In this document: positions 1 to 64,000 of the stretch, piece after piece
Layout of the letters: the number at the start of each line of letters is the position of its first letter
Numbering within the stretch: position 1 is the stretch's first letter
Assembly (NCBI RefSeq): GCF_004331915.1
Contig: NZ_CP036528.1
Span: 2,400,273-2,464,272, forward strand
DNA length: 64,000 nucleotides
From: Ureibacillus thermophilus
Lineage (GTDB): Bacteria > Bacillota > Bacilli > Bacillales_A > Planococcaceae
Direction of reading: 5' to 3'
The notes under the pieces: generated by a model
Seen by the model: the letters and a program-made list of their open reading frames with translations, nothing else
What the model was told of the DNA's origin: nothing
The model's database searches: none
Made by a program: the position numbers and the translations under genes

Positions 1-134
1 GTTGCTTGTCCGAAAGTGATGACAACGGCTTGTTCAGATTCATCAACTGTATACCAAGTAGTAAAACCTGTAATAAGTACAATGATAGCAAGAATAACTA
101 ATCCTGTCGTTAATAACGTTCTTTTTACACTCAT
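1..134 (-). CDS. SPFH/band 7 protein, HflK-like (5' part only)
   Basis: Only the first 44 codons are present; the gene runs off the left edge. Reading leftwards from the ATG at 134 gives a short basic N-terminus (MSVKRT), one hydrophobic membrane segment (about residues 7-25), and then YTVDESEQAVV followed by ITFGQ. That last stretch is the typical opening of the SPFH domain in HflK-type proteins. HflK/HflC proteins are membrane-anchored partners that modulate the FtsH protease; this role is family knowledge. A GAGGG ribosome binding site precedes the ATG. It follows phoR on the same strand after a 356-bp gap, so it probably has its own promoter. Another SPFH protein (a flotillin relative) is the main alternative. 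Confidence 0.72.
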   Translation of the reverse strand, partial: MSVKRTLLTTGLVILAIIVLITGFTTWYTVDESEQAVVITFGQA

Positions 135-490
135 CACTTACCCTCTCTTTCTCTTTTTTATATCACTAGCTAATTTACGTAATATTTAGAATAAAAGTTT
201 CATAAATATGAAAAAATTTTTAAAAAAAGAGGGGCTGTCCAGAAAGTCGAACACTTTCGGAAACAGCCTTACTTCTTATAGGAATATTCTCTTAAAAACT
301 TTCCCTGCGGTGGTTACAAAACGCGCCTTTTTGTCGCAATTTATCTGCGGCAAAAACTCTAGCGACAGCCGCAAAGGGGCTTTTTTCTGACGCCCCCTTT
401 TTAAGCGTATACTGATTTGAAAAAGGGAGTTTCTCTTTGAAGTCTAAAGGAGGAATATATAGTTTCCATAACAAGATTGTAAAAAGATTG
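135..490. other. intergenic region with hairpins, no convincing gene
   Basis: This 356-bp gap lies between phoR and the HflK-like gene. It holds a strong imperfect hairpin (233-268, listed separately) and a second inverted repeat near 374-404 (AAAGGGGC paired with GCCCCCTTT). Short open frames exist on both strands, but none has a ribosome binding site or a recognisable product. The sequence looks like decayed repeat material rather than a gene. Confidence 0.55.
233..268 (-). repeat. hairpin repeat, copy A, probable phoR-side terminator
   Basis: The arms GGCTGTcC-aGAAAGT and ACTTTCg-GaAACAGCC pair around a 5-base loop. Read on the minus strand the stem is followed by CTCTTTTTTT, so it can act as a rho-independent terminator downstream of phoR. 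Its core and the trailing ACTTCTTATA are shared with the hairpin at 33551-33586. Its outer part (GGGGCTGTCC, then GAAAGTCGA) resembles the end of the IS1182-like element at 49938. Confidence 0.6.
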
Positions 491-1942
491 TTAAGTTTCT
501 TTATAAAGAGGAATCTTGACTCTCATACAAGTTCCTATTCCTACCGTGCTTTCCACTTCAATTTTTCCTCCGTGGGCGTCCACTAAATGTTTCACGATGG
601 CAAGGCCTAAACCGGTGCCTCCAGAATTTCTGCTGCGGGCTTTGTCAATCCGATAGAAGCGTTCAAAAATACGTGGAATTTCACTTGGCTCAATTCCGCT
701 GCCTTCATCCTCAACTTCCACAATGCCATAATCATCATCTTCTTTAATGCGCAATGTAATGGTAGTATCATTTGGAGAGTATGTGATGCTGTTCATTATA
801 AGATTAGTAAAAATTTGGATTAAACGGTTTTCATCGCCAAGCACTTTTACATCCCGCACAATATCTACATCAAAATCCATATTTTTCTGATCCATTTTCG
901 GGCTTGTCACTTCTACCGCTCGGATTAACACATCTTTTAAACTAGTCGGCAAGAACTTTACTGTAAATCCGTGTTGTTCAATTTTAGATAATTCCAGTAA
1001 ATCTTGAATGAGCATTTGAAGGCGATTGCTTTCCTGATAAATAATTTCCAAAAAGGAAAGGAGCATTTTTTCATCTTTATAAGCCCCATCGAGCAAAGTC
1101 TCCGAAAAACCTTTTATGGAAGTAATCGGTGTCCGGAGCTCATGGGATACATTGGCCACAAAGTCCTTGCGAATTTGTTCAAGACGAATCAGTTCGGTAA
1201 TATCATGCATAACGATGATAATGCCAAGCCACCTGCCATGCTCCCCCACAACAGGCGCCCCATACACTTGTTTATACATTTTTTCATTTTCTATTTCAAT
1301 TGCAATTTGTTTGCGATAAGGCAATTCTGTCAAAAACACATGGTCAATAAACCGTTCCAGTTCCTTTGGCAAATCAAGGGTTAAAAAATTTCTTCCCTTC
1401 ACGTCGCTCATCGATAAATGAAATTCGTCCAAAAAACGCGCATTGGCGATAAACACATTGCCTTCCCGGTCAATCATCATGAGTGCACTGCCCATATTTT
1501 CAATCAACGTGTTAAGCCGCTCATCTTCTATTTCCCGCATCATATCCATTTCTTGAAGATTTCGGGCCAATGTATTGACGGAATTGCGCAAATCAACGAT
1601 GACGGAAGGGCCGCTTGCATACGTCCGGGCTCGATAATTTCCCTTAATTAATTCTTTTGCCGTATGGATGACATTTTCGATCGGTTCCAGCAGTTGATTC
1701 GTTAAACGATTGGCCACATAAGCAATTAATAAAAAAGCTAATGTAAATAAAATAACCAAAATAAAGGCAAGCTGGTATTTAATTTGTTCAATTTGTTCTT
1801 CCGTAAACGGAATGTTATGTTTTATAAAAAAACTTTCCATATAGAAAGGAAATAGCTGACCTAGAACAACGCCAAGGACAGCTATTATCGAACCAGTGAT
1901 TAAAATGAAAATGAAAAACAATCGGTGATTGCGCACTTTCAT
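491..1942 (-). CDS. phoR: phosphate-regulon sensor histidine kinase PhoR
   Basis: This membrane histidine kinase is the partner of PhoP and senses phosphate limitation. Two membrane segments (about residues 8-30 and 58-77) enclose an outer loop of only about 27 residues. They are followed by a HAMP linker, a cytoplasmic PAS domain, the HisKA phosphorylation motif SHELRTP (near residue 267), and an ATPase domain with N (LIMNSITYSP), G1 (DEGSGI) and G2 (GGTGLGLAI) boxes. At 483 residues it is shorter than B. subtilis PhoR (about 579), because the extracytoplasmic PAS domain is missing. The ATG overlaps the PhoP stop as ATGA, so the pair is translationally coupled. The PhoR assignment rests on the partner, the neighbouring mdh, and the PAS-HisKA layout. 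Confidence 0.9.
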   Translation of the reverse strand: MKVRNHRLFFIFILITGSIIAVLGVVLGQLFPFYMESFFIKHNIPFTEEQIEQIKYQLAFILVILFTLAFLLIAYVANRLTNQLLEPIENVIHTAKELIKGNYRARTYASGPSVIVDLRNSVNTLARNLQEMDMMREIEDERLNTLIENMGSALMMIDREGNVFIANARFLDEFHLSMSDVKGRNFLTLDLPKELERFIDHVFLTELPYRKQIAIEIENEKMYKQVYGAPVVGEHGRWLGIIIVMHDITELIRLEQIRKDFVANVSHELRTPITSIKGFSETLLDGAYKDEKMLLSFLEIIYQESNRLQMLIQDLLELSKIEQHGFTVKFLPTSLKDVLIRAVEVTSPKMDQKNMDFDVDIVRDVKVLGDENRLIQIFTNLIMNSITYSPNDTTITLRIKEDDDYGIVEVEDEGSGIEPSEIPRIFERFYRIDKARSRNSGGTGLGLAIVKHLVDAHGGKIEVESTVGIGTCMRVKIPLYKET

Positions 1943-2646
1943 AGCTTTGGCTCCTCAAATTTATAACCGATTCCTCTTATGGTTTTTATAAACTTTGGTT
2001 TGCGGCTATTTTCTTCAATTTTATCTCGCAAATGGCTGATATGAACGTCAACGATTCGCGTATCCCCTACAAAATCATAATTCCAAACAGCACTCAATAA
2101 TTGTTCGCGAGTCAATACACGATTTTTATTTTCCACTAAATACACAAGCAATTCGAATTCTTTCGGAGTAAATTCAAGAGGAATTTTATCTAAAAAAGCT
2201 TCAAAACGCTCTGGATAAACTTCTAAATTTCCAAATTGATAATATTTCCTTTTTTCTTGTTCATGAGGAACGGATTGGAATCGGCGCAAAACAGCTTTAA
2301 CACGGGCGATGAGTTCCCTAGGGCTAAAAGGTTTTGTCATATAGTCATCTGCCCCTAGTTCAAGCCCCAAAACTTTATCAAATTCTTCATCCCGAGCCGT
2401 TAGCATTATGATGGGAATATTTTTCTTTTGTCTTCTCAATTCTTTGCAAATCTCCATCCCATCCATCGAGGGCAGCATTAAATCCAGTAAGATTAAATCC
2501 GGAGATTCATTCAGTGCGAGCTCGAATCCTTCCTTTCCATCATTCGCCACTAATACATCATATCCAGCACGTTCTAAATTGTACTTAATCAATGTTGCAA
2601 TCGATGTTTCGTCTTCTACAATTAAAATGGTTTTATTCGATGTCAT
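1939..2646 (-). CDS. phoP: phosphate-regulon response regulator PhoP
   Basis: This is an OmpR/PhoB-class DNA-binding regulator. An N-terminal receiver domain carries the acidic pair in IVEDE, the phospho-acceptor Asp in LILLDLMLP and the conserved Lys in MTKPF. A C-terminal winged helix ends with RGIGYKF. It is phosphorylated by PhoR, and in Bacillus it activates phosphate scavenging and cell-wall teichuronic acid genes. I chose the ATG at 2646 (MTSNKT, 235 residues) because GGAGGA lies at 2651-2656 just upstream. The earlier in-frame ATG at 2658 overlaps that ribosome binding site and has none of its own. It lies downstream of the MaoC-like gene and is coupled to phoR by a 4-bp overlap. Confidence 0.94.
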   Translation of the reverse strand: MTSNKTILIVEDETSIATLIKYNLERAGYDVLVANDGKEGFELALNESPDLILLDLMLPSMDGMEICKELRRQKKNIPIIMLTARDEEFDKVLGLELGADDYMTKPFSPRELIARVKAVLRRFQSVPHEQEKRKYYQFGNLEVYPERFEAFLDKIPLEFTPKEFELLVYLVENKNRVLTREQLLSAVWNYDFVGDTRIVDVHISHLRDKIEENSRKPKFIKTIRGIGYKFEEPKL

Positions 2647-2694
2647 TTTTTCCTCCATAATTTCTTAATGATTTGAAACTCCCTATATTTCAAA

Positions 2695-3144
2695 TCAGTT
2701 CGCTTTTTCAGAAGGAGGCAGAACTTTCAACATACCTTGCATGACGATCTGGTTATTTTGATTGATTCCATTGACTTGAATGGTTACTAATTGATTTTCA
2801 TAATCAATGTTCTGTACTTCCAATAAAACTTCGATTGTTTCATAGTGGTACACTGGTTGCAAATATTTCAAATTTTGTTCCCAAATATGCGACCCCGGAC
2901 CAGGCAAGAGCTTGGAAACGGCACTCGTCACAATCCCATTCAGCATGATTGGCGGGACAATCGGTTTTTTAAAAACTGTTTCTTTCGCATATTCATGTTG
3001 AATATACAATGGGTTATTATCATTTGTTAATCCTAAATATAAAAGCAAGTCTTTATCTTCAATTGTTTCTACTAAGTGAACCCTCTCGCCAATTTCAATT
3101 TCATCAATTTTTTTCCCTATCTTGGTTCTAGTCCCTTTTAACAA
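2695..3144 (-). CDS. MaoC-like hotdog-fold protein, possibly catalytically degenerate
   Basis: The 149-residue protein has the layout of a single MaoC/(R)-hydratase hotdog domain: an N-terminal strand region, the segment DNNPLY (D42 to Y47) and a central FKKPIVPPIMLNG helix region. Family members hydrate enoyl-CoA using Asp and His in a D-x-N-P-L-H motif. Here Asp is kept but His is replaced by Tyr47, and the following Asp by Gln, so classical hydratase activity is doubtful. The start is the TTG at 3144, because AGGAGG lies 10 bases upstream; the in-frame ATG at 3192 has no site. It sits between mdh and phoP on the same strand, so it may be read with mdh. Confidence 0.75.
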   Translation of the reverse strand: MLKGTRTKIGKKIDEIEIGERVHLVETIEDKDLLLYLGLTNDNNPLYIQHEYAKETVFKKPIVPPIMLNGIVTSAVSKLLPGPGSHIWEQNLKYLQPVYHYETIEVLLEVQNIDYENQLVTIQVNGINQNNQIVMQGMLKVLPPSEKAN

Positions 3145-3227
3145 TTGAATAATTCCTCCTAAATAAAATCCGTTACACTTCCATAGTATCAATTTTTTCA
3201 GAAAATAGCCACAATCACAACATTGGA

Positions 3228-4166
3228 TTATTTTAATGCTTGCATGACGTTTATGACGGATTCAGCTGATTTTTTCAATGCAGCTTGCTCTTCCTCTGTT
3301 AATTCCAATTCATAGATTTTTTCCACCCCGTTGGCACCTAAAAGGGTTGGCACACCTAAGAAAATATCTTGAAATCCGTATTCCCCTTCTAAATAAGCAA
3401 CTGTCGGCAAAATGCGGCGCTGGTCTTTGATGATGGCTTCTGCCATTTCCACAAGGGCAGCTGATGGAGCATAATAAGCAGAACCATTTCCTAATAAATT
3501 AACGATTTCACCGCCGCCAACCCGTGTTCTTTGAACAATTTGCTCTAATCGTTCTTTTGGCACTAATGTTTCAACTGGTATTCCTCCCACATAAGAATAG
3601 CGAGTGAGTGGCACCATTGAATCCCCATGGCCGCCTAAAACAAAGCCAGTCACATCGTTTACAGATACGTTTAATTCCTCTGCAATAAAGGCGCGGAATC
3701 TGGCTGTATCTAAAATACCGGATTGCCCCATCACTTTATTTTTTGGAAGGCCGGATTCTTTATATGCGACGTATGTCATGGCATCTACAGGATTCGTTAA
3801 AACAATGATTGTCGGGTCTTTTGAATATTTCATAATTTCTTTCGTTACGGACTTTACGACATTTTGATTGATTTGCACTAAATCATCGCGGCTCATGCCA
3901 GGCTTTCTTGCAACACCGGCTGTTATAATCACCAAATCGGAATTGGCCGTTTTTTCATAATCGGAAGTGCCGATCACATAGGAATCGTAGCCTTGGATTG
4001 GCGCGGCTTCCCACATATCCAACGCTTTTCCTTTTGTTGGATTTTCCGCCTCCGGAATATCAACTAACACCACATCACCTAATTCCTTTTGAGCCAATAA
4101 AAACGCTGTTGTTGCGCCTGTAAAGCCTGCCCCAATAACAGAAATTTTTTTTCTTTTTAAAGACAT
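3228..4166 (-). CDS. mdh: malate dehydrogenase
   Basis: It oxidises malate to oxaloacetate with NAD in the TCA cycle. The protein is of the LDH-like type: the Rossmann motif is [12 protein letters not shown], the NAD-selecting acid is in LVDIPE, the substrate-binding arginines are in [10 protein letters not shown], and the catalytic His is in [10 protein letters not shown]. The start at 4166 gives 312 residues, the usual length in Bacillus, with GGGGG about 7 bases upstream. An in-frame start at 4181 would add five residues. It is the third gene of citZ-icd-mdh, but a terminator-like hairpin at 4203-4234 separates it from icd, so mdh may also have its own promoter. Confidence 0.97.
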
Positions 4167-4202
4167 ATGTATGACCCCCATTATGTTTTTGATATATAAA
4201 AA

Positions 4203-4234
4203 GGGTCGTCCCTTTCTGGTGATTGAGACGGCCC
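4203..4234 (-). terminator. terminator-like hairpin between icd and mdh
   Basis: On the minus strand GGGCCGTC pairs with GACGACCC across a 16-base loop and is followed by TTTTTATAT. It lies 67 bases past the icd stop and 37 bases before the mdh start. It could stop part of the transcription coming from citZ-icd. Confidence 0.6.
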
Positions 4235-4300
4235 AATTTATTATAGAAATTCAACAACAGCTGTTGAAAATCCTTCTAACTATTTACTCTTTTTTAAGAA

Positions 4301-5566
4301 TTAAAGGTTTTTAATAACTGCATCTGCAAATTCAGAGCATTTCACTTCTGTCGCGCCATCCATTAAGCGTGCGAAGTCATATGTTACAACTTTAGAAGCA
4401 ATTGTTTTTTCGATTGCTTTAATAATCATATCAGCTGCTTCTTTCCAGCCAAGGTGTTCGAACATTAATACACCAGAAAGAATTACTGAAGATGGGTTCA
4501 CTTTATCTAAACCTGCATATTTAGGAGCAGTACCGTGAGTTGCTTCGAAGATCGCATGTCCAGTTACATAGTTGATGTTTGCTCCTGGAGCGATACCGAT
4601 ACCGCCAACTTGTGCAGCTAATGCATCAGAAATGTAGTCACCGTTTAAGTTCATTGTTGCTACTACATCGAATTCTTTTGGACGAGTTAATACTTGTTGT
4701 AAGAAGATATCAGCGATTGTATCTTTTACGATAATTTTGCCAGCTGCTTCAGCTTCGGCTTGTGCTGCATTCGCTGCTTCAACACCTTTTTCTGCTTTAA
4801 TGCGGTCGTATTGATCCCATGTGAATACTTTATCGCCGAATTCACGTTCAGCTAATGCATAACCCCATTTTTTGAAGCCGCCTTCAGTGAATTTCATGAT
4901 GTTACCTTTATGAACTAATGTTACAGATTTGCGGCCTTCGCGGATTGCATATTCAATTGCAGCGCGGATTAAGCGTTCAGAACCTTCGATTGAAACTGGT
5001 TTAATACCAATTGCAGAAGATTCTGGGAAGCGGATTTTCTTCACGCCAAATTCATCTTGTAAGATTTTGATTAATTTTTTCGCATCATCTGATTGCGCTT
5101 CGTATTCAATACCTGCGTAAATGTCTTCTGTATTTTCACGGAAAATTACCATGTCAACGTGTTCAGGGTGTTTTACAGGAGATGGGACACCTTCGAAGTA
5201 ACGAACAGGGCGTAAGCATACGTACAAGTCTAATTCTTGACGCAATGCAACGTTTAGAGAACGAATTCCTCCACCTACTGGAGTTGTAAGAGGACCTTTG
5301 ATTGCGATTAAATATTCGCTGATTTTATCTAATGTTTCTTGTGGTAACCATTCACCAGTTTGATTAAAAGCTTTTTCACCCGCAAGAACTTCTAACCATT
5401 GAATTTTTCTTTCACCATTGTAAGCTTTTTCAACAGCTGCATCGAATACGCGAACAGCAGCAGCCCAAATATCTGGTCCAGTACCATCTCCTTCGATGAA
5501 AGGGATGATTGGATTATTAGGTACTATTAATTTACCATTTTCTACTGTAATTTTACCGTTAGTCAT
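4301..5566 (-). CDS. icd: isocitrate dehydrogenase (NADP)
   Basis: It oxidatively decarboxylates isocitrate to 2-oxoglutarate. At 421 residues it has the normal length for the bacterial dimeric enzyme. Visible signatures are the N-terminal [14 protein letters not shown], the substrate loop [17 protein letters not shown] with isocitrate-binding Ser, Asn and Arg, [15 protein letters not shown], and the late cofactor-site segment [17 protein letters not shown] lies 8 bases before the ATG. It follows citZ by about 104 bases, and the gap contains a strong 13-bp hairpin just upstream of the ribosome binding site. Confidence 0.97.
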
Positions 5567-5592
5567 GAATGTTGCCTCCTATATTCATAAGT

Positions 5593-5624
5593 CTAGGACT
5601 GTGTTATATAAAACACAGTCCTAG
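5593..5624 (-). promoter_or_regulatory. strong hairpin in the icd 5' leader
   Basis: CTAGGACTGTGTT pairs perfectly with AACACAGTCCTAG around a 6-base loop. No T-run follows in the icd direction; ACTTATGAATAT and then the icd GGAGG come next. The hairpin therefore looks more like an mRNA-processing or stability element than a terminator. It is the only marked structure between citZ and icd. Confidence 0.55.
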
Positions 5625-5670
5625 TGTATTTTAGCATATTTTCTAAAATTTTTTCATTCTAATTTATTCA

Positions 5671-6786
5671 TTATCTTTCTTCAATTGGAACATATTGTTG
5701 ATGTTTTGGACCAACATATTCAGCACGAGGACGGATTAAGCGGTTATTTGCATATTGTTCAAGAATGTGTGCAAGCCATCCTGATGTACGAGATACTGCA
5801 AAGATTGGTGTGAATAGGTCATGTTCAATGTCAAGTGAGTCATATACAGATGCTGAGAAGAAGTCAACGTTTGCTGGAAGTCCTTTTTGACCAACAACAA
5901 GGTCATGGATTTTCACTGACATTTCATATAATTCTGGTTTACCTCTTAATTTAGTTAATTTTTCGCTCATTACGCGCAAATGTTTTGCACGTGGGTCGCC
6001 TTTGCGGTATACGCGGTGACCGAAGCCCATGATTTTTTCTTTGTTATTTAATTTATTCATGATATATGGTTCTACATTTTCAATTGAACCGATTTCAGTT
6101 AACATTTTCATTACTTGTTCGTTTGCTCCACCATGAAGTGGTCCTTTTAACGCGCCGATTGCAGCAGTGATTCCAGAATATACATCTGAAAGTGTAGCTA
6201 CGCAAACGCGTGCAGTGAATGTTGAAGCGTTTAATTCATGGTCTGCATGCAAAACTAATGCTTTGTTGAATGCTTCAACTTCGATTGGATCTGGCTCTTT
6301 TCCGTGCAACATGTATAAGAAGTTTGCTGCATAGCCTAGTTCAACTTTTGGAGCAACTGGCTCTAAACCTCTACGGATGCGAGAGAATGCTGCTACGATT
6401 GTGCCGATTTTTGCTTGAATGCGGATTGCTTTTCTGTAGTTTGCTTCTTCGCTCATTACATCCGCTTCATCATCGTATGAAGCAAGCAATGAAACTGCTG
6501 TGCGCAACGCAGCCATTGGATGAACTTTATCGATAGGCATTGATTTAAATAAATCGATAATTTGTTGAGGAATTTCAGCATTTTCAGCTAATTGTTGTTT
6601 AAGTTCATCTAATTCTTCTTGTTTTGGTAAACGTTGATGCCATAATAGATAAACAACTTCTTCAAATGAAGAGTTTTCCGCTAAGTCATCGATGCTATAA
6701 CCTACATATGTAAGATTATCATCGATTATTGAACTGATTTTGGATTCAGCAGCAATAATACCTTCTAATCCGCGTGTTGCTGTCAT
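5671..6786 (-). CDS. citZ: citrate synthase
   Basis: It condenses oxaloacetate and acetyl-CoA into citrate. The 371-residue protein matches the short Gram-positive type II-like citrate synthases. The catalytic residues lie in GPLHGGANE, in MGFGHRVYRKGDPR, and in an Asp in NVDFFSASVYDSL. The N-terminus TRGLEGIIAAESKISSI is typical of CitZ. A GAGAGGGAG site precedes the ATG. It is the first gene of citZ-icd-mdh, and a near-consensus promoter lies about 130 bases upstream with a cre-like site on its start point. Confidence 0.96.
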   Translation of the reverse strand: MTATRGLEGIIAAESKISSIIDDNLTYVGYSIDDLAENSSFEEVVYLLWHQRLPKQEELDELKQQLAENAEIPQQIIDLFKSMPIDKVHPMAALRTAVSLLASYDDEADVMSEEANYRKAIRIQAKIGTIVAAFSRIRRGLEPVAPKVELGYAANFLYMLHGKEPDPIEVEAFNKALVLHADHELNASTFTARVCVATLSDVYSGITAAIGALKGPLHGGANEQVMKMLTEIGSIENVEPYIMNKLNNKEKIMGFGHRVYRKGDPRAKHLRVMSEKLTKLRGKPELYEMSVKIHDLVVGQKGLPANVDFFSASVYDSLDIEHDLFTPIFAVSRTSGWLAHILEQYANNRLIRPRAEYVGPKHQQYVPIEER

Positions 6787-6900
6787 AAAAAATCGCTCCC
6801 TCTCTTAAAAAGATTTAATAAAAAATGTAAGTTCTGTTTGTAAGTGCTTTCTTTTTCTTTTATACCACTTACGGTCGTTTCGCTCAAAATGAACCTATTA

Positions 6901-6915
6901 TTAAATCGCTTACAA
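6901..6915 (-). promoter_or_regulatory. cre-like CcpA operator at citZ
   Basis: The minus strand reads TTGTAAGCGATTTAA, which matches the cre consensus WTGNAANCGNWNNCW at all but one position. It covers the predicted transcription start of citZ. Bound CcpA would therefore block initiation; CcpA itself is encoded at 60329-61339. CcpA repression of citZ is known in B. subtilis; the site here is inferred from sequence only. Confidence 0.62.
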
Positions 6916-6920
6916 TGAAC

Positions 6921-6949
6921 ATTATAATAAATTTTGACGGCATTGTGAA
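6921..6949 (-). promoter_or_regulatory. citZ promoter (sigma-A type)
   Basis: On the minus strand TTCACA (6944-6949) and TATAAT (6921-6926) are separated by exactly 17 bases. This matches the -35 box at five of six positions and the -10 box fully. The predicted start is near 6914, about 128 bases before the citZ ATG. Confidence 0.72.
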
Positions 6950-7057
6950 TATTTTTTCAAAAATAAAGGAAAAAAAGTGTTTCGAAGAAAAGTGAAATTT
7001 TTCGACGAATATTTTTTCGTGTTCGAGATTATATTTACTTAAAATTAGGAGTGATGA

Positions 7058-8029
7058 TTGTTGCAATTGAATAAATTTTCAGATTATACCAATCAAAATA
7101 AAATTCAATTTTTAGTCTTGATTCTATATTTTGTTTTCCTATGGCTTGTGCTCCCAATCTCGCTTGCAATACTTTTTGCATATTTATTATACCCAATTAT
7201 CCACTTTTTCCATCAACGATTGAAACTTCCTTATATCATTAGTGCCATCATTATATCTATATTAATTTTCCTATCTTTTTATTCCTTCTTTTATATCACC
7301 ATCCAAAGCATTATTTCCATTTACCCAGAAGTAAAGAAACAAGTAGAAGATCTTCAATTGTTTAATTCCGAATATTTATTCATATTGGAAAAACTTTTCA
7401 ACGAATCATTAAAATATATTGATACAGCCATTATGGGCTTAGCAAGTTACTTGCAAAATATTTTTCAATATTTATTTGAAATCTTTGTTTTTTTCGTCGC
7501 CTTTTTCTTTGCTTTATTTGAATCTAAAAGAGATCGGTACTGGTTTTTTATCTATGTTCCTAAATCTTACCGCAATGCTTGGAAACAATATTTCGAGAAA
7601 GCTACAAACCTGTTTAGCTATTTTTTATACGTAGAATTTCAGTTGTTCATCATTACTTTTTTTCTTCTAAGTATTGGACTTGCATTGCTTCAATTTGATA
7701 AGCCATTGAATAAAGCCTTTTTAATTTCTTTTGCCGATGTGCTTCCGTTTTTCGGAATTGGTTTATTTCTCATTCCGATTGCCATCTACTTTTTCGCCAT
7801 TGGAGAAAAGTTTTTAAGTTTTGCCTTGCTTTTGCTTTATATTTTTATTCAAATTACAAGGCAGCTAACTGAATCCTTATTGTGGGCATCCACCTTCCAG
7901 CTGCGAACGGTCCACACATTTTTCATCAGCGCTGCCTCCATTTTGTTATTCGGCGTCTATGGGATTTTGCTCAGTCCGTTTTTGTTGTTGGTTGCCGTCA
8001 AGCTCAAGCAAAAAACTATCTCCGGATGA
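7058..8029 (+). CDS. ytvI: AI-2E family transporter-like membrane protein YtvI
   Basis: This 323-residue integral membrane protein has about seven to eight hydrophobic segments: two or three near residues 18-85, a long polar stretch around 90-130, then segments between 140 and 310. The signature LISFADVLPFFGIGLFLIP in the second half and the tail motif GVYGILLSPFLL are typical of the AI-2E/PerM (UPF0118) family. Some relatives act as exporters or Na+/H+ antiporters, but the substrate here is unknown. The TTG at 7058 follows AGGAG by 6 bases; a second TTG at 7061 is also possible. It diverges from citZ, and its 3' end overlaps the convergent fxsA gene by 14 bp. Confidence 0.83.
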   Translation: MLQLNKFSDYTNQNKIQFLVLILYFVFLWLVLPISLAILFAYLLYPIIHFFHQRLKLPYIISAIIISILIFLSFYSFFYITIQSIISIYPEVKKQVEDLQLFNSEYLFILEKLFNESLKYIDTAIMGLASYLQNIFQYLFEIFVFFVAFFFALFESKRDRYWFFIYVPKSYRNAWKQYFEKATNLFSYFLYVEFQLFIITFFLLSIGLALLQFDKPLNKAFLISFADVLPFFGIGLFLIPIAIYFFAIGEKFLSFALLLLYIFIQITRQLTESLLWASTFQLRTVHTFFISAASILLFGVYGILLSPFLLLVAVKLKQKTISG

Positions 8030-8405
8030 TAATGACTTGATTGTTCTCCATTCTTTTTCGAATCCATTCCACAATCATAGGCTTGTACAATTGTCTAGTC
8101 CAAGGGAGAGCCATTGTAAAAGCAATCAAATCAGAAATAAAACCAGGAAGCAAAAACAAAACACCCGCTAAAAATACGAGAAATGCATCTACCATGGCAT
8201 ATCCAGGCGGTTCTCCCCTGTTGATGCTGTCCCGAATATTTTGTAGAGATTTTAACCCTTGTTTTTTCGTAATGGCAACGCCTAACACGCTTGCAAGCAA
8301 AATAAGCAATAATGTGCTTAAAACGCCCAACCAATTACCGATAATGATGAACATCGCAATTTCTATTAAAACAAATACAATGCTAATCAAGAAGAATTTT
8401 TTCAA
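8016..8405 (-). CDS. fxsA: FxsA family membrane protein
   Basis: The 129-residue protein has the FxsA/YtzA (UPF0716) layout: an N-terminal hydrophobic pair (IFVLIEIAMFIIIGNW), the conserved GxxxTLLLILLASVLG segment, and FLVFLAGVLFLLPGFISD, the family hallmark with LLPGF. In E. coli, FxsA overproduction relieves F-plasmid exclusion of phage T7; its role in Bacillus is not known. The start is a TTG at 8405 after GAGGG. The last codons overlap ytvI tail to tail. Confidence 0.85.
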   Translation of the reverse strand: MKKFFLISIVFVLIEIAMFIIIGNWLGVLSTLLLILLASVLGVAITKKQGLKSLQNIRDSINRGEPPGYAMVDAFLVFLAGVLFLLPGFISDLIAFTMALPWTRQLYKPMIVEWIRKRMENNQVIIIRR

Positions 8406-8553
8406 CGAATACCCTCCATTAGAGTCATTTTCTTATACTTTTTATATACGAAATAATAGGAAAAAAGTTTCACCAAATTTCTATTGGCAATGCTAAGTTA
8501 TTTTTCAAATCTGATTGCTCCTTAGTTCATTTTCAAGCAAACAAAAAATATAA

Positions 8554-8873
8554 GAGGTTGGGACAACTCTAAAAAAACAACATTTTCTCCAAGGAGAAAA
8601 TGTTGTTTTTTTGATATGTTATTAAAATTGATTTCCGTTCCGGGGACGCTTTCCGCAGGCCCTCCTCTGAGTCATTCCTTCGCTCCTCGTGGTCTCGAGA
8701 GGGATTGTTGCAGGAAAGCTTTGAATTTACTTCCTTGAGCTTGCTCCGCTTTGCGACTAAGCGTGCGCGACAGGAATTTGCCCCGTCACTTCAATCAATT
8801 TTTCGTTCTATCAATTTTTATCAAAACTCTTTCAACTGCCCCTTTCATTTTTTGTTTATGTCCCAGCCTCCTT
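8554..8873. mobile_element. MITE-like repeat element (about 320 bp)
   Basis: The ends are inverted copies: GAGGtTGGGACA at 8554-8565 and TGTCCCAGCCTC at 8859-8870. Between them is a perfect 20-bp-stem hairpin, then a GC-richer block starting TTCCGTTCCGGGGACGC (about 8632-8700). That block resembles a dispersed sequence I know from many Bacillales genomes. No open frame in it looks real. It fills the gap between fxsA and pyk. I infer a non-autonomous mobile or structured repeat. Confidence 0.55.
8571..8612. terminator. 20-bp perfect hairpin, bidirectional terminator candidate
   Basis: Twenty bases (A-run, CAACATTTTCTCC) pair without mismatch with GGAGAAAATGTTG plus a T-run, around a 2-base loop. 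Both strands end in seven T residues. It lies inside the MITE-like element, past the pyk stop on the minus strand. Confidence 0.7.
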
Positions 8874-8880
8874 TTTCTCA

Positions 8881-10641
8881 TTACAAGACGCTTGCATGTC
8901 CTTTATAAATAACTCCCGTTTCCGCATCCATTGTAATTTCTTGACCGTGGCGGATCAGGGATGTGGCTTCTTTGACCCCAACGATGACTGGGATGCCCAA
9001 GCTTAAACCTACAACGGCGGCATGGCTTGTTAATCCGCCTTCTTCCGTAATAATGCCGAGGCATTTTTCAATGACTGGCATCATTTCCCGGTCCGTTCCA
9101 ACCGTCACCAAAATACATCCTTCTACATCATAAGCTAACGCCTCTTCTGCGTTTTTCACAACAACCGCTCTTCCAACGACGGATTGTTTGCCAATACCTT
9201 GTCCACGGGCTAAAAGGTCGCCAATCACATGGACTTTCATCAAGTTCGTCGTTCCAGATTCTCCCACTGGCACGCCTGCTGTAATAATCACGACATCCCC
9301 ATGGTCCACATAGCCATGTTTCAATGCTTCATCAACGGCTAACTCCAAAATTTCATCCGTTGTTTTAACTTTATGGGTAACAATTGGTGCAACTCCCCAA
9401 ACAAGGGTTAATTTTTGAGCCGTTGATTGATTATCTGTAATTGCAATAATCGGCACACCTGGGCGGTATTTGGCAATTATTTTGGCTGTTGTGCCGCTTG
9501 CAGTTGGGGCTAAAACCGCTTTTACTCCTAAATTAATGGAAGTGTATGAAACAGCCTGGGAAAGGGCTTCTGTCATCGTTGTTCCCTTTTCTCGGCTCCG
9601 TTTTTGAACAATGGAACGGTAATCCAAAGAGTTTTCTGTAAATTCCGCAATGCGGTTCATCGTTTTTACTGATTCTACCGGATACATACCTGCAGCTGTT
9701 TCGCCTGAAAGCATAATTGCATCGGTGCCATCGATGATCGCATTTGCTACGTCGCTTGCTTCCGCACGAGTTGGCCGAGGATTTCTCTGCATCGAGTCGA
9801 GCATCTGAGTTGCCGTGATAACCGGTTTTCCTAATTGATTGCATTTTCTAATTAGCGTTTTTTGCACGAGCGGAACTTCTTCTGCTGGAATTTCTACCCC
9901 TAAGTCTCCACGGGCAACCATCAATCCATCGGAGACTTCAATAATTTCATCAATGTTTTCAACGCCTTCCCGATTTTCGATTTTCGGAATGATTTGAATA
10001 TGTCCTCCGCCGTTTTGTTCAAGCAGTTCGCGGATTTCTAACACATCTTTTGCCGTTCGGACAAAAGAAGCCGCGATAAAATCGACTCCTTGCTCAATTC
10101 CAAATAAAATATCTTTCGCATCTTTCTCTGTAATGCCAGGCAATTTGATGGAAACGCCTGGGACATTGACACCTTTTTTATTTTTTAAAATACCGGCATT
10201 TTCAACAATTGTATGAATCAGCCCTTTTTCGTAATCCTTTGCTAATACGCGCAATTGAATAAGTCCGTCGTCCAGCAAAATAATATCGTTTTGATTCACA
10301 TCATAAATCAACCGATCATAGGTAATAGAAAAACAAGTTTCATCCCCTAGTACTTCCTTCATTGAAATGTCAATGACTTGTCCAGTTTGCAAATGCACTT
10401 CCCCATTTTTCATATTATGGGTTCTAATTTCAGGACCTTTTGTATCAAGCAAAATGCCGACAATTTTATTTAAACGATTCGCTACATCCCGAATTGTCGC
10501 AATGCGCATTGCATGTTCCTCATGGGTACCATGGGAAAAATTTAATCTTGCTACATTCATCCCCGCCTTCATTAGTTCCTCAAGAACTTCAGGGGATTCG
10601 CTTGCAGGTCCAATGGTACATACAATTTTTGTCTTTCTCAT
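8881..10641 (-). CDS. pyk: pyruvate kinase
   Basis: It makes pyruvate and ATP from phosphoenolpyruvate and ADP, the last step of glycolysis. The 586-residue form has the catalytic barrel ([14 protein letters not shown]; the substrate loop [12 protein letters not shown]; the K+ and active-site motif [10 protein letters not shown]) and the allosteric C-domain. It also has the extra C-terminal PEP-utiliser-like domain usual in Bacillus, with the [11 protein letters not shown] motif. The start at 10641 is set by GGAG 9 bases upstream and gives the normal N-terminus; in-frame codons up to 10656 would add five residues. It lies 19 bases after pfkA, so pfkA-pyk is an operon. Confidence 0.97.
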
Positions 10642-10660
10642 ATCCATTCGCTCCATTTTT

Positions 10661-11765
<1,105 letters not shown>

Positions 11766-11779
11766 CAAGGGACGGAAAA

Positions 11780-12745
11780 TTAATGAGCCTTTTCCTCGAT
11801 ATAATCTCCTATTTGGCGGAATTTCTCATAGCGATCTTGGATAATGTCTTCTTCCGACATCACCGTTAATTCTTCAATCCCCTTTTTCAAATATTCTTTT
11901 AATATTTGCGCTTGTTCTGCTGGATTACGATGAGCTCCCCCAGGCACTTCAGGAATAATTTCATCAATGATTCCCATTTCTTTCAAGTCTTGGGCAGTGA
12001 TTTTCATTGCTTCCGCCGCTTGTTTTGCTAGGCTCGCATCTTTCCATAAAATAGACGCCGCGCCTTCTGGAGAAATCACAGAGTAAGTGGAATTTTCCAG
12101 CATATAAATTCGATTCGTCACTCCTAATGCCAAGGCGCCGCCACTTCCACCTTCGCCAATGACCACACTGATGGTAGGTACTTTAAGTCCAGCCATTTCA
12201 AATAAATTTTTGGCAATGGCTTCACTTTGCCCGCGCTCTTCCGCTGCTTTTCCTGGATAAGCCCCTTTTGTATCAATAAAGCAAATAATCGGGCGGCGGA
12301 ATTTTTCTGCTTGTTTCATTAAACGCAGCGCTTTGCGATACCCTTCTGGATGAGGCATACCGAAATTCCGACGAATATTTTCTTTTGTTCCTTTTCCTCG
12401 CTGATGGCCAATGACTGTTACCGGCTGTCCTTCAAAAGATGCAATTCCGCCGACGATGGCTTCATCATCCGCAAAATACCGGTCCCCATGCAATTCAATA
12501 AAATCAGTAAAAATGTGATTTATATAATCAAGGGTTGTTGGACGTTCCGGATGTCTTGCCACTTGCACCCGATTCCATGGCTCCATGTGGGAATAAATTT
12601 GAATTTCCAGTTGTCGCAGCCGGTCTTCCAATGTTTGAATTTCTTCAGACATATCTACATCCGCCGTTTTCGCTAATTCCCTTAATTCTTCAATTTTTTC
12701 CCTCAGCTTAATAATTGGTTCTTCAAAAGCCAATGGTTTAGACAT
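11780..12745 (-). CDS. accA: acetyl-CoA carboxylase carboxyltransferase subunit alpha
   Basis: With AccD it transfers the carboxyl group from biotin to acetyl-CoA, making malonyl-CoA for fatty acid synthesis. The 321 residues contain the N-terminal helical part ([12 protein letters not shown]), [11 protein letters not shown], the oxyanion segments [16 protein letters not shown] and [12 protein letters not shown], and [12 protein letters not shown]. It overlaps accD by 8 bp, which implies coupled translation of the two subunits in equal amounts. Confidence 0.97.
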
Positions 12746-13610
12746 GGGAAACGCCCCCTCTCTTATGCAATTTCACAATCGTTGCCACTTTTTCACGCAA
12801 TTCTTTACGGTGGAAAATGGCATCCAATTGTCCGTGGGCAAGCAAAAATTCTGCTGTTTGGAAGTCATCCGGCAATTTTTCTCTCACCGTTTGTTCAATG
12901 ACCCTTCTTCCCGCAAAGCCAATGAGCGCTTTTGGTTCAGCGATATTGATGTCACCTAATGATGCAAAGCTTGCGGAAACCCCTCCTGTAGTCGGGTCTG
13001 TCATGATGGAAATAAAGAGCAATCCTTTCTCGCTATGGCGTTTTAATGCCACGCTCGTTTTAGCCATTTGCATTAAGGAAATGACCCCTTCCTGCATTCT
13101 TGCGCCACCGCTAGCTGTAAAGATAATGAATGGCACTTCCAATTCCGTTGCTTTTTCAATGGCGCGCGTAATTTTCTCGCCAACAACAGAACCCATGGAG
13201 CCCATACGAAAATGGGAATCCATCACCGCTACAACCACTTTTTCACCTTTTAATGTTCCTACTCCCGTTAGTACCGCTTCGGATAAACCTGTTTTATTCA
13301 TATCCGCTTCCACTTTTTCAATATAAGATGGAAAGTTTAGCGGGTTCGTCGTGCGCAAATGCTCATCAAAAGGCGTAAAAGATTCTATATCTAAGAATGA
13401 GTCGATGCGTTCCCATGCAGTCATTTTGAAATGATGGTCGCAATTCGGACATACTTTTAAATTGGATTCTACTTCTTTTGTTAAAAAAATCTTTCGGCAT
13501 GACGGGCATTTCGTCATTAAATCTGCAGGAAAGGAGCTTTCATTTTTCGGATTTACGACGGCTCCCTTCGTTTTTTTCCGATTTAAAGAGAGCAAATTTT
13601 TTATCTCCAC
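12738..13610 (-). CDS. accD: acetyl-CoA carboxylase carboxyltransferase subunit beta
   Basis: This is the partner of AccA in the carboxyltransferase. A zinc ribbon with four cysteines (C35, C38, C54, C57) opens the protein and is followed by a crotonase-like domain with [16 protein letters not shown], the glycine-rich [11 protein letters not shown] and [13 protein letters not shown]. At 290 residues it has the normal length. It sits 20 bases after the GntR/FadR-like regulator gene and overlaps accA. Confidence 0.96.
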
Positions 13611-13630
13611 GATTTTTTCCCCCTAATAAT

Positions 13631-14278
13631 TTATTCTTCATGTGTTTTTAAATAGTCCAGCCAATCGGCATATGCTTTAAGGGCTTCCTTTTCATATCCA
13701 AGCTGCAATGAAGTCAAAAGCCTTTGCAAAATAGGTTTTTCTTCCTCCGTTGTTTCTTTTTTCAGGGAACTTGCGCTATATGCTGCAAGTTGTATCCAAA
13801 TTCTCAATGCCAAACGGTTTCCAGAGGCAATCAAAAGTTCACGCAAAATATGATCTCGAATCACAGCTGTTTCCAATTCGATTTTCAAAAATAAGCTTTC
13901 CCAGACTGGAAGTTGTCTTAATCTTCTATCCGCACAAATGATTCGGATCGCTTCCCTTTCATGAATTTCCCTCGTTTTATGAACGTCTGTAATCGATTGA
14001 TTTTCCTGCAAAATAAATGTCGCAAGCAATTCTACTAAACGATATTGCTGAGAAGATGCTAAAAAGGTGCCGCCACCATGTCGGGTTTCAATAATTCCCA
14101 ACAGTTCTAAACTCCTTAGAGCTTCCCGCACGGAAGAACGGCCAACGCCTAACATTTCTGATAAAACTCTTTCAGAAGGGAGTTTGTCTCCTGGCTGCAA
14201 TTTTTCTTTAATGATGATGTCCTTCAATTTGCTGACGATTTCTAAAAACGCCTTTTTATTTTCTTGTTTCTTGTTCAT
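13631..14278 (-). CDS. GntR/FadR-family regulator of the accDA unit
   Basis: The 215-residue protein has a GntR winged helix (PGDKLPSERVLSEMLGVGRSSVREALRSLELLGI) and a short all-helical C-terminal ligand domain (FCD type, about residues 95-210). The FCD metal-binding Asp/His pattern is not obvious in it. It probably senses an acyl-CoA or another metabolite and controls accD-accA, which follow directly; this is inference from position. The start is the ATG at 14278 with AAGG 5 bases upstream, though a GTG at 14284 is possible. A 21-bp palindrome containing TGGTCAGACCA lies about 70 bases upstream and is a likely autoregulatory operator. Confidence 0.8.
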   Translation of the reverse strand: MNKKQENKKAFLEIVSKLKDIIIKEKLQPGDKLPSERVLSEMLGVGRSSVREALRSLELLGIIETRHGGGTFLASSQQYRLVELLATFILQENQSITDVHKTREIHEREAIRIICADRRLRQLPVWESLFLKIELETAVIRDHILRELLIASGNRLALRIWIQLAAYSASSLKKETTEEEKPILQRLLTSLQLGYEKEALKAYADWLDYLKTHEE

Positions 14279-14344
14279 GTCCACCTTAATACGTTCAACA
14301 ACCCCTTGTTTCGTTCAATTGGAGAATCATTCACATTTTTGTCG

Positions 14345-14365
14345 AAAAGTGGTCAGACCACTTTT
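14345..14365. promoter_or_regulatory. palindromic operator candidate for the FadR-like regulator
   Basis: AAAAGTGGTC-A-GACCACTTTT is a perfect palindrome of two 10-base arms. Its core TGGTCAGACCA matches the pattern recognised by FadR-subfamily GntR proteins (TGGT...ACCA). It lies upstream of the regulator gene. Confidence 0.66.
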
Positions 14366-14403
14366 GTATCAGTTTACAAAATGTTTTCTTCTTTGTAAAG
14401 AAA

Positions 14404-14427
14404 AAACTGTGCAAAAATGCACAGTTT
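14404..14427 (-). terminator. dnaE terminator
   Basis: AAACTGTGCA and TGCACAGTTT form a perfect 10-bp stem with a 4-base loop. On the minus strand TTTCTTT follows. It lies 28 bases past the dnaE stop. Confidence 0.8.
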
Positions 14428-14454
14428 CTGTAAAATCTGATGAATACTATCTCG

Positions 14455-17400
14455 TTATTGAAGCATTTTTATGACTTTTACGATGATTTGATGCTGATTG
14501 TAGCGGTATTGCACTTTCCCCTCTAAATAAACAAGCACATCTTCTTTAATCCAACCAACGCATTCATGATATTGTTTCGGAAAAATGGTTGTGGAGATAG
14601 AACCAAATTCATCCTGCACTTGCACAAAGGCCATTAGCTCCCCATTTTTTGTGCGCAGCTGGCGAATGGACTCCACCATTCCCACCAGCTTAACATAGGC
14701 ATCTTTGGGGGCGCTTTTCAGTTGAAGACTATTGGTATTCACCGGAATTTGTTTGCGTACATTCGCCACAGGATGTTCCGTTAAGTAAAAGCCTAATACT
14801 TCCTTCTCAAATTGCAGCTTCATTTTATTTGGGATTGGCGGAACTTCCATATACTTTGGCTTACCAAAAAGGGAAGCCTCTGATGAAAATAAATCCTCTT
14901 CTTCTGTCGGACGTACGATTTTGGCATGTTTTTCCGCCGCTTCAATCGTTGCAAGAAGCGTTGCCCGATCCTTTCCAAAATCATCCAACACCCCAGCTTT
15001 AATTAAAGGCTCAATGGATTTGCGGTTAAAATATTTTCCGCTTAAGGCAACGGCTAAATCGAATATATCGTGGAATTTTCCTTGTTCCTTTCGGGCTTCT
15101 ATCAATTTTTGCAAAACAGTTTGGGAAACGCCTGATATAGCTGATAAGCTGTATCGAATGCTTCCTTTTTCCACCGTAAACACGCGGTTGCTGTGATGTA
15201 GGGAAGGGCGCAAAATGGTGATGCCTTTGCTTTTTGCTTCGACGATGAAAGAAAATAACTTTTCTTGATTTCCCGTAGCAAAGGTCATCATCACCGCATA
15301 AAACTCCATAGGATAATGGGCTTTTAAAAATGCCATTTGGTAGGAAATCATGCTGTATGCAACGGCATGGCTTTTGGCAAATCCATAGTCGGCAAATCGA
15401 ACAATCTGTTCATAAACAGAATCTGCCGCTTCCTTGCTGTAGCCCTTTTTCACAGCGCCATTGACAAAGGCGGCTCTTTGCTCCTCCAATACTTCCCTTT
15501 TTTTCTTGCTGACTGCTCTTCTTAACAAGTCAGCTTGTCCCAACGAGAATCCCGCCATTGTATGGGCGATTTGCATGATTTGCTCTTGATACACAATGAT
15601 GCCATAAGTTTCTTTTAATATCGGCTCTAAATCCGGATGGGGCATCACAACCGGTTCAAGCCTTTTTTTTCTTTTCGCATAAACTGAAATAAATTGCATT
15701 GGTCCCGGACGGTAAAGGGCATTGACCGCCACAATATCGGAAAATTGGGTCGGCGCAATTTCCCGTAATGCCTTTTTCATTCCTTCCGATTCCAGCTGGA
15801 AAATTCCAAGGGTATCCCCTTTTTGCAAAAGTTCAAAGGTTTTCTTGTCATCAAAAGGAATTTTATTTAAATCAATATATTGATTCCGAGTGTAATAAAT
15901 CATTTTTTGTATTTGCTCAATCATCGTTAAATTGCGCAACCCTAAAAAGTCCATTTTCAATAAGCCCATTTGTTCCACTTCTTGCATCGGCCATTGGGTT
16001 AGAAAAATGCCGTCGTGCCCTTTTTCAATTGGGATAACCTCTACTAACGGAACAGGACTCAGCACCACGCCGGCAGCATGGGTAGAAGCATTTCGAGGCA
16101 ATCCTTCCAATTTCAGCGCCGTTTCAAACCAACGTTTCCGGATTTCTTCCCCTAACACCCAAGTTCTAAAAGGTTCACTGGATTGATAGGCTTCCATCAA
16201 GGTGATGCCTAATTTATTTGGAATAAGGCGGGAAATCATTTCAAGGGTTTCCGATTCAAAATTGAACATCCTTGCCACATCCCGCGCAACCGCTTTTGCT
16301 GACAGCGAGCCAAAGGTAATAATTTGGGCTACATGCTTTTCTCCATATTTTTTTGCCACATATTCAATGACTTCCTGCCTTCTCGTATCCACAAAGTCTA
16401 TATCGATATCAGGCATCGTCACCCGCTCAGGATTTAAAAATCGCTCAAATAAAAGTCCATAGCGAATCGGGTCAACTTGGGTAATATAGAGGGAATATGC
16501 AACTAGAGAACCGGCGGACGAACCCCTTCCAGGCCCTGTTAAAATACGACGTTCCCGGGCATACTTCATAAAATCCGCAACGATTAAAAAATAATCGGCA
16601 AAGCCCATGGAACAAATCATTTGCAGTTCATCATGCAGCCTTTTCATGTAAATCTCATTGGGGGAATTCGTCTCTAGCCTTTCTTTTAATCCATCAAGCG
16701 CCAACTCCTTCAACACTTGTTCGGCGCTTTTTCCCTCTGGCACAGGAAATTTTGGCATGATATGTCCCTTATGTTCAATTTCCACTTGGCAGCTATAAAG
16801 CATTTTCCTACTTTCTTCCAGCCATTCTTTACGGTCTTCGAACCACGCAATCCATTCTTTTTGAGTAGGTGTATAATGGTGTTCGTCTTCTTTCATCCTT
16901 TGTTCGCTTAATTTTATGCCCTGATCGATGCTGCGCGCAACCCGGTAACTAAAGGCATCCTCCCTCTTTAAATATAAACATTCATGAATTGCCATAATGG
17001 GAATATGGTATTCTTCGCTTAGATGAATCACCTCGTTTTCAAAGGCTGATTTTTCTCCTCCCATTCTTGAAACGCCCAACCAAATTCGCCCATTGAAAAT
17101 GAGTTTTAATGTTTCGATTATCGAAACATTTTCCATCCAAATTCCTTTTTCATCCGTTGCAGGAATCACAATACAAATTCCATTCGAGTAGCCTTTAAGC
17201 CACTGGATCGGCAGGCGTTCATCATCTCTTATGGCAATGCTGCTTGATATTTTTAATAAGTTTTTATAGCCATCGTTGTTTTGGGCATAAATCAGGAGGG
17301 GCAGAACAGTATGGTCGAATTGTATTTGTGCAGTCAAACCAAGAACCGGATGAATTCCAGCCTTTTTTAAACCATGGTAAAAAGGCAAAAGCCCGTACAA

Positions 17401-17523
17401 TTTCGTATTGACGATTGCACAAGCTTCTGCCTTTTGTTCAACTAAAAAAGGGATGAGTTCTTCCATACGAATCGTACTTTTCAGCAAATCTGCACTTGTT
17501 CGTATTTGCGGATAAATGGACAA
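14455..17523 (-). CDS. dnaE: DNA polymerase III subunit alpha, DnaE type
   Basis: This C-family replicative polymerase extends RNA primers before PolC in Firmicutes. The polymerase core is clear: the fingers/palm motif ILTGPGRGSSAGS and the catalytic PDIDIDF. An OB-fold near the C-terminus (KLVGMVESIRQLRTKNG) follows the tandem helix-hairpin-helix part. At 1022 residues it is shorter than B. subtilis DnaE (about 1115). The N-terminal PHP domain is degenerate: the usual HxHS motif reads QIRTSADLL. The start is a TTG at 17523, 8 bases after AGGAGG. It follows nrnA by 19 bases, so nrnA-dnaE is an operon. Confidence 0.95.
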   Translation of the reverse strand: MSIYPQIRTSADLLKSTIRMEELIPFLVEQKAEACAIVNTKLYGLLPFYHGLKKAGIHPVLGLTAQIQFDHTVLPLLIYAQNNDGYKNLLKISSSIAIRDDERLPIQWLKGYSNGICIVIPATDEKGIWMENVSIIETLKLIFNGRIWLGVSRMGGEKSAFENEVIHLSEEYHIPIMAIHECLYLKREDAFSYRVARSIDQGIKLSEQRMKEDEHHYTPTQKEWIAWFEDRKEWLEESRKMLYSCQVEIEHKGHIMPKFPVPEGKSAEQVLKELALDGLKERLETNSPNEIYMKRLHDELQMICSMGFADYFLIVADFMKYARERRILTGPGRGSSAGSLVAYSLYITQVDPIRYGLLFERFLNPERVTMPDIDIDFVDTRRQEVIEYVAKKYGEKHVAQIITFGSLSAKAVARDVARMFNFESETLEMISRLIPNKLGITLMEAYQSSEPFRTWVLGEEIRKRWFETALKLEGLPRNASTHAAGVVLSPVPLVEVIPIEKGHDGIFLTQWPMQEVEQMGLLKMDFLGLRNLTMIEQIQKMIYYTRNQYIDLNKIPFDDKKTFELLQKGDTLGIFQLESEGMKKALREIAPTQFSDIVAVNALYRPGPMQFISVYAKRKKRLEPVVMPHPDLEPILKETYGIIVYQEQIMQIAHTMAGFSLGQADLLRRAVSKKKREVLEEQRAAFVNGAVKKGYSKEAADSVYEQIVRFADYGFAKSHAVAYSMISYQMAFLKAHYPMEFYAVMMTFATGNQEKLFSFIVEAKSKGITILRPSLHHSNRVFTVEKGSIRYSLSAISGVSQTVLQKLIEARKEQGKFHDIFDLAVALSGKYFNRKSIEPLIKAGVLDDFGKDRATLLATIEAAEKHAKIVRPTEEEDLFSSEASLFGKPKYMEVPPIPNKMKLQFEKEVLGFYLTEHPVANVRKQIPVNTNSLQLKSAPKDAYVKLVGMVESIRQLRTKNGELMAFVQVQDEFGSISTTIFPKQYHECVGWIKEDVLVYLEGKVQYRYNQHQIIVKVIKMLQ

Positions 17524-17542
17524 TCTGCATCCCTCCTAACGT

Positions 17543-18487
17543 TTATTGATACTCTTTGCAAAGCTGCTTTAAATCGGCAATGACTCGGTCCACTTCCTCC
17601 CAAGAATAGGCCGTTGCACCAGATGCGAGAGGATGTCCGCCTCCATGGTATTTTTTGGCGAGTTCGTTGACAACTGGGCCTTTTGAGCGAAGTCTTACGC
17701 GAATTTCATTGTCTTCCTCAACAAAAATCGCCCATGCCCGAACGCCTTTAATGTTGCTTAAAGAACCTACTAAAGAAGACGTTTCTGAAACCGTAACATT
17801 GTATTCTTTCAGCAATTCTTTCGGCATTTTAATATAAGCCGCGCCATTTTCATCCATTGTAAAGTTTTGATACACATATCCTTGCAGTTTCAACAAATTT
17901 TCTTCCATTTCATACATGCCATTGAAAATTTCATTCCGGTTAAAAGGATATTGAATCAATTCTCCGGCAATTTCAAAAGTTCTTTTCGTTGTGCTAGGGA
18001 ATAAAAATCTTCCCGTATCCCCCACAATTCCTGCAAAAAGAAATCTCGCAGCGTTCTCGGTCATTTGCCAATTTTTATACTGGCGTCCTTCTTCATAAAG
18101 CTCATATATCATTTCGCTGCAAGAGCTTGACTTAGTGTTCACCCATAACAATTCGCCATAGGCATCATCATTTGGATGGTGGTCAATTTTGATGAGAAAA
18201 GCCCCTTTTGAATATCTCTCATCATCGATTCTTCCCGTGTTTGCCGTATCCGTCACAATGACAAGGGCTCCATGATATGCCTCATTCGAAATGATGTCTG
18301 GACGGCCCAAATAAGACAAGGTTTCATCATGGGTGCCGGCCGCATACACTTTTTTATTCGGATAATTATCTTGAATTAATGCTTTCAATCCCAATTGGGA
18401 ACCATATGCATCCGGATCTGGACGGATATGCCGATGAATAATGATGGTATCATATTGTTCTATTGTGTCGATGATTTGTCTTTTCAA
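17543..18487 (-). CDS. nrnA: DHH-family oligoribonuclease / pAp phosphatase NrnA
   Basis: It degrades short RNAs and 3',5'-bisphosphate nucleotides (pAp) with Mn2+. The DHH metal ligands are visible: HIRPDPDAYGS (D24, D26), VTDTANTGR, IDHHPNDDAYG, and the DHHA1 tail motif GGGHPLASGA. The start is the TTG at 18487 (314 residues): GGAGGG is 8 bases upstream and the product then matches the usual length. An upstream in-frame TTG at 18502 overlaps the ribosome binding site. It is the first gene before dnaE and diverges from ytpI. Confidence 0.94.
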   Translation of the reverse strand: MKRQIIDTIEQYDTIIIHRHIRPDPDAYGSQLGLKALIQDNYPNKKVYAAGTHDETLSYLGRPDIISNEAYHGALVIVTDTANTGRIDDERYSKGAFLIKIDHHPNDDAYGELLWVNTKSSSCSEMIYELYEEGRQYKNWQMTENAARFLFAGIVGDTGRFLFPSTTKRTFEIAGELIQYPFNRNEIFNGMYEMEENLLKLQGYVYQNFTMDENGAAYIKMPKELLKEYNVTVSETSSLVGSLSNIKGVRAWAIFVEEDNEIRVRLRSKGPVVNELAKKYHGGGHPLASGATAYSWEEVDRVIADLKQLCKEYQ

Positions 18488-18588
18488 ATTATTACCCTCC
18501 AAATATGATTAAAAATTTTAATTAGTATATTAGCATTTTTATAAAAAAATCGTTACAATAATTTTAGTTTCTTTAGGAGGTTCTGAAA

Positions 18589-18897
18589 ATGTTAAATGCA
18601 TTATTTGTTACACTTATTATTGCTTCATTTGCTGCTTATTTTTACTATAAAACAAAACAGTTTCGCTCCACATTGCCGATCCAAAAAAAATGGTATAAAG
18701 CAAAAGCAGGCATTGCATTAGGTCTTTTCGTTGTATTTTTCGGATTAAATACGTTCGTTGTGCAAGATTCCACTTTAGGCTATGTTGTTGGAGCTGTCTT
18801 TATCATTGTAGGTCTTATGGAAGCTTACAGCAGCTATAAACGTGCAAAGCATGAAGGAAAATTTGTTCAACAAGAATATGAATTAAACAAACAGTAA
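18589..18897 (+). CDS. ytpI: YtpI family membrane protein
   Basis: This 102-residue protein has three hydrophobic segments (about residues 2-18, 42-58, 64-82), a basic patch between the first two (KTKQFR, KKWYKAKAG) and a hydrophilic tail. Length, the segment KAKAGIALGLFV and its position between nrnA and ytoI match B. subtilis YtpI. The function is unknown. AGGAGG lies upstream of the ATG. It is transcribed alone and ends in a strong shared terminator. Confidence 0.88.
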   Translation: MLNALFVTLIIASFAAYFYYKTKQFRSTLPIQKKWYKAKAGIALGLFVVFFGLNTFVVQDSTLGYVVGAVFIIVGLMEAYSSYKRAKHEGKFVQQEYELNKQ

Positions 18898-18917
18898 TTG
18901 TAAGAAATATAATGATG

Positions 18918-18951
18918 AAAAAGTTGTCCAATCCCGTTGGACAACTTTTTT
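18918..18951. terminator. bidirectional terminator between ytpI and ytoI
   Basis: AAAAAGTTGTCCAA pairs fully with TTGGACAACTTTTT around a 5-base loop. The T-run on the plus strand serves ytpI and the A-run serves ytoI on the minus strand. Confidence 0.85.
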
Positions 18952-18958
18952 ATGCAGT

Positions 18959-20266
18959 TTAACGATCGAGCAATTGGAAGGTAGCCATTGCTTTTCCGAC
19001 AAGGGCATCCTCATGAAATACATCGAAGTCCATTTTCACGAATTTACGGCTCATGTCCAAAATATGTGGGACGATTCTTAAAACATTATCCATTTGAATC
19101 GGTTTGATATAATATGTCGTAATATTTTCCAGCACCGCATCTCCGCGTTTTCTTCTTTTTAGGGCAATCAATCCTACTTCTGTAAGAAGCGTAGTAAAAG
19201 CGCCGTATGATACTGCACCATACTGGTTTGTCATTTGAGGCGTTACTGTGAATTCTACAAGGATGTCCTCTTCGCCGAGCACTTTCATTTCGCTTTTGAC
19301 AATATCATCAATCGTCTCGCCATGCTGCGGCTGATGTTGGGCCGTTTGTAGCGCTTTCAAAACATCTTGGCGGCTTATGACTCCTTGCAAGTATCCATCG
19401 TCATCCACTACTGGAAGCAAATCAATTCCTTCCCAAACCATGCGATGCCCTGCAGAAGCAACACTCGTTTTCATTGACACGGAAATCGGATGTTTCGTCA
19501 TCACTTTATCAATTAGCTCATGCTCTTCTTTCCCAATCACGTCTTTTACTGTGACAATTCCAACTAATTTATTATTTTTTGAAACGACTGGGAAAGCTCC
19601 ATGGGATGTATTGGCATTTAAAGCATGGAAATCTGCAACGGTTTGGCCTACTATGAGTTTTGCTGTATCTTCTAATTTCACATAAATATCTTCTATTAGC
19701 AAGATATCTTTTTTAATAAGTTGGTCGTAAATGGCACGGTTAATCATTGTAGCCACTGTAAATGTATCATAGCTGGATGAAATGATTGGCAATTCCAATT
19801 CATCAGCAAGCCGTTTATTTTCTTCCGTCGTATCAAAACCGCCTGTAATCAGTACAGCCGCCCCTGTTTTTAACGCATTGTAGTGGGCTTTAATGCGGTT
19901 TCCTACAATCAATAAGCTTCCCGGATCGGTATAGCGCATCATATCTTCAAGCTGCATTGCCCCAATGACAAATTTATTTAAGGTTTTATGTAGTCCCGCT
20001 TTTCCACCGAGCACTTGTCCGTCGACAATATTGACAATTTCTGCGAAAGTGAGGCGTTCGATATTTTCTTTCTTTTTCTTTTCAATTCGAATCGTTCCCA
20101 CACGTTCAATGGAGCTTACTAGACTCCGATTTTCTGCTTCTTTAATTGCCCGATATGCAGTGCCCTCACTTACCTGCATTTCTTTTGCAATTTGGCGAAC
20201 GGATATTTTTTCTCCAATGGGTAGTGACTCGATATATTGCAATATTTTTTCATGTTTTGTCGACAT
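18959..20266 (-). CDS. ytoI: YtoI: winged helix, DRTGG, CBS and hotdog domains
   Basis: This 435-residue multidomain protein has, in order, a winged helix (KISVRQIAKEMQVSEGTAYRAIKEAE, about 18-45), a DRTGG domain (about 75-185), two CBS repeats (about 190-310; PISVSMKTSVASAGHRM, LLPVVDDDGYLQGVISRQD) and a C-terminal hotdog/thioesterase-like domain with YGAVSYGAF. CBS domains usually bind adenine nucleotides, so a nucleotide-sensing regulator is plausible. The function is unproven. I chose the ATG at 20266 because AGGTG lies 6 bases upstream; a GTG at 20275 overlaps that site. Confidence 0.92.
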   Translation of the reverse strand: MSTKHEKILQYIESLPIGEKISVRQIAKEMQVSEGTAYRAIKEAENRSLVSSIERVGTIRIEKKKKENIERLTFAEIVNIVDGQVLGGKAGLHKTLNKFVIGAMQLEDMMRYTDPGSLLIVGNRIKAHYNALKTGAAVLITGGFDTTEENKRLADELELPIISSSYDTFTVATMINRAIYDQLIKKDILLIEDIYVKLEDTAKLIVGQTVADFHALNANTSHGAFPVVSKNNKLVGIVTVKDVIGKEEHELIDKVMTKHPISVSMKTSVASAGHRMVWEGIDLLPVVDDDGYLQGVISRQDVLKALQTAQHQPQHGETIDDIVKSEMKVLGEEDILVEFTVTPQMTNQYGAVSYGAFTTLLTEVGLIALKRRKRGDAVLENITTYYIKPIQMDNVLRIVPHILDMSRKFVKMDFDVFHEDALVGKAMATFQLLDR

Positions 20267-20334
20267 CGATATCACCTATTTTCATCGTACTTTCTTTCTA
20301 CTCCCATAGTGTACCATATTTTCAATTATGTATA

Positions 20335-20402
20335 GAAAAAAATCGAGAAAGCTGTTACGGATATTTTTCGATGAAATGGCCTTTTCCATAACGAGCTTTC
20401 TC
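20335..20402 (-). terminator. ytkL terminator
   Basis: GAGAAAGCT (20345-20353) pairs with AGCTTTCTC (20394-20402), and neighbouring bases extend the stem. On the minus strand the hairpin is followed by GATTTTTTTTC. It lies 28 bases past the ytkL stop. Confidence 0.7.
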
Positions 20403-20429
20403 TATGGTTATTCATTTCAACCGTTCGAT

Positions 20430-21110
20430 TTAAGGCAATTCTACCTTTTGCCCCGCCTCTAAAATTTGCACTTTAGCGTTTTTCACTAATTTTGCGAAAT
20501 CGTTCGGATCTTGTTTAATGAGCGGGAATGTATTGTAGTGAATTGGTACAACCGTTTTTGGTCTTAATAATTCCACTGCATATGCCGCATCTTCAGGACC
20601 CATTGTGAAGTTGTCGCCAATCGGCAAGAAAGCAACATCGATGTCATTTCGGTCTCCAATCAATTTCATATCGCCGAACAACGCCGTATCACCGGCATGA
20701 TAAATCGTTAAACCTTCTGCATAGAATAAGATTCCGCCAGGGTTTCCGGCATTAACAACTTCCGTTTCCGTTTCATAAGTGGAGCCATGGAAAGCAAGTG
20801 TATATTTTACTTTACCGAACGGGAACTGATACGCACCTCCAACGCCCATTGGATGCGCATTCACGCCTTGTTTTTGCAAATACACAGCCAATTCATTTAA
20901 GGCAACTACTTGTGAATTATTTGCTTTTGCAAGGGCAATCGTATCCCCCACATGGTCATTATGACCGTGTGTAAGCAAAATCACATCCGGCTTTTCTTCT
21001 TCCGCTTTTAAATCGGTTAAAGGGTTTCCCGTAATAAATGGGTCGATTAAAATCGTTGTACCATTTGTTTTTATTTTTACGACCGCATGACCATGGTATG
21101 AAATTTCCAT
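20430..21110 (-). CDS. ytkL: UPF0173 metal-dependent hydrolase YtkL
   Basis: This 226-residue metallo-beta-lactamase-fold protein has the zinc motif [12 protein letters not shown], a further His in AFHGST, an Asp in [11 protein letters not shown] and a last His in VPIHYNTFP. Its physiological substrate is not known. The ATG at 21110 has GGGGG 8 bases upstream; an in-frame TTG at 21116 is too close to that site. It diverges from the M24 peptidase gene. Confidence 0.9.
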
Positions 21111-21238
21111 TAACAATTCCCCCTTAAATTAAATTTCATCTTCATAATTTCTACACAACCTTCCTTTTTCCTTCTTTTTGCTATACTAATACTGTAAATA
21201 TTTCGTATGTTTACAAAAACAATGTTGGAGGAAATTTC

Positions 21239-22333
21239 ATGAAAAACCGAATTGAAAAAATTCAAACCTACTTAAAAGAACAACAAATTGATTTCGCCTT
21301 TATTACAAATCCAGACAATGTTTTTTATTTTTCAGGGTTCCACTCAGATCCCCATGAAAGATTGTTAGGCGTTGCGATTTTTCAAAATAGAGAGCCATTC
21401 ATAATTTGTCCGAAAATGGAAGTGCCAGATGCAAAAGCTTCCGGCTGGCCTTATGATGCAATTGGACATGCCGATACAGACAACCCTTGGACAATCCTTG
21501 CGAAAGAAATCCAATCCCGCACAAGTGAAGTTGCAACAATCGCCATTGAAAAAGGGCACTTAACTGTTGAACGGTATGAAGCTTTATTATCATTCTTCCC
21601 TAAAGCTCGCTTTGTTTCCCTAGATCAAACAATCAACGAACTGCGGGTAATAAAAGATAACGTTGAACTAGAGAAATTAAGAAAGGCTGCTGAACTTGCC
21701 GATTATGCCATTGAAGTCGGTGTAAAAGCCATTAAAGAAGGAATGACAGAGTTGGAAATCGTTCAAATCATCGAAAGTGCCATTAAGGAAAAAGGCTATT
21801 CCATGTCCTTTGAAACAACCGTATTATCCGGCCCGAAAGCAGCCTCTCCACACGGGACCCCTGGCAATCGAAAAATTCAAAAAGGGGATTTCGTTTTGTT
21901 TGATTTAGGGGTCATCTATGAAGGCTACTGCTCTGATATTACACGCACCGTCGCCTTTGGAGAAATCAGCGACGAACAGCGGAAAATCTATGAAACGGTA
22001 AAAAAATCCAATGAACAATCCATTCAAGCTGTAAAACCGGGTGTACGCTGCATGGAATTAGATAAAATTTCCCGGGACATTATTGCTCAGGAAGGATACG
22101 GCGAATTTTATACCCATCGATTAGGCCATGGACTCGGCATCTCCATCCATGAATTCCCTTCCGTTACCGGAACAAATGAGTTGGAATTAAAACCGGGTAT
22201 GGTCTTTACCATCGAACCTGGCATTTATAAACCAGATGTGGCAGGAGTCCGCATTGAAGACGATGTGGTCGTAACAGAAGATGGGGTGGAAGTATTGACA
22301 AAATATCCAAAAGAATTAATCATTCTTCATTAA
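21239..22333 (+). CDS. M24 family Xaa-Pro peptidase
   Basis: The 364-residue enzyme has an N-terminal creatinase-like domain (residues 1-130) and a C-terminal pita-bread domain. The dinuclear metal ligands are FDLGVIYEGYCSDITRT (two Asp), THRLGHGLGISIHE (His), MVFTIEPGIY (Glu) and GVRIEDDVVV (Glu). It should cleave the bond next to proline in short peptides (aminopeptidase P or prolidase); which of the two cannot be told here. TTGGAGG precedes the ATG. It converges with ald and shares a terminator with it. Confidence 0.92.
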   Translation: MKNRIEKIQTYLKEQQIDFAFITNPDNVFYFSGFHSDPHERLLGVAIFQNREPFIICPKMEVPDAKASGWPYDAIGHADTDNPWTILAKEIQSRTSEVATIAIEKGHLTVERYEALLSFFPKARFVSLDQTINELRVIKDNVELEKLRKAAELADYAIEVGVKAIKEGMTELEIVQIIESAIKEKGYSMSFETTVLSGPKAASPHGTPGNRKIQKGDFVLFDLGVIYEGYCSDITRTVAFGEISDEQRKIYETVKKSNEQSIQAVKPGVRCMELDKISRDIIAQEGYGEFYTHRLGHGLGISIHEFPSVTGTNELELKPGMVFTIEPGIYKPDVAGVRIEDDVVVTEDGVEVLTKYPKELIILH

Positions 22334-22337
22334 AATG

Positions 22338-22380
22338 AAAAAAGCTTGTCAATCGTCGGCAAAACGATGACAAGCTTTTT
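22338..22380. terminator. bidirectional terminator between the M24 peptidase and ald
   Basis: AAAAAGCTTGTCA pairs with TGACAAGCTTTTT and an inner ATCGT/ACGAT stem continues the helix past a one-base bulge. T-runs on both strands serve both convergent genes. Confidence 0.85.
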
Positions 22381-22394
22381 CTTTTGATAAAACA

Positions 22395-23519
22395 TTATTC
22401 GTTTGCAAGCAATGTTTCTACGGATACATATTCCCGCTGCTGCGCCTCAGCAACCGCTTTGTAGACAACGTGTCCATTTAACGTGTTGATTCCTTTTTTC
22501 AATGCTTCATTTTCTAAACAAGCTTTTTTATATCCTTTATTTGCAATTTGCAATGCATATGGAACTGTCACATTTGTTAATGCCATCGTTGATGTTCTTG
22601 GCACTGCCCCTGGGATGTTCGGAACGGCATAATGAAGTACGCCGTATTTTTCAAAGACCGGTTTGTCATGGGAAGTCGGATGGTTCGCCGTAATTTCCGT
22701 GCTTCCACCTTGGTCGATGGCAATATCCACAATGACAGAACCAGATTTCATTTGTTTCACCATTTCTTCTGTCACAAGTTTCGGCGCTCTTGCTCCAGGG
22801 ATTAATACAGAACTGATAACAAGATCGGATTGTTTCACAGATTCTGCAATGTTATATGGATTGGACATCAATGTTTGAACGGAATTGCCGAAAATATCTT
22901 CCAGTTGACGCAAACGGTCTGCATTCACATCGATAATCGTTACATCTGCTCCCATGCCAATGGCAACGCGGGCAGCATTTGTACCAGCCACTCCTCCGCC
23001 GATAATCGTCACTTTGGCGCGAGGTACGCCAGAAACGCCACCTAATAAAATTCCGTTGCCTCCATTCAATTTTTCTAAGAAATGGGCGCCTATTTGAATA
23101 CTCATTTTCCCTGCTACTTCGCTCATCGGCGTTAATAGCGGAAGCGAGCCATTTGCAAGTTGCACCGTTTCATAAGCAATTCCTGTCACTTTTTTATCAA
23201 GGAGCGCCTGTGTCAATTCATATTCAGGTGCTAAATGCAAATATGTAAATAGAATTTGCCCTTCATAGAAATATTGATACTCGCTTTCTATCGGTTCTTT
23301 CACTTTCAATACCAATTCCTTTGACCAAGCTTCTTCAGCAGTACTAACTATTTTAGCACCCGCTGCTACATAATCCTCATCAGTAAAAGATGACCCAAGC
23401 CCAGCACCGGTTTCAATATATACTTCATGTCCTGCATTTGTTAAAGTAACGACTCCTGCTGGCGTCATCGCTACACGATTTTCATTATTCTTAATTTCTT
23501 TTGGTATGCCTATTTTCAT
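22395..23519 (-). CDS. ald: alanine dehydrogenase
   Basis: It converts L-alanine to pyruvate and ammonia with NAD, and is needed for alanine use and normal sporulation in Bacillus. The 374-residue length is standard. The N-terminus [20 protein letters not shown] and the active-site Lys and His region ([24 protein letters not shown]) are present. The NAD-binding fold is [19 protein letters not shown], followed by ANIPGAVP-like [18 protein letters not shown] precedes the ATG. It is a single gene. Confidence 0.97.
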
Positions 23520-23803
23520 TTAAAACTCCCATCCTTTTCTGAACTATTTTAAAATTTAGAATTCATCAAATTTTATTCTAACATAATATAATAAAAAATA
23601 AATTCTGTTGAAGAAATTTTCCAAAAATGGAGAATATGCAAATCTGCGAAGTTCACATTAATTTTACAAAAAAATTATTTTTTCAACAAATTTTGTTCAA
23701 GGTTTAGCGATATTTGTGAAATTTTTTGTATTTTTCTGTAATTACTATTCCCATATTCTGATAATTTGTTATAATGTTAATAAAGTTAAAGGAGGTAGGT
23801 TTT

Positions 23804-24250
23804 ATGGTAAACTACAAGAATATTGTTGTGGCTGTGGATGGTTCAAAAGAAGCTGAATACGCTTTCAAAAAAGCCATTGACATCGCAAAACAAAGCGACG
23901 ATTCTAAATTACATTTAGTAAACGTTATTGATACTCGTTCATTTGCTGCAATTGAAGCATACGACCGATCAATTGCTGAGAAAGCACAAGCATTCTCTGA
24001 AGAGTTGCTTGATGGATATAAAAAACAAGCAGAAGAAGCCGGCGTAAAAAATATTAATGTGATTATTGAATACGGTTCTCCAAAAACGATTATTACAAAA
24101 GAATTATCAAAATTAGTAGATGCAGATTTGATTGTCTGCGGTGCGACTGGTTTAAATGCGGTTGAACGTTTCTTAATCGGTTCCGTATCTGAAGCGATTG
24201 TTCGTTCTGCAAAATGCGATGTACTTGTTGTCCGCACTCCTGAAAAATAA
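23804..24250 (+). CDS. universal stress protein (UspA family)
   Basis: This 148-residue single Usp domain starts NIVVAVDGSKEAEYAF and ends with the ATP-binding signature GATGLNAVERFLIGSVSEAIVRSAKCDVLVVR, i.e. G-2x-G-9x-G(S). Members bind ATP and respond to stress or growth arrest; the exact role here is unknown. The start is the ATG at 23804, which has AAAGGAGGT just upstream; an in-frame start at 23774 lies in the promoter region. TATAAT at 23770-23775 is a likely -10 box, with no good -35. Confidence 0.93.
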   Translation: MVNYKNIVVAVDGSKEAEYAFKKAIDIAKQSDDSKLHLVNVIDTRSFAAIEAYDRSIAEKAQAFSEELLDGYKKQAEEAGVKNINVIIEYGSPKTIITKELSKLVDADLIVCGATGLNAVERFLIGSVSEAIVRSAKCDVLVVRTPEK

Positions 24251-24466
24251 TTTTTTCTATCTAAGGCTGCCTGGAAATTTTTCTAAGCAGTCTTTTTCTT
24301 TTCCCCTTCATCAATCATTTCCAATTCCCCCATATTATTTGACGGATTCGGCTGTTCTTTTCATAGCAAATTTTGTCGAAATATGTTAAAACTATTACTG
24401 GCTTTATTTCAGATAAACTATTTTTCTTTCACAATCCTTGAAATTAGAAAGAAAGAATGATTCCGT

Positions 24467-25450
24467 TTGAAAAGAATTCCTTTTTTTGATAACGCTAGAG
24501 CAATTCTCATTTTTTTAGTCGTGTTTGGCCACACAATCAGTGAATATATTGAAAATAGCAACCTTCTTGCGGATATTTATTTATTCATTTACACCTTTCA
24601 TATGCCTGCATTTATCTTGATTTCAGGATATTTTGCAAAAAAGGTGTATGAGCGAGGATATTTTAAAAAGCTCGTAAAAAAACTGATTATTCCTTATGTA
24701 TTGTTTCAAGTATTCTATACTCTTTACTATGAGTTTGTGTTCCATGATACCATCAGTTATAGTTTGTTTATCCCAAGATGGGGACTTTGGTTTTTAATGA
24801 GTTTATTGTTCTGGAATATTCTTTTATATTTCTTCGGCAAGCTAAAATATGGGCTGCCCCTTGCCATTATCTTTTCCTTATTAATAGGTTATGATGCGGA
24901 AGTTGACGAATTTTTAAGTTTGTCCCGCACCTTTTTCTTCTTTCCATTTTTCTTAGCCGGGTATCATTTAAAAGCTGAACATTTTGAAAAATTGAATTTC
25001 CGCTATCAAACAGTCATCGGCATCATTGGCGCTGTTTTGGGATTTATACTCATCGTCCAATTCGTACCTACCGACTATCGATTTTGGCTACTTGGGAAAA
25101 GACCGTATGAAGAAATTATTGACACCGTTGAATATTCTGCGCTAATAAGACTCGCAACATATGTCGTCCAATTTTTGGCTACTTTTATTTTTCTTTCCTT
25201 AGTGCCAAGAAAACAAAGCTTTCTTACTCACATCGGCCAATGCACAATGGTGATCTACTTGCTTCATTTAGCCATTGTAAGGATTTTTCAAGAGCCAATC
25301 GTAAAACAATACATCTTGGAAACAAACCAATATTGGCTTTTGGTGGTTTCTAGCTTCATCATTGTCCTTTTATTATCCCGCAAACCAGTCGTCAAAATGT
25401 TTCAACTGTCTTTACATCAAATTACTCAAATCATTAAAAGGTGCGCCTAA
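24467..25450 (+). CDS. acyltransferase family 3 membrane protein
   Basis: The 327-residue protein has about ten hydrophobic segments and the acyltransferase-3 opening: FFDNARAILIFLVVFGHT with the catalytic-type His near residue 21, then FIYTFHMPAFILISGYFAKK. Such enzymes O-acylate cell-envelope sugars or exported molecules; the acceptor is unknown. The likely start is the TTG at 24467. Its ribosome binding site (GAAAGAAAGA) is weak, and an ATG at 24457 is in another frame, so the start is not certain. It is monocistronic, with its own terminator overlapping the stop. Confidence 0.85.
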   Translation: MKRIPFFDNARAILIFLVVFGHTISEYIENSNLLADIYLFIYTFHMPAFILISGYFAKKVYERGYFKKLVKKLIIPYVLFQVFYTLYYEFVFHDTISYSLFIPRWGLWFLMSLLFWNILLYFFGKLKYGLPLAIIFSLLIGYDAEVDEFLSLSRTFFFFPFFLAGYHLKAEHFEKLNFRYQTVIGIIGAVLGFILIVQFVPTDYRFWLLGKRPYEEIIDTVEYSALIRLATYVVQFLATFIFLSLVPRKQSFLTHIGQCTMVIYLLHLAIVRIFQEPIVKQYILETNQYWLLVVSSFIIVLLLSRKPVVKMFQLSLHQITQIIKRCA

Positions 25451-25471
25451 TGGAATAGGCAGCACCTTTTT
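25436..25471 (+). terminator. acyltransferase gene terminator
   Basis: AAAAGGTGCGCCTA pairs with TAGGCAGCACCTTTT with one mismatch zone; the T-run follows. The left arm overlaps the last codons of the acyltransferase gene. Confidence 0.78.
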
Positions 25472-25494
25472 CATTTTCTCCGCACATCCCGATT

Positions 25495-26439
25495 TTAACG
25501 AGGATTGTTCAAATTATTTTCTTTCCACGTTTTTATTTTTTCAAAGAATAATGAAAGGGCCTGTTTGTTGGACAGTTTCGGTACTTTGGCAAGCAGCACT
25601 TCTTTTGGAGGGCGCAGCTGGTCGCATTTCTTTTGCAAAATAAAAATGCTTTTTTCATGCTGTTTGGATTTAAACATAGTTTCCGGCAATTGCATCACAG
25701 CCTGAATCCACGCATGCTTTTTCAAAAATTGGTGAAGCTTTTCCGCCTGTTCTGATTCAAATAAAGTAGCAGGGATTAAAAAAATTAAATATCCGCCTTC
25801 TTTTATATATCTTAGCGACTGTTCAATATATAAATGGTGTGCATAGCTCATCTCATTTTGGGCTCGCAGCTCATAATCCTTGGCTACTTCATTATTTGGA
25901 TAATAGCCAACCGGCAAATCGCAAACAACTAGATCAACCGGTTCAACAAGCAATGGTCTTAAGGCATCTTGATGATAAAGTTCGATTGGCTGTTCAATCA
26001 ATTCTGCAATTTCGCCAGCCAGTTGAATTAACAATTCGTCCACTTCCACCCCTGTTGCCAATATTTTCCCATCCAATTTATTCATAATGGTAAACATTAA
26101 ATTCCCAGTGCCTAAGGCTGGATCAAGAATGGATATCATGCCTTTTTCCAATTTTTCTTCAAATAATTGCTCAATGATAAAGGCGATTAGCAGCCCAAGG
26201 GAATCCGGCGTCATCTGATGATTTGGCTGGGAGGATTCGCGCATTCCTTTTAAAATCGCAAGCTGGATGGCTTTGCGCACTTCCTCTTTCGTTGCCACTT
26301 CCACTGGAAAAGGGTAGTCTCCATCCAAAATGCCTCTTAGTGTTGCAAGGACGGCTTCTAAATAGGTGGACTTTCCTGATTTCTCTATTTCCTCTGCTTT
26401 ATGATCAATAAACGTAAAAATTTGCTCCATCTTCTCCAT
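25495..26439 (-). CDS. ytxK: class I SAM-dependent methyltransferase YtxK
   Basis: The 314-residue protein resembles N6-adenine methyltransferase subunits. An N-terminal helical part (1-90) is followed by a SAM-binding motif ILDPALGTGNLMFTIM and the motif-IV segment CDLPVGYYP, where DLPVGYY replaces the usual NPPY. Orthologues next to ackA or tpx in Bacillus are called YtxK; the substrate is not known and it need not be DNA. The ATG at 26439 is preceded by AAAGGAAG at 6 bases. It lies downstream of tpx. Confidence 0.9.
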   Translation of the reverse strand: MEKMEQIFTFIDHKAEEIEKSGKSTYLEAVLATLRGILDGDYPFPVEVATKEEVRKAIQLAILKGMRESSQPNHQMTPDSLGLLIAFIIEQLFEEKLEKGMISILDPALGTGNLMFTIMNKLDGKILATGVEVDELLIQLAGEIAELIEQPIELYHQDALRPLLVEPVDLVVCDLPVGYYPNNEVAKDYELRAQNEMSYAHHLYIEQSLRYIKEGGYLIFLIPATLFESEQAEKLHQFLKKHAWIQAVMQLPETMFKSKQHEKSIFILQKKCDQLRPPKEVLLAKVPKLSNKQALSLFFEKIKTWKENNLNNPR

Positions 26440-26492
26440 TCTGTTCTTCCTTTCAACGAATCCCAATCTATAAAAACGAGCGAAAAATGAGT

Positions 26493-26522
26493 GTAGACAA
26501 AGCCAAACATGACTTTGTCTAC
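26493..26522. repeat. GTGTAGACAAA hairpin, copy 1
   Basis: GTAGACAAAG pairs with CTTTGTCTAC around a 10-base loop, between tpx and ytxK. The 32-base segment 26491-26522 matches the acuC/ccpA terminator hairpin (60291-60322) at 27 of 32 positions. No T-run follows on either strand, so termination is doubtful. Confidence 0.55.
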
Positions 26523-26581
26523 CATAATAAGCCCATTATAATCATAACCGAAAAATGCGAGAAAAGATATGTCCCTTTAAA

Positions 26582-27085
26582 TTAAAGAAGTTCTTTCACA
26601 GCCGCAATCGCTGCTTCATAATTTGGATGATTTGTTGTTTCTGAAACATATTCCACATAGCGGACAACGCCTTCACGGTCCACAACAAACACCGCGCGGG
26701 CAAGCAAGCGCAATTCTTCAATCACGACACCGTAAGCCTTGCCAAATGAAAGATCTTTATGGTCGGATACTGTAATGACACGGTCAATGCCTGCTGCCCC
26801 GCACCAGCGTTTTTGAGCGAAAGGCAAATCAACCGAAACCGTGTAAACAACAACATCTTCACCTAATTTGGACGCCTCTTCGTTAAAGCGGCGAGTTTCC
26901 GCGTCACAAACGCCTGTATCAAGGGATGGAACTGTTGCAAATAAACGAATTTTTCCTTCTGAATCTTTTAAAGTTACTGGAGATAAATCATTGGCAAGCA
27001 CTGTAAAATCCGGTGCTTTATCGCCAACTTTTACTTCATTGCCTAACAAAGTTACTGGTTTATTTTTAAATGTTACTTGAGCCAC
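26582..27085 (-). CDS. tpx: thiol peroxidase
   Basis: This atypical 2-Cys peroxiredoxin reduces peroxides with thioredoxin. The 167 residues carry the peroxidatic Cys60 in [15 protein letters not shown] and the resolving Cys95 in [11 protein letters not shown]. The spacing is that of Tpx. The start is a GTG at 27085 behind AGGAGGAAG. It is followed by ytxK about 140 bases downstream on the same strand. Confidence 0.97.
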
Positions 27086-27172
27086 TAAAATCTTCCTCCT
27101 TTATTTCTACTATGTTCATCTTACTAAACAATTTCCCCACTAAGCAAATAACTGAACTTGAAAATTAAAAAA

Positions 27173-27201
27173 CCATTCAGCATCTTTTAGATACTGAATG
27201 G
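27173..27201 (-). terminator. yteJ terminator
   Basis: CCATTCAG pairs with CTGAATGG around a 13-base loop. On the minus strand TTTTTTAATTTT follows. It lies directly past the yteJ stop and ends the sppA-yteJ unit. Confidence 0.82.
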
Positions 27202-27209
27202 CCATCTCG

Positions 27210-27902
27210 TTATACCGCCTGTTCATTGGAAGGGTTTATGTCGATAATTTTTTCTTTAAAGATTTTTTGTTCGTTTTTCACATATACATTTTCATGGACA
27301 ACTATGGTGTCTGCGATAAAGTCTTGGATGCCTTTGTTTTTCGGGGCAATGACAACGAAAAGATAAGTAATCCAAATCGTATTGTTGATGAAACGGGAGA
27401 CGAATTCCCGGAACAAAACAGTTCCCCACGAAAGTTTTTCTTCCTTCAATGGCTTTACTTTAATGCCAAAAATCATTTTGCCGATTGTTTGCTGCCAGAA
27501 TTTTGTCATGAGGATGAAGTATCCATAATAGATAATTCCCGACACGATGGTAATGGGTGCATACCAATCCGAACTGAATAAATCCAAGCCGAGAAAATAA
27601 AAGATAGGCTTGATGAAAATGGAGATAATGGCGCCGACAATCAGGCCATCTGTGAGAAAGGCCCAAAAACGAATCCAAAAACCAGCCGTCTTTTCTTCGT
27701 ATTGTTCCACAATCTCCATTTCTTTTACAATGTTTCTTTCTTGCGCTTCTTCCTTTGCGTCTTCTCCATGTTCCGCTAAAGGCTTTGTCTTTATTTCTTT
27801 CTCATTGGAAGATGTGCCAAGCGCTTTTTCCTGTTCAACAACATTTTCTTCATTTGTTTCATGGGCAGAAGTTTTCCGTTCATTATCTGGATTGATCGTC
27901 AT
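27210..27902 (-). CDS. yteJ: RDD family membrane protein YteJ
   Basis: The 230-residue protein has a charged N-terminal tail of about 70 residues rich in Glu and Lys, then an RDD domain: AGFWIRFWAFLTDGLIVGAI (with the Arg-Asp pattern), a second segment near 115-140, and TIGKMIFGIKVKPL. In Bacillus, YteJ is encoded with SppA and acts as an inhibitor of it; I take the same role here by context. AAGGAGGG precedes the ATG. It lies 13 bases after sppA, so they form one operon. Confidence 0.9.
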   Translation of the reverse strand: MTINPDNERKTSAHETNEENVVEQEKALGTSSNEKEIKTKPLAEHGEDAKEEAQERNIVKEMEIVEQYEEKTAGFWIRFWAFLTDGLIVGAIISIFIKPIFYFLGLDLFSSDWYAPITIVSGIIYYGYFILMTKFWQQTIGKMIFGIKVKPLKEEKLSWGTVLFREFVSRFINNTIWITYLFVVIAPKNKGIQDFIADTIVVHENVYVKNEQKIFKEKIIDINPSNEQAV

Positions 27903-27915
27903 ATTTCAGCCCTCC

Positions 27916-28926
27916 TTAATTTTGGCCATACAAATACATTAATCGAGGTGAATCATAAGAAGACATTAATTTTGTCAGCATCCGTTCTTCAGCTGAAGGG
28001 CCAAAGATAGTGCCCAATTTACTCATAAATAAAGATGTGAAAGTACCGAAATCCCGGTCATATTCAAACAATTCAGCATCTTCCAATCCATAATCTTCTC
28101 TTAATGACTGGATGGCCTCCTCAAGGCTTCCCAGTTCATCCACCAACCCGGCTCTCATCGCTTGGCTGCCGCTTAAAATTCGTCCATCAGCAATTTTCTT
28201 CACATCTGCTTCAGAGATGCCCCTACCTTGTTCTACCACATCCACAAATTCCTCATATGATTCATTAATCATTTCTTGAAGCATTGCTTTTTCTTCATCC
28301 GTAGCAGGTCTCGTGCCATTGAACATATCTTTATGTTCGCCAGATTTGATTGTTTCAAATTCAATTCCTAATTTATCTGCCAGTTCTGAATAGTTGTAGC
28401 TTTGCATAATCACGCCGATGGAACCTGTGATCGTTTCGCGATGGGCAAAGATTTTATCTGCAGGGGCGGAAATATAATAACCGCCTGAAGCTGCCATTGA
28501 ACCCATGGAAACGTAAATCGGTATTCCTTTTTCTTCTTTAATTTGCACTAATTTTTTATGAATCTCTGCTGATTCAATGACTCCACCGCCTGGAGAATCA
28601 ACAGATAATACAACGCCTTTTACTGTATCATCCTCCAAAATTTGTTCCAAAGATGCAAGAAACATTTGGTGGTCATATCCCACTGCTGACCAAGGCGTGC
28701 TTGACCCGACATCCTGAATAACTCCATCAACTGTCAGTAAAGCAATCCGTTCATTAAAAGAGCCCGGTTCAACAACTGTTTCCGTCAATTGGGATTCAAG
28801 TTCTACAAAAGAATCAAATCCGCTGAATAAGTTCGTTTTCACAATAACCATTAATGTATTGACTCCAATTGATATAATGAGCAAAACTATTGCTGCAATG
28901 AGAGCAGCCCACCTTTTTATATTCAT
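27916..28926 (-). CDS. sppA: signal peptide peptidase SppA
   Basis: This membrane-anchored serine protease digests leftover signal peptides and in Bacillus helps resist lantibiotics. It has one N-terminal membrane anchor (about residues 5-26), then a single ClpP-like domain. The catalytic Ser lies in SMGSMAASGGYY and the Lys in ETIKSGEHKDMF; DSPGGGVIESAEIH shapes the substrate groove. The start at 28926 (336 residues) follows GGAGG by 8 bases; the in-frame ATG at 28944 overlaps that region. It is operonic with yteJ. Confidence 0.96.
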   Translation of the reverse strand: MNIKRWAALIAAIVLLIISIGVNTLMVIVKTNLFSGFDSFVELESQLTETVVEPGSFNERIALLTVDGVIQDVGSSTPWSAVGYDHQMFLASLEQILEDDTVKGVVLSVDSPGGGVIESAEIHKKLVQIKEEKGIPIYVSMGSMAASGGYYISAPADKIFAHRETITGSIGVIMQSYNYSELADKLGIEFETIKSGEHKDMFNGTRPATDEEKAMLQEMINESYEEFVDVVEQGRGISEADVKKIADGRILSGSQAMRAGLVDELGSLEEAIQSLREDYGLEDAELFEYDRDFGTFTSLFMSKLGTIFGPSAEERMLTKLMSSYDSPRLMYLYGQN

Positions 28927-29017
28927 CTTTTCAACCTCCTCCATATTACATACGTTTTACCAATCCAATTGTTTCAAAAATTTATAAAATTATTCTGTTC
29001 TTGTATAAGATTACATG

Positions 29018-29060
29018 AAAAAAGGCATTCAGAAAATGAACTTTTTCTGAATGCCTTTTT
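29018..29060 (-). terminator. terminator after the acyl-CoA synthetase gene
   Basis: AAAAAGGCATTCAGAAA pairs with TTTCTGAATGCCTTTTT around a short loop. The T-run on the minus strand lies about 40 bases past the mbcS stop, so it separates that gene from sppA. Confidence 0.82.
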
Positions 29061-29089
29061 GATTTATTGATGGACGGAAAAGGTGTGAA

Positions 29090-30676
29090 TTACTTTGTTG
29101 TTTGCTTTTGCCATTCTCTTTGGCGCAATTCTACCCGGCGGATTTTTCCGGAGGCCGTTTTAGGGAGTTCATCCAAGAATTCAATGGCTCTTGGGTATTT
29201 ATAAGGCGCTGTAATATTTTTCACATGCTCTTGCAATTCTTGGACAAGTGTTGGACTGTTCTTTAAAGAAGGGTCTTTCAATACGACGAAAGCCTTTACA
29301 ATACTTCCCCGAATTTCATCAGGGCTCGCTACAACGGCACATTCTTTTACCGCAGGATGTTTTACAAGGGCATCTTCTACTTCGAAAGGTCCGATAGTAT
29401 AGCCGGAAGAAATGATGATATCATCGCCGCGGCCTTCAAACCAGAAGTAGCCTTCTTCATCTTTATAAGCCTGGTCTCCCGTTAAAAACCATTCGCCGCG
29501 ATATTGCATTTGCGTACGTTCAGGGTCTTTATAATATCCTTTAAAGAGTGCCGGTGTGGATGAATGAACGGCAATATCCCCAACTTCTCCAGGTTTTGTC
29601 GGCTCTCCGTTTTCATTAATAATTTCGACAATATTTCCTGGAGTCGGTTTACCCATGGAACCTGGTTTTGGCTTCATGCCAAGAAGCGTTCCAACGAGCA
29701 ATGTATTTTCTGTTTGTCCATATCCATCGCGGACTTGAATGTTAAAGAGATTTAAGAATTTATTGATAACTTCACTATTTAATGGCTCCCCTGCGGAAAC
29801 GGCGCTTCTTAAATTGGATAAATCATAAGATTCAAGCCCATCCACTTTTGCCATTAATCGATATTCCGTCGGCGTGCAGCATAATACATTAATTTTATAA
29901 TCTTGCAGCAATTGCAAGTATGTCTTTGGATCAAATTTTCCTGTATACACAAAAGCTGTTGCGCCGCTGCCTAAAATGGCGAGGAACGGACTCCAAATCC
30001 ATTTTTGCCAGCCAGGTGCAGCTGTCGCCCATGCCAAATCGTTTTCTTTTACACCGAGCCAGTGCTCAGCGGTTGTCCGCAAATGGGCAAAACCCCAGCT
30101 ATGAGTATGGATGACTCCTTTAGGATTTCCTGTTGTTCCACTTGTGTAAGATAAGAAAGCCATATCGGAGCTTTTCGTTTCAACATCATTAAATTCATCG
30201 GATGCATTTTCAATGGCTTTTTCCATTTGGATCCATGGCTCTTCCGCTTCCCCGTAAACGAATAATTTCAAGCCATCCAACGATTTGACATCATCAAATT
30301 GGGAGATTTCATTGGAGAAAGCCACAATCCCTTTTGCATCTGAATGCTCAATGCGGTAGTCAATATCTTTTGCCCTGAGCATTTCAGAGCTAGGGATGAT
30401 TGTAAGTCCAGCTTTTAATGCGCCAATGTATGTAGCATAAGCTTCTACAGAACGCGGAACCATCACCAACAGCACATCGCCTTTTCCTAGGCCATGGCTT
30501 CTAAATACATTCGCTACTTTGTTGGCTCTTTTTAAGAGTTCTACAAAGGTAATTTGTTCTGTGCTGCCATCTTCATGCCGTACTAATAAGGCCACTTTGT
30601 TTTCATCTTTTGACCATTTCTCAAACTCATCTACAATGTTATAAATTTCTGGTGCAAGTAAATCTTCCCGCTTCAA
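29090..30676 (-). CDS. mbcS: medium/branched-chain acyl-CoA synthetase (MbcS/YtcI type)
   Basis: This AMP-forming ligase of 528 residues activates a carboxylic acid to its CoA thioester. Motifs are LSYTSGTTGNPKGVIH (P-loop-like), the aromatic and ATP-site DGYGQTENT, YRGEWFLTGDQAYKDEEGY, and the C-terminal catalytic Lys in PKTASGKIRR. Its position next to sspA and thiI matches B. subtilis YtcI, and related MbcS enzymes use isobutyrate and 2-methylbutyrate; the substrate here is inferred. It is distinct from AcsA at 55929 and shares only the general fold. The ribosome binding site is AAGGGGAA. Confidence 0.85.
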   Translation of the reverse strand: MKREDLLAPEIYNIVDEFEKWSKDENKVALLVRHEDGSTEQITFVELLKRANKVANVFRSHGLGKGDVLLVMVPRSVEAYATYIGALKAGLTIIPSSEMLRAKDIDYRIEHSDAKGIVAFSNEISQFDDVKSLDGLKLFVYGEAEEPWIQMEKAIENASDEFNDVETKSSDMAFLSYTSGTTGNPKGVIHTHSWGFAHLRTTAEHWLGVKENDLAWATAAPGWQKWIWSPFLAILGSGATAFVYTGKFDPKTYLQLLQDYKINVLCCTPTEYRLMAKVDGLESYDLSNLRSAVSAGEPLNSEVINKFLNLFNIQVRDGYGQTENTLLVGTLLGMKPKPGSMGKPTPGNIVEIINENGEPTKPGEVGDIAVHSSTPALFKGYYKDPERTQMQYRGEWFLTGDQAYKDEEGYFWFEGRGDDIIISSGYTIGPFEVEDALVKHPAVKECAVVASPDEIRGSIVKAFVVLKDPSLKNSPTLVQELQEHVKNITAPYKYPRAIEFLDELPKTASGKIRRVELRQREWQKQTTK

Positions 30677-30811
30677 GCAAATTCCCCTTTCCTTGGAAAA
30701 TATTATTGTTTTTATAATTATATACTAACAAAATAGAAAAATATTCTACTTAATAGAAAATTTTTCGTTAAATTAACAAATGATAAAAATAAATCCAACG
30801 TAATAAAAAAA

Positions 30812-30836
30812 GGCTAGCAGCAATATGCTACTAGCC
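30812..30836 (-). terminator. sspA terminator
   Basis: GGCTAGTAGC pairs with GCTGCTAGCC (one wobble) on the minus strand, followed by TTTTTTTATT. It starts 9 bases past the sspA stop. Confidence 0.85.
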
Positions 30837-30844
30837 CGAATCAG

Positions 30845-31057
30845 TTATTGTTGTTGAGTTCCGCGTAATTGAGATTCTGCCATTTGTACAAGACGTTTAG
30901 TAATTTCTCCTCCGACTGACCCGTTTGCACGAGCAGAAGCTTCAGGTCCGAGTTGAACACCAAACTCTTGTGCAATTTCATATTTCATTTGATCTAAAGC
31001 AGCGTTTGCACCAGGAACTAATAATTTGTTGCGTCCGCCTGTGTTGTTTGTTGCCAT
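30845..31057 (-). CDS. sspA: alpha/beta-type small acid-soluble spore protein
   Basis: This 70-residue SASP coats DNA in the dormant spore core and protects it from UV and heat. The germination protease site region [12 protein letters not shown] and the second conserved block [15 protein letters not shown] are both present. The ATG at 31057 follows GGAGGTGAGAGA; an in-frame start at 31078 precedes this site and is rejected. A sigma-G-like promoter lies just upstream. It proves that the organism belongs to a spore-forming lineage. Confidence 0.97.
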
Positions 31058-31079
31058 TTCTCTCACCTCCTTGTGCAAT

Positions 31080-31109
31080 TAGAATGTGCGGGAATTATTT
31101 TTTAATACA
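31080..31109 (-). promoter_or_regulatory. sigma-G-like promoter of sspA
   Basis: On the minus strand TGTATT (31104-31109) and CATTCTA (31080-31086) are 17 bases apart. The latter matches the sigma-G -10 consensus CATACTA at six of seven positions, fitting forespore expression of ssp genes. Confidence 0.6.
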
Positions 31110-31157
31110 CAAAAGGTGAGAGGTAAATTGTACTACTATTTCCGATTGAAGGTGAGA

Positions 31158-32366
31158 TTATAATAGATGTTTAAATTTATTTTCTGCTATGCGTTTTTCA
31201 GGGAACGTATAAACTTCTCTATTTTTCACGGCACGTTCTATATACTCATCGAAATCTACTTGAGATTCAAAATGAGTCACACGCTCTAATTTTGGTCTTG
31301 TTTTTGGATTGGCTGGTGTAAAGATTGTACAGCAATCTTCATAAGGTTTAATGGATATTTCATACGTGCCAATTTGCTGTGCAATATCAATGATTTCTAG
31401 CTTATCAAAGGAAAGCAACGGGCGCAAAATCGGCGTATTGGTTACCGCATTAATGGCAGTTAAACTTTCCAATGTTTGGCTTGCCACTTGCCCTAAACTT
31501 TCTCCGGTAACAAGTCCAAGAGCGCCAATTTCTTCACGCACTCGATCCGCGATTTTCATCATCATTCTGCGCGTTGTGGTCATGAGCATTTCTGCAGGCA
31601 CTGTATCTTTAATCAATACTTGCAGCTCTGTAAATGGAATCACATGCAAACGGATGGAAGAACCAAATTTGGTTAATTCATTTGCTAAATCCTTTACCTT
31701 TTGCAAAGATTGTTCGCTTGTATATGGAGGGCTGAAAAAGTGAATGGCATCAATTCTTACGCCCCGTTTCATCATTAAATAACCGGCTACAGGGCTGTCA
31801 ATTCCGCCGGATAGAAGAAGCAAGGATCTTCCGTTTGAACCGACTGGCATGCCTGCTGCTCCATAAATTATTTCGGACATCAAATAAGCGGCTTCTTTTC
31901 GGATTTCCACCCGAAGCTCCACATCCGGATTTTTCACATCAACGGATAAATTTGGATTATGTTTTAATAAAAAGCCGCCAACCGCTTTTTGAATATCATA
32001 GGTTTGATAAGGGAAAGATTTATCTGAACGGTGCACTTCCACTTTAAATGTGATGGATTTGTCTTTATAGCGGTCCATAATTTTTTGGGCCGTCTGTTGT
32101 ATAACTCCCAAGTCTTTTTCACACATAGCCACAGGACTGAAGGATTGAATGCCGAACACTCTAGGCAATCTTTCCACGATTTTTTCAAATTGCTCTTCAT
32201 TTTCCAGTTCAATATGCATTCGATCCCGCTCTGAACGAATCGTTAGAGAGCCAATATCAGAAAAAATATATTTGATATTGTGTTTTAATTGATGGATAAA
32301 ATCTTTCCGGTTTCGTCCTTTTGTCGTTAATTCGCCATATCTAATCAATATTTCTTTCCAAAGCAT
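31158..32366 (-). CDS. thiI: tRNA 4-thiouridine synthase ThiI
   Basis: It transfers sulfur to U8 of tRNA and, in many bacteria, to ThiS for thiamine synthesis. The order is an N-terminal ferredoxin-like part, a THUMP domain (about 60-165), and a PP-loop ATPase with LLLLSGGIDSPVAGY. At 402 residues it lacks the C-terminal rhodanese domain of E. coli ThiI, as is usual in Bacillus; the dedicated desulfurase encoded just upstream supplies the sulfur. It lies 4 bases after nifZ on the same strand, and AAGGAG precedes the ATG. Confidence 0.96.
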   Translation of the reverse strand: MLWKEILIRYGELTTKGRNRKDFIHQLKHNIKYIFSDIGSLTIRSERDRMHIELENEEQFEKIVERLPRVFGIQSFSPVAMCEKDLGVIQQTAQKIMDRYKDKSITFKVEVHRSDKSFPYQTYDIQKAVGGFLLKHNPNLSVDVKNPDVELRVEIRKEAAYLMSEIIYGAAGMPVGSNGRSLLLLSGGIDSPVAGYLMMKRGVRIDAIHFFSPPYTSEQSLQKVKDLANELTKFGSSIRLHVIPFTELQVLIKDTVPAEMLMTTTRRMMMKIADRVREEIGALGLVTGESLGQVASQTLESLTAINAVTNTPILRPLLSFDKLEIIDIAQQIGTYEISIKPYEDCCTIFTPANPKTRPKLERVTHFESQVDFDEYIERAVKNREVYTFPEKRIAENKFKHLL

Positions 32367-32370
32367 ATGA

Positions 32371-33513
32371 TTAAACTCCTTTTAATTCTTTCATTACGTC
32401 TTTAAAAATTGCTTTAAATTGTTCAATTTCTTCTTCTGTATTTTTTGCACCAAAACTGATTCGAATAACCCCTTCTTTAAAGTGAGGATCCACTTTTAGC
32501 GCTTCCACCACATGGCTTGTTTTTTTCTGTTTTGACGAACATGCGCTGGATGTGGATACAATTACTCCCCGTTTCTGCAGCGCATTAATAATGACTTCTC
32601 CTTTTAAATCTCTGATGCTGAAGGACAAAATATGCGGCGCGCCTTCTTTTGAAGAGAGTATATAGATATGATTTCCAAAAGTCTTGAAATAATCAATGAG
32701 GTCGTCTCTCCATTTTGTAAACTTCCCATGATTTTCTTGTAAATTTTCAAAGGCAATTCTGCATGCTTTTGCCAATGCAACGGCTTGTGGAACAGCAACA
32801 GTTCCGCTTCTAAGTCCAAACTCTTGTCCACCGCCGACGATATATGGAACGATGTTTAACTTTCTTTGAAAAGCGATGATGCCTGTGCCTTTTAAGCCAT
32901 GAATTTTATGCCCTGAAATGGAAATGATATCCGGCCCAGCTTCCCCGTTAAATTGTATATTTAACTTTCCGAAGCTTTGCACCGCATCTACATGGAAAAT
33001 AGCGCGGGAATGTTCATGAATGATTTTCGCCGCTTCTTCAATCGGCTGAATGGCACCCATTTCGTTATTGACATGCATCATCGTCACAAGAATAGTGTCT
33101 TTGCGCAGTTTTTCGCGCAATTCATCCAAAGAAATGACCCCGTTTTTATTGACGGATAAATAATCGACTTCATAGCCTTCTTTTTCCAACGATTTATAAG
33201 CTTCTAGAACCGATGCATGTTCAATTTCCGTTGTAATAATATGTTTTCCGATATGTTGATTCGCCTTGGCAACACCAAAAATAGCAAAGTTATTGGATTC
33301 CGTTCCACCGGAAGTAAATAAAACATATTCCGGCTTCGTATTGAAAATGCTCGCAATTTGGCTTCTTGCTGCATCCAACAATTCGTTTACTTCCACACCA
33401 AAAGCATGAATGGAAGCCGGATTGGCATAATAGTTTTTATTGACTTCCACAAATGTTTGTAATACTTCGTCATGCGCTTTAGTAGTTGCACTATTATCAA
33501 AATAGATCATCAT
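32371..33513 (-). CDS. nifZ: cysteine desulfurase, ThiI partner
   Basis: This PLP enzyme takes sulfur from cysteine as a persulfide. The N-terminus IYFDNSATTKAHDEV, the PLP Lys in SISGHKIHGLKG, and the catalytic Cys loop VSTSSACSSKQK are all clear. The 381-residue length matches the B. subtilis NifZ protein that works with ThiI in 4-thiouridine formation. The start at 33513 follows GAAGGTTGGTA; the longer frame to 33588 would run through the upstream terminator hairpin and is rejected. It is followed by thiI after 4 bases. Confidence 0.93.
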   Translation of the reverse strand: MMIYFDNSATTKAHDEVLQTFVEVNKNYYANPASIHAFGVEVNELLDAARSQIASIFNTKPEYVLFTSGGTESNNFAIFGVAKANQHIGKHIITTEIEHASVLEAYKSLEKEGYEVDYLSVNKNGVISLDELREKLRKDTILVTMMHVNNEMGAIQPIEEAAKIIHEHSRAIFHVDAVQSFGKLNIQFNGEAGPDIISISGHKIHGLKGTGIIAFQRKLNIVPYIVGGGQEFGLRSGTVAVPQAVALAKACRIAFENLQENHGKFTKWRDDLIDYFKTFGNHIYILSSKEGAPHILSFSIRDLKGEVIINALQKRGVIVSTSSACSSKQKKTSHVVEALKVDPHFKEGVIRISFGAKNTEEEIEQFKAIFKDVMKELKGV

Positions 33514-33550
33514 TACCAACCTTCTGTTTTTTTGATATTTCAAAAGAAAA

Positions 33551-33586
33551 GGTTGTACAGAAAGCCAAAACACTTTCCGAACAACC
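33551..33586 (-). terminator. ezrA terminator, hairpin repeat copy B
   Basis: GGTTGTtCgGAAAGT pairs with CTTTCtGtACAACC on the minus strand and is followed by TTTTCTTTTG. It lies about 90 bases past the ezrA stop. The core and the neighbouring ACTTCTTATA are shared with the hairpin at 233-268. Confidence 0.75.
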
Positions 33587-33678
33587 AACCATTTTAATAC
33601 TTCTTATAACAAAATAAAAGCAACTCACAACAAAGAAATTGAAAATCACATTTTATTGTTTATTATACCCCGAAAATG

Positions 33679-35400
33679 TCATCCCTGCATAAAGGATGAT
33701 TTCGTTTTTTCGAACATTTCCTCTTGCACAAGTTCCTCTATGCGCTTAATGGCGCCTGGTTCCGCCATTTCCACCGCTTCTGCCGCAATTTCCAATGCTT
33801 TCATATAGCGGAAACGGTGAAATGCTTCTTCTGCTTGCATCAGCATTTCATGAACTCTTGGGTTGGAGCGATAACGGTTTCCATATTGAATAATCCGTTC
33901 AATTAACATTACATTTTCGATCATTTCTTTTGCTTGTTTTTGCACATTTTGAATGCATTTTTCCGCCTTATCTAAGTTGCTGTTGACTAAACTCATATTT
34001 AATGGAACTTCTTGGAGGCTTTGCATTACGATAAATAATTGCTCTTCCGCTTCCTCAAGCCGCGCATCCATTTCTTCAGGAATGCCTGGAATATTTGCTT
34101 TATGTAGCATTCGATCAGTTTCTTGCAAGATTTTCTTTAATGAATTTAATTTGGCTCGGGCCTTATTTTCATCGATTCGCAAATTCTTTAATCGATTTGA
34201 AAATTCTTCTTGCACTTCCTGAATTCGTTCAATTTCTTTGCTGATTTCCATCAGCTCTTCTTGCAAACTGGAATAAGCGGATTTTTCCTCTTTCACGCGG
34301 GCAAGCAATACTTCAAATCGCTTTTGAATTACTTCCAACTGTTTCAAGCCGATTTTTGGAATTTCCGCTTCTTCTTTCGGTAAACGGTAGCTATTTTGAA
34401 CGTATTCGGCTTCTGTGCTGACATCTTGAGTTACTTTCAATACTTGATTTAATGTGGCATATGTACGGTCGCAATTTTTATCTACAAAATCCTTTGCATA
34501 TACTTCTTTTTCAAGCAAATCATAGAAATTGTCAATTTCATCATTCATCTGTTGAACCTTTTCTGCCACAAGTGAAACATTTAGATTTGCCAATTCTTCT
34601 TCTAATTTCTTTAATTCTTCTTCGATTCTGTCTAGGTTTTCCGTCAATTCGAGATGTTTTAAGTAGTAGGATTGTTCTTCCATTTCCCGCTGCCCTGTTC
34701 TTAATTCATGGATGGCCGCTGGAATTTTCGTTTGAATTTCCGCAAGCAAAGCTGGAATTTCATTAATTAGTTCATTCATTTTTCTCGATTTATCATTTAA
34801 GTAAAGAACTATTTCACGGGCATTTAAATAATTGCCTTCTTCCGTCATCTTTTCATATTCTTCTAATTTCTGAGGGATTTCTTCCAGCATTTTTTCTAGA
34901 TTCGTCAACGCAGGTCCAAATGAATATTGATGGGCAAGCAAGGTTTTGCGGGCAGAACGGAATTGATCTCTGATTTGTTCTATTTCAATGCGGTTTTTTT
35001 CTTCACTGCCAATTAATTCATTTAATTCAGCTAAAATTTCATTTTTGATTTTGTCGCATCGATTAATATAATCTTCAATATCTTTTTCAATCATTGAAGC
35101 CTTTTTAAATTTAAAGCGATCTATGTATTCTTCCGCATCGAATAACATGGAATCTATTTTGATGATGTCGACATCCACGACTTCCGTCCATCGGTTGCGC
35201 CAACGTTCAAATAATTCTTCCGTTTGTCCGTTCATATTTAAATTTTTTACTTTTGTCAATTCTTCAAAAATAGGATAATGTTGAATTTGTAATTTCTTAT
35301 TTTCCAGCTTTTCGATTTCAGCAGTATGTTTTCTTCGAATGACGAGCCCGACTATTAATAACACTAATAGTACGATGATGATGGAAATGATATACTTCAT
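33679..35400 (-). CDS. ezrA: septation ring formation regulator EzrA
   Basis: It is a membrane-bound negative regulator of FtsZ ring assembly. One N-terminal membrane segment (about residues 2-20, IISIIIVLLVLLIVGLVI) is followed by 550 residues of spectrin-like coiled-coil helices rich in Glu and Lys. Length (573) and layout match EzrA. The start at 35400 follows AGGAGG by 7 bases; in-frame codons up to 35421 are rejected. It diverges from hisJ. Confidence 0.96.
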   Translation of the reverse strand: MKYIISIIIVLLVLLIVGLVIRRKHTAEIEKLENKKLQIQHYPIFEELTKVKNLNMNGQTEELFERWRNRWTEVVDVDIIKIDSMLFDAEEYIDRFKFKKASMIEKDIEDYINRCDKIKNEILAELNELIGSEEKNRIEIEQIRDQFRSARKTLLAHQYSFGPALTNLEKMLEEIPQKLEEYEKMTEEGNYLNAREIVLYLNDKSRKMNELINEIPALLAEIQTKIPAAIHELRTGQREMEEQSYYLKHLELTENLDRIEEELKKLEEELANLNVSLVAEKVQQMNDEIDNFYDLLEKEVYAKDFVDKNCDRTYATLNQVLKVTQDVSTEAEYVQNSYRLPKEEAEIPKIGLKQLEVIQKRFEVLLARVKEEKSAYSSLQEELMEISKEIERIQEVQEEFSNRLKNLRIDENKARAKLNSLKKILQETDRMLHKANIPGIPEEMDARLEEAEEQLFIVMQSLQEVPLNMSLVNSNLDKAEKCIQNVQKQAKEMIENVMLIERIIQYGNRYRSNPRVHEMLMQAEEAFHRFRYMKALEIAAEAVEMAEPGAIKRIEELVQEEMFEKTKSSFMQG

Positions 35401-35534
35401 CGTAAGCCTCCTATTCCACACTCACGCAAATTGGCTATATGTTATATAATATACCATGTTTTTGAACTTTTGTTTTAAAAATTAAAGTTATTTAATAAAA
35501 GTTATTCATTTCTTTTTGATGAGGGGTTGAAAAA

Positions 35535-36326
35535 ATGAAAAAAGACGGCCATATTCACACACCCTTTTGTCCACATGGTACAAAAGACCCGTTGGAAAAA
35601 TATATTGAAAAAGCAATCCAACACCAATTTACCGATATTACATTCACTGAACACGCACCGCTTCCAGCAAATTTTGTTGATCCTACTCCCGAACAAGACA
35701 GTGGAATGAAGCCGGAGCTGCTTTCAACATACATAGAAACATTATCACAATTAAAACAACAATATAAAAAGGATATTAACATCCATATTGGTTTGGAAGT
35801 GGATTATATTGTTGGATATGAAGAAGAGACGAAAAAATTTTTAAACGAAATCGGCCCTTCCCTTGATGATGCGATTCTTTCCGTTCACTTTTTAAAATGG
35901 AAAGATGAATATGTATGCATTGATTATTCGGAAACAGAATTTCTAAAATTCGTTGAAACCGTTGGAAGTGTAGAAGCCGTTTATCACTTATATTACGATA
36001 CAGTACTTCAATCCTTGGATGCGGATCTCGGTCCATATAAACCAAAAAGAATCGGCCATCCAACGCTCGTTCATAAGTTCCAGCATGCCCATCAAACAAC
36101 GATTCAGGATGAACATCGCATGAAAGAAGTGCTACATAAAATGAAGGAACTTGGCTATGAGCTGGATGTAAATAGCGCAGGGTTGAACAAGAAATATTGT
36201 CTCGAACCATATCCGCCGCTACCAATAATTGAGTATGCCAAATCTATCGGCATCCCGCTTGTATTTGGCTCTGACGCCCACTGTGTCAATGATTTGCATC
36301 AACATTATGAGAAAATTTTTTCATAA
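35535..36326 (+). CDS. hisJ: histidinol-phosphatase, PHP type
   Basis: It removes phosphate from histidinol phosphate in histidine synthesis. The 263-residue PHP-fold protein has the metal ligands DGHIHTPFCPHG (H6, H8, H14), FTEHAP, a GLEVDY segment, a His in RIGHPTLVH and the last pair FGSDAHC. The rest of the histidine pathway is not in the window, as is usual for this gene in Bacillus. GAGGGG precedes the ATG. The GAF gene follows after 14 bases. Confidence 0.93.
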   Translation: MKKDGHIHTPFCPHGTKDPLEKYIEKAIQHQFTDITFTEHAPLPANFVDPTPEQDSGMKPELLSTYIETLSQLKQQYKKDINIHIGLEVDYIVGYEEETKKFLNEIGPSLDDAILSVHFLKWKDEYVCIDYSETEFLKFVETVGSVEAVYHLYYDTVLQSLDADLGPYKPKRIGHPTLVHKFQHAHQTTIQDEHRMKEVLHKMKELGYELDVNSAGLNKKYCLEPYPPLPIIEYAKSIGIPLVFGSDAHCVNDLHQHYEKIFS

Positions 36327-36340
36327 ATAAGGAGGCCATT

Positions 36341-36820
36341 ATGTTTACAAAAATCGAATATCAAGGTTCATTGGAAGAACAATACAATGCTTTATCAAAA
36401 CAGCTTTCTGCTTTGCTTGAAGGAGAAGAAGATTTCATCGCCAATTTAAGCAATGCCAGTGCGCTATTAAACCAATTTTTAAAGGATATTAACTGGGTTG
36501 GTTTCTACATTATGAAAAACGGGGAGCTCGTTCTTGGCCCATTTCAAGGGTTGCCTGCCTGTGTTCGCATTCCCGTTGGACGAGGCGTCTGTGGAACGGC
36601 CGCAGAAAAAGGAGAAACTGTTGTCGTTGACGACGTGCATCAATTCCCTGGACATATCGCCTGTGATGCCCGTAGCAATTCAGAAATCGTCATTCCTCTT
36701 ATAAAAAACGGGGAAATTATAGGTGTTCTTGATATTGACAGCCCAATCAAAAATCGTTTTACAGCGGAAGATAAAAAAGGATTAGAAAAATTTGTCCAAA
36801 CATTAATTCACTATATTTAA
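36341..36820 (+). CDS. ytsP: GAF-domain free methionine-(R)-sulfoxide reductase
   Basis: This 159-residue single GAF domain matches fRMsr (MsrC, YtsP), which reduces free Met-R-sulfoxide. The three conserved cysteines are C74 (LPACVRIP), C84 (GRGVCGTAA) and C108 (HIACDARSNSE), and the SEIVIPLI strand follows. TAAGGAGG precedes the ATG. It lies 14 bases after hisJ and is probably co-transcribed with it; this is not a metabolic link. Confidence 0.9.
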   Translation: MFTKIEYQGSLEEQYNALSKQLSALLEGEEDFIANLSNASALLNQFLKDINWVGFYIMKNGELVLGPFQGLPACVRIPVGRGVCGTAAEKGETVVVDDVHQFPGHIACDARSNSEIVIPLIKNGEIIGVLDIDSPIKNRFTAEDKKGLEKFVQTLIHYI

Positions 36821-36848
36821 TATAATTCCCCTTGTAAATGTTTTTCTC

Positions 36849-36877
36849 TTGACGGCAATGAAAAAACCTTATACAAT
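36849..36877 (+). promoter_or_regulatory. rpsD promoter
   Basis: TTGACG (36849-36854) and TACAAT (36872-36877) are 17 bases apart. This puts the rpsD transcript start near 36884, about 190 bases before the gene. Confidence 0.8.
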
Positions 36878-36883
36878 GGACAT

Positions 36884-37075
36884 CGTGTAAAATAAAAGCA
36901 GCAGTTGTATAAACTTGTGGTTGTATTTTATTCCTCTAATAATCTTGGATTATTAGATGGTGTATGAGTAACCCTAAAGGCTGCTAGGGCGAAAATACAT
37001 AAAAATAAAATACCCATAAGCCCGGGTACAACTGGTTTTTGTTTTACAACAAAAAAACCAAAAGGAGGAGACACG
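36884..37075 (+). promoter_or_regulatory. S4 leader of rpsD (autoregulatory RNA)
   Basis: A roughly 190-base leader precedes rpsD. It contains CTAATAATCttggATTATTAG, a stable hairpin, and CCTAAAGGCTGCTAGGG, plus inverted repeats near the ribosome binding site. In B. subtilis, ribosomal protein S4 binds a structured leader and represses rpsD translation. Promoter, length and position fit that element; I have not folded it. Confidence 0.7.
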
Positions 37076-37678
37076 ATGTCTCGTTATACAGGACCAACTT
37101 GGAAAATTTCCCGTCGTCTTGGCATTTCACTAAGCGGCACTGGTAAGGAATTAGCAAGACGCCCTTACCCACCAGGTCAACATGGACCAACTCAACGCAA
37201 AAAATTAACTGAATATGGTTTACAACTTCAAGAAAAACAAAAACTTCGCCATATGTACGGCTTAAACGAACGCCAATTCAAAAACTTATTCGTAAAAGCG
37301 GGTAAAATGAAAGGGGTTCATGGTGAAAACTTCATGATCCTTCTTGAATCTCGCTTAGACAACCTAGTATATCGTCTAGGTCTTGCTCGTACTCGCCGTG
37401 CAGCTCGTCAATTAGTAAACCATGGCCACGTTACAGTTGATGGTAAACGTGTTGATATTCCATCATATACTGTAAAACCTGGTCAAGTAATTTCTCTACG
37501 CGAAAAATCTAAAAACTTACAAGTTGTAAACGAAGCAATCGAAGTTAACAACTTTGTACCAGAATACCTTTCTTTCGATCCAGAGAAAAAAGAAGGTACT
37601 TACGTTCGTTATCCTGAACGTTCTGAATTACCAGCTGAAATCAACGAAGCTCTTATCGTTGAGTTCTACTCTCGTTAA
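37076..37678 (+). CDS. rpsD: 30S ribosomal protein S4
   Basis: This primary 16S rRNA-binding protein starts assembly of the 30S subunit. The 200 residues show [26 protein letters not shown], the zinc-free form of the N-terminal region, and an S4 RNA-binding domain ([38 protein letters not shown] in outline). AAAGGAGG precedes the ATG. It is monocistronic: a leader lies before it and a strong terminator after it. It marks the left border of the accessory island. Confidence 0.98.
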
Positions 37679-37710
37679 TCTTTTTGCTCAAAAAAGACAA
37701 AATTTTATCT

Positions 37711-37752
37711 ACCCCCAAAACATCAGAAATGCCTTTGTTTTGGGGGTTTTTC
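37711..37752 (+). terminator. rpsD terminator
   Basis: ACCCCCAAAACA pairs with TGTTTTGGGGGT, followed by TTTTTC. It starts 33 bases after the rpsD stop. Confidence 0.88.
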
Positions 37753-37773
37753 GTTGTTTTGAAATATTGGCCG

Positions 37774-38010
37774 AATGTCATTGGACGAAAAAACTGGCTG
37801 TTTTCCGTGAGTGAATCGGGAGCCGATGCAAATGCCATCTGTTTAAGCTTGGCTGAAACGGCAAAAGCTAATGGAATTGATTTTTATCAATACTTAGTGA
37901 AAGTATTGTCGGAACTTCCAAGTTTACCAATCCATCAACAGCCAGAAATATTAGATCGCTATTTGCCATGGTCGAAAACAATTCGTGAATCATGTGCAAT
38001 GGCAAAATAG
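37774..38010 (+). pseudogene. IS66-family transposase remnant (C-terminal end)
   Basis: The frame from about 37774 reads GRKNWLFSVSESGADANAI, then SLAETAKANGIDFYQYLVKVL and LDRYLPWS near the end. This is the conserved C-terminal tail of IS66 TnpC transposases. Only about 78 residues remain, the catalytic core is gone, and the frame to its left runs into the rpsD terminator. It records an old insertion next to rpsD. Confidence 0.8.
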
Positions 38011-38047
38011 CCCTCAATCCGAAAAAACTTGGGATTGAAGGGCTATT
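38006..38047. terminator. perfect hairpin after the IS66 remnant
   Basis: AATAGCCCTCAATCC pairs with GGATTGAAGGGCTATT around about 10 bases, overlapping the remnant's stop codon. It lacks a long T-run but could still isolate rpsD from the IS21 element. Confidence 0.55.
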
Positions 38048-38190
38048 CATCGTGCGTACCAGAAGGGTGCGCATTTTTTTATTTATCTCACATATTTCGG
38101 GCTTACAAACAAAAAACCACTTGCCAACATTCCCCAAATACACTACCCTCCTAGTTGGACAAAACAGTTCAACGGGAGGTATTCAAGGAG

Positions 38191-39330
38191 ATGTTAGCAG
38201 TGGCTGAAATTCATTATATCAGATATGAAGCAAACCAAAAAGGATGTTCCTATTCCGATATTGCCAAAAGAATGAATCGTGATCCAAGAACAGTGAAGAA
38301 GTATGCGGAAATGGAAGACTTCAATCCCTCAAAAGTTAAACAAACGAGAAAAGCGAAAGTGATGGATCCAGTGAAACCGATATTGGATCAATGGATTAAA
38401 GAGGACTTGACAAAGAAGAAAAAATATCGAAGAACTGCGAAACGAATGTATGAAATCTTAAAAGAAGAATATGGATTTACAGGTTCAGATCGTTCTGTTC
38501 GGCTCTATGTATCAAAAAGAAAACAAGAACTGCTCGAACAAAGTGAACCAGCTGCGTTACCTTTAGAATCGAAACCTGCAACGGCTCAAGTTGATTTTGG
38601 AGAAGCTCCTTTTCTCTATCAGGGGAAATACGTCGATTTTCCTTACCTGGTCGTTTCATTCCCTTACAGTAATGCGGCCTATGTGCAAGTCATGCCAGCT
38701 CAAAATCAAGAATGTTTCTTGGAAGGATTAAAACGAATCTTTCACTATATAGGAGGAGTTCCACGGGTTATTCGATTTGATAATCTTACTCCTGCAGTGA
38801 AAACGATTTTGCCAAACGGAGAACGAGAGCTGACAGAGACGTTTCAACGATTCGTTTTACATTATGGCTTTGAATGCGAGTTCTGCAACCCAGCCAGCGG
38901 AAATGAAAAAGGGAATGTCGAATCAAAGGTGAAATATATTCGAAACAATTTCTTTTTACCTGAACAAACCATCTATCAACTTGAAAGTTTTAATGAATCT
39001 TTATGGGAGAAATGTGAGAAGGACTGGAATCGTCCGCATTATGAGAAGGAGCGACTCATCGCTGAATTATTTGAAGAAGAACAAGCGTTATTTCTTCAAT
39101 TGCCAGCCAAAGAATTTGAATGTGTCCGATATGAGCAGGTCACGGCTGATAAGTACGGTTTCATCCATTTAGAAAACAAGGTATTTTATCAATTAATCAA
39201 TGGAAGAGGTATACGAGAGCCAATTGAACCGAAAAAACACGTTCCAGATATGCCGGAAGCCATCCGAGGAGTAAGGCATTATGACCGCCTATTCGAATCC
39301 CAAGGAGATGTGGCATCATGGAACAAATGA
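38191..39330 (+). CDS. istA: IS21-family transposase IstA
   Basis: This is the DDE transposase of the IS21-like element. An N-terminal helix-turn-helix (GCSYSDIAKRMNRDPRTVKKY) is followed by the rve integrase core with D135 (AQVDFGEAP), D197 (RFDNLTPAV) and E244 (GNVESK). The 379 residues are at the short end for IstA. The start at 38191 is the ATG with GGGAGG 11 bases upstream; an in-frame TTG at 38155 has no site. It overlaps istB by 13 bp. Confidence 0.9.
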   Translation: MLAVAEIHYIRYEANQKGCSYSDIAKRMNRDPRTVKKYAEMEDFNPSKVKQTRKAKVMDPVKPILDQWIKEDLTKKKKYRRTAKRMYEILKEEYGFTGSDRSVRLYVSKRKQELLEQSEPAALPLESKPATAQVDFGEAPFLYQGKYVDFPYLVVSFPYSNAAYVQVMPAQNQECFLEGLKRIFHYIGGVPRVIRFDNLTPAVKTILPNGERELTETFQRFVLHYGFECEFCNPASGNEKGNVESKVKYIRNNFFLPEQTIYQLESFNESLWEKCEKDWNRPHYEKERLIAELFEEEQALFLQLPAKEFECVRYEQVTADKYGFIHLENKVFYQLINGRGIREPIEPKKHVPDMPEAIRGVRHYDRLFESQGDVASWNK

Positions 39331-40037
39331 TGAAGGAATATGCCAAAAGACTAAAATTAAGCTGGATTCCAGCCAATTACCATACCATCCATGCGGAAAC
39401 AAAGGAGGAATTTTTACTGAAGCTGTTTGAACGAGAAGTGCAGCATCGAGATGAGAGAAGGATAAATTTACTACTAAAACAGGCGACATTGCCGAAAATT
39501 CCAAATAAACCTTATGATTGGCGGGAGATTCAACTAGCCCCAGGTATCACAAAAGATTATATTTTAGAAGGTGAGTTTACGAAAAATCAGGAAAACCTTA
39601 TCTTCTATGGCGGAGTGGGAACCGGTAAAACATTCCTTTCCACTCTCATCGCCCTCAATTTGATGAAAAAACAAGGAAAAAGAGTGAAGTTCTATACGGC
39701 CGCCTCCATTGTCAATGCTTTATTGGAGGCCAATGAAAAAGGTGACCTTGGTAAATTTCTCAATCAAATCGAAAAGTTGGATCTCTTGATTCTTGATGAA
39801 TTGGGCTATATTCCATTGCATAAACAGGGGGCAGAGTTATTATTTCAAGTTATTTCCATGTGTTATGAAACCAAAAGCATCATTGTGACAACCAATTTAC
39901 CATTTAGCCAATGGAATAATGTCTTTGGCGATCCCATTTTAACAGAGGCCGTCATTGATCGGCTGATTCATCATTCTCATTTAATCATCTTCAATGGTGA
40001 AAGTCACCGATACAAAGACTCAATCTCTCAACGTTAA
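39318..40037 (+). CDS. istB: IS21-family helper ATPase IstB
   Basis: This AAA+ ATPase is a DnaC relative that selects targets and activates IstA. Walker A is GGVGTGKTFLS (K104) and Walker B is LLILDELGYIPL. The C-terminal ends with RLIHHSHLIIFNGESHRYKD. The 239-residue length is normal. Its start lies inside the end of istA. Confidence 0.93.
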   Translation: MEQMMKEYAKRLKLSWIPANYHTIHAETKEEFLLKLFEREVQHRDERRINLLLKQATLPKIPNKPYDWREIQLAPGITKDYILEGEFTKNQENLIFYGGVGTGKTFLSTLIALNLMKKQGKRVKFYTAASIVNALLEANEKGDLGKFLNQIEKLDLLILDELGYIPLHKQGAELLFQVISMCYETKSIIVTTNLPFSQWNNVFGDPILTEAVIDRLIHHSHLIIFNGESHRYKDSISQR

Positions 40038-40130
40038 CCATGGAATTTGGCAAGTGTGTGTATGCATTTTTAATTGCCATTTCATACAATTTCTACTTGC
40101 CAAAAACAAAAAAGGCTATCTCTTATGTAT

Positions 40131-40670
40131 TTACTTTTGTTCTTCCATACCTTTAAGAATTAGCTGCTTAATTTCGTCCAGCAACACATCAGAGTAAAGA
40201 CCCTTAATTTCCTCTAGCCGCTTCGTTTTCTCGTTCCAAATAGCAAACGAGTCAAAAAACCATTCTCCCTTGGATAGTAGCGGTCTTTTTAAACGAATAC
40301 GAGAATCATATACGAAGGGGAAGGAATGAAAGGAAGCCCTTACTTCCATGAATTGATACAGTTTCTTCATTACCACATCCTTCTTAATAAAAACTCGTTC
40401 CAACTCCACTCCATCGATCATGTGAGATTCACCCGCTTTATGGTTTATTCGTTTCACCGCTTTCTGCTGTTCCCATCACATAGTGTTTGCTACTTCTAAG
40501 AAACCATCGACTTTTTCTGTTTCGACACTAAATTCAGACAACAATTCCGCTATCTCTTTTACTCGATACAGAGAATGCTTTCTGTCCCCCTTCCCTGACC
40601 CGTTTTCCCCCTCTTTTCCAATTATTCACTATAACGTCTAGAAAATCCTTCCACTGAACATCCTATAAAT
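40131..40670 (-). pseudogene. broken gene of unknown family
   Basis: Reading leftwards, the frame that ends at 40131 stays open for about 160 codons back to about 40620, except for one TGA near 40473 (context ANTM-stop-WEQQKAV). A one-base shift near 40610 would join it to a further stretch (VQWKDFLDVIVNNW). Both parts have natural protein-like composition (LYRVKEIAELLSEF; RIRLKRPLLSKGEWFF; LYSDVLLDEIKQLI). The part after the TGA could still be made as about 79 residues from the ATG behind AAGGA. I do not recognise the family. It lies between the IS21 element and the duplicated gene and probably is a casualty of island turnover. Confidence 0.45.
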
Positions 40671-40981
40671 AGAAAAAAATCAAGCAAGATCTTTAGCATC
40701 ATCAGCGGATTCCTTGTTGTCGTAGCCATATTCTGTTTAGAATACTCTCACTACAAATATAGATACAAAACTTTTCGTTTTAGTTAGAGCATGTATCTAA
40801 TACAATTATTTAAAAATGAAAAATGATTAAGAATTAGACTTGGCAAATCACTTCGCGTGATGATCGCTACTATCAATTTGCCGGATGAGATGATTAAATA
40901 ATTCTAGATGAGGCAAAAACATAATAAAACCAACCAATCGATCCGGCAGCATTAATAAAACAAGCATAGAGGTGTATTCAA
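40671..40981. other. intergenic stretch with a membrane-protein fragment
   Basis: A plus-strand frame (about 40639-40785) without a start codon encodes a basic stretch, then a hydrophobic segment (IISGFLVVVAIFCLEY) and a basic tail. It looks like the last part of a lost membrane protein. Between 40840 and 40910 an imperfect inverted repeat (TGGCAAAT, ATTTGCC) is present. AGAGGTG at about 40966 is the ribosome binding site of the next gene. I see nothing else. Confidence 0.35.
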
Positions 40982-41554
40982 ATGGATGCTTTACTAAGAA
41001 TTGATGCCCAAATAAAACAATGCATCGAAGACTTTAATAACTCTATAAAAAAACAAGAGCATTTAATGGAACAATTAAATCAGTTAATAAAAGAAAAAGA
41101 AGAACACACGATACCTCTAGTATCAACTGTTAGAAAATTAATCGAACACGGTCTAAGCCGAGATGAAATTCTAGATATAACGAATATTTCATCAGAAGAA
41201 TTGGATCGCATTGTTTCTAAAGATAGACGCTGCCAACTACCGTATATTTATTTAAACGATGAGGAATCGAAAGAATTTGAGAAACTGCTTGAGGATATTC
41301 ATAAGTCAAAGGATATATATGAACTAATCAATGCAGAAAAAGAAAGAGAAAGGATCAAGTTCATTCATCGCGTCTTGCTTCGATATCAGAAAGAGATGGA
41401 TCTATTATCCCCACAAGAAAAAGAAGATAGCGGCGAAAAGATGGTGAAATACTTGGAAAGAGCAGTTAAAAGCGAACAGGCTAAAAGTGCTTATTCTTCA
41501 CTGGTCCGTTTTTGGAAACGAGATAAAACGGAAAAGAGAAGAAGTTTTGATTAA
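40982..41554 (+). CDS. hypothetical protein, duplicated island gene (copy 1)
   Basis: I do not recognise this 190-residue protein. It is highly charged. Residues 8-40 form a probable coiled coil (IKKQEHLMEQLNQLIKEKEE). Residues 45-80 (TVRKLIEHGLSRDEILDITNISSEELDRIV) look like a small helix-turn-helix of the type found at the ends of Rpn/PD-(D/E)XK proteins. The rest is helical and ends in a basic tail. No signal peptide or membrane segment is visible. Codons 11-173 recur at 43288-43777 with about 96% identity. It points towards the PLD-nuclease gene, which is convergent with it. Confidence 0.6.
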   Translation: MDALLRIDAQIKQCIEDFNNSIKKQEHLMEQLNQLIKEKEEHTIPLVSTVRKLIEHGLSRDEILDITNISSEELDRIVSKDRRCQLPYIYLNDEESKEFEKLLEDIHKSKDIYELINAEKERERIKFIHRVLLRYQKEMDLLSPQEKEDSGEKMVKYLERAVKSEQAKSAYSSLVRFWKRDKTEKRRSFD

Positions 41555-41590
41555 AGTCTCAGATAACTAGATATCATCCATTTCAGGGGA

Positions 41591-41714
41591 AAGCCATTGT
41601 CGCTTTGCCTTTTTTCTTTTTAATTGAAGAAAGGAAAAAGAAAAGCCCCGCAGAGATTTCTCTCCGCAGAGCTTTTCGACATATTTTGATAATCTTCGGG
41701 CGGTGACAGGCACC
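41591..41714. repeat. island repeat R, copy 1
   Basis: About 120 bases beginning CATTGTCGCTTTGCC contain a run of T, a GC-rich hairpin (AAAAGCCCCGCAGAG ... GCTTTT) and end in GTGACAGGCAC. The same block recurs at 43153-43280 in the same orientation. The two copies flank the PLD-nuclease gene. Confidence 0.7.
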
Positions 41715-41750
41715 TATTCCAGTGACAGGCACAGATCAAAGAAAAGGAAA

Positions 41751-41778
41751 GGAATCAGAGCTGTTTAGCCCTGATTCC
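41751..41778 (-). terminator. probable terminator of the PLD-nuclease gene
   Basis: GGAATCAG pairs with CTGATTCC around a 12-base loop. On the minus strand TTTCCTTTTCTTT follows. A second inverted repeat (GGGATCG/CGATCCC, 41812-41839) lies between it and the gene's stop. The gap 41555-41864 holds no gene. Confidence 0.55.
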
Positions 41779-41864
41779 TTCGGGTTAACCGATTTTATAT
41801 TGTCTACTTTTGGGATCGCAATGCAAAGGCACCGATCCCAATCGCCTTTTACTATTATTGATAC

Positions 41865-43043
41865 TTATCCTAGCTGAATATACCCATATTTAGTAAACAG
41901 CTTATCTAGCTCTTTCATCAGATAGTCTCTCGCTTCACTTGTAATACGAATGTGTGACCTTCTAAAATGCATACTGTGTAATGTTTTTAAGCTAACATTT
42001 GACTTTTGTTGCAATGAAGGATACGTTGCTTTTCCAAGGCTGGCATATAAGTCAATTAAACGAATGCCATTCTTAATCGGAGCCTTAACTGCTTTACCAC
42101 CTGTAAACTCTACAAAGTATGGAAACCTTTCTTTCCAAGGTTCTTCTTTTATTTCACTAGCATCAGCAACATTGTCATGATGATATCCATCTGTTCGAGC
42201 ATACCCAACAATCATCGGGGTTGGCTGGTTATTTTCATCGAAGCTAACAATAGTCAAAAATAACAAATCGCCTTTTTTGATACCACTTGGTCTTGTTGGA
42301 AAAAATGTTCGATTAAGATCTCTTTTCCGTACACCCTTCATTTCTTGATAATCCAAATGATTAGGAATGCGGTCTTCCCCAGTCCCTTCAAATTTCAGCC
42401 AAACTTCTTCCTGTGTTAAGCTAATCTTTGGCGTACTTTGGATAAACTCTTCAAAAGAATCTAGTTTAACAATCTTAGAAAGCTTCACACCCTTTTTTGC
42501 TTCATTCGAGTAAGTAACGGATTTATCCTTTCTATTAGGGGCTATTTTACGAATTGCCTCTTTTTCCTCATCAATCCATTCTTGTATAACTAAACCGCCC
42601 CCTGCATTTTCAATCCTTGATAACAAATCATTAAAGTATTCTATACATTTGGATGCAATTTCTGGCTCATTGCTCAGTAAAACTGCAATCTCATGGTTTG
42701 ATACAAAACCACCGTGAGTAAAGTTTGCCGAACCAATAATGACAGAATGAGAATCAAACATATACAGTTTAGAATGCAAATCTATCAAAGCATATATTTT
42801 CGCCCCAGCGTGCAGTAACTTTTCAAGACCAAAGACACTACTGACATTTTCAATGAATTCTTCTCGATAAAATCGGGTGATTATGTTACATTTTACATTA
42901 GGATTTTGAATAAGCCAATCCGCCAACCTAGAAGCAGTCTGCATACCAATAAAAGGAGAAATAATATTGAGTTTCGCTTCGGTCATATCCAACAACTCAT
43001 TAAATTGATCTAATAAATCATTGGTAACTAAATGAACTGACAT
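41865..43043 (-). CDS. phospholipase D-like nuclease with a C-terminal PUA/EVE-like region (inferred)
   Basis: The 392-residue protein has one HKD motif: H90, K92 and D97 in DLHSKLYMFD, followed by IIGSANFTHGGF. This is the PLD phosphodiesterase signature, seen in BfiI/NgoFVII-type nucleases that act as dimers. Residues about 200-350 hold a beta-rich segment (VWLKFEGTGED, IKKGDLLFLTIVSFD, PMIVGYARTDGYHHD) that reads like a PUA/EVE-type domain, perhaps recognising modified nucleic acid; this is inference. The tail (SHIRITSEARDYL) may bind DNA. The start is the ATG at 43043 with GAGGTG 7 bases upstream; the frame extends to 43283 but that part lies in repeat R. It lacks a methyltransferase partner. 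A defence function is plausible, not proven. Confidence 0.72.
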   Translation of the reverse strand: MSVHLVTNDLLDQFNELLDMTEAKLNIISPFIGMQTASRLADWLIQNPNVKCNIITRFYREEFIENVSSVFGLEKLLHAGAKIYALIDLHSKLYMFDSHSVIIGSANFTHGGFVSNHEIAVLLSNEPEIASKCIEYFNDLLSRIENAGGGLVIQEWIDEEKEAIRKIAPNRKDKSVTYSNEAKKGVKLSKIVKLDSFEEFIQSTPKISLTQEEVWLKFEGTGEDRIPNHLDYQEMKGVRKRDLNRTFFPTRPSGIKKGDLLFLTIVSFDENNQPTPMIVGYARTDGYHHDNVADASEIKEEPWKERFPYFVEFTGGKAVKAPIKNGIRLIDLYASLGKATYPSLQQKSNVSLKTLHSMHFRRSHIRITSEARDYLMKELDKLFTKYGYIQLG

Positions 43044-43152
43044 AGTTTGACACCTCTTTTTACCCTTAATTTGCAACAAGCATTTCCTAAAGCCTAATTC
43101 AACAAGATATAGCTTTAATCCTTCCATTATTCGTGCATCGTTACTTTTCCAG

Positions 43153-43280
43153 AAGCCATGTCGCTTTGCCTTTTTTCTTTTTAATCGAAGGAAAGGAAGG
43201 AAAAGGAAAAGCCCCGCAGAGATTTCTCTCCGCAGAGCTTTTCGACATATTTCGATAATCTTCGGGGCGTGCCAGGCACG
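43153..43280. repeat. island repeat R, copy 2
   Basis: This direct repeat of the block at 41591-41714 has a few insertions and ends in GTGCCAGGCAC instead of GTGACAGGCAC. It abuts the truncated copy 2 of the hypothetical gene. It lies upstream of the PLD gene, so the promoter of that gene may lie in or near it. Confidence 0.7.
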
Positions 43281-43287
43281 CATCCCG

Positions 43288-43942
43288 AATAAAACAATGC
43301 ATCGAAGACTTCAATAACCTTATAAAACAACAAGGGCATTTAGTCGAACAATTAAATCAGTTAATAAAAGAAAAAGAAGAACACTCGATACCTCTAGTAC
43401 CAACCATTCAAAAATTAATCGAACACGGTCTAAGCAGAGATGAAATTCTAGATATAACGAATATTTCATCAGAAGAATTTGATCGCATTGTTTCTAAAGA
43501 TAGACGCTGCCAACTACCGTATATTTATTTAAACGATGGGGAATCGAAAGAATTTGAGAAACTGCTTGAGGATATTCATAAGTCAAAGGATATATATGAA
43601 CTAATCAATGCAGAAAAAGAAAGAGAAAGGATCAAGTTCATTCATCGCGTCTTGCTTCGATATCAGAAAGAGATGGATCTATTATCCCCACAAGAAAAAG
43701 AAGATAGCGGCGAAAAGATGGTGAAATACTTGGAAAGAGCAGTTAAAAGCGAACAGGCTAAAAGTGCTTATTCTTCAGGTACTTGTCCAAATGGTGTGGC
43801 GTTTCTAAATTGTTGCACGGTCCATTGTGCAGTAGGATTAGTTGTAACGCCAAATGAAACAATTTCACAAGCTTTTCACAATAATTTAAATCCTTTGTAT
43901 AAGAAAAAATCTTGTACAAAGGATTTTTTATTTTCATCCTAA
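43288..43942 (+). pseudogene. truncated copy 2 of the 190-residue hypothetical gene
   Basis: From 43288 to 43777 the DNA aligns without gaps to 41011-41500. The frame is open, but the first ten codons and the start codon are missing because repeat R was joined in their place. After SAYSS the reading frame continues into unrelated sequence (GTCPNGVAFLNCC) until a stop at 43942. No good start exists upstream; a short protein from the ATG at 43652 is unlikely. Nearly all differences from copy 1 lie in the first half; the last 240 bases are identical. Confidence 0.75.
43888..43926 (+). terminator. terminator at the end of copy 2
   Basis: AAATCCTTTGTA pairs perfectly with TACAAAGGATTT around a 15-base loop; TTTATTTT follows. 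It lies in the non-homologous tail of copy 2. Confidence 0.78.
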
Positions 43943-44145
43943 TTACTGAAATAATAGTATTATTAATGAATTGAAACTATATATTCTAAAAGTTACATAT
44001 GTGACGGAAATCATTGAAGATTGTACTTTTGTTAGATTTATCCATATGTACTGTATGAAATTTGTTATAATTTATATAAAGATAACTGGAGGAAAAGTTA
44101 TTTCTATTTCTAGAAGAATTGTATTAGCAAGGGGTTGAAAAATAA

Positions 44146-44856
44146 TTGTCCAAAATCATAACGACCACTCCTATTCTAATAAAATTTACTACTTTTGAAT
44201 TTGCAAAGAGTTTATGCAATGGTGAGATTTATATGAATCCTCTTAATTACTTTAGAGGAATAGATGATGGAAATGTAAAAGGTGATCTTTATGAAGGGAC
44301 AGATGGCATCATTGCAAATGATGATATTGATAGAACTTTACCATCATTAGGACTAAATCTATCTAGACAATTTAAAGAGCATATAATTGGTGGTATTTCG
44401 ATGTTAAGTGAAGAACAAAAGTACTGTAAAATATTTTGCATGTATGAATTAAATGTTGATTTTGAGAATAATTTTGTTGCCCCAATTGATGAGAGAATAA
44501 AAGACTTTGGGGATACATTTTTATTAATTACCGATTTCATCGAGTTCCGTCATAGAATCGTTCATGCATTAAATACAGGTAGTTATAATGTTCGATCATT
44601 TACAGGAGATAGGGTTAACTATTATAAACCTAATTGTTCTACTGATAATTTAGGACCTTTTGCAAAATTAGATTTATATAGTTGGCAAAATGAGTTCAGA
44701 TTACTTGCCGAACCGATTGATTATTCATTGGAACCCCTTGTTCTTAAAATCGGAGATATTTCAGATATTTCGATTATCGGTTCAACTGATAGATTAATAA
44801 ATGAAATAAAATTTAAGCAAGATCGTCAGCTATATATACCGAAATATGAATTATAG
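44146..44856 (+). CDS. hypothetical protein of 236 residues
   Basis: I do not recognise it by name. The order is an N-terminal hydrophobic strand (ILIKFTTFEFAKSLCNGEIYMNPLNYFRGID), an acidic stretch (DLYEGTDGIIANDDID), a middle part with CKIFCMYEL, and a late motif (LYSWQNEFRLLAEPI). This order (K-F-T, N-x-L-x-Y-F-R, then E-F-R) recalls small proteins encoded in phage and island contexts, related in pattern to DUF2971-like sequences. No membrane segment is seen. The start is probably the TTG at 44146 with AAGGGG 11 bases upstream. A stronger GGAGG at about 44088 has no start codon behind it. TATAAT at 44066-44071 may be the -10 box. Confidence 0.6.
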   Translation: MSKIITTTPILIKFTTFEFAKSLCNGEIYMNPLNYFRGIDDGNVKGDLYEGTDGIIANDDIDRTLPSLGLNLSRQFKEHIIGGISMLSEEQKYCKIFCMYELNVDFENNFVAPIDERIKDFGDTFLLITDFIEFRHRIVHALNTGSYNVRSFTGDRVNYYKPNCSTDNLGPFAKLDLYSWQNEFRLLAEPIDYSLEPLVLKIGDISDISIIGSTDRLINEIKFKQDRQLYIPKYEL

Positions 44857-44956
44857 TAGCAGAGGTGCATGCGCAATGAGAACAAGGCTAATATTGCAGA
44901 AAGAAGGTAAAACTGTATTTTCCCTGAAATGTAAAACACCTGTAACCGTCAAGTAG

Positions 44957-45027
44957 AATTAAACAATTTTCCACAAATAATTTTAAACAGTTTTCTACAA
45001 TTAAGATTCAACAGTTTGCTAAATTAA
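44957..45027. repeat. three imperfect 24-bp tandem repeats
   Basis: Units start at 44957, 44981 and 45005. Each contains (T)AAACA-(G/A)TTTtCtACAA or a variant. Such multiple repeats preceded by GTAACCGTCAAGTAG (about 44943) resemble the ends of IS21-like elements, so this may be a relic of a lost element. The 173 bases 44857-45030 hold no gene. Confidence 0.5.
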
Positions 45028-45040
45028 AATAATACCTTCC

Positions 45041-45300
45041 GCACGAATTATGGGGGCATCCGCACGAATTGGGATTGTATCCGCACGAATTATGGGGCAT
45101 ACTCACGAATTGGGATTGTATCCGCACGAATTGTGGGGGCATACGCACGAATTGGGATTGTATCCGCACCAATTGTGGGGGCATACGCACGAATTGGGAT
45201 TGTATCCGCACGAATTATGGGGATATACGCACGAATTGGAATTGTATCCGCACGAATTGTGGAGGCATACGCACGAATTGGGATTGTATCCGCACGAAAT
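45041..45300. repeat. array of thirteen 21-bp repeats (alternating A and B types)
   Basis: GCACGAATT or a one-base variant recurs at 45041, 45062, 45083, 45103, 45124, 45145, 45166, 45187, 45208, 45229, 45250, 45271 and 45292: steps of 21 bases with one of 20. Units alternate between type A (continuing RTGGGGGCATac or atc) and type B (continuing GGGATTGTATcc), so the higher-order period is 42. Several reading frames stay open simply because 42 is a multiple of three. No promoter or ribosome binding site suggests translation. It lies between the 236-residue gene and tyrS. Confidence 0.9.
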
Positions 45301-45329
45301 AATGCAACCTCCCCTGCTCCCGTTACAAA

Positions 45330-45364
45330 TAAAAAAAAGCGAATAGGAATTTTACCCATTCGCT
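45330..45364 (-). terminator. tyrS terminator
   Basis: On the minus strand AGCGAATGGG pairs with CCTATTCGCT and eight T residues follow. It lies 15 bases past the tyrS stop. Confidence 0.88.
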
Positions 45365-45378
45365 CTTACCTTCTTACT

Positions 45379-46662
<1,284 letters not shown>

Positions 46663-46723
46663 CTACTTGATTGTTTTCGTCAAAAAATGGGATATATCGT
46701 AAATAGACTTTCCAAAATAAAAT

Positions 46724-46967
46724 AAAAAAACTGCATGCAACAAATGCATGCAGGGACGCTCATCACGTGGTACCACCCGGCTTGGAGAAAATCTCCCACT
46801 CCTTGTTCCTTATCGCGGAAAACGTTCAAGCTCCAAGAACGTAATTCATGTTTTCATTATGACTGGCTTGCACCATCCGCCAGCTCTCTAAAACAGGGAA
46901 TGAAAACACTACTGCAATCTCTTCAACGCTTGAAAATGTTGATTTTACATACAAAGCTTCATCAAAT
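46724..46967 (-). promoter_or_regulatory. T-box riboswitch (tyrosine) of tyrS
   Basis: On the minus strand the T-box core GGGTGGTACCACG is at 46766-46779, followed by the terminator stem CTGCATGC...GCATGCAG (46731-46753) and a T-run (46724-46730). Upstream, the stem I region carries GAGAGCTGG...CCAGTC. A TAC triplet at 46841-46843 is placed to be the tyrosine specifier codon. Uncharged tRNA-Tyr should stabilise the antiterminator and allow tyrS transcription. Confidence 0.92.
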
Positions 46968-46995
46968 ATTCTACATGTAAAATTTTCTTTGTCAA
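46968..46995 (-). promoter_or_regulatory. tyrS T-box promoter
   Basis: TTGACA (46990-46995) and TAGAAT (46968-46973) are 16 bases apart on the minus strand. It lies immediately upstream of the T-box leader. Confidence 0.75.
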
Positions 46996-47056
46996 CAACT
47001 ATATTCTGAGTATATGGAATTATGCTATAATAAACAAGATTTCAGGAGGGGTGTGT

Positions 47057-49936
47057 GTGGGAGAAAAGTTTCAACAATTAATTCAAAAAATTATACACAT
47101 GAATGAAAAAATCGATACGATAGCCACATCCAATCGAATTCGAAAACTGCGCATTACATTAGGCGTGATATGGAATCTTGGACTTGTCTTTTTCATTATG
47201 TTTCTAATCGGTTTTGTTTTTATGTTTTCCATCGGAGTAGGCTATTTTGCTTCCTTAGTGAAAGATGAACCTCTCTATACGAAAGAACAAATGCGAAAAC
47301 AAATTTACAATTATGAAGAAACAAGCGAAATGTATTTTGCAGGCAATGTATATTTCGGCAAAATCCGCACCGATTTAGAAAGGAAAAAAACAACCCTAGA
47401 TCAAGTATCGCCGATTTTAATAAAAGCTGTATTGGCAACGGAAGATGAATATTTTTACGAACATAATGGCATTGTTCCAAAAGCAGTTTTTCGCGGATTG
47501 CTGCAAGATTTCACCAATGCTTCGACTCAAACAGGCGGATCAACATTAACGCAGCAGCTCATTAAAAACCAAATTTTAACGAATGAAGTATCCTATGAAC
47601 GAAAAGCAAGGGAATTGCTGCTTGCGCTGCGCCTCGAACATTTTATGACAAAGGATGAAATTTTGGAAGCTTATTTAAATATTATTCCTTATGGCAGAAA
47701 TGCATCCGGCCGCAATATTGCAGGAGTGGAAACAGCCGCTCAAGGAATTTTTGGCATAAGCGCCAGCGAATTAAACTTAGCTCAAGCTGCCTATATCGCA
47801 GGAATTCCTCAGGCGCCTTTTTCATACACGCCTTACATGCAAAGCGGGAAATTAAAAAGCGAAGAAGGATTGAAACCGGGAATCGAGCGGATGAAAACCG
47901 TTTTATATCGTATGAAGCAAGCAGGCTATATTACGGAAAAGGAATACGAAGAAACGCTCAAATATGATATTACGAAAGATTTTAAAGAGCCCGAAACCCA
48001 AAAAGTCAAATATCCTTATTTAACCTTTGAAATTGAACGCCGGGCAAAAGAAATTATGGCAAGAATTTTGGCTGAAAAAGACGGCATTGATCCCGAGCGG
48101 CTAGATGAAGAAGAAAACCTTTACGAAAAATATATTATTCTTGCAGACCGGGATATTCGTTCAGGCGGCTACCGGGTATATACAACAATCGATAAAAAAT
48201 TATATGATGCCATGAACAAAGCTGCGGAAGATTTCAAATACTACGGACATACCTATACGAAAAAGGAAATCGACCAGGAAACGAAGCAAGAAATGGAAGT
48301 TCCAGATCCGGTGCAAGTAGGAAGCATTTTAATTGAAAATAAAACGGGAAGAATCTTAAGCTTCGTCGGCGGCCGAGACTTTGAGATCACCGAGTTGAAC
48401 CATGCAACGCAAGCTTATCGTCCAAACGGTTCTACAATGAAGCCGCTTCTTGTCTACGGTCCCGCTATTGAATATGGTTTAATTGGTGCGGGAAGCCCGG
48501 TAGTGGATGTGAAATTCTCGTATCGAGGCTGGGCGCCGACAAACTATATCGCCAGCGAAGAAAGGGGCATTATTCCGGCACGTGAAGCATTGGCTCACTC
48601 CCAAAACTTAACCGCCATTCGTTTATATGACCAAATCATCGACAGAAGGCCAGCAGAACTTTTAGAGAAAATGGGATTCACCAAATTAACAAAAGGCGAC
48701 TATGAAAACTTGTCTGCTGCGATTGGCGCAATTGAATACGGAACAACAGTGGAAGAAAATACAAACGCCTTCGCTACCTTTGCAAACGGCGGAAAATTTA
48801 TCGACGCTTATATGATTGAAAAAATTGAAGATGTAGGTGGCAATATTATTTACCAACACGAACCTGAACCGGTGGAAGTATTCTCTGAGGAAACATCTTA
48901 CATCATTACAGATATGATGAGAGATGTATTTGAATATGGTACAGGAATGAAGGCGCGCTCAACATTAAAATTCTCCTCAGACTTTGCGGGGAAAACCGGG
49001 ACAACCCAGGAATATAAAGACGTATGGCTTATCGGTTACAATCCGAACGTGTCTTTAGGGGTTTGGTTAGGCTACGATCAGCCAAGAACGTTATATCAAT
49101 TCAATAATATTTATTTCCAACCAAGCACGCGGATCAATTTATTATGGGCTTCTTTAATGAACGCGGCATATGATGTAAATCCAGAGTTCATTGGTACAAA
49201 AGAGAAATTCCAAAAACCTGAAGGAGTTGTCAATGCATCTTTCTGCGGCATTTCGGGAATGGCGCCTTCTAAAGCTTGCAGTGATGCCGGACTTGTACGC
49301 AGCGACTTATTCATACGCAAATTTGTTCCGACTGCAACAGACAATAGTTTCATCTCATCGGATACAAAAACTGTTAATATTAACGGTGAAACATATTTAG
49401 CCTTGGACTCAACACCGCAAGAATTTACTTATCCAGCAAGCGGCATTTCATTGAACCAAGAATTCATCAAAAAAATACTGGGACGACTTGGAGGAAATCC
49501 GGAAAAACTTCTAGGCAAGGATATACTAAAAGTGGCAAATGCGAAAACTTTTCATCCGGATCAAACTGCCCCTCAACCGGTCAGTGTGATAGTGCAGGGC
49601 AATGTTTTATCTTGGTCTCCTTCCGCATCCAATGACGTTGTTGGATACCGCATTTATGACTTGACAGGAGGAGGCAAAAAGCTTCTTGCTTCCGTCAGAA
49701 GCGGCGCAACCCGAAGCATCACGGTTGGCAATGGCCTGTTTGGCGTTGTGGCTGTTGACATTACTGGATTAGAATCTCCAATCTCCCAAACTCAAATAAC
49801 AAGCGATGGTATAGAAGAAAATCCAAAAACCAATGAACCGATTGAACATGAACAACCGGCAAATGAAAACGAAAATCAAGAGTTACAGCTGCAATCATAC
49901 CATTCAAACAGCCAAAAAACTCAACATAAACGATAA
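47057..49936 (+). CDS. class A penicillin-binding protein with FN3 tail
   Basis: It is bifunctional: a glycosyltransferase that polymerises lipid II and a transpeptidase that cross-links it. The order is a cytoplasmic N-tail (1-35), a membrane anchor (about 38-65), a GT51 domain (E129 in ATEDEYFYEHNG; TGGSTLTQQLIKN), and a transpeptidase with the active Ser S459 (GSTMK), S515 (SQN) and K646 (KTGTT). A fibronectin-III-like domain runs from about 835 to 920, then a Glu/Asn/Gln-rich tail. The 959 residues place it in the PBP1A/PBP4-like group. The start is the GTG at 47057, 7 bases after AGGAGG, not the GTG at 47051. Its natural terminator region was replaced by the IS1182-like element two bases past the stop. 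Confidence 0.93.
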   Translation: MGEKFQQLIQKIIHMNEKIDTIATSNRIRKLRITLGVIWNLGLVFFIMFLIGFVFMFSIGVGYFASLVKDEPLYTKEQMRKQIYNYEETSEMYFAGNVYFGKIRTDLERKKTTLDQVSPILIKAVLATEDEYFYEHNGIVPKAVFRGLLQDFTNASTQTGGSTLTQQLIKNQILTNEVSYERKARELLLALRLEHFMTKDEILEAYLNIIPYGRNASGRNIAGVETAAQGIFGISASELNLAQAAYIAGIPQAPFSYTPYMQSGKLKSEEGLKPGIERMKTVLYRMKQAGYITEKEYEETLKYDITKDFKEPETQKVKYPYLTFEIERRAKEIMARILAEKDGIDPERLDEEENLYEKYIILADRDIRSGGYRVYTTIDKKLYDAMNKAAEDFKYYGHTYTKKEIDQETKQEMEVPDPVQVGSILIENKTGRILSFVGGRDFEITELNHATQAYRPNGSTMKPLLVYGPAIEYGLIGAGSPVVDVKFSYRGWAPTNYIASEERGIIPAREALAHSQNLTAIRLYDQIIDRRPAELLEKMGFTKLTKGDYENLSAAIGAIEYGTTVEENTNAFATFANGGKFIDAYMIEKIEDVGGNIIYQHEPEPVEVFSEETSYIITDMMRDVFEYGTGMKARSTLKFSSDFAGKTGTTQEYKDVWLIGYNPNVSLGVWLGYDQPRTLYQFNNIYFQPSTRINLLWASLMNAAYDVNPEFIGTKEKFQKPEGVVNASFCGISGMAPSKACSDAGLVRSDLFIRKFVPTATDNSFISSDTKTVNINGETYLALDSTPQEFTYPASGISLNQEFIKKILGRLGGNPEKLLGKDILKVANAKTFHPDQTAPQPVSVIVQGNVLSWSPSASNDVVGYRIYDLTGGGKKLLASVRSGATRSITVGNGLFGVVAVDITGLESPISQTQITSDGIEENPKTNEPIEHEQPANENENQELQLQSYHSNSQKTQHKR

Positions 49937-50012
49937 TAAAAAATCATGGGGCTGTCCGAAAAGTCGATTGAATCGACCTTGGGCTCAGCCCTTTTTTCTG
50001 TTTTTAGGGTAC

Positions 50013-50079
50013 AAAAAAATCGTCCTTTTTTATAGAATGAAATTGACCAAAAAACATTCTAAAGAAAGGACGATTTTTT
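50013..50079 (+). terminator. protective hairpin before the IS1182-like transposase
   Basis: AAAAAATCGTCCTTT (50013-50027) pairs with AAAGGACGATTTTTT (50065-50079), with an inner GAATG/CATTC pair. Its right arm runs directly into the ATG. It should stop transcripts from the PBP gene and mask the transposase start, a known IS self-limiting device. Confidence 0.65.
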
Positions 50080-50925
50080 ATGAATAATCAAATGACTATT
50101 CAAGAAAATTATAACACGCAATTAGAAATGACTCTAGAGGGTATTCAAAAAATAGAGGTTCAAAAGAACAAGAAACGCAAAAAGCTAGTTTTCCAACCTT
50201 ATTGCAATCGTCAAGTCATGAGCATTTTAGATATCGAAATGTATATTCCTGAAAATCATGTCGCCCGTTTAGTGGATGAAATGGTGGAATCGATTCCGGA
50301 TGAAGTGTTGTATACTCATTATGTTGGTGGGGGTCGTGCACCCTATCACCCTAAAATGTTATTGAAAGTGATTTTATATGCGTACACTCAAAACGTTTAT
50401 TCAAGTCGGAAAATGGCGCAAATGGTGAAAGAAAATCTTCCGATGATGTGGTTGGCGGGATTGCAAACCCCTGACCATCGCACAATAAATGATTTTCGTA
50501 GTGTTCGTATGTCAAACATGATGGATTCTGTATTTGAACAATTTGTCCTTCAACTAGTAGAACAAGGATTTATCGACCTCGACCATATTTTTGTGGATGG
50601 TACGAAAATAGAAGCGAATGCCAACAAATATACGTTTGTATGGCGAAAATCCGTAGAAAAATATGATCAGAAACTACGAGCCAAAATTCAATCGTTTCTA
50701 CAAGAAGCGCACCAAATCGCCTTGGAGGAATTAAAAGAAGAACAATTAGAAGAAGAATTAGAAAAATCATCGGCACAACTTTCTGAGAGAATAGAAGCTT
50801 TGGAAAAAGATTATAAACAGGAAGAAGACAAAGAAAGAAAAAAAGAACTTCGCTCTAAAAAATCCCAACTCACCGAAGGAAAAGAAACTCAAGTATGTCA
50901 TTGCCGATGCAGGATATGCGAGTGA
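50080..50925 (+). pseudogene. IS1182-family transposase, N-terminal part
   Basis: The 281-codon frame has the DUF772-type N-terminal domain (FQPYCNRQVMSILDIEMYIPENHVARLVDEMV, PYHPKMLLKVILYAYTQNVYSSRKMA) and the first catalytic Asp in FVDGTKIEANANKYTF. After a charged helical linker (to about codon 265) the frame shifts at a deletion and ends in non-homologous residues (CHCRCRICE). The usual segment with the T-D-x-D-A motif after the linker is missing. Confidence 0.85.
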
Positions 50926-51571
50926 AGAAAACTATTTATATGCGATTGGCGAAGAAAAAGAACCTCGTTTTGAATTATTAGCCCCATACCAAACCTATTT
51001 GAAGGAACAAAGTAAAAAGTTTAAAAAGGATTTATCAAAAGTACAAAACTGGAAATACATCGAAGAAGACGATTGCTTTATCTGTCCGAACAATCGGAAA
51101 GTCGTATTCAAGTATTATCAAAAAAGAAAAAATGCATCTGGATACATACAAGATTTGAAAGTGTACGAGTGTGAAGATTGTACGGATTGCCCGTTGAAGA
51201 ATGGGTGTACGAAAGCCAAAGGAAATCGTCGAGTATATTGGAACACGATTTATGAAGAAATGAAAGCGAAAGCCAAAGCAGCTCTTGGTGACGAACAAAA
51301 GGCAGCTCTTTATGCGAAGCGTAAAGTGGATGTCGAAAGTGTGTTCGGGAACATCAAGGGCAATTTGCGTTTCACTCGATTTCTGTTACGGGGGCTTCAT
51401 AAAGTCCGCACAGAATTCGGGATTGTGGCAATGGCCCACAACATACTGAAAAGGGCCGCAAATTCCCAAACCAATTTCAAAAATAAGGAAACAGAGCGAA
51501 TGGAAAAACTCATTGTTTTCTCCATTCGCTCTGTTTTTATGGACTTTTTAGACAAGCCCATGATTTTTTAG
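50885..51571 (+). pseudogene. IS1182-family transposase, C-terminal part
   Basis: A second frame from about 50885 reads KKLKYVIADAGYASEENY, then a cysteine-rich segment (YECEDCTDCPLKNGC) and the catalytic Glu region (KRKVDVESVFGNIKGNLRFTRFLLRG in outline). This matches the end of IS1182 transposases. It lacks a start at the junction; the first ATG-type start lies near 50999. Together with the upstream part it shows a deletion of roughly 100 codons plus a frameshift. Confidence 0.85.
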
Positions 51572-52704
51572 TTTTCCAACAATCCCTTTTTCAAAATCGC
51601 AACTGCTTGATCGATTTCTTCATAACTTACAGTCAACGGTGGAAGTAAGCGAATCACTCTTGTGCCGGCTGCGCAAACCAAGAGTCCAGCTTCCTCCAAT
51701 TTGCCGATATATTCAGCCACTTCATTTTCACTTTCCAATCCTAGCAGTAAACCTTTTCCTTTTACTTTAAACTCGCCATTCGGGAAAGTTGCTTTTAACT
51801 GTTCTACGAAATAGGCAGATTTCTTTTTCACTTCATTTAAAAACTCTTCTTGAAATACAATGTCAATTACTTTTTGGGCAACCGCAACGCCTAACGGATT
51901 GCCACCAAAGGTTGTACCGTGTGTTCCCGGACCAAAAGAATCATACAATTCTTTTGTGCCTAAAATTCCTCCGATTGGGAATCCGCCGCCAAGCCCTTTA
52001 GCCATAGTTACAATATCCGGTTTTAACGGCGTTTGTTCAAAAGCAAAACGAGTACCCGTTCTGCCAATGCCTGTTTGAACTTCATCGACAATCAATAAAA
52101 TATTACGATTTGAACAAATTTCTTGAATTGCTTCGGCCAATTCATCAGTCACCTGATTTACTCCGCCTTCCCCTTGAATCACTTCAAGCATGATGGCTGC
52201 CACCGAATCATCAACGGCATTTTTCAATGCTTCCACATCATTGAAAGGCAAATAAGTGAATTTTTCCACCATTGGGCCAAAGCCTTTTTGGATTTTTTCT
52301 TGTCCTGTCGCACTCATGGAGCCAAAAGTGCGGCCATGAAAAGACTGTTTAAAAGTGATGATATGATGTTTCCCTGTATGTTTGCGAGCCAATTTAATAG
52401 CCGCTTCATTGGCTTCTGCCCCGCTATTGCAGAAAAACGCATAAGAAAAATGCGTATCTTTTACTAAAGACTCAGCTAGTTTTTCTTGCCATGGAGCTTG
52501 GTAAAGATTGCTCGTATGCCAAATTTTTTCACTTTGCTCTTGAATGGTTTTGACTAGTTCTGGATGAGCGTGCCCTAAGGATAAAACCGCAATGCCGCTC
52601 GTAAAATCTAAATATTCTTTGCCATTTTGGTCTTTCACAATGGTTCCTTTCCCTTCTACAAGGGCGATTGGTCTTCTTGCATAGGTATTAAATAGCGCAC
52701 TCAT
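51568..52704 (-). CDS. argD: acetylornithine aminotransferase
   Basis: This class III PLP transaminase makes N-acetylornithine. It has the N-terminal FTSGIAVLSLGHAHPELV, the PLP-site CNSGAEANEAAIKLARKHTGKHHII, IVDEVQTGIGRTG, and the Lys in DIVTMAKGLGGGFPIG. The 378 residues are close to the normal 385. Its stop codon TAA abuts the end of the IS1182-like element, so the last residues may have been altered by the insertion. The ATG overlaps the argB stop by 4 bp. It is the last gene of argC-argJ-argB-argD. Confidence 0.96.
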   Translation of the reverse strand: MSALFNTYARRPIALVEGKGTIVKDQNGKEYLDFTSGIAVLSLGHAHPELVKTIQEQSEKIWHTSNLYQAPWQEKLAESLVKDTHFSYAFFCNSGAEANEAAIKLARKHTGKHHIITFKQSFHGRTFGSMSATGQEKIQKGFGPMVEKFTYLPFNDVEALKNAVDDSVAAIMLEVIQGEGGVNQVTDELAEAIQEICSNRNILLIVDEVQTGIGRTGTRFAFEQTPLKPDIVTMAKGLGGGFPIGGILGTKELYDSFGPGTHGTTFGGNPLGVAVAQKVIDIVFQEEFLNEVKKKSAYFVEQLKATFPNGEFKVKGKGLLLGLESENEVAEYIGKLEEAGLLVCAAGTRVIRLLPPLTVSYEEIDQAVAILKKGLLEN

Positions 52705-53480
52705 TTCACTAACTCCTTGCTTGTTATAGTCGTTCCCGTCAACGTATCGTCGACAATTTCCACTTTTGGTATGCCTGCATTTAAAACACGGATGGCTCCT
52801 TCCACTTTTGGAATCATCCCGCCTGTAATTTCTCCTTCCTCAATCCATCGATGGATTTGTTCAGGTGTGGCTTCTTTTTGATACTCGCCGCCAATGCGAA
52901 TGCCAGAAACATCCGTTACTAATAATAAGCGTTCCGCACCTACAGCTAATGCAATTTCACTGGCCACTGTATCGCCATTGATATTTAATGATTGGCCCTC
53001 TTCCGTTACACCAATGCAACTAATTACCGGTACAATATTGTGAGCCGTTAAAACATCAATAATGGCCGTATTGATTTTTTTAATTTCTCCAACATAACCA
53101 TAAGTTTCATAGTCTAATAGTTCGCACAAAATCAAATTCATATCCAATCCGTTTAGGCCAATTGCTTGAATGCCTGCCCGATTTAAATCGTTGACGAGTT
53201 TTGGATTAACGAGGCCGACTAAAGTCGATTGAACGACTTCCATTGCCTCTTCATTCGTTACCCGGATGCCATTAATTTTTTTCGAAGCGATTCCTCTTTT
53301 TTCCAGCTTCTGATTAATGGCTGGCCCTCCACCATGGGTAATGATAATTTCATATCCTTCCTCTTGGAGCGTTTTAAAATTGGAAAAGAAGGCATTATTT
53401 AAGCCTTCTAATGTGCTTCCGCCTAATTTAATGACAATCCGTTTATGAGCGGTAGCTTGCGTTGATTTGGACATAGTCAT
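52701..53480 (-). CDS. argB: acetylglutamate kinase
   Basis: It phosphorylates N-acetylglutamate. The 259-residue amino acid kinase has the N-terminal RIVIKLGGST, the catalytic HGGGPAINQ, NINGDTVASEIALAVGAERLLLVTDVSG and the Lys in GGMIPKVEGA. A long start region (MTMSKSTQATAHK) overlaps argJ by 38 bp. Either ATG, at 53480 or 53474, could be used. The overlap implies coupled translation. Confidence 0.95.
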   Translation of the reverse strand: MTMSKSTQATAHKRIVIKLGGSTLEGLNNAFFSNFKTLQEEGYEIIITHGGGPAINQKLEKRGIASKKINGIRVTNEEAMEVVQSTLVGLVNPKLVNDLNRAGIQAIGLNGLDMNLILCELLDYETYGYVGEIKKINTAIIDVLTAHNIVPVISCIGVTEEGQSLNINGDTVASEIALAVGAERLLLVTDVSGIRIGGEYQKEATPEQIHRWIEEGEITGGMIPKVEGAIRVLNAGIPKVEIVDDTLTGTTITSKELVK

Positions 53481-54663
53481 AGGTTAAATCGCACCCCCAT
53501 GCAAAACCGTGGCCGTTTCCTTGACCTAACGAAACATGAATTTTTACTTCATTCGCTTTTAAAATTTTAATGAGTTCATCTTCATCAAATGGAATCGGTT
53601 CTCCATTTTCAACCATTTTCTTATCGCCAATTTTGATTGTAATTTTGTCAGGGTCTACTGTAGCCCCGCTGTAGCCTACTGCCGCAATAATGCGTCCCCA
53701 ATTGGCGTCGCAGCCAAATACCGCCGTTTTTACTAAAGGAGAACCTACAACTGTTTTGGCAATTTTGCGGGCTTCATCATCTGAAACCGCCCCTTCCACT
53801 TCCACTTCGATTAGCTTCGTGGCGCCTTCACCGTCGCGGGCAATGGCTTTTGCCAAATCTTCTGCCACCATTTTCAATGTTTTATAGAAGTTGTTCCAAT
53901 CTGGATGCTCCGGTGTCAAAGGTTGATTTCCTGCCAAGCCATTTGCCAACACTAATACCATGTCATTTGTGGAAGTATCGCCGTCCACTGTAATGCAGTT
54001 GAATGTTAAATCGGTAATGTCAGATAAAGCTTTTTGCAATACATCGGATTCAATATTGGCATCGGTTGTAATAAAGGCAAGCATTGTAGCCATATTCGGC
54101 TCAATCATGCCAGAACCTTTCGCCGTTCCTGATATGATGACCTCTTTCCCATCAATGATGGTAGAATAAGTTGTATTTTTCATCACGGTATCTGTTGTTA
54201 AAATCGCTTGAGCGAAATCAATGCCATTTTCAAGTTGATTGCCAAGTTCAATCTTTTTGACACCTTCACGGATGCAATCCATTTTCATTAATTCACCAAT
54301 TACACCTGTTGAAGAAACACCAACTAACTTTGGATCAATGCCTAATTTTTCAGCAGCTAATTTTTGCATTTCATATGCATCAAGAAGTCCTTGTTTTCCA
54401 GTGCAAGCATTGGCATTTCCAGAGTTAACAATCACTGCTTGCATTTTTTTCGTTTCATAAACAACTTCCTTTGTGACTTTAATCGGAGCTGCTTGCACTT
54501 TATTAGTTGTAAACACTCCTGCTACACTGGCAGGCACTTCGCTGTATAAAAGAGCTAAATCCTTTTTCTTATGCTTGATGCCGCAATGAATTCCTGCAGC
54601 TTTAAATCCTTTCGGAGATACGATATTCTTGCTGGATAATTTCATTTCTACGATTGACGACAT
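53443..54663 (-). CDS. argJ: bifunctional ornithine acetyltransferase / N-acetylglutamate synthase
   Basis: It recycles the acetyl group from acetylornithine to glutamate and can make acetylglutamate from acetyl-CoA. The autocleavage site is in MIEPNMATMLAFI: the Thr of MATML becomes the new N-terminus and nucleophile. STGVIGELM holds the oxyanion region. The 406-residue length is standard. GGAGGAATTATA precedes the ATG. No separate argA-type gene is needed in this operon. Confidence 0.96.
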   Translation of the reverse strand: MSSIVEMKLSSKNIVSPKGFKAAGIHCGIKHKKKDLALLYSEVPASVAGVFTTNKVQAAPIKVTKEVVYETKKMQAVIVNSGNANACTGKQGLLDAYEMQKLAAEKLGIDPKLVGVSSTGVIGELMKMDCIREGVKKIELGNQLENGIDFAQAILTTDTVMKNTTYSTIIDGKEVIISGTAKGSGMIEPNMATMLAFITTDANIESDVLQKALSDITDLTFNCITVDGDTSTNDMVLVLANGLAGNQPLTPEHPDWNNFYKTLKMVAEDLAKAIARDGEGATKLIEVEVEGAVSDDEARKIAKTVVGSPLVKTAVFGCDANWGRIIAAVGYSGATVDPDKITIKIGDKKMVENGEPIPFDEDELIKILKANEVKIHVSLGQGNGHGFAWGCDLTYDYVQINASYRS

Positions 54664-54702
54664 TATAATTCCTCCATTTCTCCCATTACCGGCTAATTAA
54701 TA

Positions 54703-55737
54703 TTAAATAAATAATGGCACCACATCTAATCCTGTAGTTTGCGGTAAACCAAATTGAACGTTCATATTTTGAATTGCTTGGCCGGCCGCTCCTTTTACTA
54801 AATTATCAATTACACTTACTATTGTAGCTCGATTTGTCCGTTCATCTACTTTTGCGAACACATCGCAGTAATTGGAACCTTTTACCCGGCTTGTGCCGAT
54901 TGTATTGGCATCCGAAATAATGCGGACGAACTGATGATGTTTATAGGTTTCTTGCAAACAATCTGTTAAATCTTTTGTTGTTACTCCATCCTTCACAGGA
55001 GCATAAGAGGTTGCCAAGATGCCTCTTGTCATTGGCACAAGATGGGTATTAAAAGTGATGGATGTTTTAACATTGGCAAACATTTCAATGGCTTGCTCAA
55101 TTTCAGGAATGTGTTGATGCTCATTGATTTTATAAATTGAGAAGTTTTCGTTTGTTTCACTGAAATGCGTCATTTTCGTCGGCTTATTCCCTGCACCAGA
55201 CACGCCGCTTTTGGCATCTACGACTAAAAAAGAAGGATCGATTAAATCTTCTTTAATAAGTGGAAGGATAGATAAGAGCACCGCTGTCGGGTAACAGCCT
55301 GGATTGGCAATGAGTTCTGCCTCTTTTATATTTTTTTCATTCCACTCGGTTAAACCATAAACACTTTTATCTACAATTTCTTGTGGAGCAGGCTCTTTTT
55401 TATACCATTTCTCATAATCTTGTAAATTCTTTAAACGGTAATCTCCCGATAAGTCGATAATTCTCGGCCCTTTTCCTACGAGCGGCGGCAATAGTTTACT
55501 TGTGACTCCGCTTGGCGTACTCGTAAAAACGACATCATAGTTCATCAATGTCTCGTAATCTATTTTTTGAAGGGGTACATCATGTATATTCAATAAATGA
55601 CCGAATTTTGATGAAAAAATAACGCCCTCTTCAGAAGATGTAAATAAATCCATTTGTTCCACTTCAGGATGGTTATGTAAAAATCGGATTAACTCTAATC
55701 CGCCATATCCTGTGGCTCCAACGATTCCAATTTTCAA
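54703..55737 (-). CDS. argC: N-acetyl-gamma-glutamyl-phosphate reductase
   Basis: It reduces acetylglutamyl phosphate to the semialdehyde with NADPH. The nucleotide fold is MKIGIVGATGYGG, and the active-site Cys is in LIANPGCYPTA. HFSETNENFSIYKINEHQH carries substrate-contact residues. The start is the TTG at 55737 (344 residues), behind AGAGGTG; this gives the usual MKIGIVG beginning. A GTG at 55746 overlaps the ribosome binding site. It is the first gene of the arginine operon, with a good promoter 30-60 bases upstream. Confidence 0.95.
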   Translation of the reverse strand: MKIGIVGATGYGGLELIRFLHNHPEVEQMDLFTSSEEGVIFSSKFGHLLNIHDVPLQKIDYETLMNYDVVFTSTPSGVTSKLLPPLVGKGPRIIDLSGDYRLKNLQDYEKWYKKEPAPQEIVDKSVYGLTEWNEKNIKEAELIANPGCYPTAVLLSILPLIKEDLIDPSFLVVDAKSGVSGAGNKPTKMTHFSETNENFSIYKINEHQHIPEIEQAIEMFANVKTSITFNTHLVPMTRGILATSYAPVKDGVTTKDLTDCLQETYKHHQFVRIISDANTIGTSRVKGSNYCDVFAKVDERTNRATIVSVIDNLVKGAAGQAIQNMNVQFGLPQTTGLDVVPLFI

Positions 55738-55766
55738 CCTAGTCACCTCTTCCGTAAGATATTGTT

Positions 55767-55795
55767 AGTATAAACTTGTATAATTATAAAGTCAA
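55767..55795 (-). promoter_or_regulatory. arg operon promoter
   Basis: On the minus strand TTGACT (55790-55795) and TATACT (55767-55772) are 17 bases apart, 30 bases from the argC start. The region is AT-rich; I did not find a clear ArgR box. Confidence 0.75.
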
Positions 55796-55838
55796 ATGTA
55801 TGTTTATATATTTTTTAAACTTTCAATAAATAAAAAAT

Positions 55839-55874
55839 GAAGGATATTCATTTGTGAAAAATGAAATATCCTTC
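55839..55874 (-). terminator. acsA terminator
   Basis: GAAGGATATTTCAT pairs with ATGAATATCCTTC (one bulge) on the minus strand and ATTTTTTATTT follows. It separates acsA from the arg operon. Confidence 0.82.
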
Positions 55875-55928
55875 GGTGGATGCATAATTATAATCTTGCT
55901 CAACAAATCACATGGTGGAGGTTAAAAA

Positions 55929-57659
55929 TTAATCATCTTCCATTGTAGATAAATCGCCTGTTGGAAGATTTAATTCCCATGCTTTTAACACGCGGCGCAT
56001 AATTTTACCGCTTCGTGTTTTCGGAAGTTTATCTTTGAATTCAATTTCTCTAGGCGCTGCATGGGCAGCTAATCCTGTTTTTACAAATTGTCGAATGTTT
56101 TCTTTTAATTCTTCAGTTGGTTCAACGCCAGGCCGTAGTACTACAAAGGCTTTAATGATTTCTCCGCGTACCGGATCCGGTTTTCCGATTACCCCCGCTT
56201 CAACTACATCCGGGTGTTCAATGAGTTTGCTTTCTACCTCAAATGGGCCTACCCGCTCACCGGCTGTCATAATCACATCATCGACACGACCTTGGAACCA
56301 GAAATAGCCATCTTCATCTTTATACGCGGAATCTCCGGAAACATACCATTCACCTTTTAAGAAATACTTTTCGTAGCGCTCCGGATTTTTCCAAATCGCT
56401 CTCATCATGGATGGCCAACCTTTTCGAATTGCTAAGTTACCCATCGTATATGGCGGCAATTCATTTCCTTCATCATCAACAATCGCCGCATAAACACCTG
56501 GAACTGGTTTACCCATAGAACCTGGCTTAATTTCCATGCAAGGATAGTTGCAAATCATATGTCCACCAGTTTCTGTCATCCACCAAGTATCATGAATACG
56601 ATGGCCTAATTCATTCATACCCCATCGAATTACTTCTGGGTTTAATGGTTCTCCTACTGAGAGTACATGCCGCAATGAAGACAAATCGTATTGTTGTAAA
56701 ACAGCTGTACCAGCACCCATTAACATTCTGAATGCCGTTGGGGCACTGTACCATACAGTAACACCATATTCTTCAATTGCACCATACCAATTATCAGGAC
56801 TAAAGCGTCCTCCAATAATAACATTCGTTACTCCATTCAACCATGGACCAAAAATACCGTAAGCAGTACCTGTCACCCATCCAGGGTCTGCTGTACACCA
56901 GTAAATATCGTCATCACGCAAGTCTAATACCCAACGAGCAGTTTGATAATGTTGAATCATTGCATTATGAACATGCAATACTCCTTTTGGAGCCCCCGTT
57001 GAGCCGGATGTATAATGTAAAAGCATTCCGTCTTCTCGATCAACCCAAACGATGTCGAAATCGCTGGAAGCTTCTTCTAATTTTTTATTAAAGTCAACAA
57101 TTTTTTCATTTTCTTCTACTTGTTCCCCAACAAGAAAGACCGTTTCTAAGTGCGGCAATCGATCAAGCGGCACACGGTTCAACAATTCTTTTGTTGTAAC
57201 GATTGCCTTTGCTTCGCTATTGGACAATCTGTCATATACCGCTCCTTCCATAAATGCTTCAAAGAGCGGACCTACAATTACACCGCATTTCAATGCTCCC
57301 AATAATGCAAAATATAATTCCGGAGATCTTGGCATAAAGATAAATAAGCGATCCCCTTTTTCCAAAGTGGAATATTGCTTGAATACATTTGCCGCCTTGT
57401 TCGTCATGCGTTTCATATCAGCGAAAGTGTAAGCTTCTTTACGATCCCCGTTACTAAAATAAAGAGCCACTTTGTCGCTTCGATCTGATTCAGCATGACG
57501 ATCGATAGCTTCATACGCAGCATTTACTTTCCCCGTCTTATACCAAGTAAATGCTTTCTCGACTTCTTTCCAATCGAAATTAGCGTAAGTTTCTTCATAA
57601 TTTTTTAAATTATAATCCCCTTGAACGACGGCTAATTTCTCAGTCGTTTTCATCCCCAT
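55929..57659 (-). CDS. acsA: acetyl-CoA synthetase
   Basis: It makes acetyl-CoA from acetate, ATP and CoA. The 576-residue AMP-forming enzyme carries LLHYTSGSTGAPKGVLH, DTWWMTETGGHM, YVSGDSAYKDEDGYFWFQGRVDD (in outline) and the acetylation-sensitive Lys in PKTRSGKIMRR. In B. subtilis that Lys is acetylated by AcuA and freed by AcuC. Both genes lie divergently just upstream here, so the same switch is expected. AAGGGGATATTTA precedes the ATG. Confidence 0.97.
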   Translation of the reverse strand: MGMKTTEKLAVVQGDYNLKNYEETYANFDWKEVEKAFTWYKTGKVNAAYEAIDRHAESDRSDKVALYFSNGDRKEAYTFADMKRMTNKAANVFKQYSTLEKGDRLFIFMPRSPELYFALLGALKCGVIVGPLFEAFMEGAVYDRLSNSEAKAIVTTKELLNRVPLDRLPHLETVFLVGEQVEENEKIVDFNKKLEEASSDFDIVWVDREDGMLLHYTSGSTGAPKGVLHVHNAMIQHYQTARWVLDLRDDDIYWCTADPGWVTGTAYGIFGPWLNGVTNVIIGGRFSPDNWYGAIEEYGVTVWYSAPTAFRMLMGAGTAVLQQYDLSSLRHVLSVGEPLNPEVIRWGMNELGHRIHDTWWMTETGGHMICNYPCMEIKPGSMGKPVPGVYAAIVDDEGNELPPYTMGNLAIRKGWPSMMRAIWKNPERYEKYFLKGEWYVSGDSAYKDEDGYFWFQGRVDDVIMTAGERVGPFEVESKLIEHPDVVEAGVIGKPDPVRGEIIKAFVVLRPGVEPTEELKENIRQFVKTGLAAHAAPREIEFKDKLPKTRSGKIMRRVLKAWELNLPTGDLSTMEDD

Positions 57660-57824
57660 TAAATATCCCCTTTCTTTCTATGATATTTTACATTTTACAA
57701 TGAATTATTATAATTAGCAAAATATTTTTAAGATTTCATGAATTTCTTTTTTTTTCTTAAAATTTCTGCTTTTTGTGTGTATTTTATCATATAATGTAAT
57801 TAATAGATGACGGGGGTGAAGTAA

Positions 57825-58457
57825 TTGAAGCATATTAAAACCTATCATTGCATGCAAATGGAGACACGGCATGGCACTGTGGTGGTGGAGGGTCCTATTC
57901 TACCTGAAAATTTAGAAAAGTTTGATTTTCATGAAGGCTTAACTTCCTTTCGACAGCCAGATCAGCAAAAAAAAGCATTGGTTGAAATTGCCGGACTAGA
58001 AGAAGGAAGAATTATTATTGCCCGCAATAACAATACAATTATCGGCTATGTAACATATCTCTATCCTGATCCCCTAGAAAGATGGTCTGAAGATAAAATT
58101 GAAAATGTTCTAGAACTTGGAGCCATAGAAGTAGTACAATCATATCGAGGGACGGGAGTAGGAAAAAAGCTATTAGAAGTGTCATTTATGGCAGATGAAA
58201 TGGAAGATTATTTAATTTTTACAACAGAATATTATTGGCATTGGGATTTAAAAGGCACTGGATTGAATGTTTGGGACTATCGAAAAATGATGGAGAATCT
58301 AATGAAATCGGTCGGCTTTGAATATTGTGCAACAGATGATCCTGAAATTACATCACATCCTGCCAACTGTTTAATGGTGCGCATCGGCAAACGGGTTAAC
58401 GAGGAAACGATTACACGTTTTGACAGACTGCGCTTTAGATACAGGTATATGTATTGA
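57825..58457 (+). CDS. acuA: AcuA, protein acetyltransferase acting on AcsA
   Basis: This 210-residue GNAT-family enzyme inactivates AcsA by acetylating its active-site Lys. The acetyl-CoA loop is QSYRGTGVGKKLLE, preceded by a strand ending LELGAIEV. Conserved aromatic segments (YYWHWDLKGTGLNVWDYRKMM in outline) match AcuA. The start is a TTG at 57825 after GGGGGTGA. First gene of acuA-acuB-acuC; TATAAT at 57790-57795 is the likely -10 box. Confidence 0.95.
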   Translation: MKHIKTYHCMQMETRHGTVVVEGPILPENLEKFDFHEGLTSFRQPDQQKKALVEIAGLEEGRIIIARNNNTIIGYVTYLYPDPLERWSEDKIENVLELGAIEVVQSYRGTGVGKKLLEVSFMADEMEDYLIFTTEYYWHWDLKGTGLNVWDYRKMMENLMKSVGFEYCATDDPEITSHPANCLMVRIGKRVNEETITRFDRLRFRYRYMY

Positions 58458-58472
58458 CAAAGGGGGAAAAAC

Positions 58473-59120
58473 ATGATAGTCGAACAAATTATGCAGACAA
58501 AAGTGTATACGCTTACACCGAAGGACACTTTAAATGATGCTTTAAATTTGATGCGAGAAAAAAATGTCCGACACATTCCCATTGTTGATGAGGCAAAAAA
58601 TGTAGTTGGCCTCATTACTTCCCATGATGTGAAAAATGCGCTGCCTTCCTGCCTGAAAGAAGAAAATAATAAAGCCATTTACGATACACCAATTGAAAAA
58701 TTTATGGTAAAAGATATTATTTTTGGCCATCCCCTTGATTTTGTAGAGGATGTGGCTATGACCTTTTACGAATCCAAAATCAGCTGCTTGCCCATTGTGT
58801 CAGGAGGAAAGCTTGTCGGAATCGTTACAACATCAGATTTGCTTACTGCCTATATAGAGCTGACAGGCGCACATCAACCTTCCTCCAAAATTGATATTCG
58901 GTTGAAAGATCAAGTAGGCACCCTAGCGGATGTATTAGCCATTGTTAAAAAACATCATGCCAATGTATTAAGCATTCTAGTTTTTCCTGACACAGAAAAT
59001 GAAAATAGCCGCATCATCACAATCCGGATTCGAATGATGAATCCATTGCCAATCATTAAAGATTTGCGAAATCATGGCTATGAAGTACTATGGCCTAATT
59101 TGCCAGGGGTGAATTTATGA
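58473..59120 (+). CDS. acuB: AcuB, CBS-ACT domain protein
   Basis: The 215-residue protein has two CBS motifs (residues 1-130: MQTKVYTLTPKDTLNDALNLM, HIPIVDEAKNVVGLIT, SCLPIVSGGKLVGIVTTSDLL) and a C-terminal ACT-like domain. The exact role in acetoin and acetate metabolism is not clear; it probably senses a nucleotide. AAAGGGGG precedes the ATG. It overlaps acuC by 4 bp. Confidence 0.93.
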   Translation: MIVEQIMQTKVYTLTPKDTLNDALNLMREKNVRHIPIVDEAKNVVGLITSHDVKNALPSCLKEENNKAIYDTPIEKFMVKDIIFGHPLDFVEDVAMTFYESKISCLPIVSGGKLVGIVTTSDLLTAYIELTGAHQPSSKIDIRLKDQVGTLADVLAIVKKHHANVLSILVFPDTENENSRIITIRIRMMNPLPIIKDLRNHGYEVLWPNLPGVNL

Positions 59121-60283
59121 AAAATGCCGTATTTATCTATTCGAAAGAACAGCTGAGCTACAAATTTTCCGACACTCATCCCTTCAATCATAAGCGGCTA
59201 ATATTAACGATGGAGTTATTAAAAAATATTGGTGCCCTATCGGATGAAGATATTATTCCTGCTAGAATGGCGACGGAAGAAGAAATTAGGCTAGTCCATG
59301 ATCCAAGTTATATTGAAATTGTAAAAAAAGCTGGACAAGGCCTTTTAACCCCTGAACAGGCAGAACCTTATGGGATTGGAACAGAAGACACACCGATTTT
59401 TCCAAATATGCATGAAGCTAGTTGTTTGCTTGTAGGAGGCACCTTGCAGGCGGTTGATTATGTCATGGAGGGAAAATCTAGACATGCCCTCAATCTCGGT
59501 GGAGGCTTGCATCATGGATTCCGCGGAAGAGCAAGCGGATTCTGCATCTATAATGACAGCTCCATCGCAATTCGTTACATACAGGAAAAATATCAAGCCC
59601 GCGTTTTATATGTGGATACCGATGCCCATCATGGAGATGGCGTGCAATGGACATTTTATGATGATCCAAATGTTTGCACTTTTTCCATACATGAAACCGG
59701 AAAATACCTCTTCCCAGGTACAGGAAACGTCAGTGAAAGAGGAAATGGACAAGGGTATGGTACATCCTTTAATTTTCCCCTTGAAGCCTTTACGGAGGAT
59801 GAAAGCTTCTTGATGGTATATGAACAAGCCTTAAGGGAAGTAATCGAATATTTTAAGCCGGATGTGCTTTTTACCCAAAATGGAGCCGATGCCCATTATT
59901 TTGACCCATTAACTCACTTAAATGCTTCTATGAAAATTTACCGGGAAATACCAAAACTTGCCCATGAATTAGCCCATGAATATTGCGAAGGACGTTGGAT
60001 TGCCGTTGGGGGCGGTGGATATGATATGTGGCGGGTTGTACCGAGAGCATGGTCTATGATTTGGCTTGAAATGACCGATCAGCCCATCCCAACAGGGAAT
60101 CTCCCTGATGAGTGGTTAAACAAATGGCAAAAAGAATCGCCTGTTCCGCTCATTCCAACTTGGGAAGATCCAAATCCTTTGTTTGAGCCGATTCCACGAA
60201 AAGCAGAAATTGAAGAAAAAAATGCACAAATGCTCACAAAAGCATTAAGTATTATCCGCTCTGAAAAAAATAGCGGCCTATAA
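59117..60283 (+). CDS. acuC: AcuC, class I/II-type protein deacetylase
   Basis: This zinc-dependent HDAC-family enzyme reactivates acetylated AcsA. Motifs are GGGLHHGFRG, the zinc ligands VDTDAHHGDGVQW, a third Asp in NGADAHYFDPL, and GGGGYDMWRVVPRAW with the catalytic Tyr. The 388-residue length is that of AcuC. It starts inside the acuB stop, so AcuA, AcuB and AcuC are coupled. Confidence 0.96.
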   Translation: MKNAVFIYSKEQLSYKFSDTHPFNHKRLILTMELLKNIGALSDEDIIPARMATEEEIRLVHDPSYIEIVKKAGQGLLTPEQAEPYGIGTEDTPIFPNMHEASCLLVGGTLQAVDYVMEGKSRHALNLGGGLHHGFRGRASGFCIYNDSSIAIRYIQEKYQARVLYVDTDAHHGDGVQWTFYDDPNVCTFSIHETGKYLFPGTGNVSERGNGQGYGTSFNFPLEAFTEDESFLMVYEQALREVIEYFKPDVLFTQNGADAHYFDPLTHLNASMKIYREIPKLAHELAHEYCEGRWIAVGGGGYDMWRVVPRAWSMIWLEMTDQPIPTGNLPDEWLNKWQKESPVPLIPTWEDPNPLFEPIPRKAEIEEKNAQMLTKALSIIRSEKNSGL

Positions 60284-60285
60284 TG

Positions 60286-60330
60286 AAAAAGTGTAGACAA
60301 AATCACAAAAGACTTTGTCTACACTTTTTT
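60286..60330. terminator. bidirectional terminator between acuC and ccpA (hairpin repeat copy 2)
   Basis: AAAAAGTGTAGACAAA pairs with TTTGTCTACACTTTTT around a 12-base loop, with T-runs in both directions. Its sequence is shared with the hairpin at 26491-26522. Confidence 0.87.
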
Positions 60331-61339
60331 ATTTATCTTTTGCTTTTACTGAATCTCGTTTTTCTATGCGATAAGGCAAAATTACATTTTGATCTTTTAC
60401 TTCTTCTTTGTTTAAGAATTTTGTTAGAAGCCTCATAGCTACTGCACCGATTTCATATAACGGCAGCACAACACTTGTTAATTGCGGCCGAACCATGCGG
60501 GCTAGTTTAGAGTTTTCAAAACTGATCACTTCGATTTCTTCAGGGACTTTAATGCCATGATCCTGCGCCGCATGAATGACACCAATTGCCAGCTCATCGC
60601 TTCCAGCAAAATAAGCAGTTGGTGGATGTTCGAGGTCATTTAATTCTTTCCATGCTTCCATGCCGCCATCATAAGAATCATCTTCTGCTACAATCAATGC
60701 TTCATCCACTTTTAATCCGGCATCTTGCAAAGCTTTTTTATACGCTTCAAGCTTATATTTGGCATTGATAGTATAACTTAATGGTCCGCTGATGAAAGCA
60801 ATGCGTTTATGGCCATTATCAATTAACATTTTTACCGCTTCATAAGTAGCTTGGAAATAATCAATATTCACTGAAGGCAATTTTTGTGTTTCATCGATGG
60901 AACCGGCAAGTACGATTGGTACAGGAGAACTTTCCATTGTTTGGAGTAGTTTTGGAGTAACAGCGTCGCTCATCATTACGATGCCATCCACTTGTTTTCC
61001 TAACATCGTATCGAGCAAGGATAATTCTTTTTCTTCCTTTTGGTCAGAATTGGCCAAAATAATGTTGTATCGATACATTGTTGCAATATCTTCTATGCCT
61101 CGAGCTGCTTCTGCATAAATATTATTTGAAATATCAGGAATAATGACCCCTACCGTTGTCGTTTTTTTGCTCGCCAGCCCTCTTGCCACCGCATTTGGAC
61201 GATATTCGAGGCGCTCAATGACCTCAAGCACTTTTTTGCGGGTAGAAGGTTTTACATTTTGACTTCCGTTCACCACCCGGGAAACTGTAGCCATAGAAAC
61301 ATTGGCCTCTCGGGCAACATCATAAATTGTAACTGTCAA
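60329..61339 (-). CDS. ccpA: catabolite control protein A
   Basis: This LacI-family global regulator binds cre sites together with HPr-Ser-P. The helix-turn-helix is [22 protein letters not shown]; the hinge is [18 protein letters not shown]. The sugar-binding-like core includes the corepressor-contact region near [10 protein letters not shown]. The start is the TTG at 61339 (336 residues), 7 bases after GGGAGGG. The in-frame upstream ATG at 61375 lacks a site and would add 12 unlike residues. A cre-like site lies at citZ in this window. Confidence 0.96.
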
Positions 61340-61478
61340 AGATCTCCCTCCCTTTTTAATTATTATTTTCTTCATAATACGATATTTTGCTTTAATTTTT
61401 CAATACATAGGAAAAGTTCAAAAAAATATAATATTTATCGAACATGATTAGGATTTTCTCACTATCTTTTCAAAAGAA

Positions 61479-61509
61479 AAACTACCCAATCAAGAAGATT
61501 GGATAGTTT
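61479..61509 (-). terminator. aroA terminator
   Basis: AAACTATCCAATC pairs with GATTGGGTAGTTT (one wobble) on the minus strand and TTCTTTT follows. It lies 6 bases past the aroA stop, upstream of ccpA. Confidence 0.84.
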
Positions 61510-61514
61510 CTCCA

Positions 61515-62603
61515 TTATGCTTTATACTCATATTGCTTCATAAATTTTTGAAGTTCTTCAAAGAATTCATCGAATTGTTTTAAATCCATTTGCTGTTGGG
61601 AATCGGATAATGCAACCGATGGATCTGGATGCACTTCCGCCATCACACCATCTGCCCCGATGGCAATAGCTGCTTTAGCGCAAGGCAATAATAAGTCTCG
61701 GCGTCCAGTTGAATGAGTTACGTCAACAAATACAGGCAAATGTGTTTCTTGTTTTAAAATTGGAACCGCTGAAATGTCTAGTGTGTTGCGTGTTGCTTTT
61801 TCGTAAGTGCGGATTCCGCGTTCGCAAAGCATGATTTTATCATTGCCTTTTGACATAATGTATTCAGCTGCATGAATGAATTCATCGATTGTTGCTGCCA
61901 AGCCGCGTTTTAACAATACCGGTTTATTCGTTTCACCAACTGCTTTTAACAATTCGAAGTTTTGCATATTTCGTGCACCGATTTGGATGACATCTACATA
62001 ATCTAACGCTTCTTCAATATGACCAGGTGTTACAATTTCAGTTACAACCGCTAAACCATATTCTTCTGAAATGCGTTTTAAGATTTTTAATCCTTCCAGG
62101 CCAAGACCTTGGAAATCGTAAGGTGATGTACGTGGTTTGTAAGCACCGCCGCGGATGAATTTTAACCCTTTTGCTTTGATGGAAGCAGCAACTGCCGCTG
62201 TTTGTTCGTAAGATTCTACAGAACATGGACCAAATACGAATGTTGGCTCGCCGGCACCAATTTTTTCGCCATTGATTTCGATGATTGTATCTTCAGGTTT
62301 TTTCTTACGGGATACAAGCAATTCCTTCTTTGTATCTGCTTCCAATTGTTTCAAAGCGGTTTTAAAAATAGTTTTAAAGATATAATCAACCGTCATTTGA
62401 TTTAACGGACCTTTATTGTGCTTTCTCAACAAATCTAACATATGACGTTCGCGCAATGGATCGTATCGGTTAACACCTTGTTTTTCTTTAATTTTTCCAA
62501 TTTCGTTTACAATTTCGGCACGTTCGTTAATCAATCGAAGAATCTCTAAGTTTAGTTCATCAATTTGTTGACGAAGCGCTTCTAATCTTTTTTGCTCACT
62601 CAT
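61515..62603 (-). CDS. aroA: bifunctional chorismate mutase / DAHP synthase
   Basis: It makes 3-deoxy-7-phosphoheptulonate, the first shikimate intermediate. The N-terminal chorismate mutase domain (1-90: [31 protein letters not shown] in outline) serves for feedback control. The DAHP synthase barrel follows with [36 protein letters not shown], and MAEVHPDP. The 362-residue fusion is typical for Bacillus AroA(G). It precedes ccpA on the same strand, and a terminator separates them. Confidence 0.96.
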
Positions 62604-62776
62604 GAATACGACTCCTCCCTACTTAAATACAACACTTTCAGAAGACTGAAATGTATGTTACATTTTAAGATAATATCCATATTATAATCAAGAAAATTCA
62701 GAATGTCACGTCTTTTTAATTTAGCGCTTCAACTCGTGAAAGTATATAAAAAGATGATAGAAAGGAAGTGTTACTA

Positions 62777-64000
62777 TTGAGTTCCAAAATTTTTGCCTTA
62801 GACATCGGAACTCGGTCGGTCGTAGGAATCATTTTAGAAGAAGAAAACGACCATTATCATGTTGCGGATATGCTCATAAGAGAACATAAAGAGCGGGCTA
62901 TGCTCGACGGCCAGATACATAACGTATTATTTGTAGCTGAGTTAATTAAAGAAATAAAAGTTGAATTAGAAAAAAAACATGGCCCTTTAACAAAAGTCAG
63001 TGTAGCTGCTGCCGGCCGCGCACTTAAAACCGAACAAGCCCGCGTATCAATTGACATTTCCAACCGTCCAATTTTTACTCAAGAAGATATCAACCGATTG
63101 GAATTACAAGCAGTGCATCAAGCGCAAGCACAGCTCGTTGAAAAACAATCCCATGATTCAAGCCATTATTACTGTGTGGGCTATTCCGTCCTCCACTATC
63201 TATTAGATGGACAAGAAATTGGAAGCCTTTTAGATCAACGGGGCCAAGAAGCATCCGTTGAAGTTATTGCTACCTTCCTGCCGCGCACTGTCATTGAATC
63301 ATTGCTGGCCGCATTAAAAAGAGCAGATTTGGAAATGGAAGCACTCACACTGGAGCCAATTGCTGCCATCAATGTCCTAATTCCTCCGACTATGCGTCGA
63401 TTGAACGTTGCATTAGTCGATATAGGTGCTGGCACATCCGATATTGCAATGACAAATAACAATACCGTCATCGCTTATGGAATGGTGCCAACCGCCGGGG
63501 ATGAAATTACAGAAAGTTTATGCGACCAATACTTGTTGGACTTCCCGGTTGCCGAAGCCATTAAACGAAAATTAAATACAGAGCAAACCGTTGCCATACA
63601 AGATATTTTAGGATTTGAACAAGAAATCCCGACAGAAGAAGTAATTCAAACGATCGAACCTGCCATCAAGCAATTGGCAGCAGCGATTGGAAATGAAATT
63701 TTACGGTTAAATAATCAAGTGCCTCCTAAAGCGGTCATGCTCATCGGCGGAGGAAGTTTAACCCCTAGATTGCCTGAAGAGCTTTGCGAAATTCTTCAAC
63801 TTCCGAAAAATCGGGTAGCTGTCCGGGACATTAGCGCCATTCCAAATTTAACGAAAGAAGAATCCATTGAAGCAAGACCGGATCTTGTAACGCCGATTGG
63901 CATTGCCATTGCCGCCAAAAAATATCCGATCCATTATATTTCTGTTACAGTAAACAACCAAGTTGTGCGGCTATTTGAAGCAAAAGAAATGACCGTCAGC
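62777..64000 (+). CDS. FtsA/PilM-like actin-fold protein (5' part)
   Basis: The first 408 codons are present and the frame is open to the window's right edge. The actin-ATPase motifs are FALDIGTRSVVGI (phosphate 1), LVDIGAGTSDIA (phosphate 2) and MLIGGGSLTPRLP (adenosine), with the SHS2/1C-like insertion between them. It resembles the large FtsA paralogue found in Bacilli next to aroA, rather than the cell-division ftsA of the ftsAZ cluster. It probably binds a membrane or pilus/division partner; the role is unknown. The start is the TTG at 62777 after AAAGGAAG. It diverges from aroA. Confidence 0.85.
   Translation, partial: MSSKIFALDIGTRSVVGIILEEENDHYHVADMLIREHKERAMLDGQIHNVLFVAELIKEIKVELEKKHGPLTKVSVAAAGRALKTEQARVSIDISNRPIFTQEDINRLELQAVHQAQAQLVEKQSHDSSHYYCVGYSVLHYLLDGQEIGSLLDQRGQEASVEVIATFLPRTVIESLLAALKRADLEMEALTLEPIAAINVLIPPTMRRLNVALVDIGAGTSDIAMTNNNTVIAYGMVPTAGDEITESLCDQYLLDFPVAEAIKRKLNTEQTVAIQDILGFEQEIPTEEVIQTIEPAIKQLAAAIGNEILRLNNQVPPKAVMLIGGGSLTPRLPEELCEILQLPKNRVAVRDISAIPNLTKEESIEARPDLVTPIGIAIAAKKYPIHYISVTVNNQVVRLFEAKEMTVS

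What the first reader, a model, noticed from the sequence alone, without database searches (positions are those of the whole stretch)
45041..45300. Thirteen 21-bp repeats alternating in two types between an island gene and tyrS
The step is 21 bases with a single 20-base exception, i.e. two helical turns, so all copies of GCACGAATT face the same side of the DNA. Types A and B alternate to give a 42-bp higher-order unit. This looks like an iteron or a binding array for an oligomeric protein rather than a CRISPR (no spacers) or a coding repeat.
Basis: seen in the sequence. Interest (0 to 1): 0.62.

Follow-up and report, generated by a model that had tools for sequence, protein, structure and literature searches.

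The report
Genome-wide 21-bp bacterial satellite arrays
The 21-letter repeats beside the tyrS gene are one of dozens of similar repeat arrays scattered around this bacterium's chromosome, a known but unexplained type of bacterial satellite DNA whose short core and two-helix-turn spacing stay fixed while the rest changes, perhaps because a DNA-binding protein needs them.

Summary
In detail: 13 repeats at 45038-45300, eleven steps of 21 bp and one of 20, two unit types alternating as a 42-bp unit. It is not a one-site oddity. At least 38 arrays (682 units) of the same 21-bp kind lie around this 3.0-Mb chromosome, outside called genes. A sister species has 17 arrays in the stretches read. At 9 of the 11 G000 array sites whose two flanks were both located there, the sister also holds an array, on the same strand, but with almost entirely different units. 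The core CGCAC.AA and the 21-bp pitch persist while the other positions vary widely (55 of 55 arrays). Copy number changes by local amplification: at one site four neighbouring units became a 72-unit array. No CRISPR, RNA-structure, plasmid or phage signal was found, protein coding is not supported, and DnaA is not the general ligand. This is a new member of a described but unexplained kind, the constant-size 20-21-nt bacterial satellites of Subirana and Messeguer. Best mechanism: a helically phased array bound by an unidentified, probably polymerising DNA-binding protein (inferred). Neutral minisatellite turnover is the main rival.

The parts
45038..45300 (+). 13-unit array of the 21-bp satellite; two unit types alternate (about TCCGCACGAATTRTGGGGGCA / TACGCACGAATTGGGATTGTA; the first two units both start TCC); the third unit is 20 bp; the last unit is degenerate
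45040..45047 (+). first copy of the core CGCACNAA, the part that stays in the arrays of this genome and of the sister species
44958..45027 (+). separate 24-bp repeat, about 3 degenerate copies (ATTAAACAGTTTTCTACAATTAAG), directly left of the array; not part of the 21-bp family
45331..45363 (-). terminator-like hairpin and T-run of tyrS, between tyrS and the array; read by eye, similar arrangement in the sister species
45379..46650 (-). tyrS (tyrosyl-tRNA synthetase), right-hand neighbour; the same site carries an array in sister genome G021; no array was seen there in the 22 other genus genomes in which tyrS was found
44146..44856 (+). island ORF of 236 aa without Pfam match, left-hand neighbour
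37684..45027 (.). island (IstB-type IS21 gene 39318-40037 with the ORF 38155-39330 before it, PLD-domain protein 41865-43283) between the left conserved flank (rpsD by recall) and the array; absent at this site in G021, where that flank follows the array directly

Best explanation
The array is one of at least 38 members of a chromosomal satellite family with a constant 21-bp unit. Shown: arrays lie outside called genes, most of those that could be traced are inherited at fixed sites and strands between sister species, they grow and shrink by gain or loss of blocks of units, and they replace their unit sequences, while a core (YA-NN-CGCAC-N-AAW) and the 21-bp pitch stay. Inferred: the core and pitch are kept because an unidentified sequence-specific DNA-binding protein occupies every second helical turn on one face and polymerises or multimerises along the array, forming nucleoprotein patches with a chromosome-organising rather than gene-regulatory role. 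Also inferred: copy number is set mainly by unequal recombination or slippage.
For: (1) Family: 38 arrays and 682 units in the G000 stretches read around the places of a whole-genome search; a lower bound, as one search scored 40 of its 45 first-look candidates. 611 three-copy matches against 0 for the reversed control. (2) Core kept: within-array diversity is lower at positions 3-7, 9 and 10 than at the other 14 in 55 of 55 arrays (38 in G000, 17 in G021), mean 0.10 against 0.44. (3) Pitch kept: 621 of 644 steps (G000) and 563 of 585 (G021) are exactly 21 bp; in 13 arrays that are not homogenised 104 of 109 steps are multiples of 21. (4) Fixed sites: of 11 G000 arrays with both flanks located close together in G021, 9 have an array there (one a 3-unit remnant); five more G000 arrays match a G021 array on one flank. 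In all 14 pairs the strand agrees. (5) Turnover: at these 14 pairs unit-to-unit match is 0.88 in the core and 0.46 elsewhere, much as in 632 non-orthologous pairs (0.86 and 0.45); only 2 exact units are shared between the species. (6) Amplification: G015 has a 10-unit mixed array; at the orthologous site G021 has four of those units repeated as an 84-bp block, 72 detected units in all, and G000 has 3 detected units, about 5 by eye. (7) Location: by script 22 tandem, 11 convergent, 2 divergent, 3 unassigned, against 118, 31 and 28 for all gaps of 30 bp or more in the same stretches, so gaps that hold two promoters are not favoured. (8) Neighbours are ordinary and diverse.
Against: No protein is identified and no binding was measured. 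The core itself changes between genomes: CGCACGTAA, CGCACATAA, CGGACGAAA, CGCCCGAAA in the genus, CGAGCAAG in part of G021, CGCTC.AA in another genus; the exact pair of CGCACGAATT cores occurs in 1 of 121 genomes, G000 alone. A single unchanging ligand does not easily explain that. The unit finder was seeded with the core and the seven core positions were picked from the same data, both of which favour the contrast; I counted the 21-bp tiles inside arrays whether detected or not to lessen this. Directly orthologous units are few: 1 of 49 core and 7 of 98 non-core sites changed in seven pairs, too few for a test; an eighth, less clear pair was left out (1 core and 9 non-core changes). Nine of 25 genus genomes gave no match to the model, so the arrays are dispensable or unrecognisable there. 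Two of 11 two-flank sites and four sites placed on one flank show no array in G021. Isolated cores outside arrays are rare (6 in about 331 kb, about 1 expected; 2 look like single leftover units).
Confidence: 0.5

Rival explanations
1. Neutral or selfish minisatellite: slippage and recombination between arrays make, spread and erase units; the conserved core only reflects common descent or a sequence feature that promotes slippage or gene conversion.
For: Exact units are shared between distant loci in G000: 58 of 363 distinct units, 24 of 38 arrays. Copy number swings widely at orthologous sites (G000 against G021: 3 and 72, 5 and 21, 12 and 3). Arrays seem to avoid divergent gaps. Nine of 25 genus genomes gave no match. 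The core changes between genomes. In G021 units are locus-specific (1 of 290 shared), so dispersal is sporadic.
Against: Descent alone does not explain why, within and between arrays, 7 positions stay while most of the other 14 vary widely (55 of 55 arrays), also in 13 arrays that have not been homogenised and that keep the 21-bp pitch in 104 of 109 steps.
Confidence: 0.3
2. Transcribed satellite RNA: arrays act as small or sponge RNAs, as suggested for the 52-nt satellites of Bacillus coagulans.
For: Satellites of B. coagulans are seen in RNA-seq (PMC8625621, abstract and section 3.2 read); many arrays lie downstream of genes and could be read through.
Against: No Rfam match over the array: three weak matches below the gathering scores lie at 45325-45443, over the tyrS terminator and gene end. 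RNA folding is no better than in shuffles on either strand of three arrays (z from -1.14 to 1.61). The strand relative to replication is mixed: of 31 arrays with a clear local GC skew 14 lie on the leading and 17 on the lagging strand, 7 unclear. A fixed 21-bp pitch has no obvious use in RNA.
Confidence: 0.12
3. Replication control or DnaA titration array: the unit TATCCGCAC is a degenerate DnaA box.
For: TATCCGCA differs by one base from TATCCACA; one G021 array (L131) contains 7 perfect TTATCCACA boxes, and another (L134:17249) 20 boxes with up to one mismatch.
Against: 0 perfect boxes in 14,644 bp of G000 arrays and 0 in the other 16 G021 arrays; many units begin AACGCAC or TACGCAC, far from the box.
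Confidence: 0.03
4. Plasmid- or phage-type iteron origin carried in by the adjacent island.
For: 21-bp direct repeats with two-turn spacing resemble iterons in geometry.
Against: G021 has the array at this site without the island, so the array is probably older; at least 38 dispersed arrays; no initiator gene among 26 proteins scanned; no matches in plasmids, phages or viral contigs.
Confidence: 0.01
5. Coding repeat (seven-residue peptide repeat).
For: 21 bp is 7 codons, and some frames have few stops: + frame 0, 8 of 455 distinct G000 units; - frame 1, 8 of 455; - frame 2, 24 of 455. In - frame 2 the diversity falls mostly on third codon positions (from the per-position values) and pN/pS is 0.72 in G000 and 0.81 in G021, the direction expected of coding, though weak.
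Against: No frame shows strong constraint (pN/pS 0.60-1.79 in G000, 0.67-1.11 in G021; the 0.60 frame has stops in 178 of 455 units). - frame 2 is open across only 13 of 25 G000 and 4 of 15 G021 arrays of 8 or more units, and 9 of the 40 have no open frame. In + frame 0 diversity peaks at codon position 2. The 20-bp unit breaks the frame in the window array.
Confidence: 0.03

Closest known systems
Constant-size 20-21-nt bacterial tandem repeats ('satellites') of Subirana and Messeguer (PMC8161180: abstract, Introduction, Methods, Results and most of the Discussion read as parts 1-3 of 5, plus table passages; the earlier J. Bacteriol. 2020 paper PMC7549362 is not held; of PMC6749651 only the abstract was read)
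   Same: 20-21 nt units of constant size, variable sequence, many arrays and several families per genome, a short characteristic sequence in the units, in general non-coding, and the note that the length equals two helix turns; the authors already propose a protein that polymerises on the DNA and nucleoid stabilisation, with small RNAs as alternative.
   Different: They describe the families as species-specific and without sequence conservation; the characteristic sequence they give for a 21-nt species (B. weihaiensis) is TCGCGG, not the core seen here. Here related cores are traced through a genus, array sites are shown to be orthologous between species while units turn over, and an amplification step is seen unit by unit.
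STAR elements of Staphylococcus (PMC3532100; abstract, Background and Discussion read)
   Same: Dispersed intergenic direct repeats of unknown function, variable in copy number, conserved motif with variable spacer.
   Different: Different motif (14 bp, T(G/A/T)TGTTG(G/T)GGCCC(C/A)) and spacers of at least 40 bp. STAR sites differ between species and spacers are locus-specific, whereas here most sites testable on both flanks are shared by two species and in G000 identical units occur at distant loci.
Plasmid iterons (recalled)
   Same: Direct repeats of about 17-22 bp, phased by two helical turns, bound by a protein.
   Different: Few copies next to an initiator gene at one origin; here at least 38 chromosomal arrays and no such gene among the proteins scanned.
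DnaA-box clusters of Bacillus (recalled)
   Same: Chromosomal protein-binding clusters; one G021 array contains perfect DnaA boxes.
   Different: The other 54 arrays lack the perfect box.

Membership tests
20-21-nt constant-size bacterial satellites (Subirana and Messeguer) | Unit length constant at 20-21 nt | tested here: met
   621 of 644 steps in G000 and 563 of 585 in G021 are 21 bp; several other genus genomes mix 21 and 19 bp
20-21-nt constant-size bacterial satellites (Subirana and Messeguer) | Many arrays and several sequence families per genome | tested here: met
   At least 38 arrays in G000, 17 in the G021 stretches read, with distinct units
20-21-nt constant-size bacterial satellites (Subirana and Messeguer) | Short characteristic sequence in the units of a genome | tested here: met
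   CGCAC.AA; G021 also has a CGAGCAAG type
[quoted passage not shown]
   genes called by a simple script, edge overlaps of 10 and 15 bp at two arrays
20-21-nt constant-size bacterial satellites (Subirana and Messeguer) | Families are species-specific | tested here: inconclusive
   Units are species-specific (2 exact units shared by G000 and G021), but related cores recur in the genus and in at least two other genera of the family
STAR elements | 14-bp motif with spacers of 40 bp or more | tested here: not met
   Unit consensus WMCGCACNAAWTGRRGNRGYA, head to tail
Iteron-type origin | Adjacent replication-initiator gene | tested here: not met
   None among 26 proteins scanned (6 from the window, 20 at other arrays; not every flanking gene was scanned)
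Iteron-type origin | Supports replication when cloned | not testable with these tools
   Needs an experiment
CRISPR array | Repeats separated by unique spacers of similar length | tested here: not met
   Head-to-tail units without spacers
DnaA-box cluster | Several TTATCCACA boxes | tested here: not met
   0 exact boxes in 14,644 bp of G000 arrays; 7 in one of 17 G021 arrays
Protein-binding array (mechanism) | A protein that binds the core | not testable with these tools
   Needs pull-down, EMSA or ChIP

The most novel reading that the evidence does not exclude
The arrays are a bacterial counterpart of centromere-like satellites: chromosome-wide, helically phased platforms for a dedicated polymerising protein whose recognition core co-evolves with the satellite from species to species, with units freely replaced as long as the core and the two-turn pitch are kept.
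Probability: 0.2. Interest if true: 0.75.

Novelty: new member of a known kind. Interest (0 to 1): 0.45.

Why it matters
Constant-size 20-21-nt satellites have been catalogued in bacteria, but the papers I read give no established function. This genus gives a handle: a defined core, a fixed pitch, orthologous sites in sister species with swapped units, and genomes with hundreds of units beside relatives in which none was found. That makes the protein-platform idea directly testable by pull-down with core or pitch mutants and by comparing array-rich with array-free species. Two G000 arrays 119 kb apart correspond to one G021 array, so arrays also coincide with at least one insertion or rearrangement boundary and may bear on chromosome stability.

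Tried and rejected
Origin clustering (rejected): DnaA boxes at L084 first suggested that oriC lies at about 980 kb and that arrays cluster around it (permutation). The neighbouring genes, recognised from recall, are of rho, tdk, prfA, spoIIR and ywlC type, so I take this for a DnaA-box cluster and not oriC. Gene strand and GC skew of the stretches put the origin between about 0.27 and 0.51 Mb (inferred). The p-values are therefore void. Still true: 360 of 682 units lie at 977-1167 kb, and a like concentration occurs in G021 at 2930-3119 kb (347 of 602 detected units); unexplained.

Strand polarity (rejected): 14 arrays on the leading strand, 17 on the lagging, 7 unclear.

RNA element (rejected as main reading). 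Coding repeat (rejected, but see the weak signal in - frame 2 told under rivals; on recheck I raised it from 0.02 to 0.03 for that reason). DnaA titration (rejected). PurR box: the CCGAAC variant of some units recalls the PurBox (consensus recalled); 1 PurBox-like match in G000 arrays and 0 in G021 arrays against 13 in the surrounding 331 kb, not pursued.

Rearrangement (not resolved): the G021 array L133:3848-5835 has as flanks the left flank of G000 array 1011220 (ssb-like gene, by recall) and the right flank (SNF2-type helicase) of G000 array 1130943, which are 119 kb apart in G000; these two arrays share 12 exact units, the most of any pair. The left neighbourhood of 1130943 gave only short, repeated, mobile-element-like matches in G021, so the path is unknown.

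Pattern scan of named genomes: 21 stretches. 6 of the 21 (L033-L037, L046) were run through TRF: L036 (a contig titled Akkermansia MAG) has a 97%-uniform 21-bp array with the core, L035 two copies, L037 an 18-bp repeat, L034 a 42-bp array of another kind, L033 and L046 nothing of period 18 or more. The other 15 were not followed up.

Gene context tally: made by a simple script. At 1165818 the 'divergent' label rests on an ORF that runs through the array (by its other neighbours it is tandem), and the window array is labelled tandem because the script passed over ORF 44146-44856 (with it, convergent).

Other-genus matches of the model: my first motif scan printed nothing for L160 and L163; on recheck L163 and L164 hold about three 21-bp units with CGCACGTAA/CGCACATAA/CGCCCGTAA, and L160 and L165 hold 42/21-bp arrays with the core CGCTC.AA. 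The two genomes of the third genus were not read.

Literature: searched openly licensed PMC papers only; I found no description of this core, but the supplementary tables of the Subirana papers were not open to me, so it may be listed there.

Full report
What is there. The array is real: 13 units from 45038 to 45300, eleven 21-bp steps and one 20-bp step, two unit types alternating as a 42-bp unit (TRF period 42, 6.2 copies, 92% match). Ten exact GCACGAATT occur in the window, all in the array, against 0.82 expected and 0 of 100 shuffles reaching 10. Three of the 13 units have one change in that 9-mer.

It is a genome-wide family. The window is part of a 3,017,325-bp chromosome (G000). A three-copy pattern with up to 2 mismatches gave 611 matches in G000 and 0 for the reversed control. 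A BLAST search of the whole genome with one array gave 49 matches, 40 of 45 first-look candidates being scored. Reading the stretches around them with a position weight matrix gave 38 arrays and 682 units, 3 to 63 units each; this is a lower bound. Consensus: WMCGCACNAAWTGRRGNRGYA. No array lies inside a called gene, leaving aside ORF-like runs through the arrays themselves; two arrays overlap a neighbour by 10 and 15 bp at the edge, and one ORF that spans a run of N reaches into an array. By script 22 arrays lie between genes in tandem, 11 convergent, 2 divergent and 3 unassigned, where all gaps of at least 30 bp in the same stretches are 118, 31 and 28 (genes called by a simple script of mine, two labels doubtful, see Tried and rejected). 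Of 26 proteins scanned, most match ordinary enzymes, transporters, surface proteins, regulators or transposases; one had no Pfam match, two only matches below the cut-off, and none was called an initiator or ParB.

Sites are inherited, units are not. G021 is the closest genome found (TyrS 97% identical). In the stretches of it that I read it has 17 arrays and 602 detected units. Eleven G000 arrays have both flanks located close together there. Nine of these eleven sites hold an array in G021 (97176, 752622, 977593, 1080433, 1085921, 1139915, 1826218, 2766746, 2881967; at 2766746 only 3 units) and two do not (124865, 1141972). Five more G000 arrays, including the window array, match a G021 array on one flank (268680, 1015541, 1011220, 1130943, 2445310; 1011220 and 1130943 both map to one G021 array), and four placed on one flank show none (1018898, 1074303, 806986, 2993846). 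The remaining 18 could not be placed in the stretches I had. In all 14 pairs the strand is the same. Unit sequences at these pairs match at 0.88 in the core and 0.46 elsewhere, close to 632 non-orthologous pairs (0.86 and 0.45). At the tyrS site, tyrS was found in 24 of 25 genus genomes; besides G000 only G021 shows an array in the roughly 1.5 kb downstream (for 17 of the 24 loci this rests on a core-motif scan, for 7 also on the printed sequence).

How arrays change. At the 1015541 site G015 has 10 mixed units. G021 has four neighbouring units of that set repeated as an 84-bp block, 72 units detected in all. G000 keeps about five units by eye (three pass the detector). At 97176 the first two and the last units are recognisable across G000, G015 and G021 while the interior of the G000 array differs. 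In G000, 58 of 363 distinct units occur in more than one array, involving 24 of 38 arrays; in G021 only 1 of 290. So local amplification is shown, and copying between loci has been frequent in G000 but not in G021.

What stays. Within arrays, diversity at positions 3-7, 9 and 10 is below that of the other 14 positions in 55 of 55 arrays (0.10 against 0.44 on average over distinct units; 0.75 would be random), counting the 21-bp tiles between the first and last detected unit. The A at position 21 is also kept (diversity 0.07 and 0.14) although it was counted with the rest. The seven positions were picked after seeing the data. In 13 arrays that are not homogenised, 104 of 109 steps are multiples of 21 bp. 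Between seven directly orthologous units of G000 and G015, 1 of 49 core and 7 of 98 non-core sites differ; an eighth, less clear pair was left out (1 core and 9 non-core differences). The trend agrees but the numbers are too small for a test. Twenty-one bp equals two turns of B-DNA (established knowledge). In several other genomes of the genus 21-bp steps are mixed with 19-bp steps, giving higher-order units of 61, 82 and 103 bp.

How far it reaches. The exact pair of CGCACGAATT cores occurs in 1 of 121 genomes, G000. With up to 3 mismatches in a three-copy pattern 18 of 25 genus genomes match; the reversed control gives 1 or 2 matches in 5 of the 25. With a sequence model of three units, 23 of 200 genomes of the family match at E up to 1e-4: 16 of 25 in the genus and 7 in three other genera. 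Four of those seven were read at the match: about three units with CGCACGTAA-like cores in two genomes of one genus, and 42/21-bp arrays with the core CGCTC.AA in two of another. Of 299 genomes drawn from the class, 5 match, all in the same family. These model searches use strict filters and lose weak matches. Plasmids, phages and viral contigs gave nothing (the first two by blastn with the window array, the last by exact pattern).

What it is not. Coding is not supported: pN/pS is 0.60-1.79 in G000 and 0.67-1.11 in G021 over six frames, and no frame is open in 9 of 40 larger arrays; one minus-strand frame shows a weak coding-like pattern (third-position diversity, pN/pS 0.72 and 0.81) but is open across only 13 of 25 and 4 of 15 arrays. 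Not a CRISPR: no spacers. No known structured RNA over the array. Not a general DnaA-box array. Probably not brought in by the island: G021 has the array without the island.

Mechanism. Position-specific conservation of a short core together with a fixed two-turn pitch, in arrays whose other letters are free to change, is what a phased protein-binding platform would leave behind. That the protein exists is inference. A sequence-driven recombination process without a ligand could in principle keep a core too, and the changing core between genomes and the lack of matches in 9 of 25 genus genomes argue for caution. I put the protein platform at about one half.

Known kind. Subirana and Messeguer described bacterial tandem repeats with constant size (20-21 or 52 nt) and variable sequence, with a short signal in the units, noted the two-turn length and proposed a polymerising protein (PMC8161180). 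The present family meets the features I could test, apart from species specificity, which is mixed, so it is a new member of that kind. What is added here: related cores traced through a genus, orthologous sites with replaced units, and one amplification step resolved unit by unit. STAR elements of staphylococci (PMC3532100) are a looser relative in behaviour, not in sequence.

Noticed in passing
L063 (G003:C43), 820-1438 and 1476-1533: A 52-nt tandem array (11.9 copies) stands about 40 bp from a 21-bp array: both published constant-size satellite classes side by side.
   Followed up: no
L126, L133, L134 (G021): A second 21-bp family with core CGAGCAAG (TATCCGAGCAAGAGGAGTGAT) lies next to the CGCAC arrays, as if one core type had given rise to another.
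   Followed up: partly
L131 (G021), array 4028-4384: The 17-unit array contains seven perfect DnaA boxes TTATCCACA; no G000 array has one.
   Followed up: partly
L084, 7254-7332: Three perfect DnaA boxes in front of a ywlC-like gene (gene name recalled), about 3 kb from a satellite array.
   Followed up: partly
window 44958-45027: A different, 24-bp tandem repeat (about 3 degenerate copies) directly beside the array.
   Followed up: partly
window 40982-41554 and 43652-43942: Partial duplication inside the island: both ORFs share the stretch LRYQKEMDLLSPQEKEDSGEKMVKYLERAVKSEQAKSAYSS.
   Followed up: no
G000 977-1167 kb and G021 2930-3119 kb: More than half of the detected units lie in this one stretch of the chromosome in both species (360 of 682; 347 of 602); it does not seem to be the origin.
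   Followed up: partly
L036, 3038-3221 (contig titled as an Akkermansia MAG): A 21-bp array (8.7 copies, 97% uniform, unit GGGCATCGCACGAATAGCACG) with the same core in an unrelated bacterium or a contaminant contig.
   Followed up: no
L163 and L164 (two species of another genus), about 1499-1554: The same three-unit mini-array with CGCACATAA/CGCACGTAA/CGCCCGTAA cores at what looks like the same site in both species: a short array kept without amplification.
   Followed up: no
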